Assembly (NCBI GenBank): GCA_949740725.1
Contig: CATJIO010000095.1
Location: 22,078-86,077, forward strand
Reading direction: 5' to 3'
Origin: an uncultured Lachnospiraceae bacterium
Lineage (GTDB): Bacteria > Bacillota > Clostridia > Lachnospirales > Lachnospiraceae
Length of the DNA stretch: 64,000 bases
Below the pieces are notes generated by a model, which had not been told where the DNA came from, did not search any database, and saw only the letters and a program-made list of their open reading frames with translations. Each line of letters opens with the position of its first letter. The first letter of the stretch is position 1. The position numbers and the translations under genes are program-made. Shown here piece after piece: positions 1 to 64,000 of this stretch.

Positions 1-2
1 CG

Positions 3-434
3 ATTCCAAGGTATATACCTTGTCCGGAAGGGCCGGGGGATCCCAGGAGGAAGGAGTACCCTCTGCAGCTGATCGGCTGGCATACCAGAAGGCGGTGCCA
101 TTCTATCCATGATAATAACCAGTGGATGGAGGAAATTGAAGCGCCAGGCCTTTGGATCCACCCGGAGGATGCAAAGGCGAGGGGGATTTCTGATCAAGAT
201 CTGGTCGAGGTGAAAAATAGCCGGGGTTGTATCCGCATGCCGGCAGTAGTAACCAGAAGAATCCGGCCAGGGGTCGTGGCAATGGCTCAGGGCGGCTGGT
301 ATACGCCAGATAGATGTGGGACGGATATCCGGGGAAGTATTAATGTGCTCACCGATGACGCCTGTCCCACCCCATTGGCAAAAGGGAATCCCCAGCACAC
401 AAATCTGGTGGAAATATGTTTAGCAAAGAGATAA
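3..434 (+). CDS. DMSO reductase family molybdopterin oxidoreductase, C-terminal fragment (5' truncated by window edge)
   Basis: Frame is open from base 3 (..YPLQLIGWHTRRRCHSIHDNNQWMEEIEAPGLWIHPEDAKARGI..), typical molybdopterin dinucleotide-binding C-terminal domain; listed ORF 126..434 is its internal-ATG part. Confidence 0.85.
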   Translation: MPRYIPCPEGPGDPRRKEYPLQLIGWHTRRRCHSIHDNNQWMEEIEAPGLWIHPEDAKARGISDQDLVEVKNSRGCIRMPAVVTRRIRPGVVAMAQGGWYTPDRCGTDIRGSINVLTDDACPTPLAKGNPQHTNLVEICLAKR

Positions 435-452
435 AGGAAAAAGGAGAAAAGG

Positions 453-836
453 ATGATGGAGAAGAAAAAGATCACTGTGTTGTGCTATCAAAAGTGCACT
501 ACCTGCAAGAAAGCGTTAAAATGGTTGGATGACCAGGAGATTCTTTATGAGACGCGACCAATAAAGGAAAAAAATCCAACGAAAGAAGAGTTAAAGGAAT
601 GGTATCAAAAGAGCGGCCTGTCCTTAAAACGATTTTTTAACACCAGTGGAAATTTGTATAAGGAGCAGTCATTAAAGGATAAGCTGCCTCATATGACGGA
701 AGAGGAGCAGCTGGAGCTTTTGGCTACAGATGGAATGTTGGTAAAGCGTCCACTGATCGTGGCGGAGAATGTGATTTTGACCGGCTTTAAAGAAGCTGAG
801 TGGAAGAAGGCTTTTCAGAGAGAGGAAGAAAAATAG
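453..836 (+). CDS. ArsC/Spx-family thioredoxin-fold protein
   Basis: N-terminal CYQKCTTCKKALKWL (CxxC) and RPLIV near the C-terminus, as in the ArsC/Spx family. Confidence 0.85.
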   Translation: MMEKKKITVLCYQKCTTCKKALKWLDDQEILYETRPIKEKNPTKEELKEWYQKSGLSLKRFFNTSGNLYKEQSLKDKLPHMTEEEQLELLATDGMLVKRPLIVAENVILTGFKEAEWKKAFQREEEK

Positions 837-859
837 TATACAAATTTAGGAAGGAGAAG

Positions 860-3433
860 ATGATGAAGTATGTAATTCTGGGTGGTGTTGCCGCCGGAAC
901 AAAGGCGGCGGCGAAGCTGAAACGGTGTGATCGGCAGGCCGAGGTAAAGGTATTTACAAAAGGCAAGGATATTTCCTACGCTGGCTGTGGTCTTCCCTAC
1001 TATATCGGAGGGGATATCCCCACCAGAGATGGGCTGATCGTGAATACCCCGGCAAAGTACGCAGGGCTGACGGGAGTGAAAGTTTATACTGGATGTGAAG
1101 CAATAGGGGTAAATCCAGACAATAAGGAAGTAACATTCAAGCGGGTTTCCGGAGATACCTTTACAGAGGACTATGATAAGTTGATTATTGCCACTGGGGC
1201 GGTTCCTTTCGTTCCACCGGTAGAGGGCAGGGAGCTTCCTGGCGTATTCTCTGTGCGTACACCAGAGGATGCGGTGAATATCCGAAAATATATTGAAGAA
1301 AACCACTGCCGCAAGGCTGTGGTTTGCGGCGCAGGCTTTATTGGGCTGGAGGTGGCAGAAAATCTTATGGCCCAGGGGCTGGAGGTGACGGTAATCGATG
1401 CCATGCCTCAGATCATGCCCAATGCCTTTGATTGGGAGATGGCGGATTATGCAAAGCGCCAGTTGAAAAAGGCTGGTATGGGGATATTGACAGCTACAAG
1501 CCTTAAAGGTATTCGGGGAAAAGAGAAGGTAGAGGAAATTTTGACGGATAATGGCAGTCTGGCGGCGGATCTGGCGGTGATGGCCATCGGTGTCCGTCCG
1601 GCCACTGGATTTTTAGATGGATGTGGCCTGGAGATGATGAAAGGGACTATCCTGGTGGATGAGGAACTGCGGACGAATCTCCCGGATATCTATGGGGCAG
1701 GAGACTGCGCCATGGTGAAAAATGCGATAACAGGAAAACCCCAGTGGTCTGCTATGGGTTCCACTGCCAATTTGGCTGCCCGGGCTATGGTAAAGAGAAT
1801 GTACGGGGCAAAAAAGGGATATCAGGGCTGTATGGGCACAGGAGTGGTTCGTCTCCTTCCAGAGCTAAATGGAGGGAGGACAGGATTGACTGAAGCCCAG
1901 GCAAAAGCAGAGGGGTTTGAGACGATTTCAGTGGTATGCGTTCTGGATGACAAGGCTCATTATTATCCTGGGGCTTCCTCCTTTTTGGTAAAGATGACGG
2001 CGGAGAAGGACAGCCGCCGGCTGTTGGGAATCCAGGTGCTGGGGGCCGGCGCGGTAGATAAGATGGTGGATATCGCGGTAACCGGAATCTCTCAGAATAT
2101 GACCGTCGACCAGTTTGACACTATGGATTATGCCTATGCGCCGCCATTCTCCACCGCTATCCATCCTTTTGTCACTGCCTGCTACATACTGGAGAATAAA
2201 ATGGATGGAGTGTTGGAGAGCATGAGCCCGGCAGAGTATGCTGAGGGAGGCGCCGAGGGTTATCAGGTGTTGGATGTCCAGCCGGGACCATCCATTCCCA
2301 ATGCCCACTGGATTGATTTGGCAAAGGTGACCGGGCCGATTGAGGGACTGGAAAAGGATGCAAAGCTTTTGCTGGTCTGTGCTAAGGGAAAAAGAGGATA
2401 TTTCCTCCAGAATCGTCTGAAAGCCTGGGGATATACCCACACACGGGTGTTAGAAGGAGGCGTTACCTTTAATGAGGTAAGGGTTCCCCGGAATGGAACA
2501 AAGCTTTCCCAAGAAGAGATCAAGCGGGTAAAGGGGCTGGGATGTCTCCAGGATAAACGATATGATGATGTGTTTAATGTGCGGGTCATCACAAGAAATG
2601 GAAAGATTACGGCAAAGGAACAACAGCGGATCGCAGAAGCGGCGGAGAAATTCGGTTCAGGAGAAGTGACCATGACGACTCGGCTGACGATGGAGATCCA
2701 GGGAGTTCCCTATGAAAATCTGGATCCGGTTATGATATTTCTCAAGGAGGGAGGACTGGAAACGGGAGGGACTGGATCCAAGGTGCGTCCCATCGTTTCC
2801 TGTAAAGGAACCACTTGCCAGTACGGCCTGATCGATGCATTCGCCTTATCAGAAAAGCTTCATGAATTATACTACAAAGGGTATCACGAAGTTTCCCTGC
2901 CCCACAAGTTTAAAATCGCTGTGGGTGGCTGCCCTAATAATTGTGTCAAGCCAAACCTGAATGATCTGGGTATCATCGGCCAGCGAGCGCCAGAGATGGA
3001 CCGGACAAAGTGCCGGGGCTGTAAGATATGTCAGGTAGAAAAAGCATGTCCTATCCATGTGGCCAAAATGGAAGACGGGAAGCTTACGATTCCTTCCCAT
3101 ATATGCAACCATTGTGGGCGCTGTATAGGAACCTGTCCCTTCGGTGTGGTAAACGAAAGGATCGTAGGGTATCGAGTGTACATTGGCGGTCGTTGGGGTA
3201 AGCAGGCGGCAGAGGGGCGAATGCTGGATAAGCTCTTTATCTCAGAAGAAGAGGTGATTGACCTGACTGAGCGGGTAATCCTGTTCTATCGGGATGAGGG
3301 ACTTTCCGGAGAAAGGCTTGCCGATACCATCGCCCGGCTGGGATTCGATTATGTACAAGATAAGCTGTTAAATAGCAAAATTGATAAAAAAGAAATACTG
3401 AAGAAGACTGTAGTGGGAGGAGCTACCTGTTAG
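860..3433 (+). CDS. Multidomain CoA-disulfide-reductase-like flavoprotein + rhodanese-like + nitrite/sulfite reductase-like + 4Fe-4S ferredoxin domain
   Basis: SYAGCGLPYYIGG active-site region; VCAKGKRG rhodanese-like loop; SCKGTTC...GGCPNNC; two ferredoxin Cys clusters (CRGCKICQVEKACP, CNHCGRCIGTCP). Start chosen at ATG 860 after an AGGAGA RBS rather than 800. Confidence 0.85.
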   Translation: MMKYVILGGVAAGTKAAAKLKRCDRQAEVKVFTKGKDISYAGCGLPYYIGGDIPTRDGLIVNTPAKYAGLTGVKVYTGCEAIGVNPDNKEVTFKRVSGDTFTEDYDKLIIATGAVPFVPPVEGRELPGVFSVRTPEDAVNIRKYIEENHCRKAVVCGAGFIGLEVAENLMAQGLEVTVIDAMPQIMPNAFDWEMADYAKRQLKKAGMGILTATSLKGIRGKEKVEEILTDNGSLAADLAVMAIGVRPATGFLDGCGLEMMKGTILVDEELRTNLPDIYGAGDCAMVKNAITGKPQWSAMGSTANLAARAMVKRMYGAKKGYQGCMGTGVVRLLPELNGGRTGLTEAQAKAEGFETISVVCVLDDKAHYYPGASSFLVKMTAEKDSRRLLGIQVLGAGAVDKMVDIAVTGISQNMTVDQFDTMDYAYAPPFSTAIHPFVTACYILENKMDGVLESMSPAEYAEGGAEGYQVLDVQPGPSIPNAHWIDLAKVTGPIEGLEKDAKLLLVCAKGKRGYFLQNRLKAWGYTHTRVLEGGVTFNEVRVPRNGTKLSQEEIKRVKGLGCLQDKRYDDVFNVRVITRNGKITAKEQQRIAEAAEKFGSGEVTMTTRLTMEIQGVPYENLDPVMIFLKEGGLETGGTGSKVRPIVSCKGTTCQYGLIDAFALSEKLHELYYKGYHEVSLPHKFKIAVGGCPNNCVKPNLNDLGIIGQRAPEMDRTKCRGCKICQVEKACPIHVAKMEDGKLTIPSHICNHCGRCIGTCPFGVVNERIVGYRVYIGGRWGKQAAEGRMLDKLFISEEEVIDLTERVILFYRDEGLSGERLADTIARLGFDYVQDKLLNSKIDKKEILKKTVVGGATC

Positions 3434-3504
3434 TTGTAGTGGAGGTTTCCTTTTATATCAGAGATAATACCCTCGGTGGACAAAGGGTATCATATGAGCA
3501 GTAA

Positions 3505-3541
3505 TCACAAATGCCTCCGGATATTCCGGAGGCATTTGTGA
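3505..3541. terminator. Perfect 17-bp inverted repeat with 3-nt loop between convergent genes
   Basis: TCACAAATGCCTCCGGA-tat-TCCGGAGGCATTTGTGA; lies between stops at 3433 (+) and 3556 (-); no strong T-run. Confidence 0.6.
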
Positions 3542-3555
3542 AATCAGGGAATGAT

Positions 3556-4653
3556 TTACTGTACAACATCTTTTGTCAAAATGGAAACGCCGGTATCAAT
3601 GTATTCGGGAGCTACAGAGCCGCCATTAATTGCAGTGATAGCAGCATACATTCCTTCATAACCCATAACGTCAGGATTCTGAGCCATGGTGCAGATCAGG
3701 GCACCATCCTTGATCAGCTGAATAACAGCATCAGACTTATCCATACCAGCAGCGATAATGCTATTGCCTTCTTCAGCTACAGCATTGCCAACACCTACAC
3801 AGGAGCCTTCATTTGCACCGAAGAGAGCAACACAGCCCTGGGAGATAAAGTTAGCAGCTGCATCTTTAGACTTGGCTGCATCGCCGTCCGCGTACTGAGT
3901 TTCCAAAATCTCAAAAGCAGTGCCTTCGAAAGCGGAACGGAAGCCCTCGTCACGGTCAACGGTGGAGGTGGTAGCTGCGTTTACGGATACGATACCAATC
4001 TTGCCTTCCTCGATGCCCTTTTCTTTTAATGCAGCCAGAACCTGCTCGCCTGCGGTCTTACCAGCGGAGCGATTGTCGGTTCCTAATCTCTGTACACAGG
4101 GATAGTTGGCAAAGGAGTCTACCTGTACGATCTTAACGCCAGCTTGATCGGCTTCTTCAAGAGCCGCGGTGATGGCATCTGGTCCATTGGCGGAAACCAG
4201 AATCGCGGTAGCGCCGTCGGCAACTGCGTTATTTACACATTCAATCTGCTTTGCGTCATCCTTTACGTCCGGGGCAATCCACTTATACTCACAGCCTAAT
4301 TCCTCTGCTGCTTGCTGGCATCCCTTATCCATATTTACCCAATGCTGATCCATGGAGTCAATGGTAATTAATACTACCTTCTGTCCGGCTCCATCTCCCG
4401 GCTTTGCAATATCGCCAGTTTCTCCGGAAAGCATATCATTTGCGGCTGCAGGAGCCTCTTCCTTCTCTGCTTCGGTTTCCGGGGCTTCCTCCGCCGTGGT
4501 CTCCTCTTTGGCCTCTTCCTTTGCCTCGGTTGCCGCTGCGGTAGTGGTCTCCGTCGGAGCTGCCGTGGTTTCATTGGAGGATGAGGAACAGCCTGCCAAC
4601 AGGGTGGCTGCCATGGCTGCCGCCATCATAAGAGATAATGCTTTTTTCTTCAT
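3556..4653 (-). CDS. Sugar ABC transporter substrate-binding lipoprotein (RbsB-like)
   Basis: Signal/lipobox MKKKALSLMMAAAMAATLLAGCSSSS; periplasmic-binding-protein fold sequence; adjacent permease and ATPase. Confidence 0.9.
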   Translation of the reverse strand: MKKKALSLMMAAAMAATLLAGCSSSSNETTAAPTETTTAAATEAKEEAKEETTAEEAPETEAEKEEAPAAANDMLSGETGDIAKPGDGAGQKVVLITIDSMDQHWVNMDKGCQQAAEELGCEYKWIAPDVKDDAKQIECVNNAVADGATAILVSANGPDAITAALEEADQAGVKIVQVDSFANYPCVQRLGTDNRSAGKTAGEQVLAALKEKGIEEGKIGIVSVNAATTSTVDRDEGFRSAFEGTAFEILETQYADGDAAKSKDAAANFISQGCVALFGANEGSCVGVGNAVAEEGNSIIAAGMDKSDAVIQLIKDGALICTMAQNPDVMGYEGMYAAITAINGGSVAPEYIDTGVSILTKDVVQ

Positions 4654-4729
4654 AATACGATACCTTCCTTTCTTAAACCTTTGTTTTATTAAAAGCATAA
4701 ACTGCTTTTAAACGAAATGTCCATAGGCC

Positions 4730-5746
4730 TCAGGCTGCCTTGTGCTTTTTCGCCTTGCCCTTTCCGGTTCTCACGATTACATCCAGAAGAACCGCTACTA
4801 CAACGATGATACCGATAACAATGTTACGGATAGCTACCGGAGCGCCGGCAAATTGAAGTCCATTCTGGAGAACCCCCCAGATAGCAGCGCCGATGACCGT
4901 TCCCAGCAGGATACCAGATCCGCCTAATGTGGATACACCGCCAATTACCGAGGCAGCTACCGCGTACATTTCATAAGAAGTACCGGCATCCATTGTTCCA
5001 GTACCAGTAGATGCACAGGTAATCAAGCCGGTGATACAGGCACAGAAGGCAGAAACCACGTAAACGTAGATAATGGTACGACTCACATTAACGCCGGACA
5101 GCCTGGCTGCGTCAATATTGCTTCCTGTGGCATAGATATGACGTCCCGTCCGGGTGCGTCCCATAATATAGTTAAAAAATGCCCATACAATAATGGCAAT
5201 CCAGAATGCGCTGAAGATGCCGGCGATCTTTCCACTGTAGAAAAAGGTACGGAAGCCTTTGGCAGCTTCGCCGATGGAATCGGTATTGTAATTACCATTA
5301 ACAATCTGGGCAATACCTCTTGCGATGGTCATGGTTCCCAGAGTGGCGATAAATGGCGGCAACTGGCATTTGGAAACCAGGATACCGTTAATGTATCCCA
5401 CCACCAGACAGCAGATCAGGGTAATCAGCACAGCTACCCAGGGATTCACCCCATGGCACATCAGGGTGGCGCTGATCATACAGCTCATTCCCACCACAGA
5501 ACCAATGGAGAGATCGATATTGCCAGTAAAGAGCACAAAGGACTGCCCTACGCCGGTTAATAGAGTAGGCGCGATCTGGCGCAGCAGATTGGCGATATTA
5601 CGGTAGGTAAAGAAGTTGGGATTGATAAAACCAAACAACATACATAAAACCGCTAAACCAATGGTTACCGTGATTACCTGTCCCATGCCCCGCTGGGATA
5701 AAAATCGCTTTACCGGGCTGAGGTTTTTCTCACTTGCGTTACTCAT
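4730..5746 (-). CDS. Sugar ABC transporter permease (RbsC-like)
   Basis: Hydrophobic multi-TM protein, GNIDLSIGSVVGMSCM and ATGSN motifs typical of the RbsC family. Confidence 0.92.
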   Translation of the reverse strand: MSNASEKNLSPVKRFLSQRGMGQVITVTIGLAVLCMLFGFINPNFFTYRNIANLLRQIAPTLLTGVGQSFVLFTGNIDLSIGSVVGMSCMISATLMCHGVNPWVAVLITLICCLVVGYINGILVSKCQLPPFIATLGTMTIARGIAQIVNGNYNTDSIGEAAKGFRTFFYSGKIAGIFSAFWIAIIVWAFFNYIMGRTRTGRHIYATGSNIDAARLSGVNVSRTIIYVYVVSAFCACITGLITCASTGTGTMDAGTSYEMYAVAASVIGGVSTLGGSGILLGTVIGAAIWGVLQNGLQFAGAPVAIRNIVIGIIVVVAVLLDVIVRTGKGKAKKHKAA

Positions 5747-5780
5747 ATTTTCCTCCATATATCAAGCTTTTTGCTAAGAT

Positions 5781-7325
5781 CTATTTTTTCTCAAACTGGG
5801 TTGCCTTGGTTAAGATCTGGTCCTGGGTGGCTTCCCCTGCCATAAATTCTCCGGTAATCCGCCCGTCACACATAACCAGGATCCGGTCACTCATCCCTAA
5901 AACCTCCGGCATTTCCGAGGATACGAACATAACGCCGATACCGCTTTGCTTTAATTGATTCATCAGATTATAGATTTCAACCTTTGCCGCCACGTCGATT
6001 CCTCTGGTAGGTTCGTCAAAGATTACCACACGGGAATCTCTCGCCAGCCACTTAGCTACCACGATCTTTTGCTGATTTCCGCCGGAAAGGCTCCCTGCGT
6101 CTACCTGAGCATTGGGCAGCTTGATTTTTAGAGACTGGACAGACTGATCCACCATCTCCCTTTCCTTTTTCCGGTTCACCGTACCCAGGGGGCCGCTGCT
6201 GAGCATGTCCAGGTTAGGGAGGGCGATATTATCCGAAATACTGAGCCGAGTGCACAGTCCATCCTTCTTCCGGTCCTCTGGCGCGAGAACCAGTCCAGCC
6301 CGAATGGAATCAGAAGGATTATGGATGATTACCTCTTTTCCATCGATAAAGATCTGCCCGCTTTCCTTTGGGTCAATGCCAAAGATGGCCCGTGTGGTTT
6401 CCGTCCGTCCGGCTCCCATAAGCCCGGCGATTCCCACGATCTCCCCTTCATATAATTCTAGGTTTATATTCCGCACCAAAGGTCCGGCATTTAAGTTCTT
6501 TACCTCCAGAATCTTCTTACCCTTTTGACAGGATACATGGGGGAACTTTTCTTTGATTTCATGGCCTACCATATTGGCAATGATCTCATCCATCTTATGA
6601 ATATCGTAAGGCATCTCAGTGATGAAATGTCCGTCCCGCATAATAATTACCCGGTCTACGATGTGCTGCAGCTCTTCAAGACGATGGGATATGTACACAA
6701 TGCCGATTCCGTCTGCTTTCAGCTGATGGATGATTTTAAATAAATCGTCGATTTCCTTGGAGGTCAGGGCCGAGGTAGGCTCGTCCATGATTAGTACCCG
6801 GGCATTTTGAGAAAGAGCCTTTGCAATTTCTACCATCTGTTGCTTGGAGATGGCCAGATCGCTGACCTGTGCCTTGGGGTCAATATCAATATTTAATTTC
6901 TTCAGAATCTCCCTGGTTTCTTCATTCATCCGGTCATTGTCTAACCGTTCCTTTTTGACCAGCTCTCTTCCCAGAAAAATATTTTCTGCCACACTTAAAT
7001 GGGTGCACATATTTAATTCCTGGTGAATAATTGCCACACCAGCATCCTTGGCCTTGTTGGCGTCCCAATCCTTTACCAGTTTGCCAAATAAATGGATCTC
7101 TCCATCATCTCGCTGATAAACACCGGACAAAATCTTCATCAGAGTAGATTTACCAGCTCCATTTTCTCCTAAAAGGGCAAGAACCTCGCCGGAGTAGAGA
7201 TTAAAGCGCACATTATCCAGCGCCTTTACTCCAGGAAACTCTTTCATAATCCCTGTCATTCTTACCAGCTCTTCGCCCGCCGGCGCAGGAGTTCTGTTTT
7301 CTTCCATACCTGCTCCTTCCCTCAT
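5781..7325 (-). CDS. Sugar ABC transporter ATP-binding protein, double ATPase (RbsA/MglA-like)
   Basis: GENGAGKSTLMKIL, LIMDEPTSALT, SLSGGNQQKIVVAKWL, FDEPTRGID. Confidence 0.95.
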   Translation of the reverse strand: MREGAGMEENRTPAPAGEELVRMTGIMKEFPGVKALDNVRFNLYSGEVLALLGENGAGKSTLMKILSGVYQRDDGEIHLFGKLVKDWDANKAKDAGVAIIHQELNMCTHLSVAENIFLGRELVKKERLDNDRMNEETREILKKLNIDIDPKAQVSDLAISKQQMVEIAKALSQNARVLIMDEPTSALTSKEIDDLFKIIHQLKADGIGIVYISHRLEELQHIVDRVIIMRDGHFITEMPYDIHKMDEIIANMVGHEIKEKFPHVSCQKGKKILEVKNLNAGPLVRNINLELYEGEIVGIAGLMGAGRTETTRAIFGIDPKESGQIFIDGKEVIIHNPSDSIRAGLVLAPEDRKKDGLCTRLSISDNIALPNLDMLSSGPLGTVNRKKEREMVDQSVQSLKIKLPNAQVDAGSLSGGNQQKIVVAKWLARDSRVVIFDEPTRGIDVAAKVEIYNLMNQLKQSGIGVMFVSSEMPEVLGMSDRILVMCDGRITGEFMAGEATQDQILTKATQFEKK

Positions 7326-8629
7326 TGTGGGATATTTTGTAACATGGATTCAATCCGCAGACAGCATTCCATCATGGCCCGATCCGTGTGGTAAATACAT
7401 TTCCACTGATTTCCAGTATCCGGAATAAGTGGTGTGCCATTCCGGCTTAAAAGCTGTCTGGATTCGCCTGCTGTAGGATTATAGAAATAGATCTGATCAA
7501 ATTCCCACAGCTCCATAAACTTTTCCAGATAACGGGCATCTCCCGTTACCTCGTAAGCATCAAAAAATCCGGTAAGGGATTCGAAATTTTGCCACCATTC
7601 CTTATCGGTGACGATCAACCGTCCATCGTGGAGGCCATCCCGATAAATCCCGCCATACTGGTGATCCCAGCCGTTTGCTACCGTATAGTCTGCAAATTTC
7701 CTGGTAAGCTCTCTGGCAGGCGGCTGTCCTAATACCTCATAGGCCCGATTCAACAGCCAGGTCAGCTCAATATTGTGGCCATAGGAGGTGGTGTCCAGTG
7801 GATTTTTATTGGCGCTCTCCGGATCACGGTCATAGTTCCAGGTTCTTCGGATAGAGATGGCAGGCTTTGGCGTAAAGTCGATCTGGAATTGGTTTCTGCC
7901 GCACCAATAGTCATAGTCCACCATGTGGGTTAACACGACAGAGATGATTTCCTCCAGCGCCCGGCGGTGAACCTCTTTGCCGCTGGCCTCGTAAAGGGTG
8001 GTGTAAGCCTCCATAGTATGCATGTGGATATCCAGAGATTTTAAATCTCCACCATATACCCCTGGACTTTCCAGCGTCCAGTCCTCACGGAAATTTTCAA
8101 AGTATCCGCCATACCGGGTATCCGCCGCGTATTTTTTCAGGGCGTCGAAGGTGCGCTCAGCATAATCTAAGCCCCTGGGATCCTTGGTGGCAAGGTAATA
8201 TTCTGCCAACGCATAAATAGCAAAGGTCTGCCCATATACCAGCTTGCCGTTATCCAGCACCAGGCCCTTTCTATCGGTCACCCAGGCCCAGCCGGTGTGC
8301 TCTTTGTCCCAGAAATGGTCAATAAAAAAGGTTACTCCCTGCTCAAGAGCCTGCCTGCAATCCTCTTCCCAGCCATAGCGCTTCGCCAGCCCGTTCCGCA
8401 AAAGAGCGGAAAATCCCCAGATCATCCTGGTCTGAGTCACAATCATCTTATCGGTAGGCGTTAAAACAGCCAGTTTCTTCATGGGATTTCCTTCCCCGTC
8501 AAAGCAAACCAGATAGCCGCCGTATTCTCGGTCAATACCATGAGAAAGCCAGAAAGGAACACTTTTTTTCATAAAGCCTTCCATTTCTGACTGAATAGTT
8601 AACAGTTTTTTTGCTATGTCTTTCTCCAT
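7322..8629 (-). CDS. AGE-family epimerase (N-acylglucosamine/cellobiose 2-epimerase-like)
   Basis: Length and motifs of the AGE alpha/alpha barrel (YGGYLVCFDGEG, NIELTWLLNRA, KEWWQNFESLTGF); 4-bp overlap with the downstream ATPase gene. Confidence 0.85.
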   Translation of the reverse strand: MEKDIAKKLLTIQSEMEGFMKKSVPFWLSHGIDREYGGYLVCFDGEGNPMKKLAVLTPTDKMIVTQTRMIWGFSALLRNGLAKRYGWEEDCRQALEQGVTFFIDHFWDKEHTGWAWVTDRKGLVLDNGKLVYGQTFAIYALAEYYLATKDPRGLDYAERTFDALKKYAADTRYGGYFENFREDWTLESPGVYGGDLKSLDIHMHTMEAYTTLYEASGKEVHRRALEEIISVVLTHMVDYDYWCGRNQFQIDFTPKPAISIRRTWNYDRDPESANKNPLDTTSYGHNIELTWLLNRAYEVLGQPPARELTRKFADYTVANGWDHQYGGIYRDGLHDGRLIVTDKEWWQNFESLTGFFDAYEVTGDARYLEKFMELWEFDQIYFYNPTAGESRQLLSRNGTPLIPDTGNQWKCIYHTDRAMMECCLRIESMLQNIPQ

Positions 8630-8668
8630 TTGCCCGCCCCCTTTTCTGATTTTCTTTAGGCTTTAGAC

Positions 8669-8696
8669 ATTATAGCAGATGAGACATTTTTTGTAA
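8669..8696 (-). promoter_or_regulatory. Candidate sigma-A promoter for the epimerase/transporter genes
   Basis: On minus strand TTACAA - 16 nt - TATAAT in the 99-bp gap upstream of the epimerase gene. Confidence 0.45.
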
Positions 8697-8728
8697 GGGG
8701 AGATTATTCAGAATTAGGTAGATATTTT

Positions 8729-10177
8729 TCAGAAGATTCGGCTGATAATCCCATATTCTTCCGGGTGGAGAGAAACGATATTTTGCCCGTTTTTGATGAC
8801 TTCTATCCGGTCTGACAGGTACAGGCAATCCGTAATGTAATTAGTCAAAAGGAGAATGCTAATCCCAGATTCTTTTAGTGCCTTTAACCGTTCCAGAATA
8901 TAATTCCTGCAACGCATATCTCCATAGGCAAAAGGCTTTTTTATAATTAGAATTTTCGGATGAAACAGGCTGATTTTATTGTAGATAAGCCCATATTTTT
9001 CTCTCAAGGTCAGTCCGCCAATATGCCGTTCGTCCACCAATTCCCCGGCTTCCCGGTAGTATTCATTGCGGACACTGTGAAGGAAAGCTGGCTTTAATAT
9101 GCTTTTACGCAGCTTCCGATCCAGGAGGAAACTGAGGTTTTCCAGGTAGGACATTTCCTGAAAAAGGAAGGTCTCTGTAGGATTGTCATCTAGGATAATC
9201 ATGCTCCGATCTAGACAGTCTCCTTTCTGCTTTCGAATATCCCTGCCCTGGCAGAGGATGCTTCCCTCATAATCCGTTTCCAGTCCGGTCAGGATGTCTA
9301 ACAGCTCATCAGTGACCTGATTATCCGAGTCCAGCAGGGTGATACATTCCCCTGGCCCAGCGCTTAAATTTAAGTGCTGGATGGCAATGGAGGAGAGATT
9401 GTCCAGCTGAATAATGGGATCCCCAGCCGCCTGGCAGCGGTATGCCTTATACCCTTCAAAAGAGAGCACGTAAGGGGCAAAGGCGGTCTGATGGAAATCC
9501 TTTTTTTCGAAGATCCGTTTTATCCTGCCGCTGGAAAACAAAGCAATGCGATCACAAATTTCAAACATAATCCAGTGATGATAACAGATGTACAGAGAGG
9601 CTACATTTAGCTTTTTCAGCTTTAAGAGAAACTGATGAAACTTCTCATAGTCTGCCTGGCTAATGATTTTTTCTGGGCTTAAAAAAATAAGAAGGCGGCA
9701 TCCCATCAGGTAAGCCTTGGCGGCCTCTACAATGATCCGTTCCATGGTGGATAACCGAGATACCCGCTGATTTAAATTGATGTCAAAAGAAAGTTCCTGG
9801 AACACCCGAAGGGCCTGTTCCATAAGCACGGTTTCGTTGATTACATACTTTCGAAAGCCTGGACGCATCACAAAAATATTGTCCGCAATGGAGAGATCCT
9901 GGATGAGGGAACTTTTTTCATCAATGGTGTAAACCTTATTTACAGTATAATCGCTGTTTAAATAGCTGTTAACCAGCCGCCCTTCAAAATAGATTCTTCC
10001 AAAATCAATGGGAAGATTTCTGGCAAGAAGCTTTAACAGTTCGCTTTTCTCCCGATCATTGACTGAGACCAGGCCCAGGATTTCTCCTTCACAAATATAA
10101 AAGGAAAAGTTGTCCAGATAAGTAGCGCCGTCTTCCTGCCTTGTCACATTTTCAAATCGCACAATTTCTTTTTTCAT
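8729..10177 (-). CDS. Degenerate RbsA-like double ABC ATPase (predicted pseudo-ATPase)
   Basis: Overall RbsA-like layout, but Walker A reads SVNDREKSE, signature RLSTMER, Walker B RLLIFLSPE; second half LLDSDNQVTDE and ILIIKKPFAYGD. Confidence 0.8.
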   Translation of the reverse strand: MKKEIVRFENVTRQEDGATYLDNFSFYICEGEILGLVSVNDREKSELLKLLARNLPIDFGRIYFEGRLVNSYLNSDYTVNKVYTIDEKSSLIQDLSIADNIFVMRPGFRKYVINETVLMEQALRVFQELSFDINLNQRVSRLSTMERIIVEAAKAYLMGCRLLIFLSPEKIISQADYEKFHQFLLKLKKLNVASLYICYHHWIMFEICDRIALFSSGRIKRIFEKKDFHQTAFAPYVLSFEGYKAYRCQAAGDPIIQLDNLSSIAIQHLNLSAGPGECITLLDSDNQVTDELLDILTGLETDYEGSILCQGRDIRKQKGDCLDRSMIILDDNPTETFLFQEMSYLENLSFLLDRKLRKSILKPAFLHSVRNEYYREAGELVDERHIGGLTLREKYGLIYNKISLFHPKILIIKKPFAYGDMRCRNYILERLKALKESGISILLLTNYITDCLYLSDRIEVIKNGQNIVSLHPEEYGIISRIF

Positions 10178-10184
10178 CGTTGGC

Positions 10185-11189
10185 TTAATCCTTAACTACG
10201 GGAAGGGTGATCTCTGCGTCGGTGCCTGCATTTGGCTGGCTGTAGATATAAATTCCATATTCTTCTCCAAAGAGAAGCTTGATTCGGTTATTCACATTGC
10301 GAACAGCAATGCCATTTCTGCTGCTGCCCTCGGATGCATCTTCCAGACGAAGGGAGCGGAGAGTCTCATTGATCTTCTTTACCTGTTCTTTCCCCATACC
10401 GATTCCATCATCGGAAATCATGATAATCAGGTGGCAGTCGGTCATGGTGATCTTTATGGTCAGCTGCCCTGTACCGATCTTCTGCTCAAGGCCGTGATAA
10501 ATAGCATTTTCCACAAGGGGCTGCAGGGTAAGTTTTGGTATCTGACAACGGAGAACCTCATATTCATCATCACAGTCATAGCTGACACTGAATTTTAGCT
10601 TATCACCGAACCGAAATTGCTGAATGTAATAATAATTTTCCACATTTGCCAGCTCCTCCTCCAGGGATACCAGGTTATTTACCTGAGAGATGGTATAGCG
10701 GAAATAGGTAGCTAGAGCTTCGGTCATTTCTGCAATGGTGTCCACTCCTGCGATTACCGCCTCCGCTCTGATCCCCTCCAATGTATTATAGAGAAAATGA
10801 GGATTGATTTGGTTCTGGAGAGCCAGGTATTCTGACTGCTTTTTCGAGGTGCTGATCAGCTTATTCTTGTCCAAAAGGACAAAAAAACGCTGGAACATTG
10901 CCTGCTCTTCTGAGCTTAAAGGATATTCCAGGTTATAAATATCCTCATAGCTATCTCCCTTGGCAAACATAGATTTTATCCGATTATTCAGCATTAGCGG
11001 GCGATAAATTTCCCGGTAACCGTAGTACATTAAAAAGAGGAAAATAACGGTCAACACCGTGGAAAAAATTTTCACTTTAAGGTATGCGCTTTCCTGAATA
11101 AAAATAGCAAGAAGGAGGGCCAACATAAAAATCATGGAGGCGACAGCAAAGTAGCGGATTCGGTTTAAGAGATATCTCTTGTTTCTCAT
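10185..11189 (-). CDS. Sensor histidine kinase, YesM-like, with minimal extracytoplasmic region
   Basis: LQNQINPHFLYNTLEGIRAE (His_kinase), PLVENAIYHGLE (HATPase N box), DDGIGMG; two TM helices separated by about 10 residues; ATG 11189 overlaps the response-regulator stop by 4 bp. Confidence 0.9.
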   Translation of the reverse strand: MRNKRYLLNRIRYFAVASMIFMLALLLAIFIQESAYLKVKIFSTVLTVIFLFLMYYGYREIYRPLMLNNRIKSMFAKGDSYEDIYNLEYPLSSEEQAMFQRFFVLLDKNKLISTSKKQSEYLALQNQINPHFLYNTLEGIRAEAVIAGVDTIAEMTEALATYFRYTISQVNNLVSLEEELANVENYYYIQQFRFGDKLKFSVSYDCDDEYEVLRCQIPKLTLQPLVENAIYHGLEQKIGTGQLTIKITMTDCHLIIMISDDGIGMGKEQVKKINETLRSLRLEDASEGSSRNGIAVRNVNNRIKLLFGEEYGIYIYSQPNAGTDAEITLPVVKD

Positions 11190-12811
11190 GAGTAGATCTT
11201 CCTGTATTCTCCCGGCTTTAATCCGGTATATTTGATAAAGCACTTGGTAAAGTATTTCACATCCCCATAACCGACTTTTTCGCAGACCAGATGCATTCCA
11301 TCATTGGTAGTAACCAATATTTTTTTTGGGGCTTCCATTCGGGCCGACTGAAGGAATTCCAGGAAAGAGACGCCGGTTTCTTTCTTAAAAAGAGTACTGA
11401 AATAATTGGGGGCAAAGCCTGCCATGGCGCTGACCTCTTCTAAGGTTATGGGCTTTTGATAGTTATCTTGAATATATTGTTTGGCCAGCCGGATAGGTTT
11501 ATTATCCTCAGAGCGTTTTACTTCCACCGCGTTTTTAAAGGAGGTGCAGATGGTATTGGCAAGATGGCTGAATAACCGCTGGATATTGGGACAGTCGTCA
11601 GCCGACTGGTTAAAGGTATCCATGAATTTCTTCTCGTTTTCGATATTTATTTTTTTATTTTTCATGTAGAAGAGGTAAAGGTTGCACACCTCTTTTGACA
11701 GCTGTAGAACCTCATAACCAGTGACCTCGGGAGTCCCTTGAAGCTGCTCCATCAGGCAATAGATTACTGTCCGCATTTCTACTACATTTAAGCTTTCCAA
11801 CGCCCGCTCAAAATCTTTATTAAAGCGATGGAAATCGTCGCTGTTGATAAAATGATCGTTGCGCTGCTGCTGGAAATCAATGGTTTCAATTACCCGCCCA
11901 GTTCCATTGATAATCCGCTGGTGGAGCATAAATCGGGCCTGGGAAAGAGAGGATCGGATTTGATGTCCTCTGTTCCAAGGGGCAGCTTCTCCGACACCGA
12001 TGGTAATTTCAATTTCCTGGATAATGGATTCCAGAGTTTTCAGCGCATCCAGCATCTGGCGGATTCCCCTGCGGACATTTTTCAACGCATCCTCATTGTA
12101 ATTCATTAAAATGTAGGTGGTGGAACATTCCACATAAATTTCATAGTCAAAGCAGTCAGTGGCTAAAAGCTGGGCAGTTAAGTCTGTGGCTTTGTTGGCC
12201 AGAAAAGTGAGATTGCTGTCATCGTGGCCGATATTGTCAAACTTAATTCCGATCACTTGAAATAATCCTTCACGGAAATGGAAGTGATACTGGCTGTTTA
12301 CCACGCTCATGGACTGACTGGTTTCCTGGTGTAAGCTGCTGTAAATAATTTGTGAGATAAAACTGGTGCGAAGCCTGCCGGCGTCATTTTTTAGTACCAG
12401 GCGGACTCGCTCCTCGAAGCTGAGCTGTTCATGCTTTTCTTTATAAATGGCGACGATCTTTATTAAGGTATCCCGCAGTTCTTCTTTGCGGATGGGCTTT
12501 AAGAGATAATTCCGGACGCCATAACGGATGGCAGTCTGAGCGTATTCAAAATGCCGGTATCCACTGATGATGATGATCTCAGTATCTGGGGAATGTTCTT
12601 TTATTCTAGCGATCAGCTCCATGCCGTCGATTCCCGGCATGCGGATATCGGTAATAATAATTTCTGGCTTATGCTCCATGGCCTCTTTGATGGCAGATAA
12701 TCCATTAGAAGCAGTAGCTACTACCTGAAGCCCTAAATTTTCCCAGTCTACCAGCTTTAAAATCAGCTGGCATATTTTTTCTTCATCATCTGCGATTAAA
12801 ACCTTCAGCAT
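11186..12811 (-). CDS. Response regulator with AraC-type DNA-binding domain (YesN-like)
   Basis: MLKVLIADDEEKICQLI..IITDIRMPGIDGMELI receiver; C-terminal AraC HTH (ITLEEVSAMAGFAPNYFSTLFKKETGVSFLEFL). Confidence 0.93.
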   Translation of the reverse strand: MLKVLIADDEEKICQLILKLVDWENLGLQVVATASNGLSAIKEAMEHKPEIIITDIRMPGIDGMELIARIKEHSPDTEIIIISGYRHFEYAQTAIRYGVRNYLLKPIRKEELRDTLIKIVAIYKEKHEQLSFEERVRLVLKNDAGRLRTSFISQIIYSSLHQETSQSMSVVNSQYHFHFREGLFQVIGIKFDNIGHDDSNLTFLANKATDLTAQLLATDCFDYEIYVECSTTYILMNYNEDALKNVRRGIRQMLDALKTLESIIQEIEITIGVGEAAPWNRGHQIRSSLSQARFMLHQRIINGTGRVIETIDFQQQRNDHFINSDDFHRFNKDFERALESLNVVEMRTVIYCLMEQLQGTPEVTGYEVLQLSKEVCNLYLFYMKNKKINIENEKKFMDTFNQSADDCPNIQRLFSHLANTICTSFKNAVEVKRSEDNKPIRLAKQYIQDNYQKPITLEEVSAMAGFAPNYFSTLFKKETGVSFLEFLQSARMEAPKKILVTTNDGMHLVCEKVGYGDVKYFTKCFIKYTGLKPGEYRKIYS

Positions 12812-12954
12812 ACCTGTATCCTTTCCGTACCCTTTGCTTCTGTTTGCGGTCAGATGCTCATAACAACAATCTTTTCCTACGTAACAGTTTACCATTTTTA
12901 AAACGCTTTTACCAGAGGTTTACTTTGATATTTCTACACTTCAAAATTATGTAC

Positions 12955-13872
12955 TTACAAGACTAACTCATCCAGGGAGGCAAAACGATACCCCATTTCT
13001 TCCCATTTCGAGAGAAGTTCATCCAGGATCTGTCCGTTAGTCTTGGAGGTGCTGTGGAGGAGAACAATGGCGCCAGGATGGATCCGCCCCAGAAGCTTTT
13101 GGAAGGCTTCCTCTTTAGTGGGCTGTTTATCCTCATACCAGTCCACGTATGCCAGGCTCCAGAAAAAGGTCTGATATCCCATGTCACTTGCCATTTTGAG
13201 ATTTGTTTCGCTGTATTTTCCCTGAGGAGGCCGGTAATACTTTTTCATGGTCTGCCCAGTGGTCTGTTGGAATAAGGATTCCAGATCGGTCAGTTCCTTC
13301 TCAAAGACTTCTTTTCCGGAGATTTTCGACATGTCTGGGTGGTGATAAGTGTGGTTTCCTACATTATGTCCCTCCTCCACCATACGTTTTACCAGATCAG
13401 GGCTGGTTTCCAGATAATTTCCTACTAAGAAAAAGGTGGCAGGAGCATTGTGCTTTTTCAGTGCATCTAGGATTGCGGCGGTATTCCCGTTTTCATACCC
13501 AGCATCGAAGGTTAGATATAGAACCTTATCCTCGGTATCCTCAGCATAATAGGCGTGATACTGCTTGAGATAATCCATAGAAGCATTGGCTACAGGGGGC
13601 TTTCCCTCTTGCTGAAAGCTTAAACCCCAGTTCCCTTCCTGAGAAGCAGGAAGAATGGCATCACCGTCAAGAACCGTCTGGACCTCAGTGGAATCCAGGC
13701 TTTGCCCGGTCAGAGAGGTTACTGCGTAAGCTGCCAGATTCCCAATAACAAAAGAAAAGAGAAATAGTTCTGCAGCAGCAACGGCCCTTTTTAAGCTGCG
13801 TTTATGTTCGATATAGCGGGAAAAACGTCTGGAAAAATAAGAAAGTTTAAAAAAGGGGAAAAAACGGCGCAT
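12955..13872 (-). CDS. Polysaccharide deacetylase (NodB homology, PdaA-like)
   Basis: LYLTFDAGYENGNTAAILDALKKHNAPATFFLVGNYL, VGNHTYHHPDMS, YYRPPQGKYS, GAIVLLHST. Confidence 0.92.
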   Translation of the reverse strand: MRRFFPFFKLSYFSRRFSRYIEHKRSLKRAVAAAELFLFSFVIGNLAAYAVTSLTGQSLDSTEVQTVLDGDAILPASQEGNWGLSFQQEGKPPVANASMDYLKQYHAYYAEDTEDKVLYLTFDAGYENGNTAAILDALKKHNAPATFFLVGNYLETSPDLVKRMVEEGHNVGNHTYHHPDMSKISGKEVFEKELTDLESLFQQTTGQTMKKYYRPPQGKYSETNLKMASDMGYQTFFWSLAYVDWYEDKQPTKEEAFQKLLGRIHPGAIVLLHSTSKTNGQILDELLSKWEEMGYRFASLDELVL

Positions 13873-13959
13873 AGATCGATGTCCTGATTTTCATAGGTTT
13901 GGTTCATTGTATGTAAACCTGATGGAAATTATGACGACAGAAAGATAGGCAACTGGGCA

Positions 13960-13988
13960 GCCTGCGTCGGTCATAACCCGACGCAGGC
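13960..13988. terminator. GC-rich hairpin between glgB and the deacetylase gene
   Basis: GCCTGCGTCGG-tcataac-CCGACGCAGGC (11-bp perfect stem). Confidence 0.5.
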
Positions 13989-14025
13989 GCAGGGCCAGTC
14001 AATGAAATCAAAATAATACGAAGGT

Positions 14026-15927
14026 TTAAAACCGGAATACCGCTGTCCCATAAGGAGGGAGGGGATAAGCCACAGAGTAAGGCTGCCCGTCACATTCTCC
14101 CTGTTCTGCCTTATAGGGAATCCCTTTGGGCAGCATTCCCTCCTGTGAGTTCAGAATCAGGCTATACCGTCCTTTGCATGGAACGCCTACCCGGTAGTCA
14201 GGACGTTCCATGGGGGTGAAGTTAATAACAAAGAGTAAACTCTTTTTATTGGTTTCATCCCGGCGAATAAAGGAGAAGATACTCCGATCTCCGTCATTGG
14301 CATTGATCCATTGGAAGCCGTTCCAGTCATTGTCTTGACGGTAGAGAGCCGGATACTTTTTATATAGGTGGAGAAGATCCTTTACATAGGACTGAAGGGA
14401 ATGGTGCTGGTACTCTTCTGTGAGATACCAATCTAAGGAAACCTTTTCATCCCATTCGTGCCATTGGCCAAAGTCCTGCCCCATAAATAAAAGTTTTTTG
14501 CCTGGATGGCCCATCATGAAAGTGTAGCCACATTTTAAATTGGCAAATTTATCTTCATAGATGCCGGGCATTTTGCTAATCATGGAGCACTTTAAGTGGA
14601 CAACCTCATCGTGAGACAAAACTAAAATATAGTTTTCACTGGTAAAGTAGGTAAGCCCGAAGGTCATCTTATTGTGATTATATTTGCGGAAATACGGATC
14701 CAACTTCATGTATTCCAGGAAATCATGCATCCATCCCATGTTCCATTTGAAGTTGAAGCCAAGTCCATTATCCTCTGGAGTCTTTGTCACATTTGGCCAG
14801 GCGGTGGACTCCTCAGCGATAATGATGGCGCCGGTCTTCCTCCCGTTTAATACACTGTTCAAATGTTTAAAGAACTCAATGGCTTCCAGATTTTCATGCC
14901 CGCCATATTGATTGGGAACCCAGTTTCCAGCGCTTCGACCGTAATCAAGATACAACATAGAGGCCACAGCGTCTACCCGCAGGCCATCCACGTGGAACTG
15001 CTCTACCCAGTAGATGGCATTGGAGATCAGGAAGTTTTTCACTTCATTTTTCTCGTAATCAAATACCTTTGTGCCCCAGTCTGGATGTTCTCCCTTTCGG
15101 GAATCTGCGTACTCGTAGAGAGGCTGACCATCGAAATCAGCCAGGCCGTGGGCGTCCTTGGGGAAATGGGCAGGAACCCAGTCCAGGATAATGCCAATCC
15201 CCTTTTTATGTAGGTAATTGACAAAATACATAAATTCCTTGGGTGTACCGTAGCGGGAGGTGGGGGCAAAATATCCGGTTACCTGGTATCCCCAGGAGCC
15301 GTCAAAGGGATGCTCTGCAATACCTAAAAGTTCCACATGGGTATAGCCCATCTCCTTTACATAATCTGCCAGTTCATGGGCAGCCTCCACATAAGTATAG
15401 ACGCCGTCCTTTTCCTCCCGCTCTTTCTTCTTCCAGGATGCTAAATGAACTTCATAGATGCTCATGGGAGAGGTATAAGGATTCGTCTCTTTCCGCTTAT
15501 TCATCCAGGAAGAATCTCCCCATTTAAAGCCGTCAATGTCTGCGGTAACCGAGGCTGTGCCAGGCCGGTATTCGGAGCTGAAGGCATAGGGGTCTGCCTT
15601 AAACAAAACTTTTCCTGTAGTGGTGGTAATGGCATACTTGTAAAGCTCGCCGTATCCCATGTCCGGGATAAAGATCTCCCAGATGCCGGAGCTTTCCAGC
15701 GGTTTCATGGGATTTGTATCCGGCGACCACTGATTCCGGTCACAGACAAGGCTGACCCCAGCAGCATGGGGAGCCCAAACAGCAAAATACATCCCATGCT
15801 TTCCTCCGAGAGTCTGCTTGTGGGCGCCCAGCTTTTGATAGATTTCGTAGTGGGTGCCATTCCCAAACAGGTAGCGGTCCATCTCAGTGATAAAGCCAAG
15901 CCCTGCTGATTTTTTCTTTTTTGCCAT
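14026..15927 (-). CDS. glgB: 1,4-alpha-glucan branching enzyme
   Basis: YEVHLASWKKK, GYTHVELLGIAEHPFDGSWGYQVTGYFAPTSRYG, DGLRVDAVASMLYLDYGR, full-length GH13 branching enzyme. Confidence 0.95.
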   Translation of the reverse strand: MAKKKKSAGLGFITEMDRYLFGNGTHYEIYQKLGAHKQTLGGKHGMYFAVWAPHAAGVSLVCDRNQWSPDTNPMKPLESSGIWEIFIPDMGYGELYKYAITTTTGKVLFKADPYAFSSEYRPGTASVTADIDGFKWGDSSWMNKRKETNPYTSPMSIYEVHLASWKKKEREEKDGVYTYVEAAHELADYVKEMGYTHVELLGIAEHPFDGSWGYQVTGYFAPTSRYGTPKEFMYFVNYLHKKGIGIILDWVPAHFPKDAHGLADFDGQPLYEYADSRKGEHPDWGTKVFDYEKNEVKNFLISNAIYWVEQFHVDGLRVDAVASMLYLDYGRSAGNWVPNQYGGHENLEAIEFFKHLNSVLNGRKTGAIIIAEESTAWPNVTKTPEDNGLGFNFKWNMGWMHDFLEYMKLDPYFRKYNHNKMTFGLTYFTSENYILVLSHDEVVHLKCSMISKMPGIYEDKFANLKCGYTFMMGHPGKKLLFMGQDFGQWHEWDEKVSLDWYLTEEYQHHSLQSYVKDLLHLYKKYPALYRQDNDWNGFQWINANDGDRSIFSFIRRDETNKKSLLFVINFTPMERPDYRVGVPCKGRYSLILNSQEGMLPKGIPYKAEQGECDGQPYSVAYPLPPYGTAVFRF

Positions 15928-15933
15928 AACGCG

Positions 15934-17268
15934 TTATTCCTCCCTTATTTTAAAGACAATTCCCTCATTGCCTTTTAATTTCAGCAAAAGCTTCCCATTT
16001 TCTACCGGAATCTGGCTGCCATCCATCAGATTTTCTGCGGTGGATGCAGAAATAGGAACCGGAATGGATATGGTGGATTCTTTGTCATCGTTATTTACTG
16101 CAGTGAGACAAATGCTGCCTGGCGCTTTTCTGGCAAAGGCGTACTGGCGGTTCGTTAGCAGAAGCTCCTGGTAAATACCATCATGGTACTCTGGATTTTC
16201 TGTATGGATTTTCCCTAAGGCTGCTAGATGATCGGTTAAGGGGCAATGTAGCTGGGAATCCATAGAAGGATTTAACGCAGGGCGCAGAGCCTCATCACTG
16301 ACACGGGTGCGGCTCCCCTCGATTCCCCATTCTCCTCCATAGTAAATGGAAGGAATGCCAGGGAGAGTATACAGACAAGTGTAGATGGGAATCAGATGAT
16401 TTTTGTCCTTCAGCTTGCTGGCAATCCGATCCTCATCGTGATTATCCACAAAGGTGTACAGCTTCCGATGGACAGCCTCCAAGCGCCGTACATTGTGGGC
16501 AATTTCGAAAAAGTTGTGGTCATTAAAGCCGGAATAAAGGCTTTTATGAAGCTCGTAATTGGTTACAGAGTGAAGCACCTCATCATTTACCCAGCGTGCG
16601 TAATCTCCATGGATCACTTCGCCCATCAACCAGAAGTCTTCCTTCATCTGGGAGGTAGCCCGGCGCATTTCTTTCATAAACTCGAAATCCAGAATATTTG
16701 CGCAGTCCAGACGGATACCGTCAATGTTAAACTCCTTTACCCAGAATTGAATCACATCCAAAAGATATGCTTTTACCTGAGGATTCCAGAGATTTAGGCA
16801 GGGAAGCTCGAAATGCCCCTGCCAGGCCTCATACCCAAAGCTGTCTCCCAGAGGAGAATTCCAATCGAAATTTACCCCCTTATACCAATCCTTATAGGGA
16901 GAATCCCAGCGCTTTTCTTGGATATCACGAAATGCAAAAAATTCCCGCCCGGTGTGGTTGAATACCCCGTCCACTACCACTTTTATGTCTGCTTCATGGC
17001 AGAGGGACACAAATGTCCGAAAACTTTGATTATCTCCCAGACGGCGGTCTACCAACTTATAATCCCTGGTATCATAGCCGTGGCTGGAGGACTCAAAAAG
17101 AGGCCCGATATAGATGGCATTGCAGTTCAACCCTTGGATATGAGGGATCCAATGATTTAATTCTTCAAAACCACCGGATACCTCATCGGACCGGTTTTCC
17201 TTGGGAGCGCCGGTCATCCCTAAGGGATACATATGATAAAAAACAGCCTTTTCGTACCAAGTATTCAT
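15934..17268 (-). CDS. Alpha-amylase family glycosyl hydrolase (GH13)
   Basis: VVVDGVFNHTG, DGIRLDCAN, GEVIHGDY, FVDNHDEDR; start at MNTWYEKAVFYHMYPLG. Confidence 0.92.
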   Translation of the reverse strand: MNTWYEKAVFYHMYPLGMTGAPKENRSDEVSGGFEELNHWIPHIQGLNCNAIYIGPLFESSSHGYDTRDYKLVDRRLGDNQSFRTFVSLCHEADIKVVVDGVFNHTGREFFAFRDIQEKRWDSPYKDWYKGVNFDWNSPLGDSFGYEAWQGHFELPCLNLWNPQVKAYLLDVIQFWVKEFNIDGIRLDCANILDFEFMKEMRRATSQMKEDFWLMGEVIHGDYARWVNDEVLHSVTNYELHKSLYSGFNDHNFFEIAHNVRRLEAVHRKLYTFVDNHDEDRIASKLKDKNHLIPIYTCLYTLPGIPSIYYGGEWGIEGSRTRVSDEALRPALNPSMDSQLHCPLTDHLAALGKIHTENPEYHDGIYQELLLTNRQYAFARKAPGSICLTAVNNDDKESTISIPVPISASTAENLMDGSQIPVENGKLLLKLKGNEGIVFKIREE

Positions 17269-17335
17269 AAATGATATCCTCCTGTATGTCTGTGGTATGG
17301 GTACAGCCATTTCTGTACTTAGGCCGGCTGCAGGC

Positions 17336-17593
17336 CTAATCGATGAGCAGTTCTCCGGGAAATCTGGACTCAACTGCTTTAAAGCGTCTCAGCAAAAACT
17401 GATAGCGCAGCTGCGCCGCGTTGATCTCATAGATATAGCAGTCGATCAACGTAGGATCCACTGCATGCTCAAAGTGATTCCTGGCAGCATCGATCTCCTC
17501 TCTGGTCTGCTCAATTTCATCCCTCAGGCGGACTAAATCTAGCTGGAGAGACTTTGCCGCCTTTTGGCGGGAATTGATGAATAATGTTGGCAT
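17336..17593 (-). CDS. Small YaaL/DUF2508-like protein
   Basis: LDLVRLRDEIEQTREEIDAARNHFEHAVDPTLIDCYIYEINAAQLRYQFLLRRFK. Confidence 0.6.
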   Translation of the reverse strand: MPTLFINSRQKAAKSLQLDLVRLRDEIEQTREEIDAARNHFEHAVDPTLIDCYIYEINAAQLRYQFLLRRFKAVESRFPGELLID

Positions 17594-17701
17594 AATACTC
17601 TTCCTTTCTGATTATGAATTGTGAATATTCCTTTAAGGTTCTATGGAGACGAAAACAAGAACAACAAAGGATAGGAAAAGTATGCCTAAAAAATGGCAAA
17701 T

Positions 17702-18031
17702 TTATGCATTAGTCAAGATATTCTCCAGCAGAAATCCCAAATGCATTAGCACGCGGGTAGAATCAGCAATGGTTAAGTAGTAATAATTGGCGGTTCCCTC
17801 CTGCCGTGCGTTTACAAGGCCCGCGTCCTTTAAAATCTTTAGATGGTGAGACACAGCAGGCCTGGAAAGATGGGTCCTTTCCGTAAGCTGATTTACGTTT
17901 AAACCATGGGAGTCAAAAGGCTTGTGCCCAGTCAGGGCCTCAATGATGGTCAGCCGTGTCTCGTCGCCCAAGGCGATAAACAGGGGCATACACTGACGGA
18001 ATGCCTGTTTTAATTCTTCCGTGGATGTCAA
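17702..18031 (-). CDS. ArsR-family winged-helix transcriptional regulator
   Basis: ALGDETRLTIIEAL..LTERTHLSRPAVSHHLKILKDAGLVNARQEG. Confidence 0.92.
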   Translation of the reverse strand: MTSTEELKQAFRQCMPLFIALGDETRLTIIEALTGHKPFDSHGLNVNQLTERTHLSRPAVSHHLKILKDAGLVNARQEGTANYYYLTIADSTRVLMHLGFLLENILTNA

Positions 18032-18235
18032 TGCAGGTTCTCCTCCTTTTCCTACAGCTGGCCATAAAACTTGTGAAGTAAATTGGTTTAAAAATTTAAA
18101 CTAAAAGTATTTTATCATGGAATCATTGTGCAGTCAATGGATTCAATATAGAATTTGAACCAAAAAAACTGTGAAAATAGACAAAAACCAGTGGATAGTG
18201 AATATTGTATACATGTAAAAAATTGTAAAAAATAA

Positions 18236-18264
18236 TTGACAAATCATAAAAACTGTGAGATAAT
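18236..18264 (+). promoter_or_regulatory. Candidate sigma-A promoter for the Tad-like operon
   Basis: TTGACA - 17 nt - GATAAT about 55 nt upstream of the prepilin peptidase ATG. Confidence 0.6.
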
Positions 18265-18318
18265 CAAAACATCAAATGGAAATATTATCCAGTACCTGTC
18301 GGAAAGGACAGGGAAAAT

Positions 18319-18861
18319 ATGGATCATTCTATGATTATGCTGCGTTGGTGCAGCCTGATAATCTGCCTTGCTGCGGCAGGCCTTTGGGATATAACGGCCA
18401 GGCGGATTCCAAATCGGTGGATAGGCTTTTGGTATCTCTTCGGTTTCGGTGTGTATGCCTGCAGCGGTTGGCTGGCGGCCTTCGGATATCTGGTCCGAAG
18501 TGCTGTGGCAGTCAGCTTATTCTTTCTATTATTTCTTTTCCGCATGATGGGAGCAGGAGATGTGAAATGCATGGCTCTGATCTGCGGCTATCTAGGGATT
18601 CCGGATGGCTTTTGGGTAATTGCATCCGGGATGGTAATCGGAGCCCTCTGGTCTCTTTGGAAATTGCTTCATGGCTTGGCAGGAGAGCGGATCGGGTATC
18701 TATATGCCTACTTCAGGCAGGTATTTCAGGAAAAACGAATCATTGCATATTATGTGCCGGAACGGGATGGAAGGAAGGTGACGCTACCCTTGGCTTTTTG
18801 CCTCTTTTTTGGGCTGGTATGTGTAGGTTTATGGAAATATTGGAATATGTGCAGACAGTAA
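18319..18861 (+). CDS. Prepilin peptidase (A24/TadV-CpaA-like)
   Basis: WDITARRIPNRW (first Asp) and MGAGDVKCMA (GxGD motif), multi-TM. Confidence 0.85.
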   Translation: MDHSMIMLRWCSLIICLAAAGLWDITARRIPNRWIGFWYLFGFGVYACSGWLAAFGYLVRSAVAVSLFFLLFLFRMMGAGDVKCMALICGYLGIPDGFWVIASGMVIGALWSLWKLLHGLAGERIGYLYAYFRQVFQEKRIIAYYVPERDGRKVTLPLAFCLFFGLVCVGLWKYWNMCRQ

Positions 18862-18970
18862 AGCTGTCGGATGCCGCCTGCAGAAAGGTTAATGAAAATG
18901 TTTAATGGTGAGAAGAATTATTGCCTGAGGAGATAGATAGCGCTCAGGCGTAAAGGAGGCAGTGTACTGG

Positions 18971-19978
18971 ATGAAGACAAGAATTATGGCAGTGTTTGAT
19001 GTGGATCCTTATTATGCAGATCGATTTGCCGAGGCGGCGAATCAGAGGGAACGAGTGCCCTTCACGGTGATGGCATTTACCAGCATAGAAAGGCTGAAGG
19101 ATTTTGCCCGGGAGAATTCCATCGAGATCTTATTGGTGGATGCAGGAATGGAGGAGGAGATTCGAGGGATACAGACGGGGCAGGTGGTACTTTTATCCGA
19201 TGGAGAAGTGGTATCTGGTCCGGAAGGGAAGCCCAGTGTCTATAAATATCAGTCAGCGGATCATATTATCCGGGAGGTAATGGCATGTTACTGCACCAGG
19301 CCCGCACTGCCTTCGGCCGCGGCTTTGGGAAATAAGGGCACGCTGATCGGGGTGTACTCGCCAGTAAACCGCTGCCTGAAAACTTCCTTTGCCCTGACCT
19401 TGGGTCAGATTCTGGCTAAGGATGGACGGGTTCTGTACCTGAGCCTGGAGGATTGCTCTGGATTTCGAAAAATTATGGGACAGTCTGGCCCAGGGGATTT
19501 TTCTGATGTGATCTATTATTTCAGCCAGGGAGGATGTAACTGGGCGAGATTAAAATCTCTGGTTTACAGCTGGGATAATCTGGATTATATCCTGCCAGTT
19601 CGTTACCCGGAGGATCTGTGCCAGATCTCGTCAGAGGATATGGCGAGGCTGCTAAATCAGCTGTCTGGAGAGGGGATTTATGAGGTGATCGTGGTAGATC
19701 TGGGCCAGTTTGGAAAAAAGGCAGTGGATGTGTTGGAGGAGTGTAGCGGGATTTATATGCCGGTAAAGCAGGACTGGGTCTCTGCTGCGAAGGTTCAGGA
19801 GTTTGAAGAGTATGTGCAAGCATCAGGCCATGGCAGCCTTTTGGAAAAAATCCAGAAATTAAAGCTTCCCTATCACAGCAGTTTTGGAGGTCAGAAAAAT
19901 TATTTGGAGCAGTTACTGTGGGGAGAGCTGGGGGACTATGTAAGGCAGCTTTTGAGAGGAAGACAAATATGGAGCTAA
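18971..19978 (+). CDS. TadZ/CpaE-like pilus assembly protein
   Basis: Receiver-like N-terminus followed by a divergent ParA-like domain (IGVYSPVNRCLKTSFALTLGQIL; YEVIVVDLGQFG); followed by a CpaF homologue. Confidence 0.7.
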   Translation: MKTRIMAVFDVDPYYADRFAEAANQRERVPFTVMAFTSIERLKDFARENSIEILLVDAGMEEEIRGIQTGQVVLLSDGEVVSGPEGKPSVYKYQSADHIIREVMACYCTRPALPSAAALGNKGTLIGVYSPVNRCLKTSFALTLGQILAKDGRVLYLSLEDCSGFRKIMGQSGPGDFSDVIYYFSQGGCNWARLKSLVYSWDNLDYILPVRYPEDLCQISSEDMARLLNQLSGEGIYEVIVVDLGQFGKKAVDVLEECSGIYMPVKQDWVSAAKVQEFEEYVQASGHGSLLEKIQKLKLPYHSSFGGQKNYLEQLLWGELGDYVRQLLRGRQIWS

Positions 19979-21270
19979 AGGAAAAAAATGTGGAGGCAAT
20001 GGAAGAGGGACAGGGTGAAGCCTCTACGCCTGGATCCCTGCGCTGTCTGATACAGAAACGGATTATGAAGGAGTTACAGACTCGGAGGAGCATCAGCGAT
20101 GAGGAGCTGTGGGAGTTGATTGACCGGGAGGTTATGGAGGCGGGGAAGGAGAGCTTTGTTCCTCTGAAGGAGAAGATGGATCTGCGGATCCGGCTGTTTG
20201 ATTCCTTCCGCCGCCTAGGTATCCTTCAGGAGCTGGTAGATGATTCCCAAGTGACAGAGATTATGGTAAATGGTCGGGAACAGATATTCATAGAGCGGAA
20301 TGGACAGGTGATACGGTGGGATAAATCCTTTGACAGTGAGGAGCAGCTGGAGGATCTGATTCAGCAGATTGTGAGCCGAGTAAACCGGATGGTGAATGTG
20401 TCCTCTCCTATCGCAGATGCTAGGCTGGAGGACGGTTCAAGAGTCCATGTGGTTCTTCCACCTATTGCCCTGGATGGGCCGGCAGTGACTATCCGGAAGT
20501 TCCCTGAGCCCATTACTATCGAAAAATTGATTCAGTATCAGTCATTGACAATAGAGGCGGCAGAATTTTTAAAAATGCTGGTGGCCTCTGGATACAATAT
20601 CTTTATCAGCGGAGGGACCAACTCAGGAAAGAGCACTTTTTTAAACGCATTATCTGCATTTATCCCCGAGGAGGAGCGGGTGATTACTATCGAGGATTCT
20701 GCAGAGCTGCAGATTCAGCAGGTTCCTAATCTTGTCCGATTAGAAACCAGGAATGCCAATGGAGAGGGAGAGGGTGCAGTGAGTATCCGGGATTTAATCC
20801 GGGCGGCGCTTCGGATGAATCCAGACCGGATTATTGTGGGAGAGGTTCGATCGGGGGAGGCGTTTGATTTGTTAACGGCCTTTAATACCGGACACAGCGG
20901 CATGGGGACTGGTCATGCCAATAGTCCCATAGATATGTTGTCCAGATTAGAATCCATGGTGTTGATGGCAGCAGAGCTGCCTCTAGCGGCCATACGATGC
21001 CAGATCTGTGCGGCGATTGATATTATCGTCCAGCTGGGACGGCTGAGGGATCGGAGTAGGCGGGTATTGAGCATTGCGGAGATAACTGGGATCTCCCATA
21101 ATGAAATCCAGCTGCATCCGCTATTTTTATTTCAGGAGGAGGCGAAGGGCGATGAAGAAGAGGAAAAGGGATCATACACCCAAAAGCAGGGCCGGGTGGA
21201 GGGATCGCTGGTTCCAGTGGGACAGATTACCAGGAGGGAAAAGCTCCAGGCTGCAGGCTACCAATTATGA
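19969..21270 (+). CDS. TadA/CpaF secretion ATPase
   Basis: GGTNSGKSTFLNALSAFIPEEERVITIEDSAELQI, RMNPDRIIVGEVRSGEAFDLLTAFNTGHSGMGTGHANS. Confidence 0.95.
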   Translation: MELKEKNVEAMEEGQGEASTPGSLRCLIQKRIMKELQTRRSISDEELWELIDREVMEAGKESFVPLKEKMDLRIRLFDSFRRLGILQELVDDSQVTEIMVNGREQIFIERNGQVIRWDKSFDSEEQLEDLIQQIVSRVNRMVNVSSPIADARLEDGSRVHVVLPPIALDGPAVTIRKFPEPITIEKLIQYQSLTIEAAEFLKMLVASGYNIFISGGTNSGKSTFLNALSAFIPEEERVITIEDSAELQIQQVPNLVRLETRNANGEGEGAVSIRDLIRAALRMNPDRIIVGEVRSGEAFDLLTAFNTGHSGMGTGHANSPIDMLSRLESMVLMAAELPLAAIRCQICAAIDIIVQLGRLRDRSRRVLSIAEITGISHNEIQLHPLFLFQEEAKGDEEEEKGSYTQKQGRVEGSLVPVGQITRREKLQAAGYQL

Positions 21271-21997
21271 GGTGTACCAGCTCACCTTTTCCGAATGGTG
21301 CATCTATGGTGGGTTAGGGGCGGCAGCCTGCGGGATGGTATCCTATACCTTTTACCGAAGTGCGATGGTATTTCTTTTGCTACTTCCTCTGGGGCTGGGA
21401 TATCCTCTCATTCGGAGGAGAACGCTCCAGGAGGAGAGGCGGTTCCGGCTGAATCAGCAGTTTAAGGAGGGGATACTCATTCTGGCGGCGAACTTAAGCG
21501 CGGGGTATTCTATTGAGAATGCTTTGGCCAACAGCGGACAGGAACTGGATCTGCTTTATGGCAGTGGAGGGATGATTAACCATGAGTTTTCTGGGATGGT
21601 CAGGCAGCTTCAGATGAACCGGACAGTAGAGCAGGTATTTTTTGACTTCGCGGATCGGAGCGGACTAGAGGATGTTAAAAATTTTGCCCAGGTGCTGAAA
21701 GCGGCTAAGAGGAGCGGCGGAGACTTAGTTGCCATAATTAATCACACTGCTGGGGTGATCCGGGATAAGGCCCAGGTAAAGGAAGAGATCGTGAATATGA
21801 CTGCGGCAAAGAAATTAGAACAGAAAATCATGAATGTAATCCCATTTTTCCTAATTTTATATATCGATCAGGCTTCGCCAGGTTTTTTCGGGATGATGTA
21901 TGAAACCGGGATGGGAAGAGTTCTTATGACTATTTGTCTGGGGGTGTATGGATTTGCATTGTGGCTGTCAAAAGGGATCCTTAATATTCCAGTTTAA
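21152..21997 (+). CDS. TadB-like type II secretion F-domain protein
   Basis: NLSAGYSIENALANSGQEL, EDVKNFAQVLKAAKRSGGDLV, C-terminal TM; SD AGGAGGAGG ahead of ATG 21152. Confidence 0.85.
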   Translation: MKKRKRDHTPKSRAGWRDRWFQWDRLPGGKSSRLQATNYEVYQLTFSEWCIYGGLGAAACGMVSYTFYRSAMVFLLLLPLGLGYPLIRRRTLQEERRFRLNQQFKEGILILAANLSAGYSIENALANSGQELDLLYGSGGMINHEFSGMVRQLQMNRTVEQVFFDFADRSGLEDVKNFAQVLKAAKRSGGDLVAIINHTAGVIRDKAQVKEEIVNMTAAKKLEQKIMNVIPFFLILYIDQASPGFFGMMYETGMGRVLMTICLGVYGFALWLSKGILNIPV

Positions 21998-22019
21998 AGG
22001 AAAGAAGGTACAGATTCAA

Positions 22020-23228
22020 ATGGCAGAGCTTCTATGTATCTTTGGGGGTGTGATTCTATTTCTTTTTATGGAATCAGCATACAGAAAAGCGCCAATCGCC
22101 GATGGATATGTGCCCCGAAATACGTATGGCCAGGGGGAGGAGACCGTTAAAGTTATGGTCAGAGGGCTGGAAGAGGAGGGAAAGGAGCTGGAGATCCAGT
22201 TTCAGGTAAAAGAGAGGCAGTACACCAGGGAGCAAGCACAGGCAGCGATGGAAGACCTTGCAGAGCGGTTGAGGGAAATAATTCTGGGAGAGAATCCGGA
22301 TTTATCCCATATACAAGAAAAGCTAAATCTGGTATCCAGGGACGAGCAGACTGGATTTCGCATCCGCTACAGCTGGGGGGAGGCAGACTGGATCGGGTAT
22401 GATGGTACGGTATACGGAGAAAGGGCAGATCCCGAGAAGGGATATCCATTTACCATTAAGGCAGATATTTCGGACGGCCTGGGAATGATTAGAAGCATTG
22501 AGATTCCCTTAAGAATATTTCCGCCGAATCGGTCACGGGAAGAGGAGGAGAGGAGGGGGTTTGCGGAGGAGATTGCCCGCCGTGAAGAGGAGAGCCGCCT
22601 GGATGAGGGATTTTATCTGCCGGGAGAGTACCAGGGGAGGGTGGTGACCTACCGTCAGAAGGGAGGCAGGGATCATATATGGCTGTTGGCGCTGGGGATA
22701 TTGCTGGCAACCCTTCTTCATGCCAGGGGAAAGGAAGAGATAAGGCAGCAGAAGAAAAAGCGGGAGCGGATGCTCCTATTAGACTATTCTGGCCTGGTGT
22801 CCAAGTTGCAGATTTTTTTAGGTGCCGGGATGACGGTGCGGACAGCCTGGGAGAGGATTGTCCTGGATTACCAGGAGGGGAGGGAAAAGGGCGGGGAGGA
22901 ACGGCCAGTCTACGAGGAAATGCTTCAGACCTATTATCAGATCCAGAGCGGTGTGGCAGAAGGAAAGGCTTACGAAGAATTTGGCCGGCGATGTATGCTG
23001 CAGCCCTACTGGAAGCTGGCTGGGCTGTTAGAACAAAACCGAAAGACAGGAACGAAAAATCTTCGCTTTTTACTCCAGACAGAGATGGCGGATGCCTTTG
23101 AGCAGAGGAAGAATCTGGCCAGGCGTCAGGGAGAGGAGGCGGCCACGAAACTTTTGATCCCGCTGTTTCTGATGCTAGGGATTGTGATGGTAATTGTGGT
23201 GGTTCCGGCGTTTTTAACATTTTATTAG
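22020..23228 (+). CDS. TadC-like F-domain protein with long N-terminal extracytoplasmic domain
   Basis: N-terminal TM, about 190-aa soluble region, TM (HIWLLALGILLATLLHA), then F-domain-like DYSGLVSKLQIFLGAGMTVRTAWERI and RQGEEAATKLLIPLFLMLGIVMVIVVVPAFL. Confidence 0.75.
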   Translation: MAELLCIFGGVILFLFMESAYRKAPIADGYVPRNTYGQGEETVKVMVRGLEEEGKELEIQFQVKERQYTREQAQAAMEDLAERLREIILGENPDLSHIQEKLNLVSRDEQTGFRIRYSWGEADWIGYDGTVYGERADPEKGYPFTIKADISDGLGMIRSIEIPLRIFPPNRSREEEERRGFAEEIARREEESRLDEGFYLPGEYQGRVVTYRQKGGRDHIWLLALGILLATLLHARGKEEIRQQKKKRERMLLLDYSGLVSKLQIFLGAGMTVRTAWERIVLDYQEGREKGGEERPVYEEMLQTYYQIQSGVAEGKAYEEFGRRCMLQPYWKLAGLLEQNRKTGTKNLRFLLQTEMADAFEQRKNLARRQGEEAATKLLIPLFLMLGIVMVIVVVPAFLTFY

Positions 23229-23281
23229 GTGTGGAGCCAGAAGGAAGTGATTATATTTTTAAGAAAGGAAAGGACGTAAAA

Positions 23282-23497
23282 ATGGCAGGGACGAGTCAAG
23301 AATGGATTCAGAAAGCGGAGAAAGGAAAGAAATGGATAAAAAGATTCTTTCTGGAAGAGGATGGAATCGGCGTAATCGAAGTTGTGCTGATATTGGTGGT
23401 ATTGATCGGCTTGGTGATTATCTTTAAGAAGCAGATAACAAACCTATTAAATAGCATTTTCCAGGAGATTAACAGTCAGTCAAAGGAAGTTTATTAG
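23282..23497 (+). CDS. Flp1-like pilin
   Basis: Short, EEDGIGVIEVVLILVVLIGLVIIFKKQI: G before a hydrophobic helix with Glu at +5. Confidence 0.8.
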   Translation: MAGTSQEWIQKAEKGKKWIKRFFLEEDGIGVIEVVLILVVLIGLVIIFKKQITNLLNSIFQEINSQSKEVY

Positions 23498-23553
23498 AGG
23501 AAAAAAGATCAAGAGGACTTATCACGAGAGAAAGGATCGCAAGAGAAAACAAG

Positions 23554-25470
23554 ATGGACAAATCAACATGGAGTGGACAGATATCCGTATTTTTAAGCTT
23601 AATCCTGATCTGTGTCTGTAGCTTGATTTGTGCGCTGCTGGAATCAGCCAGGACATCGGGGGCCAGATGCTACCTGCAAACTGCGGTTCACTCCTCCATG
23701 GATTCTCTGTTCAGCCAGTATCATAGAGGGCTTTGGGAACAGTATCGGATCTTTGGTCTGGAGTATGAAAAGGAGGAGGATGCTGCACAGGAGTTTTCTG
23801 CGTTTCTTGAGGCTTATCTGGATCAGGAAAACTGGTATCCCTTTCAGCTGGAGCAATGTGAGGTGACCGATCGGAAGGTGCTGACAGCGGATTCTGGGAA
23901 GTACATTAAGAGGGAAATCCTGGACTATATGAAATATGGGATCTGGACCAAAGAATGGAGCGCAGACTCTGCCGGAGAGATGGTGAAAAGCCTTACAGAG
24001 GCCAGCCAGGTTTCTGATATGACCCGCTCTATGGAGGTTCAGACAAAGGATGCCTGGAAACTGGAGCGAGCCTTAGAAAAGCTAAATAGCTGCCTGGAGG
24101 ATCAGAACTATCGGAGAGATCAGGCAGCCGCGCTTCTGGAGGAGGAGAATGGAAGCGGATTTTGCAGTCAAGGGGAAGGGTTAATCAGGAAGCTTAGGGA
24201 AACGCCGGGTTTGATTACAGCCTATGAAAGACAGGCGGATGAATTAGGAAGGACATTGGAGCAGCTAAGAGAGAAATATCAGGAGAAGGCTCCGGATTTT
24301 AGCAGCGGTGTACAGGATTTTTACCAGTCAGAGTTATCCCAGTATGAGGCATATACCAGTAAGGATGGGGAGAGACGACAGCAGATAACCGGACTGGCAG
24401 AAGCGGCGGAAAACAGAATTACCTTAGTTCAGTCCGTGATGGAAGAGGCAGAAGCTGTGGAAGAATATATCGCAAACTGGGAGCCAGAAGAAGAGGGGGA
24501 TGAGCTGGATACCAGCGCCCTCTGGGCTCCAGTTCAGGCTCATTTCGCACAATATGGTCCCCTATCCCTTCCCTTCCAGGCAGGAGTGAAGGATAAGGAG
24601 AAGGAAGGCCTTTTAAACCGGCTTCGGGAGATGGCGGATCAGGGAATCCTTTCTCTCGTTCTGCCCAAGGGAGGGCTGGTGTCAGAAAAGCGAATGGATA
24701 TCAACAAAAGTCCTTCTCACCGGATTTCCTTCCATGAGGGAGGCGTGGGCATTTTGGAGCATGCCATTATTGCAGAGTACGGGCAAGTATTTTTCCGCCA
24801 TTTCTGTGATCCGGGGGAGGAAAGGGCCGCCTATGAGATAGAATATTTGCTCTTTGGCAGGGAAAGTGACAAGGAGAATCTGACACAGACAGTGGAGTTG
24901 CTTTTGGCAGTCCGGGAAGGAATGAACCTGATCCACATAATGAGGGATAGCGAAAAGAGAGGACAGGCAGAGGCATTGGCAATATCTGTGACGGGTACTT
25001 TCGGATTGGCGCCTTTGATTACCATTACAAAGTTCTTGATTATGGGGGTATGGGCCTTTGGGGAAGCTGTGGCGGATATTAAGACGCTGCTTAAAGGAGG
25101 TAAGATTCCGGTTATCAAGGGAAATGAGGACTGGACGCTGAGCCTGGAGCGTCTGATGGAGTTTGCGTCGAGCGGGGTATTGGAGGATGCAAAGAGCAGG
25201 GAAAGCGGGTTGAATTACCAACAATATTTGACGATATTTATGTTTACCCGGCCTGGGACCCAGCTCCTTTACCGGATGATGGATGTGATGGAGTGGAATC
25301 TGGCGGAAAGGCAGAAAGGCTTTCAAATTTCTGATTGTGTTTACCGGGTGGATATCCGGTCCAAACTTTGTGGAAAACATGTCTACTTTTCACTGGGAAT
25401 GTTGAAAAGTGTAACTGGCGGTGATGGTATAAGGTATTCGGTGGAGGCAGAGGCATCAAAAGCGTATTAA
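23554..25470 (+). CDS. DUF5702-like TadG/TadE-type membrane-anchored protein
   Basis: WSGQISVFLSLILICVCSLICALLESAR N-terminus, long coiled region, position in the Tad operon. Confidence 0.7.
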   Translation: MDKSTWSGQISVFLSLILICVCSLICALLESARTSGARCYLQTAVHSSMDSLFSQYHRGLWEQYRIFGLEYEKEEDAAQEFSAFLEAYLDQENWYPFQLEQCEVTDRKVLTADSGKYIKREILDYMKYGIWTKEWSADSAGEMVKSLTEASQVSDMTRSMEVQTKDAWKLERALEKLNSCLEDQNYRRDQAAALLEEENGSGFCSQGEGLIRKLRETPGLITAYERQADELGRTLEQLREKYQEKAPDFSSGVQDFYQSELSQYEAYTSKDGERRQQITGLAEAAENRITLVQSVMEEAEAVEEYIANWEPEEEGDELDTSALWAPVQAHFAQYGPLSLPFQAGVKDKEKEGLLNRLREMADQGILSLVLPKGGLVSEKRMDINKSPSHRISFHEGGVGILEHAIIAEYGQVFFRHFCDPGEERAAYEIEYLLFGRESDKENLTQTVELLLAVREGMNLIHIMRDSEKRGQAEALAISVTGTFGLAPLITITKFLIMGVWAFGEAVADIKTLLKGGKIPVIKGNEDWTLSLERLMEFASSGVLEDAKSRESGLNYQQYLTIFMFTRPGTQLLYRMMDVMEWNLAERQKGFQISDCVYRVDIRSKLCGKHVYFSLGMLKSVTGGDGIRYSVEAEASKAY

Positions 25471-25485
25471 AGGAGGTAAAGGCTC

Positions 25486-26445
25486 ATGCCCTTTTTTCGA
25501 CATATCCAGGAAGAAGTGAAAAATAATAAGAAAAAAACAAATAAAAATACTCTCCAAGTACGAAGCTCTAAAATCATAAATAATTTCCAAAAAGATAATG
25601 AAGAAAAAAGGGTGTGGGCCTTTACCTCCTGGATAGAGGCTTATCCTGCCGCAGTTTCTGTGGAAGCAGCACTGTCACTGTCGATCTTTATTTTTGCTAT
25701 GGTTTGTATGATGTTTCCTTTTCGTATGATGGAACGGCAGAGACAGGTACAGGCGTCTCTTGAATCGGTGAATGAATCATTGTGTCAGTATGCATATCTA
25801 GAGTATATGCTTTCCCATGGCGAGGAGCTTCCCTCAGAAGAAGGAGACTGGAAAACGGATCTCCTTTTGGGGCTGGCGCATAGCGCTGCCGCTGCCGTTG
25901 CCGGGCGCAGGGCAGAGGAAATGTTTTCGAAAAGGGGGATAGAACGGCTTTCCTACAGTGCATCTTCTTTTTTAGAAGATGGGGAAACCATCGATTTCCA
26001 TGCAGATTATCAGATGACTCTTCCCTTTTCTATACTGAATTTGCCTTCTCTCTCTTTTTCCTCCGCGAGTATTCGGCGCGCCTGGATAGGAAGAGAGGGG
26101 CTTAACCGGGAGGAAGGGAACCAGACAGGAGTTGATGATGAGATTGTCTACATAGGTAAAACCTCTACCAGGTACCATCGGTCTAGGGATTGCCATTATC
26201 TATCCAATCAATTACAGACGGTTTCTCTTGACTCCATTTCTGCCTTTCGAAATCAAAGCGGAGGTAAGTATTACCCTTGTGCCGTTTGCAGCCGTTACGG
26301 ATCTCAGGATGGGAGTGTCTTAATTATGAGAAACGGAAGCCGGTATCATACTGACCCGGCATGCCAGGCGATTGCTGCATACGTACAGGCGGTAAAGCTT
26401 TCTGAGGTAAAGCATTTGGGAGGATGTTCTTACTGCTGCAAATAA
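25486..26445 (+). CDS. TadE-like protein with C-terminal duplicated Cys/His motif
   Basis: AYPAAVSVEAALSLSIFIFAMVCM pilin-like helix; C-terminal RYHRSRDCHYL..YPCAVC and RYHTDPACQAI..GGCSYCC. Confidence 0.7.
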   Translation: MPFFRHIQEEVKNNKKKTNKNTLQVRSSKIINNFQKDNEEKRVWAFTSWIEAYPAAVSVEAALSLSIFIFAMVCMMFPFRMMERQRQVQASLESVNESLCQYAYLEYMLSHGEELPSEEGDWKTDLLLGLAHSAAAAVAGRRAEEMFSKRGIERLSYSASSFLEDGETIDFHADYQMTLPFSILNLPSLSFSSASIRRAWIGREGLNREEGNQTGVDDEIVYIGKTSTRYHRSRDCHYLSNQLQTVSLDSISAFRNQSGGKYYPCAVCSRYGSQDGSVLIMRNGSRYHTDPACQAIAAYVQAVKLSEVKHLGGCSYCCK

Positions 26446-26458
26446 GGAGGGAAATAGG

Positions 26459-26935
26459 ATGTGCTTTCTTTTATATGTGATAATGGCTGCCTGGCAGGAT
26501 GGAAAAAGCCAGAGGATATCCGGCTGGCTGTTGCTGTTTTTCTTTGTGCATTTTTTCGTCTCTCAGATTTGCTGGAAAGTATTGGGAGAGGATAGTGGAA
26601 GCTATCCCCAATCCCTGTGGTTTCACGGGATGGAAGTAGATGTATCACCCTGGTATCTTTTGGCAGGCAGTATGATCGGGATTTTATTGCTTTTGATTAG
26701 CCGTTTATCTGATGGCGCTCTTGGATCGGGAGACGGATTATTCTTTTTGATTACGGGGCTTTACTTGGGATTTTGGAAAAATTTATTTTTATTTTGTTCC
26801 GCATTGATTTTGTGTAGCATGTTTGGTTTGATTTATGTGGTTGCTGGCAGTGTTCAGGGAAAAGATTACCGGAAAAAGGCACTCCCCTTTTTGCTATTTG
26901 CCCTTCCAGCAGGGATTTTTCTGGTGTGTATATAA
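26459..26935 (+). CDS. Second prepilin peptidase-like (GxGD) membrane protein
   Basis: AAWQDGKSQRISGW and SDGALGSGDGLFFL; multi-TM. Confidence 0.75.
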   Translation: MCFLLYVIMAAWQDGKSQRISGWLLLFFFVHFFVSQICWKVLGEDSGSYPQSLWFHGMEVDVSPWYLLAGSMIGILLLLISRLSDGALGSGDGLFFLITGLYLGFWKNLFLFCSALILCSMFGLIYVVAGSVQGKDYRKKALPFLLFALPAGIFLVCI

Positions 26936-26947
26936 GGGGGTATAGCG

Positions 26948-27391
26948 TTGAGAAGAAAGAAAAGGAATGGGGAAGGCTATTCAGGAAGCTATACCATCGA
27001 AATGGCCTGGATTATGGCGGTATTTTGTTTTGTTATGGTCGTCTTGGTTCAACAGGCATACCGGCTTCACGATGAGGCGAAAAGTGGGATGAATCTGTTG
27101 GAGGCGGCGGAACTTGTACGCCATGATGAGGACGGAAAAAGGGATGAAATTCTGAAGGAAGTAAAACAGCGATATGGCTTGTTGCTTTCCACAAAACATC
27201 TGCAGATTAGTGTAGATCAGGAAGGAAGCCGGGTAAGAATCCGTGCAAGCGGTCAAAGGAAGAACGGGCCATGGAGTCTGGAAATCACAGAAAAGCGGTA
27301 TGAGCCAGAGGAATTTTTAAGGAAAATTGCAGCACTGAAGCAGTTGGAGGAACGGAATGAAGGTTCAATACAAGAGGGAGATGCGCCATAA
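26948..27391 (+). CDS. TadE-like minor pilin/pseudopilin
   Basis: GYSGSYTIEMAWIMAVFCFVMVVLVQQAYRLHDEA pilin-like N-terminal helix with Glu. Confidence 0.65.
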   Translation: MRRKKRNGEGYSGSYTIEMAWIMAVFCFVMVVLVQQAYRLHDEAKSGMNLLEAAELVRHDEDGKRDEILKEVKQRYGLLLSTKHLQISVDQEGSRVRIRASGQRKNGPWSLEITEKRYEPEEFLRKIAALKQLEERNEGSIQEGDAP

Positions 27392-28829
27392 TTATTTAAT
27401 TTTAAATGCGCTGGAGGAGAATTTAGAAAGCTTTGAGATTCGGATGCTTACCTGCAATTCTATCGAAGGAATCCTACACTTTCGGGTGAAGAGAGGGGAG
27501 GAGTATCATCAATATTATTACGAGATTACGTCCAAACAGCCGTTGAGCCGGCTGCTGGAGCTGAAAGAAATTCGGAGAGAAGAGCTGGGAAAACTAATTA
27601 CTGGGATTGGGATTGCCTTAAATCACATGGAGGAATATCTCCTCCAAGAATCGAATGTACTTTTAGAACCGGAGTTTATTTACATTGATCCAGATACCTA
27701 TCAGGTATGGCTGTGCTATGTTCCGGGGTATCAGGGAGATTTCCCGGCATCCATGGGAAAGCTTCTCCATTTCCTTCTAAAAAAGGCAGATCATCAGGAC
27801 AATGATACGGTGGTTTTGGCATATCGGTTGTATCAGGAAAGCCAAAGAGATTATTTTGGTATTGAGGATTTGCTCCGTGCGGTGAAGGAGAGCCAGAAAG
27901 GAGAAGATCGAGGCCAAAAGGAGGAAATAGATCAAAATCTAAAATTGAAACAACATTTAACAAAAAGTAAAGAGGGACAAGAGGCAGCTAGGGAGACGAA
28001 TTATAGAGTGGTCAGCCAGGGAAGAGCGGATATTCTTTTGGAAAAGGGGGAGTTAAGTTCAGGATATAGTCCGCTGCTTCCAGAGGAACAAGAAATACAG
28101 AATGAAGGAAGAGAAAAAAAGAGGAGAAAAAAGGGACGGAAAGAGATGAAGTTTGCAGTAGGTTTGCTTGCAGGCTTTCTCCTGTTTGTGCCCTTAGGAA
28201 TATGGCTCTTTCTAGGCTATGCAGGACTGGAATTGTATGGGACGGAGATTGCAGCTGCGGACGGAGCCGCCACGGTGATTTTTTTCGTATTCCTGATATG
28301 GGGGAAAAGGAAAGAGGAAAAATCCAGGATAGAGCCCCGATCTCAGTGGTACATGACATTTGAAGAGGAGAGGGATAAAGGGGAAGAGGGCCAGGAAATC
28401 TGGGATGGCAAGAAGAATAGCGAAGTTAGCCAGGGTGCTCCGTGGCTGGAGGAAGGGATAGAGGAGCCAGTGGATTTGTCTATGGGTGAAGAGATAGGAA
28501 ATACCATCCTTCTGGCGGAGATAGATGGATCAGCAAGCACGAGCCACCTTCTCAAAAGTCTGGATCCTTCTGTGGAGGATATTCCAATTTTGTACTTTCC
28601 TTTTATCATTGGAAAGCAGGAGGGGATTGTGGACTATGTTTTGAAAAAGGACACGATCAGCCGCCTTCATGTGCGGCTGGATATGGAGGAAAAGGGGTGT
28701 CTGATTACTGACTTGAATTCCTCCAACGGGACCAGTATTTCCGGGCGGGGATTAGAGGCAAATGAATCCTGTCTAATTTGCAGCGGAGATAAAATTCAGA
28801 TTGCTGATCTTTCATTCGTCTTTTATTGA
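27357..28829 (+). CDS. DUF6382-like N-terminus + TM region + C-terminal FHA domain
   Basis: C-terminal IIGKQ..TISRLHVRLDMEEKGCLITDLNSSNGTSISGRGL is an FHA core; N-terminal region as in Tad-associated FHA proteins. Confidence 0.8.
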   Translation: MKVQYKREMRHNYLILNALEENLESFEIRMLTCNSIEGILHFRVKRGEEYHQYYYEITSKQPLSRLLELKEIRREELGKLITGIGIALNHMEEYLLQESNVLLEPEFIYIDPDTYQVWLCYVPGYQGDFPASMGKLLHFLLKKADHQDNDTVVLAYRLYQESQRDYFGIEDLLRAVKESQKGEDRGQKEEIDQNLKLKQHLTKSKEGQEAARETNYRVVSQGRADILLEKGELSSGYSPLLPEEQEIQNEGREKKRRKKGRKEMKFAVGLLAGFLLFVPLGIWLFLGYAGLELYGTEIAAADGAATVIFFVFLIWGKRKEEKSRIEPRSQWYMTFEEERDKGEEGQEIWDGKKNSEVSQGAPWLEEGIEEPVDLSMGEEIGNTILLAEIDGSASTSHLLKSLDPSVEDIPILYFPFIIGKQEGIVDYVLKKDTISRLHVRLDMEEKGCLITDLNSSNGTSISGRGLEANESCLICSGDKIQIADLSFVFY

Positions 28830-28937
28830 CAATATTTTCAGGCAAGGAACTTTCTTTGAATTTTTTCGCAGAGGACTTAACAAGATTTCTAGTTTGTGGT
28901 AAAATAACTTTATATAATGTAAGGAGTGCCGCTGCTT

Positions 28938-29543
28938 ATGGAAAGAAGGCAGAAGGAAGCATATGTGACCTTAGGCATTATTGCTGTGAATGTGATTTAT
29001 TTTCTTTATCTGGATATAGCCGGTTCATCAGAGGACGTGAGCTATATGCTGGAGCATGGGGCAATGTATACACCCTATGTCCTGGAAGGAGAATGGTTTC
29101 GCATTCTTTTGGCGGTGTTTATGCACTTTGGGATTCGCCATCTGGTGGGAAATATGCTGATTCTTTTTTTATTAGGGACGCATCTGGAAAAAGCATTTGG
29201 AAAAATGAAATACCTGCTTTTTTATCTGGGATGTGGGTGCGGTGCGAATCTGGTGTCCGTTTGCTATGACCTTTTTCTGGAAACAAATGCAAGGGTTCCT
29301 ATGAATACTGTTTCTGCCGGAGCCTCTGGAGCCATTTTTGGGGTATCCGGAGGCTTACTCTTTGTTGTGCTTGCAAATAAGGGAAGACTGGATGATTTAA
29401 GCACCAGACAAGTGATGATCATGATGATTTTTTCTCTGTGCATCGGATTTCAAAGCGCAGATACTGATAATCTGGCTCATATTTCTGGTGCGGTGATTGG
29501 ATTTTTGCTTGCCATGATACTTTATCGGGGGAATCGATCGTAG
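28938..29543 (+). CDS. Rhomboid-family intramembrane serine protease
   Basis: HFGIRHLVGNMLIL, SAGASGAIFGVSGGLL (GASG Ser), NLAHISGAVIGF (catalytic His). Confidence 0.92.
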   Translation: MERRQKEAYVTLGIIAVNVIYFLYLDIAGSSEDVSYMLEHGAMYTPYVLEGEWFRILLAVFMHFGIRHLVGNMLILFLLGTHLEKAFGKMKYLLFYLGCGCGANLVSVCYDLFLETNARVPMNTVSAGASGAIFGVSGGLLFVVLANKGRLDDLSTRQVMIMMIFSLCIGFQSADTDNLAHISGAVIGFLLAMILYRGNRS

Positions 29544-29572
29544 GGAAGGGACATGGAAAGGAGGAAGGCAGT

Positions 29573-29989
29573 ATGATTGATGAAAATTGTATTTTCTGCA
29601 AAATTGCGAATGGAAACATACCATCCGCAACGGTGTACGAGGATGACCAATTCCGTGCTATCTTAGATATGGGACCAGCATCAAAGGGACATACGTTGAT
29701 TTTACCTAAGGCGCATTTTAAGGATGTCTGTGAATTAGAAGCACCATATGCTTCCAGAGTTTTACAGCTGGGCGGCCGGATTGGAAAGGCGATGAAAGCG
29801 GCTTTGGGCTGTTCCGGTTTTAATCTGGTTCAGAATAATGGGGCTTCTGCCGGCCAGACTGTGTTGCATTTCCATATGCATGTCATACCCCGCTATGACG
29901 GGGAGGCTCCCATTGTTACCTGGAATCCAGGTAGTGTAGAACCAGAGGAAATGAAAGAGACAGCAAGTCGGATCCATGCAAAACTGTAA
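29573..29989 (+). CDS. HIT-family protein
   Basis: CIFCKIANGNIPSATVYEDD and VLHFHMHVIPRY histidine triad. Confidence 0.95.
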   Translation: MIDENCIFCKIANGNIPSATVYEDDQFRAILDMGPASKGHTLILPKAHFKDVCELEAPYASRVLQLGGRIGKAMKAALGCSGFNLVQNNGASAGQTVLHFHMHVIPRYDGEAPIVTWNPGSVEPEEMKETASRIHAKL

Positions 29990-30011
29990 TTCTTCAAGGC
30001 AGGAGAGAATT

Positions 30012-30542
30012 ATGCAGCAAGATATTAATGGTTTGTTGCAGGCCATTTATGATGAATATCAAAAACCTCTTCGGATCTTGGCCATTGATTTTGGAATTCC
30101 GGTAAGGGATGCAGATGACGTTGTACAGGAAACCATCATATCTTACTATGAGCATTATCCTTTAGATTGGATGCCGGGCCCCATGCGGTCGATGCTGGTA
30201 AAGATTCTCAGAAATAAAAGCATTGATTATCTGAGAAAAAGCCAGAAAGAAAAGCTGATGCTAGAGTCTATGGAGTATCACCGGCAGCAGGAGATAAATC
30301 TCAGGTGCAGCCAGGATTTATTCGATCAGATTACCAATAAGGAAGTCTATTATGATGTAAATCAGGCTTTTGGGCAGCTTTCAAAGGATTTGCGAGCAGC
30401 GGCAAGGATGCAGTTGGTTGAGGGAATGATGAACAAAGATGTCGCAAAGCAGCTGGGGATATCATCAGTTGCCTGCCGGGCAAGAGTTTCAAGAGCCAGA
30501 AAAATCTTAAGACAGTTATTGGGGCCTAAATATGGGCTGTGA
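30012..30542 (+). CDS. RNA polymerase sigma-70-family factor (ECF-like)
   Basis: DADDVVQETIISYYEHY (region 2), RNKSIDYLRKSQ, MNKDVAKQLGISSVACRARVSRARKILR (region 4 HTH). Confidence 0.85.
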   Translation: MQQDINGLLQAIYDEYQKPLRILAIDFGIPVRDADDVVQETIISYYEHYPLDWMPGPMRSMLVKILRNKSIDYLRKSQKEKLMLESMEYHRQQEINLRCSQDLFDQITNKEVYYDVNQAFGQLSKDLRAAARMQLVEGMMNKDVAKQLGISSVACRARVSRARKILRQLLGPKYGL

Positions 30543-30588
30543 TTATCTGTCCACTTAAGGCCCCGGATCTATTTTCCAGCAGTTTATT

Positions 30589-31656
30589 TTATTTTTCCGT
30601 ACAGGCGCGGATTAGGGAAAGGATTGCCTCGATGGCATGGTTTAGCTCGGTTCCCTCCATCGCATGGATATAGGTTCGCCGGTTTTCGTAGAGCTTTTTG
30701 ATTTCCTGATAAAGGGATTCATCGGTCAGCGATTCCTCTTCCAGGACTGCGCTGAATCCCTGCTTTTGGAAGGATTTTGCATTTAAAATCTGATCTCCAC
30801 GACTGGCAGCAGCAGAAAGGGGAATCAGGAGATTTGGCTTCCGCAGGGCCAGCAGTTCACAGATAGAATTTGCACCTGCTCGGGAAATTACGATATCCGC
30901 AGCAGCGAAGAGATGCTTTAATGGTTTGTCAACATATTCATACTGTACATATCCCGGTGTGCCAATCAAGGAATCATCCAAATGCTCCTTTCCACAGATA
31001 TGTATTATCTGAAAGGTTTCCAGGAGGCGGGGGAGGATGCTTCGCACAGCAGTATTTACTTTCACAGAGCCCAGGCTGCCACCGATGATTAAAATCACTG
31101 GGCGGTCAGGACTGAGATGGGTATACTGAAGGCCAGAGAGTCGATCGCCTTGTAACAGTTCTTCACGAATGGGCGAACCGGTGAGAACGGCCTTGTCCTC
31201 AGGAAGATAGGAAAGTGTTTCTGGAAAATTACAGCATACATTTCTGGCAGAAGGAATACATATTTTATTGGCCAGGCCGGGTGTAATGTCCGATTCATGG
31301 ATAATGGTGGGAACCTTGTAATGCTTTGCGGCTAGAACCACGGGAACGGCGACAAAACCTCCCTTGGAAAAAACCACATCCGGTTTAAAGGTTTTGATAA
31401 GCTTTAATGCTTCCATATATCCCTTCACTACCCGAAATGGATCCGAAAAATTTTTAACATCAAAGTAACGGCGTAGTTTTCCTGAGGAAATCCCCTGATA
31501 GGGAATGCCGACTCCTTCTATCAGCTTTTTTTCAATACCCTGATAGGAACCTACATAAAGGATTTCATATCCCTGCTCTTTTAAGGAAGGGAGCAGGGCC
31601 AGATTCGGGGTAACATGGCCGGCAGTGCCACCGCCGGTTAACATAATTTTTTTCAT
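30589..31656 (-). CDS. murG: UDP-N-acetylglucosamine--N-acetylmuramyl-(pentapeptide) pyrophosphoryl-undecaprenol N-acetylglucosamine transferase
   Basis: MLTGGGTAGHVTPNLAL, FSKGGFVAVPVVLAA, IIHESDITPGLANK, ISRAGANSICELLALRKPNLLIPL. Confidence 0.93.
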   Translation of the reverse strand: MKKIMLTGGGTAGHVTPNLALLPSLKEQGYEILYVGSYQGIEKKLIEGVGIPYQGISSGKLRRYFDVKNFSDPFRVVKGYMEALKLIKTFKPDVVFSKGGFVAVPVVLAAKHYKVPTIIHESDITPGLANKICIPSARNVCCNFPETLSYLPEDKAVLTGSPIREELLQGDRLSGLQYTHLSPDRPVILIIGGSLGSVKVNTAVRSILPRLLETFQIIHICGKEHLDDSLIGTPGYVQYEYVDKPLKHLFAAADIVISRAGANSICELLALRKPNLLIPLSAAASRGDQILNAKSFQKQGFSAVLEEESLTDESLYQEIKKLYENRRTYIHAMEGTELNHAIEAILSLIRACTEK

Positions 31657-31756
31657 ATTTCCTTGACCTCCAGAAGTAACCTTATAGTATTATAGTAATG
31701 CTTCAAATGAAAATGTCAACCCTGAAAGAATGGAAACGTTAGAGGAACTGTTTAAG

Positions 31757-31889
31757 GTTACTGTTCACGGCCAGAATTCTGCGAGGTATTCCTTGTGAGT
31801 GAAATCCGCGGACGGCAGCGCCAAAATAGGCAGAATGACCATTTTGTGTGTATATTGGTTGCTGTGAACGGCGGGCCGTGAACAGTAAC
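31757..31889. repeat. 16-bp perfect inverted repeat flanking a 101-bp spacer (MITE/structured-element candidate)
   Basis: GTTACTGTTCACGGCC at 31757-31772 and GGCCGTGAACAGTAAC at 31874-31889. Confidence 0.6.
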
Positions 31890-31906
31890 TGTAAGGAAGG
31901 TGTAAC

Positions 31907-32872
31907 GTGGATAGGAATAGAACTGGCTCTGATGCACAAAAGGATCAATCAATTGAGCAACTAATCAAAGAGGCCTATGGCCTGAATGCCAGGCAGCTGG
32001 AAAAGCAAATGGAGTGGGCTATGGGGACAGCAGAGTCAGGTTCTCTCCTAAAAGGAATGCCCATCCCAGAGGCACCGGAAAATGAATTTCGCATTATCAT
32101 GGCAAAGATGGCGGCCCGAGGGATCACCCCTAAAGTTATGGCAGATTTTGACGAGGAAACCCGGAGGGCAATGCAGCGGGAGGATTATCTGGACACTACC
32201 CCGATACTGCCCCACCAGAGAGCAGAATGGGAAAAAACCAATCGGAATCCGGTGGCGGATGTGAAAGAATATCTGGAATTAAAGAAGAAGCGCTTTAGGA
32301 AAGTAGTCCGGATGGCAGAGGCAGTAGCTGCTTGCGCGCTGTTGGTGATGGCGGTCATTCTCGTGCCCAGGATTGATGCGATTGCAAAGAAAAATTATAA
32401 ATATGAGGCCAGGGTAGAGAGTGGAGAAAAAGGGACTATCATTTGGAATAACCAAGAAAATGTTATTTATAATGCAGGTGATTTAGAAGAGGCATATGCT
32501 AAAATCAAGGAAACTTTGGGTGATCCAATATTGAAGTTAACGTTCATGCCTGAGGGAATGGTGTTTTCTGAATTAGAAATTAAAGCTGGTTATGCTAGGA
32601 TGGAATTTGCTTATGCAGGGAATTCGGTTCATATGTTTGAGATGCTTTATCGAAAAGATGGAGCGGGTGCACATAAAACAGATTGTCAAGCAGATATATT
32701 TGTTACAAATGAATGGATCGAGAAAGAAATACCAATTCAGAAAAACAAGCTAGATAAGGGAAAATATGAATATTGCGCTTATATTGAGTTTAATAGTGCT
32801 TATTATGTTCTTGAAGGTATAATGGGTGAAAAAGATTTTGTTAATCTTATAAAGAATCTTGTGTTAGAATAG
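31907..32872 (+). CDS. Membrane-anchored protein, possibly DUF4367-type/anti-sigma-like
   Basis: Cytoplasmic N-terminus, one TM (AVAACALLVMAVILVPRI), extracellular C-terminal domain; reminiscent of DUF4367 proteins next to sigma factors. Confidence 0.5.
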   Translation: MDRNRTGSDAQKDQSIEQLIKEAYGLNARQLEKQMEWAMGTAESGSLLKGMPIPEAPENEFRIIMAKMAARGITPKVMADFDEETRRAMQREDYLDTTPILPHQRAEWEKTNRNPVADVKEYLELKKKRFRKVVRMAEAVAACALLVMAVILVPRIDAIAKKNYKYEARVESGEKGTIIWNNQENVIYNAGDLEEAYAKIKETLGDPILKLTFMPEGMVFSELEIKAGYARMEFAYAGNSVHMFEMLYRKDGAGAHKTDCQADIFVTNEWIEKEIPIQKNKLDKGKYEYCAYIEFNSAYYVLEGIMGEKDFVNLIKNLVLE

Positions 32873-32888
32873 TGTAAATGAGGTAAAA

Positions 32889-33428
32889 ATGAAGAAAATA
32901 TTTAAATTGTTTTTATTGACAGTGATTGGGAGTTTATTTTTTGGGATAACCATATTAGCAGATGATGAGGGATGGGACCAGAACATAAAAAGTATTCAAT
33001 TTTATAGAAAAACAGAGTTATTACCCCCAGATATTAAGCACTCTGTTGGGTATGGGGATATTACAAGAGGAAATTATCTTGCCAGTTCTGAGCTACATAT
33101 TTCAAACGAAGGATATGGTTCAATTGGAATTTTGGGTAGCACATTATGCCATGTGCCAGTGAAAAAGATTCGTATGGCTATTTATCTAGATCGTTGGGAT
33201 GAGACTCAAGAAAGGTGGATACAAGTAGATTATTATAATTTTACTTATGAAGATAAAGAAGAAAAGAAGGATTTAACAGCAGTAACAGAGGCCTTTAGTG
33301 TTATCGGCCTTCCTACCGGCTGCTATTACCGCCTAAGAAGTTTCAACTGCGTATGGCCTTTCTCAGGCGGTTCTGAGATGCAGGGGCCGGTGACGGATGG
33401 AATTTTAATTACCGACGGTGCAGTATAA
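32889..33428 (+). CDS. Secreted protein of unknown function
   Basis: Clear signal peptide MKKIFKLFLLTVIGSLFFGITILADDE; no catalytic motif recognised. Confidence 0.7.
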   Translation: MKKIFKLFLLTVIGSLFFGITILADDEGWDQNIKSIQFYRKTELLPPDIKHSVGYGDITRGNYLASSELHISNEGYGSIGILGSTLCHVPVKKIRMAIYLDRWDETQERWIQVDYYNFTYEDKEEKKDLTAVTEAFSVIGLPTGCYYRLRSFNCVWPFSGGSEMQGPVTDGILITDGAV

Positions 33429-33450
33429 AAATCAAATAGGTTATCCATTT

Positions 33451-33497
33451 AAGCCATAAGCCCAAGCGCTTCAAGCCGCTCGGGCTTATGGCTTTTC
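33451..33497 (+). terminator. Rho-independent terminator
   Basis: AAGCCATAAGCCC...GGGCTTATGGCTT followed by TTC/T-rich tract. Confidence 0.8.
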
Positions 33498-33586
33498 TTC
33501 TATTTCTCAATTTCATTCATAATCTATATGTCTGCAACATATACATGTTATTAAAGTCATAAAGTACAAGGACAAGGAGAGAGACG

Positions 33587-34846
33587 ATGGACGAGATACG
33601 CTATTTGATATCAGATGCCTCGAAAAAGGTCGATGTAGAAACCCATGTCCTGCGGTATTGGGAAGAAGAACTGGGGCTTTCGATTCCGAGAAACGAGATG
33701 GGTCATAGATATTACACAGAGTTTCATATCCGTTTATTTTGTCAGGTGAAGGAATTGAAGGATAAGGGATACCAGCTGAAGGCCATTAAAAATGCGTTGC
33801 AGCAGGTAATGAACCGAAACCAGGAGGTTGTGGAGACAGAGGATGTGCTGGAGCGGGACATTACGAGAACATTGGAGAAAAACCCTAGATTGGGAGTACT
33901 ATACCGGATCTCGGTGGACAAGCCTGCCGCCTCTGTTACAAAGGCCGTGATAGAAGAACAGATCGGCCCGAGAAGTCTGTCTGGGCCAACAATTACGAAT
34001 ATGTCCGACTACAGTCGTTTAGAGGAGAAGAGGAATCAAGAGGATTCTCTTCAGAAAGTAGAAAAGGAAGAAATCCTGGAAAGAGGAGAAAAGGATGGGC
34101 GAACAGATATGAAGAGTCGAAGAAAAGATCGAAAAAAGCCTTCTGCCTGGGAGAGAAGGAATGGAATTGTTGCAAATGCGAAGGACAAAACAATGGCCAG
34201 GGAGGCCAAAGTAGCGGCAGAGAGAGCGGGTGAAGAGCGTCAGGAGCTAAAGGGAGATATCTTAGAAAAAGTATTCGAGACCACATCCATAGACAGAACA
34301 GAGGAAATAACCGGAAATCAAAGCGCGGAACAGACAGAGGACAGAATAGGGATGGGAAACTGGGCAGAACTTGCCACAGAAGCAACAGCCCAGACCAGGA
34401 CGGAAAATAGGGCAGAAGACATAGCAAAAAACAGAGAAGAAAAAGGGGAGGAAAACCGGATAGAGGATTTAACTCAGCAGGGGGAATCAAAGGAGATGAC
34501 CGCCCTTGCTGTGTCTAAAGGGGAGACATCGGCAGAGCTGACGATGATGACACCGGAAGAGAAGATGGAGCGGTTTCAGCTGATCATGAACCACATAATT
34601 GGTCAGGCACTAGAAGCAAATAATGAGAAGCTGAGCCAGGAGATTAGCGGACTGGTAAACCAAAAGATCGCGGAGGACTTAGAGGATTTAATGCGGATCA
34701 GAGATGAACGGGAGGAGGAACGATTCCGCCAGCTGGACGAAACGATCCGCAGCTGCCAGCGCATGAGTCAGGGAAAAGCAGAGGCGGCAGCTACGAAAGT
34801 CCCGTTTTTAAAACGGAAAAGCTTTGGGAGGGGAGGAAGACTTTGA
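33587..34846 (+). CDS. MerR-type HTH protein with long charged linker and C-terminal coiled coil
   Basis: N-terminal SDASKKVDVETHVLRYWEEELGLSIPRNEMGHRYYTEFHIRLFCQVKELKDKGYQLKAIKNAL; K/E/R/T-rich middle. Confidence 0.75.
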   Translation: MDEIRYLISDASKKVDVETHVLRYWEEELGLSIPRNEMGHRYYTEFHIRLFCQVKELKDKGYQLKAIKNALQQVMNRNQEVVETEDVLERDITRTLEKNPRLGVLYRISVDKPAASVTKAVIEEQIGPRSLSGPTITNMSDYSRLEEKRNQEDSLQKVEKEEILERGEKDGRTDMKSRRKDRKKPSAWERRNGIVANAKDKTMAREAKVAAERAGEERQELKGDILEKVFETTSIDRTEEITGNQSAEQTEDRIGMGNWAELATEATAQTRTENRAEDIAKNREEKGEENRIEDLTQQGESKEMTALAVSKGETSAELTMMTPEEKMERFQLIMNHIIGQALEANNEKLSQEISGLVNQKIAEDLEDLMRIRDEREEERFRQLDETIRSCQRMSQGKAEAAATKVPFLKRKSFGRGGRL

Positions 34847-34877
34847 ATCAGAAGTTGCGGCTATTGTGGCGCTTGAC

Positions 34878-35594
34878 CTATTTTTTGCAGGCATCCACAA
34901 AGGCCTGAAATAGATTCCTGGCGCAGGAGTCGGTTTCCCACAGATATTCGGGGTGCCATTGTACTCCGACAAGGAAGGGATAATCCGGTAGCTCGATTTC
35001 CTCCACAATGCCGTCGGAGGCTACGCCGCCTGGGATCAGCCCTGGAGCAAGATTTCGGATTGCCTGGTGATGGCAACTGTTAACCTGAATGGAAGTGTCA
35101 TCTCCAAAAGAGGCCAGGAGAGTATTCTTTTTTACATCCACATGGTGGGAGGGATGCCGGTAGTGAAGGGGCTGAGTATGAGCGATAGGAAAGGCAGAGC
35201 GATACTGGCTGTCAATATCCTGATAAATATCACCGCCTAGCCCGATATTCAGCATCTGTGCACCGCGGCAGATACCTAAAATAGGCTTTTTTTGTTCCAT
35301 GGCAATGGAGAGTAAAGTTAATTCCATCTGGTCCCGTTTCACCGAAATGGGGCCACAGTTTTTATGGGTTTCTTCACCCCAGAGAAAGGGATGGGGATCC
35401 GGCCCTCCGGTAAAAAGAAATCCCTGGCATAGAGAGGAAAGCTGCGTCAAATCCTCCTTTGATGCCTCCAAAGGCAAAATTAAGGAGAGGGCTCCGGCCG
35501 CCTCTAATGCTCGGATATAGGTAGGACGCATGGAGACATCATCATTTTCTGTGTTGTGGGAAGGGGTTAGGCCGATAACAGGTTTTTTCATCAT
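34878..35594 (-). CDS. Gamma-glutamyl-gamma-aminobutyrate hydrolase family protein (peptidase C26, class I GATase-like)
   Basis: ILGICRGAQMLNIGLGGDIYQD (nucleophile Cys), VGVQWHPEYL (catalytic His/Glu). Confidence 0.92.
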   Translation of the reverse strand: MMKKPVIGLTPSHNTENDDVSMRPTYIRALEAAGALSLILPLEASKEDLTQLSSLCQGFLFTGGPDPHPFLWGEETHKNCGPISVKRDQMELTLLSIAMEQKKPILGICRGAQMLNIGLGGDIYQDIDSQYRSAFPIAHTQPLHYRHPSHHVDVKKNTLLASFGDDTSIQVNSCHHQAIRNLAPGLIPGGVASDGIVEEIELPDYPFLVGVQWHPEYLWETDSCARNLFQAFVDACKK

Positions 35595-35666
35595 TGATTA
35601 CCTCGTTTTTATTTTATGGTATGGGATTGGATTGCTCTATCAGAACAGAAGATTGCCAAACAAAAA

Positions 35667-35690
35667 TGCCTCTTCCATTTGGAAGAGGCA
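35667..35690 (-). terminator. Rho-independent terminator for the ferredoxin gene
   Basis: TGCCTCTTCC-attt-GGAAGAGGCA; minus-strand read continues into TTTTTG. Confidence 0.75.
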
Positions 35691-35707
35691 CTTATGTAAG
35701 ATAAAGA

Positions 35708-35878
35708 TCAACCTTCCTCGATTGCGCCAGTAGGACATGCGCCTGCACAGGTGCCACAGCTAATGCAAGTATCAGCGTCGATAACATACTTGCCGTCACC
35801 CTCTGCGATTGCGCTTACTGGACATTCGCCAGCACAAGTACCACAGCTAACACAAGAATCGTTAATTACGTATGCCAT
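35708..35878 (-). CDS. 2[4Fe-4S] ferredoxin (56 aa, missing from the ORF track)
   Basis: Translated by hand: MAYVINDSCVSCGTCAGECPVSAIAEGDGKYVIDADTCISCGTCAGACPTGAIEEG; two CxxCxxCxxxCP clusters. Confidence 0.95.
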   Translation of the reverse strand: MAYVINDSCVSCGTCAGECPVSAIAEGDGKYVIDADTCISCGTCAGACPTGAIEEG

Positions 35879-36099
35879 GATAATTTCCTCCTTTATACTA
35901 TAAGATTTGAGTCTATTCTATAATAAAATCAGGAATTATTCAAGTGGAAAATGGTGGAGTACTGTACAAATATCAAAACAAAATGCCACGGTTTATACCT
36001 TTGTGGGGCGGTGAACCACAACAAGAAAATTCCTCCTTGTCAAAATCATTAAATGGTATTATAGTGGTAGTAGTATATGGATAAAGGAGGAAATGTAAG

Positions 36100-36300
36100 A
36101 TGCAGATCACAAAGGATATGTTAATTGGTGAATTGGTCCAGATGCATGAATCTGTAGCACCGATGCTAATGCGGGCAGGGATGCACTGCCTTGGCTGTCC
36201 GTCGGCTCAGTCAGAAAGCCTGGAGGAGGCATGTATGGTTCATGGCATTGATTGCGATACATTAGTTGCCAATATGAATGAGGTTCTGGCTGCGTTTTAA
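36100..36300 (+). CDS. DUF1858 domain protein
   Basis: [49 protein letters not shown]. Confidence 0.88.
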
Positions 36301-36400
36301 TTCCATCTGAGGATGTAACGGAAAATTTAACGCAAGATTGAAAATTGAAAACAAAAGGCCATTCTGCCAGGTATTGTCTGGAAGAATGGCTTTTTGCAGT

Positions 36401-37168
36401 CTAAAATTGTGCAAGAGCCTGAATAGCGTGTTTGGGAATCACAGCATCATAGTGCTCTGCATAATATGCCTCTGTGGCGTAGTCGTGATGAATTTTCGTG
36501 CCGTATTCAGCAAGGATATTGCAGACCTTGCTGAATTCCAGACTCTCGTTCTTGCGCCGGATCAGCAAATAATACTGGCCGGAATGGGGATTTTTATAGA
36601 GAATACTTTCCCCGTCAAAGGCAGGCTCGACCACTTTTGCTGCATCCGAAGTCTGATCCAGTGAGGAGAAGATGAAAATACGCACTTGTTCGGCTGAGGC
36701 TGGTTCAGATGGTTCTTTCGCGCTTTCTGCAGGCAGGCCGGATAACTGGGGATTTTCACCTTGGCTGGTGGACAAAAGGGTAACATTTTCTGAAGTGGTT
36801 TTCTGGTACTGGAGCAGGCTTTCCGCACCTTCCAGCAGCTCATTGGTGAGGCTATTTAATAAATTGTCTTCATCCTCAGACATAGGGGAGAACTTGGCAA
36901 AACGAGTGTCTAATTCTTCTGGATCCTCGATTTTCGTAATGACCAGCATAACGCTTTCGCTGGATAGAGGGATAGCCTCTACCATCAGGGGAATATCGTC
37001 TGCCTCAAAGCCGACTTCGCTGGAAGCCTTCTGGATCATTTCCCGAAATAGATTTTTGGCCTTATCGGTGCCATAGGCCAGTTCGGTTAAGTTTAAATTG
37101 CGAGTGCTTAAATCGATGTTATTTAATGTACAGCGGATTTGATTTTCATTGATTCGCTCAATTTTCAT
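36401..37168 (-). CDS. mecA: Adaptor protein MecA-like
   Basis: MKIERINENQIRCTLNNIDLSTRNLNLTELAYGTDKAKNLFREMIQKASSEVGFEADDIPLMVEAIPLSSESVMLVITKIEDPEELD. Confidence 0.85.
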   Translation of the reverse strand: MKIERINENQIRCTLNNIDLSTRNLNLTELAYGTDKAKNLFREMIQKASSEVGFEADDIPLMVEAIPLSSESVMLVITKIEDPEELDTRFAKFSPMSEDEDNLLNSLTNELLEGAESLLQYQKTTSENVTLLSTSQGENPQLSGLPAESAKEPSEPASAEQVRIFIFSSLDQTSDAAKVVEPAFDGESILYKNPHSGQYYLLIRRKNESLEFSKVCNILAEYGTKIHHDYATEAYYAEHYDAVIPKHAIQALAQF

Positions 37169-37377
37169 TTAGAATCACTTCCTATCCTGGAAATTTTTGT
37201 ATATCCTGAAAGTAGATATTTTTCTTCACTCTATAATATACTATACTATATCACAAAATAGCAATTCTTATGAAAAAATTTTAGAAAATCGTAAGAGATT
37301 TAAAATTAACTATTGTAAAATCCTGACAGATATAGTAAAATATTCCCATGAGATGATACCGGAGAAGGAGGAAGCGT

Positions 37378-38805
37378 ATAAGCAATACTATTTTATCCGG
37401 GAAATATCAGTTATGCCAGATCATCGGCAGAGGAAGAACTGGCACGGTATATCTAGCCTGGCACAAAGAGCTGGAAGAATACCGGGCAGTGAAGGTGGTA
37501 GATAAAGACAGCATTCAGTATGACACCTTCCGGAAGGAAGCGCTGCTGTTAAAGGAGCTTCACCATCCCTGCATTCCCATTGTCTATGACATTGAGGAGG
37601 ATGAGTTACACGGTTATCTGGTTGAGGAATATCTTCAAGGCGATTCTTTCGAATCCCTGGTAAAACGCCAGGGACCTCTGGCCCGCTGCACCGTACTAAA
37701 GTACGCGATTCAACTATGCGGCGTGGTAAAATACCTGCATTCTGCAGGGACAGAACCCATATTACATTTAGATTTACAGCCAAAAAATCTTTTAGTTTGC
37801 CATGAAAAGGTAAAGTTGGTGGACTTTGGACAGGCGTCCGGATGTTTACAGGCCAATCAGGCCAGACAGCGATTTGGAACAGTTGGTTTTGCGGCTCCGG
37901 AGCAGTATGACTGCAATTTGGAATTAGACGAGCGCACAGATATTTATGCCATTGGTGGGTTAATTCTTTATCTGGCAACCGGAAAGGAGCCTGGCGGCAT
38001 TTCCCCTGCCGTTCTAGGCAATATGCTGTGGAGCCGTGAAGCTGGACGGATTATTGCCGCGTGTCTGGAGCCAAGAAAGGAAGAACGATATCCATCAGTG
38101 AGCCAGCTTATGGAGGATTTAAATCATTTGTGGGAAAAGCCGGTATCATCTCTTGTTGTGACTGTACATGGATTGGAGCCATGTATTGGTACAACCCATA
38201 TCAGTCTGGCGCTGTGTTCTTATTTGTGGAGCAGGGGTATCCCTAATCTATATGAGGAATGCCATAATTCTCGTCATATCCGGTGTTTGATGGAGGCTCT
38301 AAAGCGCGAAGTGGATTCTTTCGGGATCTTTCCAGCTTTTGGGTGTATGTTAAAGCCCTACCATGGCAGACAAATCGGTTTCCAGGAAAGTGATTATCCA
38401 ATAAGGATCCAGGATTGGGGAATTGTCCATGAGGCTTTCCCTTCAGCTGCTTTAAAGGAAGGGGAGAAGGATCCCCTTGATATCTCCTTGCTAGTAGTGG
38501 GAGGCAAATGGTGGAACCGTCCGCTTCCCCAGGATATTGCAGGAAAAAGGAGCCGAATCATCCTGTATAATTTTTCTGATAGGAGAATTGGAATCCGAAG
38601 TGTAGTTAACGGAAAGGAGAGCATTTCCCTTCGCGTGCCTCTTTTTGGAAATCCCTTTCATCCGGATAAGGAAGTACAGGAGTGGCTTGGATTTTTGTGG
38701 GACAGGATAGAGAGGAGTCAGGCTGAAGGGGGGAAAGCCGGCAAGGCGAGGAGAGAGGGGATGTGGGATTATGTAAAGAGGAAATGGAGTTATAGAACGT
38801 GGTAG
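37378..38805 (+). CDS. Serine/threonine protein kinase fused to a C-terminal P-loop-like domain; probable non-ATG start
   Basis: Frame open from 37357; GRGRTGTVYLA glycine loop, RAVKVVDK, HLDLQPKNLL, LVDFGQ, GFAAPEQY; ORF track starts at GTG 37489 and cuts off the glycine loop. Confidence 0.8.
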   Translation: MSNTILSGKYQLCQIIGRGRTGTVYLAWHKELEEYRAVKVVDKDSIQYDTFRKEALLLKELHHPCIPIVYDIEEDELHGYLVEEYLQGDSFESLVKRQGPLARCTVLKYAIQLCGVVKYLHSAGTEPILHLDLQPKNLLVCHEKVKLVDFGQASGCLQANQARQRFGTVGFAAPEQYDCNLELDERTDIYAIGGLILYLATGKEPGGISPAVLGNMLWSREAGRIIAACLEPRKEERYPSVSQLMEDLNHLWEKPVSSLVVTVHGLEPCIGTTHISLALCSYLWSRGIPNLYEECHNSRHIRCLMEALKREVDSFGIFPAFGCMLKPYHGRQIGFQESDYPIRIQDWGIVHEAFPSAALKEGEKDPLDISLLVVGGKWWNRPLPQDIAGKRSRIILYNFSDRRIGIRSVVNGKESISLRVPLFGNPFHPDKEVQEWLGFLWDRIERSQAEGGKAGKARREGMWDYVKRKWSYRTW

Positions 38806-39380
38806 CAGCGAAAGGGATACAGACTGCCGGCATTACAGGAGCTGGCCCGGGGTGCGGCGTCACCCATTTTACCATATTGATGGCAAATTATCTGGCAGGG
38901 ATGGAGCTGGAGAAGACCGCGGTACTGGAGTGGAATCAGAGTAGCGCCTTCAGAGAAATGGCTCTTGTCTGCACTGGAAGTGAGGCGGATAAGGGGCCAA
39001 TAACCATTTTGGAGGTAGATTATTTTCCAAATAGCGGGCCAGAGGATCTGGAGCTTTGCCTGCACAAAGGGTATGAGAATATTTTAATTGATTTTGGGAG
39101 AATGGGCGATGCTCCTGCTCTGGAATTTCTCCAGTGTGGCAGGAAGTTTTTTCTTGGTGCGCTAAATGAGTGGAAAATCCGAAATTTACTGAGTCGAAAG
39201 GATCGAATGGTAAGAGGAAGCTGGACCTTTCTGGCGGCCTTTGGAGGGAAGGAGGCGAGGAAAGAGCTACAAAGGCGGTTCAGATTCACCTTCGAGCAGA
39301 TTCCCTATTCTCCAGATGCATTTTTCATCGAAAGGGATATGGCAGTTTTTTTAAAAAGGATTTGGAAAGAGCAGGGGTGA
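38799..39380 (+). CDS. Divergent ParA/MinD-like P-loop protein lacking the Walker A lysine
   Basis: TAGITGAGPGCGVTHFTILMANYLAGMELEKTAVLEWNQ; ENILIDFGRMGD. Confidence 0.55.
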   Translation: MVAAKGIQTAGITGAGPGCGVTHFTILMANYLAGMELEKTAVLEWNQSSAFREMALVCTGSEADKGPITILEVDYFPNSGPEDLELCLHKGYENILIDFGRMGDAPALEFLQCGRKFFLGALNEWKIRNLLSRKDRMVRGSWTFLAAFGGKEARKELQRRFRFTFEQIPYSPDAFFIERDMAVFLKRIWKEQG

Positions 39381-39498
39381 AGGTATGATGTTAAAAAGGA
39401 AATTAATATGTCACAATATGAATCCTCCTTGCTATTGCTCTGGAAGCATCATTTTCCCAGCTCGGACGAAAGGTTAACGATGAGAATGGAGGAACGGT

Positions 39499-39876
39499 AT
39501 GGGAAGGGACAGACGAAGGCACAAAATTTTTAAGGACCAGCATGCCTATGTCAATCGGCTGAGAAATTATCGGGATAATGGGATCCCTATCTTTATCGAT
39601 GGCAAGATTAGCTGGAAGGAACAGGATTGGTATAAAATTTTCGAGGTCCGTGAGGATGGGGGAGTATACATGGCAGATTATGTCAACTCAGAGAGAGGGA
39701 ATTTGTCAGAAATTCACTTTGATCTGGTTTATCTGGACATCGAAGTTCACCAGGCCTGGGAAAATCAAAAGCGTTTAGAGGAGACTGTCCGCAGGGCGCA
39801 GATGCAGCACTACAAGTCCGTATTACAGCAATTCCAAAGGGAAACAAAGGAGGAGGGGGAAGAAAGCGAACCATAA
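39499..39876 (+). CDS. Hypothetical protein, charged, 125 aa
   Basis: RBS GGAGGAACGGT-ATG; open frame with no recognised domain. Confidence 0.6.
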   Translation: MGRDRRRHKIFKDQHAYVNRLRNYRDNGIPIFIDGKISWKEQDWYKIFEVREDGGVYMADYVNSERGNLSEIHFDLVYLDIEVHQAWENQKRLEETVRRAQMQHYKSVLQQFQRETKEEGEESEP

Positions 39877-40043
39877 AATGAATTCAGGAAGGAGGCGAAG
39901 CCATTTCAGCCTATGGAATTCAACTAAGAAATAATAAAAAAATCCTCTCCTCGGCTGTGATATGTGGTATACTGTTCACAAAGCTATATGATCATGTGTC
40001 ATGAAAAGCAACATAAAACGCCAAACGGAGGACATAACAAATC

Positions 40044-41699
40044 ATGAAAAAAGTAGTTCCAATCTTGTTAATCATCGGACTTTTTCTCTGCGGCTTGATC
40101 GGATATCTGGGGTTTACCGCCTATGAGAAATATTCTCCTTCAAAGCAGCCATCCGATTTGGAAAGCTATTACCAGGCATCCGGCAAGTCCAGCGCAGTTT
40201 TTTTGGATGATGAATACCAGGAGGTGCAGGCAGTCCTCCGAAATAATCAGACATATTTTCCGATTACCTGGGTGAATAAAAATCTTAATGAACGATTTTA
40301 CTGGGATTCCAATGAACTTTTGCTGATCTATACGCTGCCGGAATCCATTTTATCTATGGATGTAAACACAAAGGGAGACAGCGGTTTTGCTGTACTGCTG
40401 AATGAAGGAGAGGAGCAGTATATTTCTTCTGAGCTTTTGACTAAATACACCGATGTGCGGATCAATGTATATCAGGACGGCCCAGCGGTACGAACTTTTG
40501 TGGATACAAAGTGGGAGCCGGAGACATGGAATATTCTGGAGAAGGGCGGCTCCATCCGGGAGAAGGGCGGCATTAAAAGCCCAGTGGTAGTAAAGGAGCC
40601 AGAAGGCGCGCAAGTAAAGGTGATCGAGTCTATGGAGCGGTGGGCAAAGGTGCGGACCGAGGACGGACATGTGGGCTATATCGAGAAGCGCCGTTTGGGC
40701 CAGGAAGAGGGGATGACCTACATTAGTACCTTCCAGGCGCCGGTGTACACCAATATTTCTATGGAACAGAAAGTTTGTCTCGCCTGGCATCAGGTGACCA
40801 GCGTGGACGGGAATAAGACGATTCAGCGGCTGTTGCAAAATACTCGGGGAATTAATGTGATCGCGCCAACCTGGTATTCTTTAACGGACAATGACGGAAA
40901 TTTTACCTCTTTGGCGGATCCTTCCTATGTAGAGTATCTTCATCAGCAGGGAATCCAGGTTTGGGCGCTGATTGATAATTTTAGCTCAGATGTGCAGACG
41001 GAAATTCTGCTTTCCAGGACATCCACCCGCCAAAAGCTGATCGACAGTCTGATGCAGGAAGCAGAGAACTGCGGGTTTGATGGATTGAATCTGGACTTTG
41101 AAAGCCTGAAGGATACGGCAGGACCCCACTACATCCAGCTTATCCGGGAACTGTCTGTAGCCTGCCGCAAGCGACATCTTATTTTGTCTGTAGACAATTA
41201 CGTTCCGGCCAGCTACAATTCCTTCTACAACCGGAAGGAACAGGGAATTGTGGCGGATTATTTGATTATCATGGGTTATGACGAGCATTATGCGGGAGGG
41301 GAGGCCGGGCCGGTGGCATCCTACACCTACGTGGAAAGTGGCATCGAGGATACCTTAAAGGAGGTTCCCAAGGAGAAAATAATTAACGCCATTCCCTTCT
41401 ACACTAGGGTCTGGACAGAGGATAAGGATGGCCAGGTGACCTCAGAGGCTTTGGGAATCGCAGATGCCAAGGCCTGGGTGAAAGCGAATCGGGTATCCAT
41501 ATATTGGCAGGAGGAATCCGGCCTGTATTATGGTGAGCTTTCTGGTAAGGAGGAGAGAAAGGAAATCTGGCTGGAGGAGGAGAAATCCATCGGGCTGAAA
41601 ATGAATCTGATCCGAGATCATGGGTTGGCTGGGGTAGCCTGCTGGAAGCTGGGTTTTGAACCAGCGGATATCTGGGATATTGTTAAAGTGAATGATTAG
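40044..41699 (+). CDS. GH18-family glycosyl hydrolase with N-terminal TM and SH3-like domain (spore/cell-wall type)
   Basis: N-terminal TM; VKVIESMERWAKVRTEDGHVGYIEKRRL SH3-like; GFDGLNLDFESL (DGxxxDxE catalytic motif). Confidence 0.9.
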   Translation: MKKVVPILLIIGLFLCGLIGYLGFTAYEKYSPSKQPSDLESYYQASGKSSAVFLDDEYQEVQAVLRNNQTYFPITWVNKNLNERFYWDSNELLLIYTLPESILSMDVNTKGDSGFAVLLNEGEEQYISSELLTKYTDVRINVYQDGPAVRTFVDTKWEPETWNILEKGGSIREKGGIKSPVVVKEPEGAQVKVIESMERWAKVRTEDGHVGYIEKRRLGQEEGMTYISTFQAPVYTNISMEQKVCLAWHQVTSVDGNKTIQRLLQNTRGINVIAPTWYSLTDNDGNFTSLADPSYVEYLHQQGIQVWALIDNFSSDVQTEILLSRTSTRQKLIDSLMQEAENCGFDGLNLDFESLKDTAGPHYIQLIRELSVACRKRHLILSVDNYVPASYNSFYNRKEQGIVADYLIIMGYDEHYAGGEAGPVASYTYVESGIEDTLKEVPKEKIINAIPFYTRVWTEDKDGQVTSEALGIADAKAWVKANRVSIYWQEESGLYYGELSGKEERKEIWLEEEKSIGLKMNLIRDHGLAGVACWKLGFEPADIWDIVKVND

Positions 41700-41764
41700 C
41701 AGCTTTGCAGATGAGAGATCAAGGGCCGGCAAAAGCGGCTTTTAGCGGGAAAGGAGCATTGGCC

Positions 41765-43228
41765 ATGGCGAAAGAGAAGGGACGGGACTGGAAGCAATGC
41801 CTGCTGTATATAGGCTTGATTTTAGGCCTGCTGAGCGCTGGCTGCAGTAAACGGGAGTCAGAGATCGCAGCTCCGACGGTTGGATCCAAGGCAGAGCTTC
41901 CTACGGAATCTGAGGAGATAAAAAACACAGAACCCATTCAGGAAACGATAGAGCCTTTTCCAGAGCAGGAGACTGCCGATTCCCCGATGATGGAGGTGAT
42001 TCCCGGACATAAGATCCTGATTGCTACGGATATCCATTATCTGTCCCGCCAGCTGACGGATTTGGGGAGCGGTTTTCGCTATATGGTGGAGCACGGGGAT
42101 GGAAAGGTAATGAATTACATATGGGAGATCACCGAAGCTTTTGTCCAGGAAGTTATTCGGGAAAAGCCGGAGATTTTAATTCTTTGCGGGGACTTAAGCC
42201 TGAACGGGGAGCTTGAAAGCCACCAAGAGCTGGCAGAATATTTAGAAGAAATCGAGTCGCACGGGATTCCTGTGGCGGTGATACCGGGAAACCATGATAT
42301 CAATAATCCACAGGCATCTCAGTTTTCTGGTGAGGAGCGTCTGCCAGCCAGAATGACCACGCCGGAGCAATTTTGCCAAATTTACCGCCAGTTTGGCTAT
42401 GATGAGGCCATCAGCCGGGATCCGGAATCTCTGAGTTATGTTTATCCCATCAGCGATAATCTCTGGGGGCTGATGCTGGATAGCTGCCAGTATCAGAGCG
42501 GGTACTATGTAGGCGGAATGATCGACACGGGGACGTATGACTGGATCGAGGAGCAACTGGACGCCGCAACTGAGGCAGAGGTAATGCTTCTTCCAGTGAG
42601 TCACCACAATCTATTAGAGGAAAGTCAGATATATGAGGATGACTGCACCATTGAGCATAGCGAGCGGCTGATTGAGCTGCTTCTGGGATGGGGGGCTCCG
42701 CTGTATTTGAGCGGGCATCTCCACGTACAGCATTTTATGAACAGTGACAGGGAGTGGGGCGGCAACAGCGGAATTGATGAGATCGTCACCAGCTCTTTAG
42801 CGACGCCTCCCTGCCAGTATGGCGTGCTATATTTTCAGGATGAAGGGAATTTTCGGTATCATACCCAAATTTTGGACATGGATGCCTGGGCGAGAGCAAC
42901 GAATCAGACGGACATTTGCCTTTTGGAGTTTTCCAATTACCGCGTGCCGTTTCTGGAAAATGTGTTTTATAATCAAGCGCACGATCAGCTGGAAAAGATG
43001 AAGGAGCTTGGGTTTACCGATACCCAGATGGGGCGTATGTCCCAGGTCTATGCCAAAGCAAATTGCTATTACTATTGGGGCCGCGCGGTTGAGATTGCAG
43101 AGCAGTTAAAAGAAAGCAGAGAATATAAATTGTGGAGCGAATACGCGACAGACAGTATGCAGGCCGTGTATTTGGATTATATTTTGGAAGAGGCTGTGGT
43201 AGATTATAATTTCCTGGAAAGAGAATAG
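41765..43228 (+). CDS. Metallophosphoesterase lipoprotein
   Basis: Lipobox LLSAGCSK; ATDIHYL, LCGDLSLNGE, IPGNHDIN, SGHLHVQH. Confidence 0.9.
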   Translation: MAKEKGRDWKQCLLYIGLILGLLSAGCSKRESEIAAPTVGSKAELPTESEEIKNTEPIQETIEPFPEQETADSPMMEVIPGHKILIATDIHYLSRQLTDLGSGFRYMVEHGDGKVMNYIWEITEAFVQEVIREKPEILILCGDLSLNGELESHQELAEYLEEIESHGIPVAVIPGNHDINNPQASQFSGEERLPARMTTPEQFCQIYRQFGYDEAISRDPESLSYVYPISDNLWGLMLDSCQYQSGYYVGGMIDTGTYDWIEEQLDAATEAEVMLLPVSHHNLLEESQIYEDDCTIEHSERLIELLLGWGAPLYLSGHLHVQHFMNSDREWGGNSGIDEIVTSSLATPPCQYGVLYFQDEGNFRYHTQILDMDAWARATNQTDICLLEFSNYRVPFLENVFYNQAHDQLEKMKELGFTDTQMGRMSQVYAKANCYYYWGRAVEIAEQLKESREYKLWSEYATDSMQAVYLDYILEEAVVDYNFLERE

Positions 43229-43277
43229 CCGGGAGAAATGCCGCATAAAGTGAAAAAAAGAGCATTGGCGGCAGTGG

Positions 43278-44072
43278 ATGAAGGGTATATTTTGGAATTG
43301 TGTCCTGGGAATATTTCTTCTGGCAGTGGTAACGGCTGTATCCCTTCACATGGGACAGCTGGATAAGACAACAGGAGTATTTTCCGGGGAAGGGAGCCTG
43401 ATTCAGGGGATCCGGACAATTTTTTCACTAGATGGGGGAAAGGGCGGAGTCGGGGCAGGAGGAAAGGATGAGGGATTCAGAGCAGTGGTTGTTTTGGATG
43501 CCGGGCATGGTGGCGTAGATCCTGGAAAGGTGGGAGTGGACGGACAACTGGAAAAGGAGATCAATTTAGCCATTGTTGAGAAACTAAAGGATTATCTGGA
43601 GGCGAATGACATTAAAGTGATCTTGACCAGAAAAGATGACAGTGGATTGTATCGCGCAGGAGATAAGAATAAAAAGTCTGCAGATATGAAGAAGCGGATT
43701 GAGATTATCAATGGGGCAAAGGCAGATGTTATGGTAAGTATCCATCAGAACAGCTACCATCAGCCGGAGATCGCAGGGGCCCAGGTCTTCTATTATCAGA
43801 GCTCTCAGGAGGGGAAGAAGTTTGCCCAGATTATGCAGAAGCGGTTTGATTACTGTCTGGGGGAAAAGAATACGCGTCAGGCCAAGGCGAATGGGAATTA
43901 TTATCTCCTATCCCACTCTAAGCCAGTCTCCATCATCGTGGAGGCCGGGTTCCTATCTAATGGGAAGGAGGCGGCAAGACTTGAGTCTGAGGAGTATCAG
44001 GATAAAATCGCCTGGACTGTGGCTATGGGAATTATACAGTATCTGAATCAAAAAGAGATGGGGCACACCTGA
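43278..44072 (+). CDS. N-acetylmuramoyl-L-alanine amidase (Amidase_3, CwlD-like)
   Basis: VVLDAGHGGVDPGKVG, VSIHQNSY, IIVEAGFLSNGKEA. Confidence 0.93.
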   Translation: MKGIFWNCVLGIFLLAVVTAVSLHMGQLDKTTGVFSGEGSLIQGIRTIFSLDGGKGGVGAGGKDEGFRAVVVLDAGHGGVDPGKVGVDGQLEKEINLAIVEKLKDYLEANDIKVILTRKDDSGLYRAGDKNKKSADMKKRIEIINGAKADVMVSIHQNSYHQPEIAGAQVFYYQSSQEGKKFAQIMQKRFDYCLGEKNTRQAKANGNYYLLSHSKPVSIIVEAGFLSNGKEAARLESEEYQDKIAWTVAMGIIQYLNQKEMGHT

Positions 44073-44095
44073 ATAGGTCAAAGGTGCCCCATCTC
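44055..44095 (+). terminator. Hairpin overlapping the amidase stop codon
   Basis: GAGATGGGGCAC...GTGCCCCATCTC followed by TTCTTT. Confidence 0.65.
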
Positions 44096-44127
44096 TTCTT
44101 TGTCAAAGGAGCCGATGGGATGTCTCA

Positions 44128-44373
44128 CTATGCTTTTGCTTTATATTCTCTCAGTGCCTTGGCCAGCTGATCTGGACAAGAAGTGGGCCGCGGCCCGCAC
44201 TGAATTCCTTCCAGCCTGGCAATGGCATCATCGATGTCCATCCCCTCGATCAGACGGGCAACCCCTTGGGTATTTCCGGCACAGCCGCCCACAAAGGTGA
44301 CATTGGTCAGCTTATTATCCTTTACCTCAAAGTGGATGGAACGGGAGCAGACTCCCTGGGTTTTAAAATCCAT
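44128..44373 (-). CDS. TSCPD-domain protein (TIGR03905-like)
   Basis: GVCSRSIHFEVKDNKLTNVTFVGGCAGNTQGVARLIEGM..RPTSCPDQLAKAL. Confidence 0.9.
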   Translation of the reverse strand: MDFKTQGVCSRSIHFEVKDNKLTNVTFVGGCAGNTQGVARLIEGMDIDDAIARLEGIQCGPRPTSCPDQLAKALREYKAKA

Positions 44374-44541
44374 ATGATTTCCTCCTCGCTTTTCTCGCTG
44401 CTATTTGCCGTAGCCAATATGCAGGTAAAATAACAGCATTATGAATAAGTATAATAGATTGAAAAAGATTGTCAAGACCTTTATAATGGATAAGAATAAA
44501 GGGTATCATCAATGAAATATTATGGCACAGGAGGGAATATT

Positions 44542-45234
44542 ATGTTAGGAATTATCGGAGCCATGAGCGAAGAGGTGGCAAAGATTAAAGAATGCTTAGC
44601 CGATGTCGCAGTGGAGATAAAGGCAGGAATGGAATTTTACCAGGGCCGACTGGGGAATAAACCAGTGGTGGTGGTGCGCTCCGGCATTGGCAAGGTAAAT
44701 GCGGCGTTGTGTACCCAAATTTTGGCAGACTGCTACCATGTAGAGGGAATCATTAATACGGGGATTGCAGGCTCGCTTCGGGCAGAGATTAACATCGGGG
44801 ATATCGTCCTATCTACAGACGCGCTGCAGCATGATATAGACGCCACCGACTTTGGCTATCCGGTGGGGCAAATTCCTCAGATGGAGTGCTTCTCCTTTCC
44901 CACTGATGAGAAGCTCCGCAGTCTGGCGGAATCCTGCTGCCATCTGGTGAATCCAGACATCCAAACCTATTCCGGCCGGGTGGTAAGTGGTGATCAGTTT
45001 ATTTCCAGTAAGGAGAAGAAGCAGTGGCTGGCGGATACCTTCCAGGGATATTGTACAGAGATGGAAGGAGCGGCCATTGCCCAGGCCGCCTGGCTGAACC
45101 AGATTCCGGTATTGATTGTCCGGGCGATCTCGGATAAGGCGGACGATAGTGCGAATGTGGATTATGAGATTTTTGAGAAAGCAGCGATTGCCCATTCTGT
45201 GAACCTTCTTCTGGAGATGATTAAGTGCTTTTAA
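44542..45234 (+). CDS. mtnN: 5'-methylthioadenosine/S-adenosylhomocysteine nucleosidase
   Basis: MLGIIGAMSEEVAKIKE, VVVRSGIGKVNAAL, GIAGSL, EMEGAAIAQAAWLNQIPVLIVRAISDKAD. Confidence 0.95.
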   Translation: MLGIIGAMSEEVAKIKECLADVAVEIKAGMEFYQGRLGNKPVVVVRSGIGKVNAALCTQILADCYHVEGIINTGIAGSLRAEINIGDIVLSTDALQHDIDATDFGYPVGQIPQMECFSFPTDEKLRSLAESCCHLVNPDIQTYSGRVVSGDQFISSKEKKQWLADTFQGYCTEMEGAAIAQAAWLNQIPVLIVRAISDKADDSANVDYEIFEKAAIAHSVNLLLEMIKCF

Positions 45235-45416
45235 CTTGGCGCCAGTGCACTTTACATGCGATTCCAGGAGGAATTTGACGAACGATTCTGAGCTTTCCCA
45301 TCTTCCCAAATAGAAGACAGGCGATTATAATGGATACTATCAGGTGCAATTAAGAATCGTGTTCAGATACAAGCAGAGAAAACACGAAAGAAGCACCGGA
45401 AGAAAGGGGAGCGAAT

Positions 45417-46373
45417 ATGCTGGAATTTTTACAGACAGGTAAAGCAATTTACGCTTTAGCTGCAGTATGCCTGATTGGTATGTTAAGTAAACTGGCAGCG
45501 AGTAACCTCTACAAAGGATTAATTAAAGAAACCGGAAACATGATGCTTACGAAGAATAAATGGCTGCGGGAGCTAAAACAGCGGGCCGAAGATACATATC
45601 GATTAAACCAGGGTTTAGCCAATACCCAGGTATTTGTGGAAAAACAGATCTATGAGGCCAGGATGGGCATGTTTACGCCAGAAGGGTGGAGCAGTTTTTC
45701 TAATCAGCTTACGGCACTTTGCTTTCTCCTAGGTGGGGCGGCTGCATTTCTGGCATACTGGTATCGCTGTGATTCGTATTATATTGTACTGTACAGCGCC
45801 ATGGGCGTGCTGTCAGGGGTATTTAACATCATGGTAGATTACGGTGCAGGGCTTTCGGACAAGCGTCAAAGACTCAGTGTTGGGATTCAGGATTATCTGG
45901 AAAATGTTCTCTGGAAACGTCTTGGCCGTGACCGTCTCCCGGAAACTGGAGAGGAAAAGGATGTGATAGAGCTGAATTCTGCTGCTTCTGCCAAAGAACC
46001 GGTCCGAGTTCTCAGAGGGAGAAAAAGGGAAGAGGCCGCTCTTCACGGAAAGAACAACTCTTCTGGAGAGCGGGCTCGCGGAGGCCAGGAGAATGGCCCT
46101 GCACCAGCCAGAAATCTCCGGGAAAATGCGAACATTAAGCGGGGACGAGCCCAGACAGATGGAGAAGAGGGTGAGAAGAATGACGAGGCCTTAAGCCAGC
46201 TACGGAAAAGCTTGGAGCAGGCTGCCGCTGGCCGGAGCCAGCCGTCCAAGATTGCGGAAAAGGCGGGTGTCCGCTCTCCTGGAGAATTGACTGCAGGGGA
46301 GAACTGGATGAAAGATCTAAAGCCAGAGGAGATCAAGGTGCTGGGAGAAATTATCCGAGAATATTTAGGATAG
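45417..46373 (+). CDS. Conserved-looking membrane protein of unknown function
   Basis: N-terminal TM, central TM pair, charged C-terminal tail; good RBS (GGGGAGCGAAT-ATG). Confidence 0.7.
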   Translation: MLEFLQTGKAIYALAAVCLIGMLSKLAASNLYKGLIKETGNMMLTKNKWLRELKQRAEDTYRLNQGLANTQVFVEKQIYEARMGMFTPEGWSSFSNQLTALCFLLGGAAAFLAYWYRCDSYYIVLYSAMGVLSGVFNIMVDYGAGLSDKRQRLSVGIQDYLENVLWKRLGRDRLPETGEEKDVIELNSAASAKEPVRVLRGRKREEAALHGKNNSSGERARGGQENGPAPARNLRENANIKRGRAQTDGEEGEKNDEALSQLRKSLEQAAAGRSQPSKIAEKAGVRSPGELTAGENWMKDLKPEEIKVLGEIIREYLG

Positions 46374-46416
46374 AATAGAAAATCAGCCGGTTTGCTGCCG
46401 GCTGATTTTCTATTCT
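46372..46416. terminator. Perfect 19-bp stem bidirectional terminator
   Basis: AGAATAGAAAATCAGCCGG-tttgctg-CCGGCTGATTTTCTATTCT, between convergent genes. Confidence 0.8.
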
Positions 46417-46427
46417 AATACATAATG

Positions 46428-46694
46428 CTACTCTTCAATCACCTGGATTTCCAGATAATCAAAGGGAATTTCTTCTACAAAATTATCACTGGAAAACCTG
46501 GTTTTATCGTGACGCTGAAATGCGTGGATATTAGAATCCAGCCAAAGGGGCTGGCTCAGATCAAACTGATAGCAGATCTCTTCTAATGCGCCAAAAACCA
46601 TCTGAGTCCGGGACATGGAGTAGTCCGTCATACAGATGACCTTGTCTTTGATCAGATGGTTGTCCTTCCAGATTTTTCCCCACATACGAAACAT
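46428..46694 (-). CDS. Small hypothetical protein
   Basis: MFRMWGKIWKDNHLIKDKVICMTDYSMSRTQMVFGALEEICYQFDLSQPLWLDSNIHAFQRHDKTRFSSDNF; preceded by an AGGAGG-type RBS on minus strand. Confidence 0.7.
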   Translation of the reverse strand: MFRMWGKIWKDNHLIKDKVICMTDYSMSRTQMVFGALEEICYQFDLSQPLWLDSNIHAFQRHDKTRFSSDNFVEEIPFDYLEIQVIEE

Positions 46695-46935
46695 ATCTGA
46701 CCTCCTTCTTATGCAATATGCCGCCTCCTTCGGAAACATAAGTAAAGACCAGGAGGAGGGAATGCATTTAGTATATCGGATTTTGAGAAGAAAGTAAAGA
46801 AGCTTTGGCTTCCTCTTGTATTTTAGGGAAAAATGGAATATAATTTTAATCAGTTGATGTGGAAGAGCGTAGAAGGAACAGAAGAGATCGATTTTGGGAA
46901 GTACAGCACTCTGAGATACAAAGGAGGATAGCGGT

Positions 46936-48045
46936 ATGACGCAGCCAATTACAGATCATGCAGCTTTCTTGGGACAAGCGAGACAGTCTGTGGAGGACTT
47001 AAACCAGCTCAAAAGGGATTACAGCCAGATGGAATTGGAGGCTAAGCAGTCAAGACGGCAGCTGGAGGCGGAGAAAAAGGCTGTTGAGGATTTGATTTCC
47101 ATCACAGTAAAAAAGCGGAGGGATGAGATCAATGTCAGCTATGATAAGCAGATCACAAAGGGACAGGATCAGCTGAAGAAAGCAAGAGGAAAGCGAGAGA
47201 AGGCGAAAAATCAGGGGATTCGAGATCGAATCGCAGAGGAGACCGCTGGATTTCGTGAGGAGAATTGCCAGCTGAAGGTAAAAATCCGTTCCTTGTTCCA
47301 AAAGGAGCGGATCCCTGCATTCTGCTCTAGAGGCTGGTATTATTCCCTATATATGCCTAGGACGTTTAAGGAAATCGGAACCCTGCTTCTAATGGTGCTT
47401 TTCTTTTTTGCGGCGCTTCCCTGGGGAATTTATCTGCTGATTCCAGCGCTGCAGCGTCGCAGCTGGATGCTGGTAGTGATCTACTTGGCAGATATCTTTC
47501 TGGTAGGAGGACTTTACCTGATGGTAGGCAACCGCACGAAGTTAGGGCACTTGGAGACGATCCGGCAGGGGAGGCAGATACGGGATACGATTCATTCGAA
47601 CCAGAAAAAGATTCGCATGATTACCAATTCCATCCGCCGGGATCGGAATGAGGCGATTTACAATTTAGAGAAATACGACGATGAGATTTCCAGGATTGTC
47701 CAGCAGCTGGCAGAGCTTACAGGAAAGAAGCAGGAGGCGTTGAATACCTTTAACACGGTCACCCAGACGATCATCTGCGACGAGATTACCAGCAATAGCA
47801 AGAAAAAAATCGACGCGCTGAATGAGCAGTATGAGGCAGCTGAGGGGAAGCGGAGCCATCTGGAGCATCAGATTCGGCAGCAGTCGTTGGAAATTACTGA
47901 TAAGTATGAGATATATGTGGGAAAAGAGTTTATGCAGCCGGATAAACTGACTGAGCTGGCCCGGCTGATCCGCTCCAAGCAGGCGGCAAATATCAGCGAG
48001 GCGATATCGGTCTATAAAGCCGGAAAACAACAAAATATTCGATAA
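46936..48045 (+). CDS. Coiled-coil membrane protein of unknown function
   Basis: Two long coiled coils flanking a TM pair (TLLLMVLFFFAALPWGIYLL / WMLVVIYLADIFLVGGLYLMVG). Confidence 0.7.
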   Translation: MTQPITDHAAFLGQARQSVEDLNQLKRDYSQMELEAKQSRRQLEAEKKAVEDLISITVKKRRDEINVSYDKQITKGQDQLKKARGKREKAKNQGIRDRIAEETAGFREENCQLKVKIRSLFQKERIPAFCSRGWYYSLYMPRTFKEIGTLLLMVLFFFAALPWGIYLLIPALQRRSWMLVVIYLADIFLVGGLYLMVGNRTKLGHLETIRQGRQIRDTIHSNQKKIRMITNSIRRDRNEAIYNLEKYDDEISRIVQQLAELTGKKQEALNTFNTVTQTIICDEITSNSKKKIDALNEQYEAAEGKRSHLEHQIRQQSLEITDKYEIYVGKEFMQPDKLTELARLIRSKQAANISEAISVYKAGKQQNIR

Positions 48046-48109
48046 TAAAAGGTGGTATCCTTTTGCCAGACGGCATTTGGGATTCCACCTTCTATTGTTC
48101 TTGGGCAGA

Positions 48110-49999
48110 CTAAATAGTAATCAGATGATATGGGATTTGATTTGCAGTCAGCATCTGGGATTCCCTCTTATGGCAGGTGAACATAATGATCTGTCCGTTA
48201 AAGGCGGACATCAGCCAGCGCAGGGCTGTTTTCAACCGGTCATCGTCATAGAGGACGAAGCTATCATCAAAAACTAAAGGCATCCGCTCCAGGCCGCTTT
48301 GAATCAGCTTGGCAGACGCCAGACGCAGGGCCAAATAAACTTGATCCATGGTGCCAGAGCTAACTTGTTCTACGGGAACCAGCTTGGTTTTTGTGTTCAT
48401 AAAAATATTCAGATTTTCATCAATACTCATGCTGGAGTAGATGCCGCCAGTGATGCCACTGATTAAGGAAGAGGCCTCTTTATTCAGATATAGGCCAAAG
48501 GAATCACGTATAGAGGTGGTCAACTCCGTCATGGTCTCCTGCGCCAGATCAATGGCGGCGATTTCCTGGGAAATGCGATCGTTTTCTGCCAGTACCTCTT
48601 TTAGTCCTTCGGCCTGGGTTTTACAGCTGGCCAGGTGTTCCAGCTTTTTTTCCAGTTCCCATTGAAGCTTTTGCTGCTTTTCAATCTCCACGCCAAAACT
48701 GCTCTGCTGCTTTTTCAAGAGCTCCATCTGCTCGGTCAGACGGGTGAGATTTTCCTGGGAAAGGATCAACGCCTGATTTAATCGTTTAAACTCCTCCATA
48801 CGTGCAAGAAAGGCATTCATAGCATTCTCATCCACAGATTCATCGCCCAGATGCCGGGAAAAAATTTCCTGGAGAAGCTTTAAGCAGTAGTCCATATCTT
48901 TCTGATAGCTTTTGTTTTTTATTAAGATCAAGCACCCGGCGATGATGAGAAGAAGGGCCAGCATAAATAAAAAGATAGAAGGTAGGTATGGTCCTTCAAC
49001 CATCCAATCAGGCTGGAGGCGGGAGAAAAGAAGATGAATGGGCTTCCAGTTGGAAACCATCAGAATCATAAAAACAGCGCCGCCTATGGTGGAAAGGATT
49101 CCTAAAACCAAAGAGAGAATGGCCAGGGTCCCTCGGGACTTTTTTTGACAGTGCGTTTTAGCCTGGGTATAATCGGCGTAGATCTTTTTCCCATGATCTT
49201 CATAGGTCTGAATAGAGGCCTCATCGGTAAACTGATTAGATTCCAGCACCTGATGCCCTCTTGCCACCTTTTGAAGAAGCGCCTCCCGATCCTTTTGTAT
49301 TTGGTCAAGCTCTCTTTTCGCCGCCGCCTTTTTCTCCTGGTATTCGGTGAGATGATTTTCATACTCCGGGGTAGAAATCTCCCGCTCTATATTTCGGATA
49401 TCCCCCAGGAGAGAAGTATAGCTTCTGGCGGCCTCGGGGACCATCTGTCGTTCTAACTCCTTCCGCTGGGACTTTAAGAAGGCAGAAGCCTTGGTAATAT
49501 TTAAGGCCATGTTCCCGGTGGTATTCATATTGGCGATATAATTTTTCAGCTCCGTCACCATGCCGCCGTCAGTGGCGCTTTTTAGCTGTCCGATGCTGAT
49601 GGTATTTACATAGGCGGTTTCACTTAAGCCACATAAGATCTGATCCATTAATGCCCGGGTGGGCTCTACCTCCTGCCCCAGGGTTTCATCAATAATAGCA
49701 AATTCCCGGCTATTCTGGAAATTCCGCTCAATGCGGTAGATGTGTCCAGCAGATTCTAAGCGGATGCGTCCTTCATAGCCACCCTTTAAATCCCAGGGTT
49801 TGTACTTGCTGAATTGGTCGGATCTGGCGGCCCGCCCTCTCTGCCGCTCCATTCCAAAGAGCATACTGCGGATAAAGGAGTGGAGGGTCGATTTCCCGGC
49901 TTCGTTTTTTCCATAAATCACATTTAACCCATCCTGAAAAGAGATAGAGCAGTCATGGAACTTTCCGAAACCGTTGATATACAAATCTAGAAGTTTCAT
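48110..49999 (-). CDS. YhaN/SbcC-like AAA ATPase with internal TM helices
   Basis: NVIYGKNEAGKSTLHSFIRSMLFG Walker A; VSSGTMDQVYLALRLASAKL signature; PLVFDDSFVLYDDDRL Walker B; hydrophobic segments in the coil region. Confidence 0.85.
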   Translation of the reverse strand: MKLLDLYINGFGKFHDCSISFQDGLNVIYGKNEAGKSTLHSFIRSMLFGMERQRGRAARSDQFSKYKPWDLKGGYEGRIRLESAGHIYRIERNFQNSREFAIIDETLGQEVEPTRALMDQILCGLSETAYVNTISIGQLKSATDGGMVTELKNYIANMNTTGNMALNITKASAFLKSQRKELERQMVPEAARSYTSLLGDIRNIEREISTPEYENHLTEYQEKKAAAKRELDQIQKDREALLQKVARGHQVLESNQFTDEASIQTYEDHGKKIYADYTQAKTHCQKKSRGTLAILSLVLGILSTIGGAVFMILMVSNWKPIHLLFSRLQPDWMVEGPYLPSIFLFMLALLLIIAGCLILIKNKSYQKDMDYCLKLLQEIFSRHLGDESVDENAMNAFLARMEEFKRLNQALILSQENLTRLTEQMELLKKQQSSFGVEIEKQQKLQWELEKKLEHLASCKTQAEGLKEVLAENDRISQEIAAIDLAQETMTELTTSIRDSFGLYLNKEASSLISGITGGIYSSMSIDENLNIFMNTKTKLVPVEQVSSGTMDQVYLALRLASAKLIQSGLERMPLVFDDSFVLYDDDRLKTALRWLMSAFNGQIIMFTCHKRESQMLTANQIPYHLITI

Positions 50000-50002
50000 G
50001 GT

Positions 50003-51073
50003 TTAGCTCCTTTCGTCCTTTGTCTGAATTAATGCGTTGATTCCATAGTATAATGCTTTCTTTTCTACATCACTCATCTTTTCCTTCTGAAGGGTACGGA
50101 TATAAAAACCGATCATATCGCTGGGATGCTCGGCGAAAAGCTGGGCAAAGTCGTATTGGGGCTCAGAGTCGTCCTTAATTTGAGCAATGCGGAAGCGGGA
50201 TTCCAGTATATCCAAATCAAAGGAAATATCTGGATCTCGCATTCCCCGGATAAAAAAGCGGTAAATATGCTGTAAGCCCCGCCGCTGGATTTCCTGGGAA
50301 ATGCGGGAGGCTAACTCAGTATTGGTTGTTTTCGGTGTGACATTTACCGCCAAGGAGATATATTGGGACTGGCACAGGGGATGAAATTCCAGAGCGGTTA
50401 CTTCCCGGGTGACTGGATGAATCTCCCCAATAAAAACGCCGTGAGCTCCGGTTTCTGTTTTATCCAGGGGCTCTAAGGAACCACAGTAAGCGGCCCGCCG
50501 TTCCAGGATGGTCTGGGGCTTGTGAATATGCCCAAGGGCAATGTAGGAAAAGGGGCAGGAAGCAAGGTGATTCTTATCCATAGGCAGGTGGGTATTATCA
50601 CCACCATGAGCTAAGAGGATTTGGATCCGGCCGTTGTCCGGAATATCGATGTGATCCAGCCGTGGATCGGTGATCTCCGGCGTATAGTAGCTGAATCCGT
50701 AGACCTCTGTATTGCAGTCAGAAAAGACAACTGAGTCCAGTGTTTCATTCATAAAGAAGGTAACATTGGGACACCAGGTAAAGCTCATCAGAGCAGAATT
50801 TGCCCGAATGCGGTCATGGTTTCCGGCGATCAGTACCACGTGAACCGATGGGATGGTGGAAAAGAGATAATTCACCTCTTTTAAGTCTCTGGCTAGAGGC
50901 TGACGATGAAATAAATCTCCTGCGATAAAAAGGAAATCCACCTCCCGTTCCCTGGCCAGCCGGATGACTTCCTCAAAGGTTTCTTTAATGGCCTGGGAGC
51001 GTTCCCGGGACCAGGGCTTGTCGCTGTCCGGACTCATGCCCCAATGAATATCACCTGTGTGTATAAACTTCAT
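50003..51073 (-). CDS. Metallophosphoesterase, SbcD/YhaO-like exonuclease subunit
   Basis: MKFIHTGDIHWG, LFIAGDLFHRQPL, LIAGNHDR, LAHGGDNTHL, IALGHIHKPQ. Confidence 0.9.
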   Translation of the reverse strand: MKFIHTGDIHWGMSPDSDKPWSRERSQAIKETFEEVIRLAREREVDFLFIAGDLFHRQPLARDLKEVNYLFSTIPSVHVVLIAGNHDRIRANSALMSFTWCPNVTFFMNETLDSVVFSDCNTEVYGFSYYTPEITDPRLDHIDIPDNGRIQILLAHGGDNTHLPMDKNHLASCPFSYIALGHIHKPQTILERRAAYCGSLEPLDKTETGAHGVFIGEIHPVTREVTALEFHPLCQSQYISLAVNVTPKTTNTELASRISQEIQRRGLQHIYRFFIRGMRDPDISFDLDILESRFRIAQIKDDSEPQYDFAQLFAEHPSDMIGFYIRTLQKEKMSDVEKKALYYGINALIQTKDERS

Positions 51074-51092
51074 AAAGTTTCTCCCTGTTCCT

Positions 51093-52484
51093 TTACAGTT
51101 CGCAGTTGTTAACGGTTCTTGGGAAGGGGATGACATCGCGGATATTTCCCATGCCGGTGAGGTACATCACGCACCGTTCAAAGCCTAAGCCAAAGCCAGA
51201 GTGGCGCGCAGAACCGTATTTCCTCAAGTCAAGGTAGAAGTCATAGTCCTCCTTCTTTAAGCCCAGTTCATCCATACGGGCGGTCAGCTTCCCATAGTCG
51301 TCCTCTCTCTGGCTGCCGCCGATAATTTCCCCAATTCCGGGAACCAGACAGTCCATGGCGGCCACGGTCTTCCCGTCATCGTTCATCTTCATGTAGAAAG
51401 CCTTAATTTCTTTCGGATAATCCGTGACAAAAACTGGGCGTTTAAAAATTTCCTCGGTGAGACAGCGTTCATGTTCAGTCTGTAGATCGCATCCCCAGAA
51501 TACCTTATAGTCAAATTTTTCATTATGTTGTTCCAGAAGGCGGATTGCCTCAGTGTAAGTAACTCGTCCAAACTGGGAGCTTAGCACATGGTTTTATCGG
51601 TCTAAAAGTCCCTTGTCCACAAACTGGTTAAAGAAATTCATCTCCTCCGGCGCATGTTCCAGCACATACTGAATCACATGCTTTAACATGCCCTCCGCCA
51701 TGGCCATATTATCGTCTAGGTCGGCGAATGCCATTTCCGGCTCGATCATCCAGAATTCTGCTGCGTGGCGGGTGGTATTGGAATTTTCCGCCCGGAAGGT
51801 GGGGCCGAAGGTGTAAATATTCCGGAAAGCCAAAGCGTAGGTTTCACCATTCAACTGGCCGCTTACGGTCAGGTTTGTGGGTTTACCAAAGAAATCCTGA
51901 GAAAAGTCAGGCGTTCCCTCAGGCGTTTTCGGGATGTTATTGATGTCCATGGTAGTCACCTGAAACATTTCCCCGGCGCCCTCACAGTCGCTTCCAGTAA
52001 TAATCGGAGTGTGGACATAGACAAAGCCCTGCTCCTGGAAATATTGATGAATGGCATAGGCGATGAGGGAACGAACCCGGAATACCGCCTGGAAAGTATT
52101 GGTCCTGGGACGAAGATGGGAAATGGTTCGCAGGTATTCAAAGGAGTGGCGTTTTTTCTGCAAGGGATAGTCTGGAGCGGAAATACCTTCCACAGTTACC
52201 TGGGATGCCTGGATTTCAAAGGGCTGCTTGGCCTGGGGCGTAGGGGTAAGGATCCCCTTTACAATCACCGCAGAGCCTACCCCAAGCTTTGCGATTTCTG
52301 CAAAGTTCTCCATAGTATCGTGGTATACAATCTGGATTGGGTCGAAAAAGGTTCCATCGCTTACGATCAGAAATCCGAAGGCTTTGGAATCCCGGTTGCT
52401 GCGTACCCATCCTCCGATGGAAACCTCTTTGTCAAAGTAATCCTCTCTTTGCTGATAAAGCTCTTTTATCGTTGTTAAGTTCAT
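51093..52484 (-). pseudogene. asnS: Asparaginyl-tRNA synthetase interrupted by a single in-frame TAA at 51594-51596
   Basis: N-part (297 codons incl. stop) and C-part are in the same frame: ..[33 protein letters not shown]..; C-part retains [28 protein letters not shown]. Confidence 0.9.
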
Positions 52485-52723
52485 AATTATCGGTCTCCTT
52501 TTGTTTTCTTGATTTTTTTGGAGCTCTTTCGTACAAATTATACTTTATTTTTTTCAGGGATTCAAGGCCTGACCAGATATTTCGCAGCCAGATATCTGGT
52601 ATGGGGCGAAATATGTTGAACTATGCACAAATAAGGGTAATTTTAGAAAAAAATTTTGTTCACTATTTATGGGTTGTGTGATATAATTAGAGATAACAAA
52701 ATATTACAGCAAGAGGTGATTAC

Positions 52724-53998
52724 GTGATTAAAAAAGAAATGATTGCCATGCTTTTAGCTGGCGGCCAAGGAAGCCGTCTGGGAGTGCTGACGGCGAAGGT
52801 AGCGAAACCAGCAGTATCCTTTGGAGGGAAGTACCGCATTATCGACTTCCCGCTAAGCAACTGTATTAATTCTGGTGTAGATACCGTTGGCGTTTTGACA
52901 CAATATCAGCCTTTACGTTTAAATACCCATATCGGAATTGGCATTCCTTGGGATTTAGACCGTAATGTAGGCGGCGTTACCATTCTTCCCCCTTACGAGA
53001 AGAGCAAGGGAAGCGATTGGTACACAGGTACAGCGAATGCGATTTACCAAAATCTGGAATACATGGAAAACTATAATCCGGATTATGTTTTAATCCTGTC
53101 AGGCGATCACATTTATAAGATGGATTATGAAGTGATGCTGGATTACCATAAGGCCAATAGCGCTGACATCACCATTGCCGCCATGCCGGTTTCTATTGAG
53201 GAGGCAAGCCGCTTTGGAATTGTTATTACTGATGACTCCAACCGGATTCTGGAGTTTGAGGAAAAGCCGCCGGTTCCCAGAAGTAATTTAGCTTCTATGG
53301 GAATTTATATCTTTAGCTGGCCGGTGCTTAAGGAAGCGCTGATCAAGATGAAGGATGAACCAGGGTGTGATTTCGGTAAACACATTATCCCCTATTGCCA
53401 TGGGAAGGGTGATCGGGTATTTGCCTACGAGTATAATGGATACTGGAAAGATGTGGGGACCCTTGGCTCTTATTGGGAAGCCAATATGGAGCTGATTGAT
53501 ATTATTCCTGAATTCAACCTGTATGAGGAATACTGGAGGATCTATACCAAGAGTGATATTATCCCGCCCCAGTACATTTCTGGCGAAGCCCGGATCGAGA
53601 AAAGCATCATCGGCGAGGGAAGCGAGATCTACGGGGAAGTGGCTAACTCTGTGATCGGCGCAGGCGTTGTCATCGAAAGAGGCGCAATAGTTCGGGATTC
53701 CATCATTATGCAGGGCTGCCGAATTGGCCGGGATGTAAAGGTGACCAAGGCGATTTTGGCGGAAGATGTGCAGGTGGGAGACGGCACAGAGTTGGGAGTC
53801 GGGGAGTATGCCAACAGCACCTATAATCCCAAAGTATATCAGTTCGACCTGGTAACCATTGGAGAACACTCGGTGATTCCGGAGCATGTCAAAGTAGGAA
53901 AGAATACAGCGATTTCCGGAGTAACTCTCCCGGAGGATTATCCGGATGGTCTGCTGGCCAGCGGCGATTACATAGTAAAGGCAGGTGGCATAAGATGA
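52724..53998 (+). CDS. glgC: Glucose-1-phosphate adenylyltransferase
   Basis: [62 protein letters not shown]. Confidence 0.96.
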
Positions 53999-55116
53999 GG
54001 GCAATCGGTATCGTATTAGCAGGCGGAAACAGTAAGCGGATGAAGGAGCTTTCCAATAAGCGGGCGATTTCAGCTATGCCGGTAGCAGGGAGTTACCGAA
54101 GTATTGATTTTGCATTGAGCAATATGACCAATTCTCACATCCAGAATGTGGCGGTATTTACTCAGTATAATTCCCGCTCCTTAAACTTGCATCTAAGTTC
54201 TTCCAAGTGGTGGGACTTTGGACGAAAGCAAGGCGGGCTATTCGTATTTACCCCCACCATTACTGCAGAGAGTAGTGACTGGTACAGGGGAACGGCAGAT
54301 GCGCTGTATCAAAATCTAAACTTTTTAAAGACCAGTCACGAGCCCTATGTAGTGATCGCTGCCGGCGATGGGGTGTATAAGTTGGATTACAATAAAGTGT
54401 TGGAGTACCACATTGAGAAAAAGGCTGATATCACCGTGGTCTGCAAGGATATGCGGGAGGGGGAGGATGTGACCCGCTTCGGTTGTGTCAAAGTAAATGA
54501 GGACGGGCGGATTATCGAATTTGAGGAGAAGCCCATGGTATCAGATGCCAACACTATTTCTTGCGGTATTTATGTGATTCGCAGACGTCAGCTGATCGAA
54601 CTGATCGAGCGCTGCGCGGCAGAGGATCGATATGACTTTGTAAAGGACATCTTGGTACGTTATAAGAACTTAAAGCGGATCTATGCGTACAAGATGGAGG
54701 GATACTGGAGCAATATCGCTTCGGTTGAGTCTTATTATGAGACCAATATGGACTTTTTAAAACCAGAGGTTCGGGATTATTTCTTTAAGCAATATCCAGA
54801 TGTTTACTCCAAGATTGATGATCTGCCTCCGGCCAAGTACAACCCTGGAGCAGTGGTGAAAAACAGCCTGATTTCCAGCGGATCCATCATCAACGGCACG
54901 GTGGAAAATTCTGTACTCTTTAAAAAAGTATATATTGGAAATAATTGTATCATCAAAAATTCAATTATTTTAAATGATGTTTATATCGGCGACAATACGG
55001 TCATTGAAAACTGTATCGTAGAAAGTCGCGATACCATTAGGGCGAATACCACACATATCGGAACAGAAGATAAAATTAAAATTGTCTTAGAGAAAAACGA
55101 GAGATACACCGTATAA
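53995..55116 (+). CDS. glgD: Glucose-1-phosphate adenylyltransferase subunit GlgD
   Basis: Paralogue of the preceding gene, 4-bp ATGA overlap, divergent N-terminus [37 protein letters not shown]. Confidence 0.93.
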
Positions 55117-55145
55117 AAGACCAGTGTAAGCGGAGGGGTTTTATT

Positions 55146-55427
55146 ATGCAGATAACAGATGTAAGAGTAAGACGAATTGAGAAAGAAGGGAAGATGAAAG
55201 CCATCGTATCTATCACGTTGGACAACGAATTCGTCATTCATGATATTAAAGTGATAGAGGGGGAGAAGGGATTGTTCATCGCTATGCCCAGCCGTAAGGC
55301 GGCGGACGGCGAGTACCGGGATATCGCCCATCCCATTAATTCCGGAACCAGAGACATGATTCAGCAGGTGATTTTAGATAAATACGAATATACCCTGCTA
55401 GAGACTGCAGAGGAAGCTGCAGAATAA
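55146..55427 (+). CDS. spoVG: Septation/sporulation regulator SpoVG
   Basis: [51 protein letters not shown]. Confidence 0.97.
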
Positions 55428-55449
55428 AAAGAATACAATATCATGTAAG

Positions 55450-55496
55450 GCTGCTGTACTCAGAGAAGGGTACAGCAGCTTTAAAAAAAATTTTTT
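55450..55496 (+). terminator. Rho-independent terminator after spoVG
   Basis: GCTGCTGTAC...GTACAGCAGC followed by TTTAAAAAAAATTTTTT. Confidence 0.75.
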
Positions 55497-55568
55497 CTTT
55501 TATCGCCCTGGTGTATTTGCAAAAACCAAATATCGGTATATAATCAGTTAGGGAGGTAGAGGGGAATT

Positions 55569-56309
55569 ATGAAAGTTGCAGTTTGTGATGATGACCGCTT
55601 TGCGCTGGAGCGAGTGGTAGGTATGATTCGCGGAATGGACATTGTGAAACTCTGCGATGTTTATCAAAATGTTCCTGACCTGGTAAAGGCAGTAAAGAAT
55701 AAAAAGCATTACGATATCGTTGTGATGAATATTGGTGGTGGATCCGGCTTTGACGGAATTAATGGGGCAAGGCGGCTGGGAGAACTGGATGCGGACACGA
55801 AGATTATTTATATGACCAGATACACAGAGAAGTATGTTCAGGAGATTTTTTTAAGCCCTGCCAATCTAAGCGGTTTTCTTGTAAAGCCGGTAGATGAGGA
55901 GATGCTGAAAAAAAACCTGCAGAAAGTAATGGAAACCAGAGCCAGACCGGAGAATCAAAAAATGGAGATTACTTATAGACATCAGGTGGTATCGATACCA
56001 TACGATGATATCCTTTATCTGGAGAGTATGGGGCACTTGGTGGTTGCCCATACCAAGAAGGGGGATTACCGCTCCTATGACCGGCTGGAGAAGGTAAAGG
56101 AGCGGCTCCCAGGAAATTTTGTCCATTGCCATAAGAGCTATGTGGTAAATATGGACTGTATTCAACGGATTGATAAAAACAGGATATTCCTGATAAACAG
56201 CAAAGAGCTGCCCATCAGTAAGTCCCGGTATGGGGAAACTAGAGAGCGGTATTCCCTGTATACAGAGCAGCTGCTGCTGGCTTTAAAGAATGGAGGCCAT
56301 TCCTTTTAA
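55569..56309 (+). CDS. LytTR-family response regulator (AgrA/LytR-like)
   Basis: MKVAVCDDDRFALERV receiver; C-terminal VSIPYDDILYLESMGHLVVAHTKKGDYRSYDRLEKVKERLPGNFVHCHKSYVVNMDCI LytTR. Confidence 0.92.
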   Translation: MKVAVCDDDRFALERVVGMIRGMDIVKLCDVYQNVPDLVKAVKNKKHYDIVVMNIGGGSGFDGINGARRLGELDADTKIIYMTRYTEKYVQEIFLSPANLSGFLVKPVDEEMLKKNLQKVMETRARPENQKMEITYRHQVVSIPYDDILYLESMGHLVVAHTKKGDYRSYDRLEKVKERLPGNFVHCHKSYVVNMDCIQRIDKNRIFLINSKELPISKSRYGETRERYSLYTEQLLLALKNGGHSF

Positions 56310-57698
56310 AATGCTTCTGGCTACGCTGATACCATTGGCAGAGGCCTGCTGTAAGCCGCGGGTTACGGAGGCGCCGTCGCCGATGGCCCGGAGACCGCGG
56401 ACGCTGGTCTCAAAGTCACGATCCACCACAACTTTATTTGAGTAGAATTTTACTTCCACTCCATAAAGAAGCGTTTCATCGCTGGCGATGCCGGGGGTCA
56501 CTTTGTCCAGGGCCAGGAGCATCTCCTTGATATCTACCATAATTCGGTGGGGAAGTACCAGGGACAGATCTCCGGGAACCGCGTCTTTTAAGGTAGGAAT
56601 CAGATTATTGCGGCAAAGACGTTCTTCCGTGGTGCGGCGACCCCGCTGGAAGTCTCCAAAGGTCTGAACCAGGATCCGGCCGTCGCAGAGCATATTGCTC
56701 AGCCGGGCAATGTGCTTTCCGTATTCGATAGGCGTTTTAAAGGGCTTGGTAAAGTTTTTGGACACCAACAGAGCGAAATTTGTATTATTAGTTTTAAATT
56801 CTTTGGACTTATATGCATGCCCGTTCCCTACAGCCAGTCCATCCTCGTAGTATTCTGTGGCCACCTCACCAGAAGGATTAGTACAGAAGGTTCGCACCTT
56901 ATCATCGAAAGTGGGAGTGTAGTAGACCAGCTTCGCCTCATAGAGATTTTTATTTAGGAATTCCATGATCTCATCCCGGACTTCCACCCGGACACCGATA
57001 TCCACCGTGCCTACCTGGGTTTCTATGCCGTGGTTCCTGCAGATATGGGAGAACCAGTCTGAGCCTTCCCGGCCAATGGCAGAAACCACCTGGGAAGAGT
57101 AATAGGTTTCATCCTGGCTGGTTACCACGCCTTTAACCTGAGAATCTTCGATAAGGATATCCTTCACCATGGTGTTAAACTTCATGGTAATGTTTTGCTG
57201 GAGCAGGTGATCCTGAAGGCGGGTATAGATTTTATATCCTTCCTCGGTTCCAAGATGACGGATAGGGCATTCAATCAGCTTTAAATTAGCGCCGATGGCC
57301 TTGCGGCGGATCTCTTGAATTTCCGCCTGTTTGTCTATGCCGTATACATTCGTATCCGCGCCAAATTTCAGGTAAATATTGTCTGATTCCTGGATTAGGG
57401 TCTTTGCTTCTTCATAGCCCAGAATCTCCGGAAGATGTCCGCCCACATCAGGAGAGAGGGACAGCTTTCCGTCGGAAAAGGCTCCGGCTCCGGCGAAACC
57501 GGTAGTGATGGAGCAGGGCTGGCAGCCGACGCAAGATCTGGTGGTACGCTTAGGGCAGACCCGTTTTTCAATGGGGCGGCCTTTTTCAATCATTAAGATG
57601 TTTAGATCTGGCTTTTTCTGGATTAATTCATAGGCGCAGAAGATGCCGGAGGGTCCGGCGCCGATGATAATTACATCGTAGCAATTTTTGTGGTTCAT
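56283..57698 (-). CDS. FAD-dependent NAD(P)-utilizing dehydrogenase-like oxidoreductase
   Basis: YDVIIIGAGPSGIFCAYEL dinucleotide-binding motif, GFAGAGAFSDGKLSLS, LRAIGDGASVTRGLQQASANGI; 27-bp convergent overlap with the LytTR gene. Confidence 0.88.
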   Translation of the reverse strand: MNHKNCYDVIIIGAGPSGIFCAYELIQKKPDLNILMIEKGRPIEKRVCPKRTTRSCVGCQPCSITTGFAGAGAFSDGKLSLSPDVGGHLPEILGYEEAKTLIQESDNIYLKFGADTNVYGIDKQAEIQEIRRKAIGANLKLIECPIRHLGTEEGYKIYTRLQDHLLQQNITMKFNTMVKDILIEDSQVKGVVTSQDETYYSSQVVSAIGREGSDWFSHICRNHGIETQVGTVDIGVRVEVRDEIMEFLNKNLYEAKLVYYTPTFDDKVRTFCTNPSGEVATEYYEDGLAVGNGHAYKSKEFKTNNTNFALLVSKNFTKPFKTPIEYGKHIARLSNMLCDGRILVQTFGDFQRGRRTTEERLCRNNLIPTLKDAVPGDLSLVLPHRIMVDIKEMLLALDKVTPGIASDETLLYGVEVKFYSNKVVVDRDFETSVRGLRAIGDGASVTRGLQQASANGISVARSILKGMASIL

Positions 57699-57870
57699 AA
57701 GGCATACCCCCTGTGAAAAGATTTGCAAAGAAATACCAGCATACAAAAATAGAAGCTTATAGTCAACTATTTTCGGCAGCTGGTAGAAACGTTCAACCAA
57801 TTATGAACTTATATAAGCAAGACAATTAAAGTCTATCATAGAAAAATGGAAATGACAAGGGGAAAACCAT

Positions 57871-57899
57871 TTGATTTTTTCGAAAATTAGGGATATAAT
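57871..57899 (+). promoter_or_regulatory. Candidate sigma-A promoter for pth-mfd
   Basis: TTGATT - 17 nt - TATAAT, 70 nt upstream of the pth ATG. Confidence 0.6.
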
Positions 57900-57968
57900 A
57901 AAGCAAAAACACACCCGGCATGATTCATGCCGGGCTGTTGTAGTGTAGAATGGAAGGTCAGGTTTACG

Positions 57969-58547
57969 ATGTATTTGATTGCAGGTTTAGGTAATCCCAC
58001 AAAAGAATATGAAAGAACCCGCCATAATGCGGGTTTTGACACGATTGATACCCTGGCGGATAAACATGGCATCACGGTAGCTGAGAGGAAGCACAGGGCT
58101 CTATGCGGCAAGGGGATGGTGGGAGGTGAAAGGGTTTTGCTCATGAAGCCCCAGACCTTTATGAACTTAAGTGGGGAGAGCATTCGGGATGCCGCGGATT
58201 TCTACAAGATTGAGCCGCCGCAGATAATGATTATCTATGATGATATTAGTCTGGAGGTGGGGCAGCTACGGATTCGCACAAAGGGCAGCGCCGGGGGGCA
58301 TAATGGGATTAAGAGTATTATCTCCCATTTAAAGTCCCAGGAGTTTCTCAGGATCAAGATTGGCGTAGGGGCGAAGCCTGATCGGATGGATCTGGCGGAT
58401 TATGTGCTGAGCCGGTTTTCCCAGACAGACCGGGCGGTGATGGAGGATGCTTTTCAGTCTGCGGCAGAGGCAGTGGAGCTGATGATTACCGAGGGGGCAG
58501 AAGCGGCAATGAATCAGTATAATCGGAAAAATAGGGGGAGTATATGA
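57969..58547 (+). CDS. pth: Peptidyl-tRNA hydrolase
   Basis: MYLIAGLGNPTKEYERTRHNAGFDTID, LMKPQTFMNLSG, GSAGGHNGIKSI. Confidence 0.97.
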   Translation: MYLIAGLGNPTKEYERTRHNAGFDTIDTLADKHGITVAERKHRALCGKGMVGGERVLLMKPQTFMNLSGESIRDAADFYKIEPPQIMIIYDDISLEVGQLRIRTKGSAGGHNGIKSIISHLKSQEFLRIKIGVGAKPDRMDLADYVLSRFSQTDRAVMEDAFQSAAEAVELMITEGAEAAMNQYNRKNRGSI

Positions 58548-61500
58548 ATCATCCGTTGATGGAACTGGAAGAATATGAAAATTTGTCGCAAATCCTGGAA
58601 AAAAAGAAGGGCCCAGTTCAGGCTACCGGAACGCTGGATTCCCAAAAGGTTCACTTAATGTATCATCTGGGCAAAAGGTATCCGTGGAAGCTGGTGGTTA
58701 CCTATGATGAAACCCGGGCCAAGGAAATCTATGATGATTTCTGCAATTTTACCCGGCAGGTATGGCTGTATCCGGCTAAGGATCTTTTGTTTTATACTGC
58801 GGATATTCATGGAAATATGATGACCCGTCAGCGGATCCAGGTGCAGAGGGCATTGATGGAAGAAAGCGGCGGTGTTGTGGTAACGACCCTGGACGGATTG
58901 ATGGATCACCTTCCTTCTCCGGAGCAGATTGCATCCCATGTGATTCAGGTGAAAAACGGTCAGAAGCTTGACCTGGACAGGTTGAAAAGAGATCTGATTG
59001 GACTGGGATATGAGCGTGTGGTTCAGGTAGACGGGATGGGAAAGTTTTCTATCCGGGGTGGGATCCTGGATCTGTTCCCATTGACTGAGGAAACTCCGGT
59101 GCGAATCGAGATGTGGGATGATGAAGTGGATTCTATCCGTAGTTTCGACCTGGAAAGCCAGAGATCCCTAGAGTCCTTGGAGGAGGTAACCCTTTATCCA
59201 GCCCAGGAAGTGGTGCTGGATGAGAACCAGCTTCAGGATGGGATTAGGCGCTTAAAGGAGGAGGCCAGGGAAAGTGAACAGATTTTTCGAAAAAATGGCC
59301 AGATTGAGGAAGGACATAGGATTCTCACCTTAATTCAAGAGTTCGTGGACGGTCTGGAGGAAAACTGGAAGATTGGAAATTTAGACGGATATATGGACTA
59401 TTTCTGCCAGGATACCGTGTCTTTTATCCAATATTTCCTGAAAGAGGAAAGCCTTATTTTCTTGGATGAGCCGCCCAGGTTACAGGAAAAGGGGCAGGCG
59501 GTGGAGACGGAATTTCGAGAGAGTATGAGCCAGCGGCTGGAAAAGGGATATCTTCTAGCTGGCCAGACTCGACTTTTGTACCCGGCAAAGGAGATCATGG
59601 CCCTGCTCCAGACTCAGCGGACAGTATATCTCACCAGCCTGAATCAGCGCCTGGCTGGACTTACCGTAAATGGCCAGTTTGCCTTTACGGTTAAGAATGT
59701 AAACTCTTATCAAAACAGTTTTGATATGCTGATTAAGGATTTGACCAAGTGGAAAAGAGAAGGATACCGGGTTGTTCTTCTTTCGGCGTCCCGAACCAGA
59801 GCCAGTCGCCTGGCCAGCGATCTGCGGGAGTATGATCTTCACGCCTACTGCCCAGATTCGCTGATTAGGGCGGAAAGCCATGAGCGGAGTGACATGCAGG
59901 AGAATGAGCAACTGCGGGTAAAGCCGGGGGAAATCCTGGTGGTTTACGGGAACCTTCATAAAGGTTTTGAATACCCTATGCTCAAGTATGTAATTATCAC
60001 AGAAAGCGATATGTTTGGCGCGGAGAAGAAAAAGAGGAAGCGGAAAAAGTCCTCTTATGAAGGGAAGAAAATTGCAAGCTTCTCCGAGCTGACTGTGGGT
60101 GATTATGTGGTCCATGAGGATCATGGATTGGGTATATACCAGGGAATCGAGAAGGTAGAGCGGGATCGGGTGGTTAAGGATTACATTAAAATTGAATACG
60201 GGGATGGAGGAAAACTTTACATCCCGGCTACCCGTCTTGACCGGATCCAGAAGTACGCTGGCTCTGAGGCGAAGCGTCCCAAGCTAAATAAACTGGGAGG
60301 GACAGAATGGAAAAAAACTAAGACAAAGGTAAAGGGAGCAGTTCAGCAGATCGCCAAAGAGCTGGTAGAGCTGTACGCTGCCCGCCAGTCGGATTCCGGA
60401 TTCCAGTATGGTCCAGACACAGTGTGGCAAAGGGAGTTCGAGGAGCTGTTTCCCTATGAGGAGACGGATGACCAGCTGGAGGCCATCGAGGCCACCAAGT
60501 TGGACATGGAGAGCCGAAAGATCATGGACCGCCTGGTGTGCGGCGATGTGGGGTACGGTAAAACGGAGATTGCCTTGCGGGCAGCATTTAAAGCTGTACA
60601 GGAGAGCAAGCAGGTGGTATATCTGGTTCCCACGACGATCCTGGCCCAACAACATTATAATACCTTCATACAGCGGATGAAGGATTTCCCGGTGCGGGTA
60701 GATATGCTCTCCCGGTTCCGCTCCAGGCTCCAGCAGCAGAAGACATTGGAGGATCTGAAGAAAGGGCTGGTGGATGTGGTGATCGGAACCCACCGGGTAC
60801 TTTCCAAGGATGTAGAGTTTAAGGATCTGGGACTTTTGATTATCGATGAGGAACAACGTTTCGGCGTGACCCATAAGGAGAAGATCAAAAAGCTGAAGGA
60901 AAATGTGGACGTCTTAACCTTAACCGCGACCCCCATCCCCCGGACCCTTCACATGAGCCTGGTGGGAATCCGGGATATGAGTGTGCTGGAGGAACCGCCT
61001 GTGGATCGGGTTCCCATACAAACCTATGTAATGGAATACAACGAGGAGATGGTGCGGGAGGCCATTAACCGGGAGTTAGCCAGGAATGGGCAGGTCTACT
61101 ATGTTTATAACCGGGTGGAGCATATTGATGAGCTGGCAGGGCGAATCCAGGCTCTGGTGCCAGAAGCGGTGGTAACCTTTGCTCATGGACAGATGAGCGA
61201 GCGGGAGCTGGAGCGGATCATGGCAGATTTTATTAATGGGGAGATCGATGTGTTAGTATCGACGACGATCATTGAAACCGGGCTGGATATTCCCAACGCC
61301 AATACCATGATTATCCATGATGCAGACCGGATGGGGCTTTCTCAGCTTTACCAGCTTCGGGGCAGAGTAGGACGGTCCAGCCGCACCGCCTACGCATTTT
61401 TAATGTATAAGCGAGACAAGGTATTAAAGGAGGAGGCAGAAAAACGTCTCCAGGCTATTCGGGAATTTACCGAGCTAGGATCTGGCATTAAGATTGCCAT

Positions 61501-62110
61501 GCGGGATCTGGAGATCCGTGGGGCAGGTAATGTATTAGGGGCAGAGCAACACGGCCACATGGACGCGGTAGGATATGATCTGTATTGTAAGCTGTTAAAT
61601 CAGGCGGTTCTCACGCTTAAGGGAAAGCTTCCTCAGGATGAGCTGGACTTCGAGACTGTGGTGGAGTGCGATATCGACGCCTACATCCCAGCCTATTATA
61701 TTAAAAATGAATATTTAAAACTGGACATCTATAAACGGATTTCTACTATCGAAACTGAGGAAGAGGAAATCGATATGCAGGACGAGCTGATTGACCGGTT
61801 TGGTGAGATGCCAAAGCCGGTGGAAAACCTTCTGACGATTGCCAGTATCAAGGCGATGGCCCACCAGGTCTATATTACAGAAGTGTTGATCAACCGGCAG
61901 GAATTTCGCCTGACACTATTTCCTAAGGCTAGGTTAAACCCGGAAGGAATTGCAAAGGTAGTAGAGCATTACCAGGGCAGGTTAACGGTCACTGCCAAAG
62001 AGGCGCCAGTATTGTCCTATCTGGATCGGAAACGAAATACCACCTGTCTGCCAGTGATTGACCAGGTGCGGAGTGTACTGCGAGAGCTGCTTCCTTATCG
62101 GAATACTTAG
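58544..62110 (+). CDS. mfd: Transcription-repair coupling factor
   Basis: 1188 aa; CarD-like TVGDYVVHEDHGLGIYQGIEKV, RLVCGDVGYGKTEIALRAAF, DEEQRFGVTHKEKIKKLK, TATPIPRTLHMSLVGIRD. Confidence 0.98.
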   Translation: MNHPLMELEEYENLSQILEKKKGPVQATGTLDSQKVHLMYHLGKRYPWKLVVTYDETRAKEIYDDFCNFTRQVWLYPAKDLLFYTADIHGNMMTRQRIQVQRALMEESGGVVVTTLDGLMDHLPSPEQIASHVIQVKNGQKLDLDRLKRDLIGLGYERVVQVDGMGKFSIRGGILDLFPLTEETPVRIEMWDDEVDSIRSFDLESQRSLESLEEVTLYPAQEVVLDENQLQDGIRRLKEEARESEQIFRKNGQIEEGHRILTLIQEFVDGLEENWKIGNLDGYMDYFCQDTVSFIQYFLKEESLIFLDEPPRLQEKGQAVETEFRESMSQRLEKGYLLAGQTRLLYPAKEIMALLQTQRTVYLTSLNQRLAGLTVNGQFAFTVKNVNSYQNSFDMLIKDLTKWKREGYRVVLLSASRTRASRLASDLREYDLHAYCPDSLIRAESHERSDMQENEQLRVKPGEILVVYGNLHKGFEYPMLKYVIITESDMFGAEKKKRKRKKSSYEGKKIASFSELTVGDYVVHEDHGLGIYQGIEKVERDRVVKDYIKIEYGDGGKLYIPATRLDRIQKYAGSEAKRPKLNKLGGTEWKKTKTKVKGAVQQIAKELVELYAARQSDSGFQYGPDTVWQREFEELFPYEETDDQLEAIEATKLDMESRKIMDRLVCGDVGYGKTEIALRAAFKAVQESKQVVYLVPTTILAQQHYNTFIQRMKDFPVRVDMLSRFRSRLQQQKTLEDLKKGLVDVVIGTHRVLSKDVEFKDLGLLIIDEEQRFGVTHKEKIKKLKENVDVLTLTATPIPRTLHMSLVGIRDMSVLEEPPVDRVPIQTYVMEYNEEMVREAINRELARNGQVYYVYNRVEHIDELAGRIQALVPEAVVTFAHGQMSERELERIMADFINGEIDVLVSTTIIETGLDIPNANTMIIHDADRMGLSQLYQLRGRVGRSSRTAYAFLMYKRDKVLKEEAEKRLQAIREFTELGSGIKIAMRDLEIRGAGNVLGAEQHGHMDAVGYDLYCKLLNQAVLTLKGKLPQDELDFETVVECDIDAYIPAYYIKNEYLKLDIYKRISTIETEEEEIDMQDELIDRFGEMPKPVENLLTIASIKAMAHQVYITEVLINRQEFRLTLFPKARLNPEGIAKVVEHYQGRLTVTAKEAPVLSYLDRKRNTTCLPVIDQVRSVLRELLPYRNT

Positions 62111-62118
62111 ATAGCTTT

Positions 62119-62153
62119 CCCCCTGTTCCAGGGATAACCCTGGAGCAGGGGGA
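62119..62153 (+). terminator. Hairpin after mfd
   Basis: CCCCCTGTTCCAGGG-ataa-CCCTGGAGCAGGGGG (one G-U pair); no T-run. Confidence 0.5.
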
Positions 62154-62241
62154 GAGGAAAAATATTGAAAAATGCACAAATTCTTTGGTAAAAACCCCTC
62201 TCTTTTCTACGGAGGAAAACCCCCAACACAGGAAAAAACCG

Positions 62242-62270
62242 TTGACTTTTGTATGCTGATCGAATATAAT
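62242..62270 (+). promoter_or_regulatory. Sigma-A promoter of adhE
   Basis: TTGACT - 17 nt - TATAAT. Confidence 0.75.
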
Positions 62271-62284
62271 TAAATCGTTAAAAA

Positions 62285-62310
62285 AATAACGTTAATATAT
62301 TAACGTTATT
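62285..62310. promoter_or_regulatory. 26-bp perfect palindrome containing a Rex-like operator core
   Basis: AATAACGTTAATATATTAACGTTATT with GTTAA-TATA-TTAAC, just downstream of the adhE -10. Confidence 0.7.
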
Positions 62311-62379
62311 AAATTAACAATAACCAAAAGAGTAGTTATCAACACAAACAATAAATAAAAAAGCAGGAGGAGAAAAGAG

Positions 62380-64000
62380 ATGGCAACAAAATCCAACGAA
62401 GCAGTAGCAGCACCAGAAAAGAATCTCATTGATAATGTGGATGCACTGCAGGCACGCATGAAAGAGATGCGCAAGGCACAGAAGATTTTTGCTACCTACA
62501 CCCAGGAGCAGGTGGACAAAATCTTTTTTGCGGCAGCTATGGCGGCAAATAAGGCAAGGATCCCCTTGGCGAAGATGGCGGTGAAGGAAACAGGCATGGG
62601 TATTGTGGAGGACAAGGTAATAAAGAATCATTACGCTGCCGAGTATATTTACAATGCCTACAGGGATACAAAGACTTGTGGTGTTGTTGAGGAGGATGCT
62701 GCTTACGGCATCAAGAAGATTGCAGAGCCTATCGGCCTGGTGGCGGCGGTTATTCCTACAACTAATCCTACATCCACAGCGATTTTTAAAGCACTGATCT
62801 GCCTAAAGACTAGAAATGCGATTATCTTTAGCCCACATCCCCGCGCCAAGGGCTGTACCATTGAGGCGGCAAAGATTGTGTTAGATGCGGCAGTTGCTGC
62901 AGGTGCGCCGGAGAATATCATCAGCTGGATCGATGTTCCCAGCCTGGAACTGACCAATGAGGTCATGCGGGACGCGGACATTATCCTGGCAACAGGAGGC
63001 CCTGGCATGGTAAAGGCAGCCTATTCCTCCGGCAAGCCGGCATTAGGCGTGGGGGCAGGAAACACCCCGGTAATTATTGATGATACGGCGGATATTAAGC
63101 TGGCGGTAAACTCGGTTATTCATTCTAAGACCTTTGATAACGGTATGATCTGTGCATCTGAGCAGTCGGTAACCGTGGTTGGGGATATTTACAACCAGGT
63201 TAAGGAAGAATTCCAGTACAGGGGCTGCTATTTCTTAAAGGAAGATGAGCTGGACAAGGTTCGCCACACCATCTTGATTAATGGGGCATTAAATGCTAAA
63301 ATTGTAGGACAGTCTGCATACACTATCGCTAAGCTGGCAGGGGTGACCGTTCCGGAGTCTACAAAGATCCTTATCGGTGAGGTAGAGTCTGTAGATATTT
63401 CCGAAGAGTTTGCCCACGAGAAGCTGTCCCCAGTGCTGGCTATGTACCATGCGGTAGATTTTGACGAGGCTATTGCCAAGGCAGAGCGTCTGGTGGCAGA
63501 TGGCGGCTACGGCCACACTGCTTCTTTATATATCCATCCCGCACAGAAAGAAAAGATCATGAAGCATGCAGAGGCGATGAAGACCTGCCGTATCGTGATC
63601 AATACACCTTCCTCCCACGGCGGAATCGGCGATCTTTACAACTTTAAGTTAACTCCCTCTCTTACCTTGGGATGCGGCTCCTGGGGCGGAAATTCTGTTT
63701 CAGAAAACGTAGGGGTAAAGCATCTGTTAAATATTAAGACTGTGGCGGAGAGGAGAGAGAATATGCTGTGGTTCAGAGCGCCTCAGAAGGTATACTTTAA
63801 GAAGGGCTGTATGCCGGTGGCTTTAGACGAATTAGGAACCGTAATGGGCAAGAAAAAGTGTTTTATTGTTACGGACTCCTTCTTGTATAAAAATGGTTAT
63901 GTGAAGCCCATTGAAGAGAAACTGGATCAAATGGGAATCCAGCACACTTGCTTCTTTGAAGTAGCGCCGGATCCGAACTTATCTTCTGCTATGGCAGGCG
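62380..64000 (+). CDS. adhE: Bifunctional acetaldehyde-CoA/alcohol dehydrogenase, N-terminal part (runs off window; absent from ORF track)
   Basis: ATG 62380 after GGAGGAG; KIAEPIGLVAAVIPTTNPTSTAIFKAL, SEQSVTVV, THTASLY-like GHTASLYIHP, then start of Fe-ADH domain (FRAPQKVYFKKGCMPVALDELG). Confidence 0.95.
   Translation, partial: MATKSNEAVAAPEKNLIDNVDALQARMKEMRKAQKIFATYTQEQVDKIFFAAAMAANKARIPLAKMAVKETGMGIVEDKVIKNHYAAEYIYNAYRDTKTCGVVEEDAAYGIKKIAEPIGLVAAVIPTTNPTSTAIFKALICLKTRNAIIFSPHPRAKGCTIEAAKIVLDAAVAAGAPENIISWIDVPSLELTNEVMRDADIILATGGPGMVKAAYSSGKPALGVGAGNTPVIIDDTADIKLAVNSVIHSKTFDNGMICASEQSVTVVGDIYNQVKEEFQYRGCYFLKEDELDKVRHTILINGALNAKIVGQSAYTIAKLAGVTVPESTKILIGEVESVDISEEFAHEKLSPVLAMYHAVDFDEAIAKAERLVADGGYGHTASLYIHPAQKEKIMKHAEAMKTCRIVINTPSSHGGIGDLYNFKLTPSLTLGCGSWGGNSVSENVGVKHLLNIKTVAERRENMLWFRAPQKVYFKKGCMPVALDELGTVMGKKKCFIVTDSFLYKNGYVKPIEEKLDQMGIQHTCFFEVAPDPNLSSAMAG

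Follow-up and report, generated by a model that had tools for sequence, protein, structure and literature searches.

A probably inactive RbsA-like ABC protein as the likely dedicated partner of a short, sensor-less YesM-type histidine kinase

How does a histidine kinase that exposes hardly any residue outside the cell receive its signal, and what is the role of an RbsA-like ABC protein, stripped of its catalytic motifs, that is encoded directly behind it? This question is raised by a locus of an uncultured Lachnospiraceae bacterium, located within the 64,000-nucleotide stretch of DNA that was analyzed as a whole, the window. Genes for a YesN-type regulator, a short kinase, and the degenerate ABC protein, hereafter the pseudo-ATPase, are followed by an epimerase-RbsABC operon (Table 1). 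The regulator and kinase genes share a 4-bp overlap and 7 bp separate the kinase gene from the pseudo-ATPase gene; these distances and the pseudo-ATPase coordinates, first given in an earlier note made from the sequence alone, match the open reading frames. The receiver-AraC regulator and the His_kinase (PF06580)/HATPase kinase together have the architecture of a YesM/YesN two-component system, and the regulator likely controls the adjoining operon. The first protein of this operon has EpiA as its top NCBIfam model, with a score under the EpiA cut-off. A promoter-like site in front of it could mark where the transporter operon starts and is a candidate target of the regulator, in a region where such sites are in weak excess (23, versus 15.2 with an sd of 3.9 in shuffled sequences) and where promoter and terminator scans gave a signal near chance level.

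Table 1. Features of the locus, with their positions in the window, strand, and basis of assignment.
Feature	Position	Strand	Basis
YesN-type response regulator, receiver + AraC DNA-binding domain	11186..12811	(-)	PF00072 + PF00165/PF12833
Short YesM-type histidine kinase	10185..11189, counted from ATG	(-)	PF06580 + PF02518
Pseudo-ATPase, two RbsA-like ABC domains, 482 aa	8729..10177	(-)	PF00005 ABC_tran, AlphaFold, Foldseek
Promoter-like site CTTACA-17-TATAAT with TG	8669..8697	(-)	Consensus match only; pseudo-ATPase/epimerase intergenic
Cellobiose/N-acylglucosamine 2-epimerase-like enzyme, transporter operon gene 1	7322..8629	(-)	PF07221
RbsA-type ATPase of the adjoining importer, intact	5781..7325	(-)	PF00005, 182 bits, canonical NBD1 motifs
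RbsC-type permease	4730..5758	(-)	PF02653
RbsB-type sugar-binding lipoprotein	3556..4698	(-)	PF13407

The catalytic motifs of the pseudo-ATPase are broken in both halves, and none is spared. In the first nucleotide-binding domain (NBD1), Walker A reads VSVNDREKSELL, Walker B RLLIFLSPE, and the H-loop LYICYHHW; in NBD2, Walker A reads LDSDNQVTDEL, the signature GLTLREKYG, and Walker B ILIIKKPF. The RbsA-like architecture and the altered motifs of both halves had been correctly read in the earlier note, and the losses extend further, to the second Walker A and the second signature. The fold itself is retained: the Pfam ABC_tran match persists (49.6 bits), the AlphaFold2 model is complete, with two ABC domains (pLDDT 86.1, pTM 0.81), and the best structural matches in Foldseek are two-NBD ABC proteins. 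The protein hence has the two fused ABC domains of the RbsA type, without the intact catalytic site, and it stays far under the cut-offs of all NCBIfam RbsA-type models (best score 124.8 bits, cut-off 699), which by itself is not evidence of degeneracy, since the window's intact RbsA likewise scores under its equivalog cut-off (587.6 versus 745). This neighboring RbsA, which had been regarded as an intact control, does carry one intact canonical site, but its second Walker A is itself changed from K to R (GLMGAGRTE). Such a degenerate site, with K-to-R in the second Walker A, is already known for RbsA (PMC11466899). Because RbsA is already degenerate at its second site, just one canonical site was available for loss, and in the pseudo-ATPase this site is gone on both faces, the NBD1 Walker A and B and the NBD2 LSGGNQQK. 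Scoring of Walker A, Walker B, and the H-loop across homologues showed that the loss is general. The 55 core members of the family keep 0-3 of the five NBD1 catalytic residues, as opposed to all five in each of 69 RbsA proteins. Neither NBD2 Walker B residue is left in 54 of the 55, while the RbsA set keeps them all. The replacements are varied at the NBD2 Walker B residues and signature glycines, as they are, in nearly all core members, at the NBD1 H-loop histidine. The NBD1 Walker A is retained in some members (L196, L201, L206, L208), and nucleotide binding may persist in the subclades that keep it. We conclude that the pseudo-ATPase of the window species very probably has no ATPase activity.

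Kinases of the YesM/YesN family typically carry a large extracytoplasmic sensor domain. This domain is absent from the window kinase, both in the topology prediction, which places about 7 residues between hydrophobic helices 15-31 and 39-55, and in the AlphaFold model, in which helices 7-33 and 36-76 are joined by a 2-residue turn. The initial description, of two membrane helices some 10 residues apart with hardly any external domain, was therefore borne out. Short kinases as a group (n = 78) have a gap of 3-20 residues between the helices, with a median of 9.5, compared with about 264 in large kinases. The phospho-acceptor histidine and the N-box and G-box residues are invariant in our kinase alignment, A2, and the catalytic residues of the window kinase are intact.

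Is the pseudo-ATPase a constant companion of such kinases? In the forward direction, 46 of 47 clear pseudo-ATPase homologues, the window included, lie directly after a short kinase on the same strand, which excludes the lack of synteny that would have spoken against a functional link; at these 46 loci, the regulator precedes the kinase wherever the contig extends. The sole exception (L136, genome G900) is a copy unlinked to the kinase. Another contig of that genome carries a regulator-kinase-RbsABC cluster in which the usual pseudo-ATPase slot is empty: kinase and pseudo-ATPase are separated, yet both are retained. In the reverse search, the kinase profile A2 was run against 298 Lachnospiraceae genomes and 53 further loci were inspected. 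Its matches are of two kinds, short and high-scoring or ordinary, of ~600 aa and about 250 bits or below. Almost all short kinases have an ABC-type partner, versus none of 19 sampled large-sensor controls, within flanks of about 4 kb per side; several of these controls adjoin an RbsB-type gene instead. A half-intact ABC protein behind a large-sensor kinase (L204) is the single exception on the large-kinase side. With all loci pooled, an ABC-type protein lies directly downstream of the kinase in 95 of 97 recognized kinase/ABC pairs. Misfits comprise two loci with the order pseudo-RbsB-RbsC-regulator-kinase (L218, L217), one with a half-length ABC protein located before the regulator (L214), and one with an interrupted kinase ORF (L058, 293 bp gap). 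A seemingly partnerless short kinase (L262) was discarded, as a 337-aa ORF just upstream is the sensor half of what is probably a split ordinary kinase. Adjacency to RbsABC is less constant: of the 97 triads, 79 have an intact RbsA within the fetched flank and 18 do not, partly owing to contig ends.

In two sister species, kinase and pseudo-ATPase are naturally fused. A two-contig genome (G187) encodes a 616-aa ORF (L211:4418-6268) in which the kinase (residues 29-369) is followed by a dead N-terminal NBD (residues 400-614), and the sister species encodes the same fusion (L225:4475-6313), 87% identical to it. In a third species of the genus (L226), regulator, kinase, and pseudo-ATPase are unfused and adjoin RbsABC. 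The fused halves share 40% and 35% identity with the unfused neighbors. We regard this fusion as strong, and our best, evidence that kinase and pseudo-ATPase would be coupled by direct physical contact; it also suggests that the first ABC domain may be enough for coupling.

Few relatives were recovered by a contig scan with the single protein, and the family was defined by profile searches instead. With the first profile, members score >430 bits and intact RbsA proteins <=288. The pseudo-ATPase is only about 20-24% identical to every RbsA; matches at 23-25% in L078, L079, and L146 proved to be intact RbsA and were removed from the set. Relatives at 30-39% identity occur throughout Lachnospiraceae, and the profiles extended the range to further families of the same order, to the class, and to other Bacillota classes. 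One record carries the label Erysipelotrichaceae. Across dozens of genera, and in Bacillota classes beyond Clostridia, the reading frames are open. Compared with a 92%-identical orthologue from a congeneric genome (L080), the pseudo-ATPase has a dN/dS of 0.040, close to that of the kinase (0.035); the values are 0.039 for the regulator and 0.025 for RbsA. Taken together, near-obligate synteny in both directions, the natural fusion, the evidence of purifying selection, and the retention of both genes where they are unlinked argue for coupling to the kinase, and the pseudo-ATPase is highly likely to be the kinase's dedicated partner.

Where does this partner come from? A tree separates the pseudo-ATPases, as a single group, from RbsA and places the half-intact protein of L204 on the RbsA side; this tree was built by a quick method and has long branches for the outer members, whose branching order we did not rely on. 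SH-aLRT support is 100% for the 43-row group that includes the window protein. Homologues with intact motifs would have pointed to recent decay. Such decay is excluded, but an intact protein (L251) and partly intact ones (L204, L252) do occur in the same position, as rare outer members. The protein of L251 is near-canonical and is encoded directly 3' of a short kinase, and partners with intermediate motifs were found in L252, L204, L196, L201, and L206. These rare members have the appearance of ancestral forms or side branches, not of recent decay products. From such intact or half-intact partners in the same position, we infer that a working ATPase first partnered the kinase and that hydrolysis was lost later, the ancestor of the adaptor probably having been a functional ATPase.

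In ABC importers, the subdomain between Q-loop and signature is the part that docks onto the permease. In the pseudo-ATPases, the information content of both such subdomains remains at 0.89-0.90 of that in RbsA, versus 0.41-0.43 for the two Walker A motifs. Some loci have a permease-like gene of their own, either directly 3' of the pseudo-ATPase (L190, L198, L210, L255, L261) or after a pseudo-ATPase-RbsB pair (L070, L257), and PF02653 was confirmed for the permeases of L198 and L210. Together, the conserved docking subdomain and these adjoining genes indirectly support pairing with an RbsC-type permease, and we lean slightly towards the pseudo-ATPase reading the permease. Conservation of the docking subdomain also fits docking to the kinase alone. 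In the core clade, pseudo-ATPase distances follow those of the kinase (partial r 0.78 given RbsA) and those of RbsA (0.60 given the kinase), with a weaker kinase signal in the outer members (partial r 0.30); these correlations are merely suggestive, linked genes sharing their inheritance. As for the original proposal of a dead ATPase acting as a kinase adaptor, its kinase side is upheld by synteny, fusion, selection, and co-retention, whereas contact with the permease is still what we infer.

We consider it rather probable, for the model as a whole, that the pseudo-ATPase is a signaling subunit, the cytoplasmic partner of a sensor-less kinase, that reads an RbsC-type permease. A protein of RbsA-type descent that lost ATP hydrolysis would serve as a dedicated signaling subunit rather than as a transport motor. 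It would bind the kinase directly and, through its docking subdomain, read the cytoplasmic face of the permease, its own where one is encoded alongside and otherwise that of the neighboring importer. A sugar-loaded binding protein or the state of the transporter would alter how the pseudo-ATPase is posed and so switch the kinase; the kinase would phosphorylate the YesN-type regulator, and this regulator would switch the operon downstream. The pseudo-ATPase would thus probably inform the kinase on what the cell imports.

It is also conceivable, though on the whole unlikely, that this kinase subunit uses its altered pocket to sense a cytoplasmic ligand, for instance a sugar phosphate or nucleotide, and makes no contact with any permease. 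Fusion and synteny speak for kinase coupling only, the fused form retains the first NBD alone, and four loci keep the NBD1 Walker A, all of which suits a ligand sensor; however, conservation has mostly been lost in the pocket and kept in the docking subdomain, and most copies adjoin an importer, several with a permease gene alongside. The same conserved subdomain, and the RbsA next door in most triads, would agree with a protein that mainly brakes transport by vying with RbsA for RbsC and has only its regulation in common with the kinase. We find this improbable, as the kinase, not RbsA, is the constant partner, the pairing holds where the flank lacks RbsA (L131, L191), and two species have pseudo-ATPase and kinase in one chain. 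More improbable still is an active ATPase with unrecognized, non-canonical motifs: despite the complete fold and the near-canonical partner of L251, various residues have taken the place of the two catalytic Walker B residues of NBD2 and of the glycines in its signature, and the NBD1 H-loop histidine has gone the same way in nearly all core members. Finally, a decaying RbsA duplicate, a pseudogene on its way out, would account for the loss of every catalytic motif but was rejected as having virtually no chance of being correct, on the dN/dS, the open reading frames across genera and classes, the low identity to every RbsA, and the tree support.

If the pseudo-ATPase is the signaling subunit of the kinase, this would explain the signal route of a large group of sensor-less YesM kinases and assign a function to numerous genes whose present annotation is probably that of a standard sugar transporter ATPase. 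Both mechanism and origin are open to direct tests through the fusion and through the partners that range from intact to dead. More tentatively, these modules could represent a widespread class of sugar receptors derived from a non-transporting importer, in which a dead ABC ATPase, in some loci joined by a dedicated permease and binding protein, builds a membrane receptor complex that acts directly as the switch of a sensor-less kinase; a working ATPase would first have served this kinase and then lost hydrolysis. No description of a dead-ABC-ATPase/kinase module was found in the non-subscription literature searched.

How does the module compare with known systems? With RbsA-type fused-NBD ATPases, the pseudo-ATPase shares the two-domain fold and a common origin; unlike them, it has no remaining catalytic site, is about 22% identical, and has a kinase as constant partner. 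CuaDSR and XylFII-LytS are three-component systems of a substrate-binding protein and a kinase, in which a recycled transporter part is the co-sensor (PMC10384115). They too are Clostridia two-component systems adjoining a sugar ABC operon, but what they reuse is an extracellular binding protein, dependent on a large kinase domain outside the cell, whereas the part reused here is the cytoplasmic motor, and its kinase offers a binding protein no outside domain to touch. In PstSCAB-PhoU-PhoR, a separate, non-transporting cytoplasmic protein links the importer to a kinase without canonical outside sensor (PMC6978683). The likeness lies in such a linker between importer and sensor-less kinase; the difference is that PhoU is unrelated to ABC ATPases and the motor PstB is active, while the candidate adaptor has an ABC fold in AlphaFold and Foldseek. 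In the Bce module (BceAB-BceS-BceR), an ABC transporter informs a short-loop kinase, and the regulator controls the transporter genes (PMC10314905). The window kinase likewise has two membrane helices and almost no outside loop. However, Bce senses the cycling of a working detoxification transporter with an active ATPase of its own, whereas here an extra ABC protein lacks the catalytic residues, and neither the YesM/His_kinase-type kinase nor the RbsABC importer, with its PF02653 RbsC-type permease, is of the Bce kind. In conclusion, we regard the module as a variant of transporter-coupled two-component sensing that lacks defining features of both Bce and Pst-PhoU. Such systems are known with active transporters, and a dead ABC partner would be a new way of reading the state of transport.

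Judged by gene neighbourhood, the RbsB-type sugar-binding protein and the dead ATPase, an RbsA-like protein with broken catalytic motifs, are probably two alternative recycled transporter parts that do the same job. RbsB-type genes often adjoin YesM kinases with large sensors (L227-L244); the dead ATPase adjoins short kinases, which have no extracytoplasmic domain. In two loci the short kinase and the first dead ABC domain form a natural fusion, and the YesN-type regulator adjoining the fusion gene is 253-285 aa long, versus the usual ~535 aa. The near-canonical ABC protein of L251 is possibly a living ancestor of the dead partner.

The RbsB genes of L064, L065, L132, L133 and L143 encode ~600 aa, a length similar to that of the L066 protein, which suggests that they too carry tandem periplasmic-binding domains. 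The 877-aa protein of the window contains a nitrite/sulphite reductase module that carries 4Fe-4S sites, joined in one chain with a pyridine nucleotide-disulphide oxidoreductase and a rhodanese-like domain.

Features in the window and in fetched loci
Feature	Location	Strand
877-aa multidomain protein	window 800-3433	+
Short kinase fused to first dead ABC domain	L211:4418-6268	-
Short kinase fused to first dead ABC domain	L225:4475-6313	+
ABC protein, near-canonical motifs, directly 3' of short kinase	L251:6572-8023	+
611-aa sugar-binding protein, two tandem periplasmic-binding domains	L066:12112-13947	-
Further RbsA-like protein, second Walker B ANQPT, not DEPT	L023:6845-8212 (C169, window's own genome)	-

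The further RbsA-like protein resembles NupO-type degeneracy in its altered second Walker B (ANQPT).
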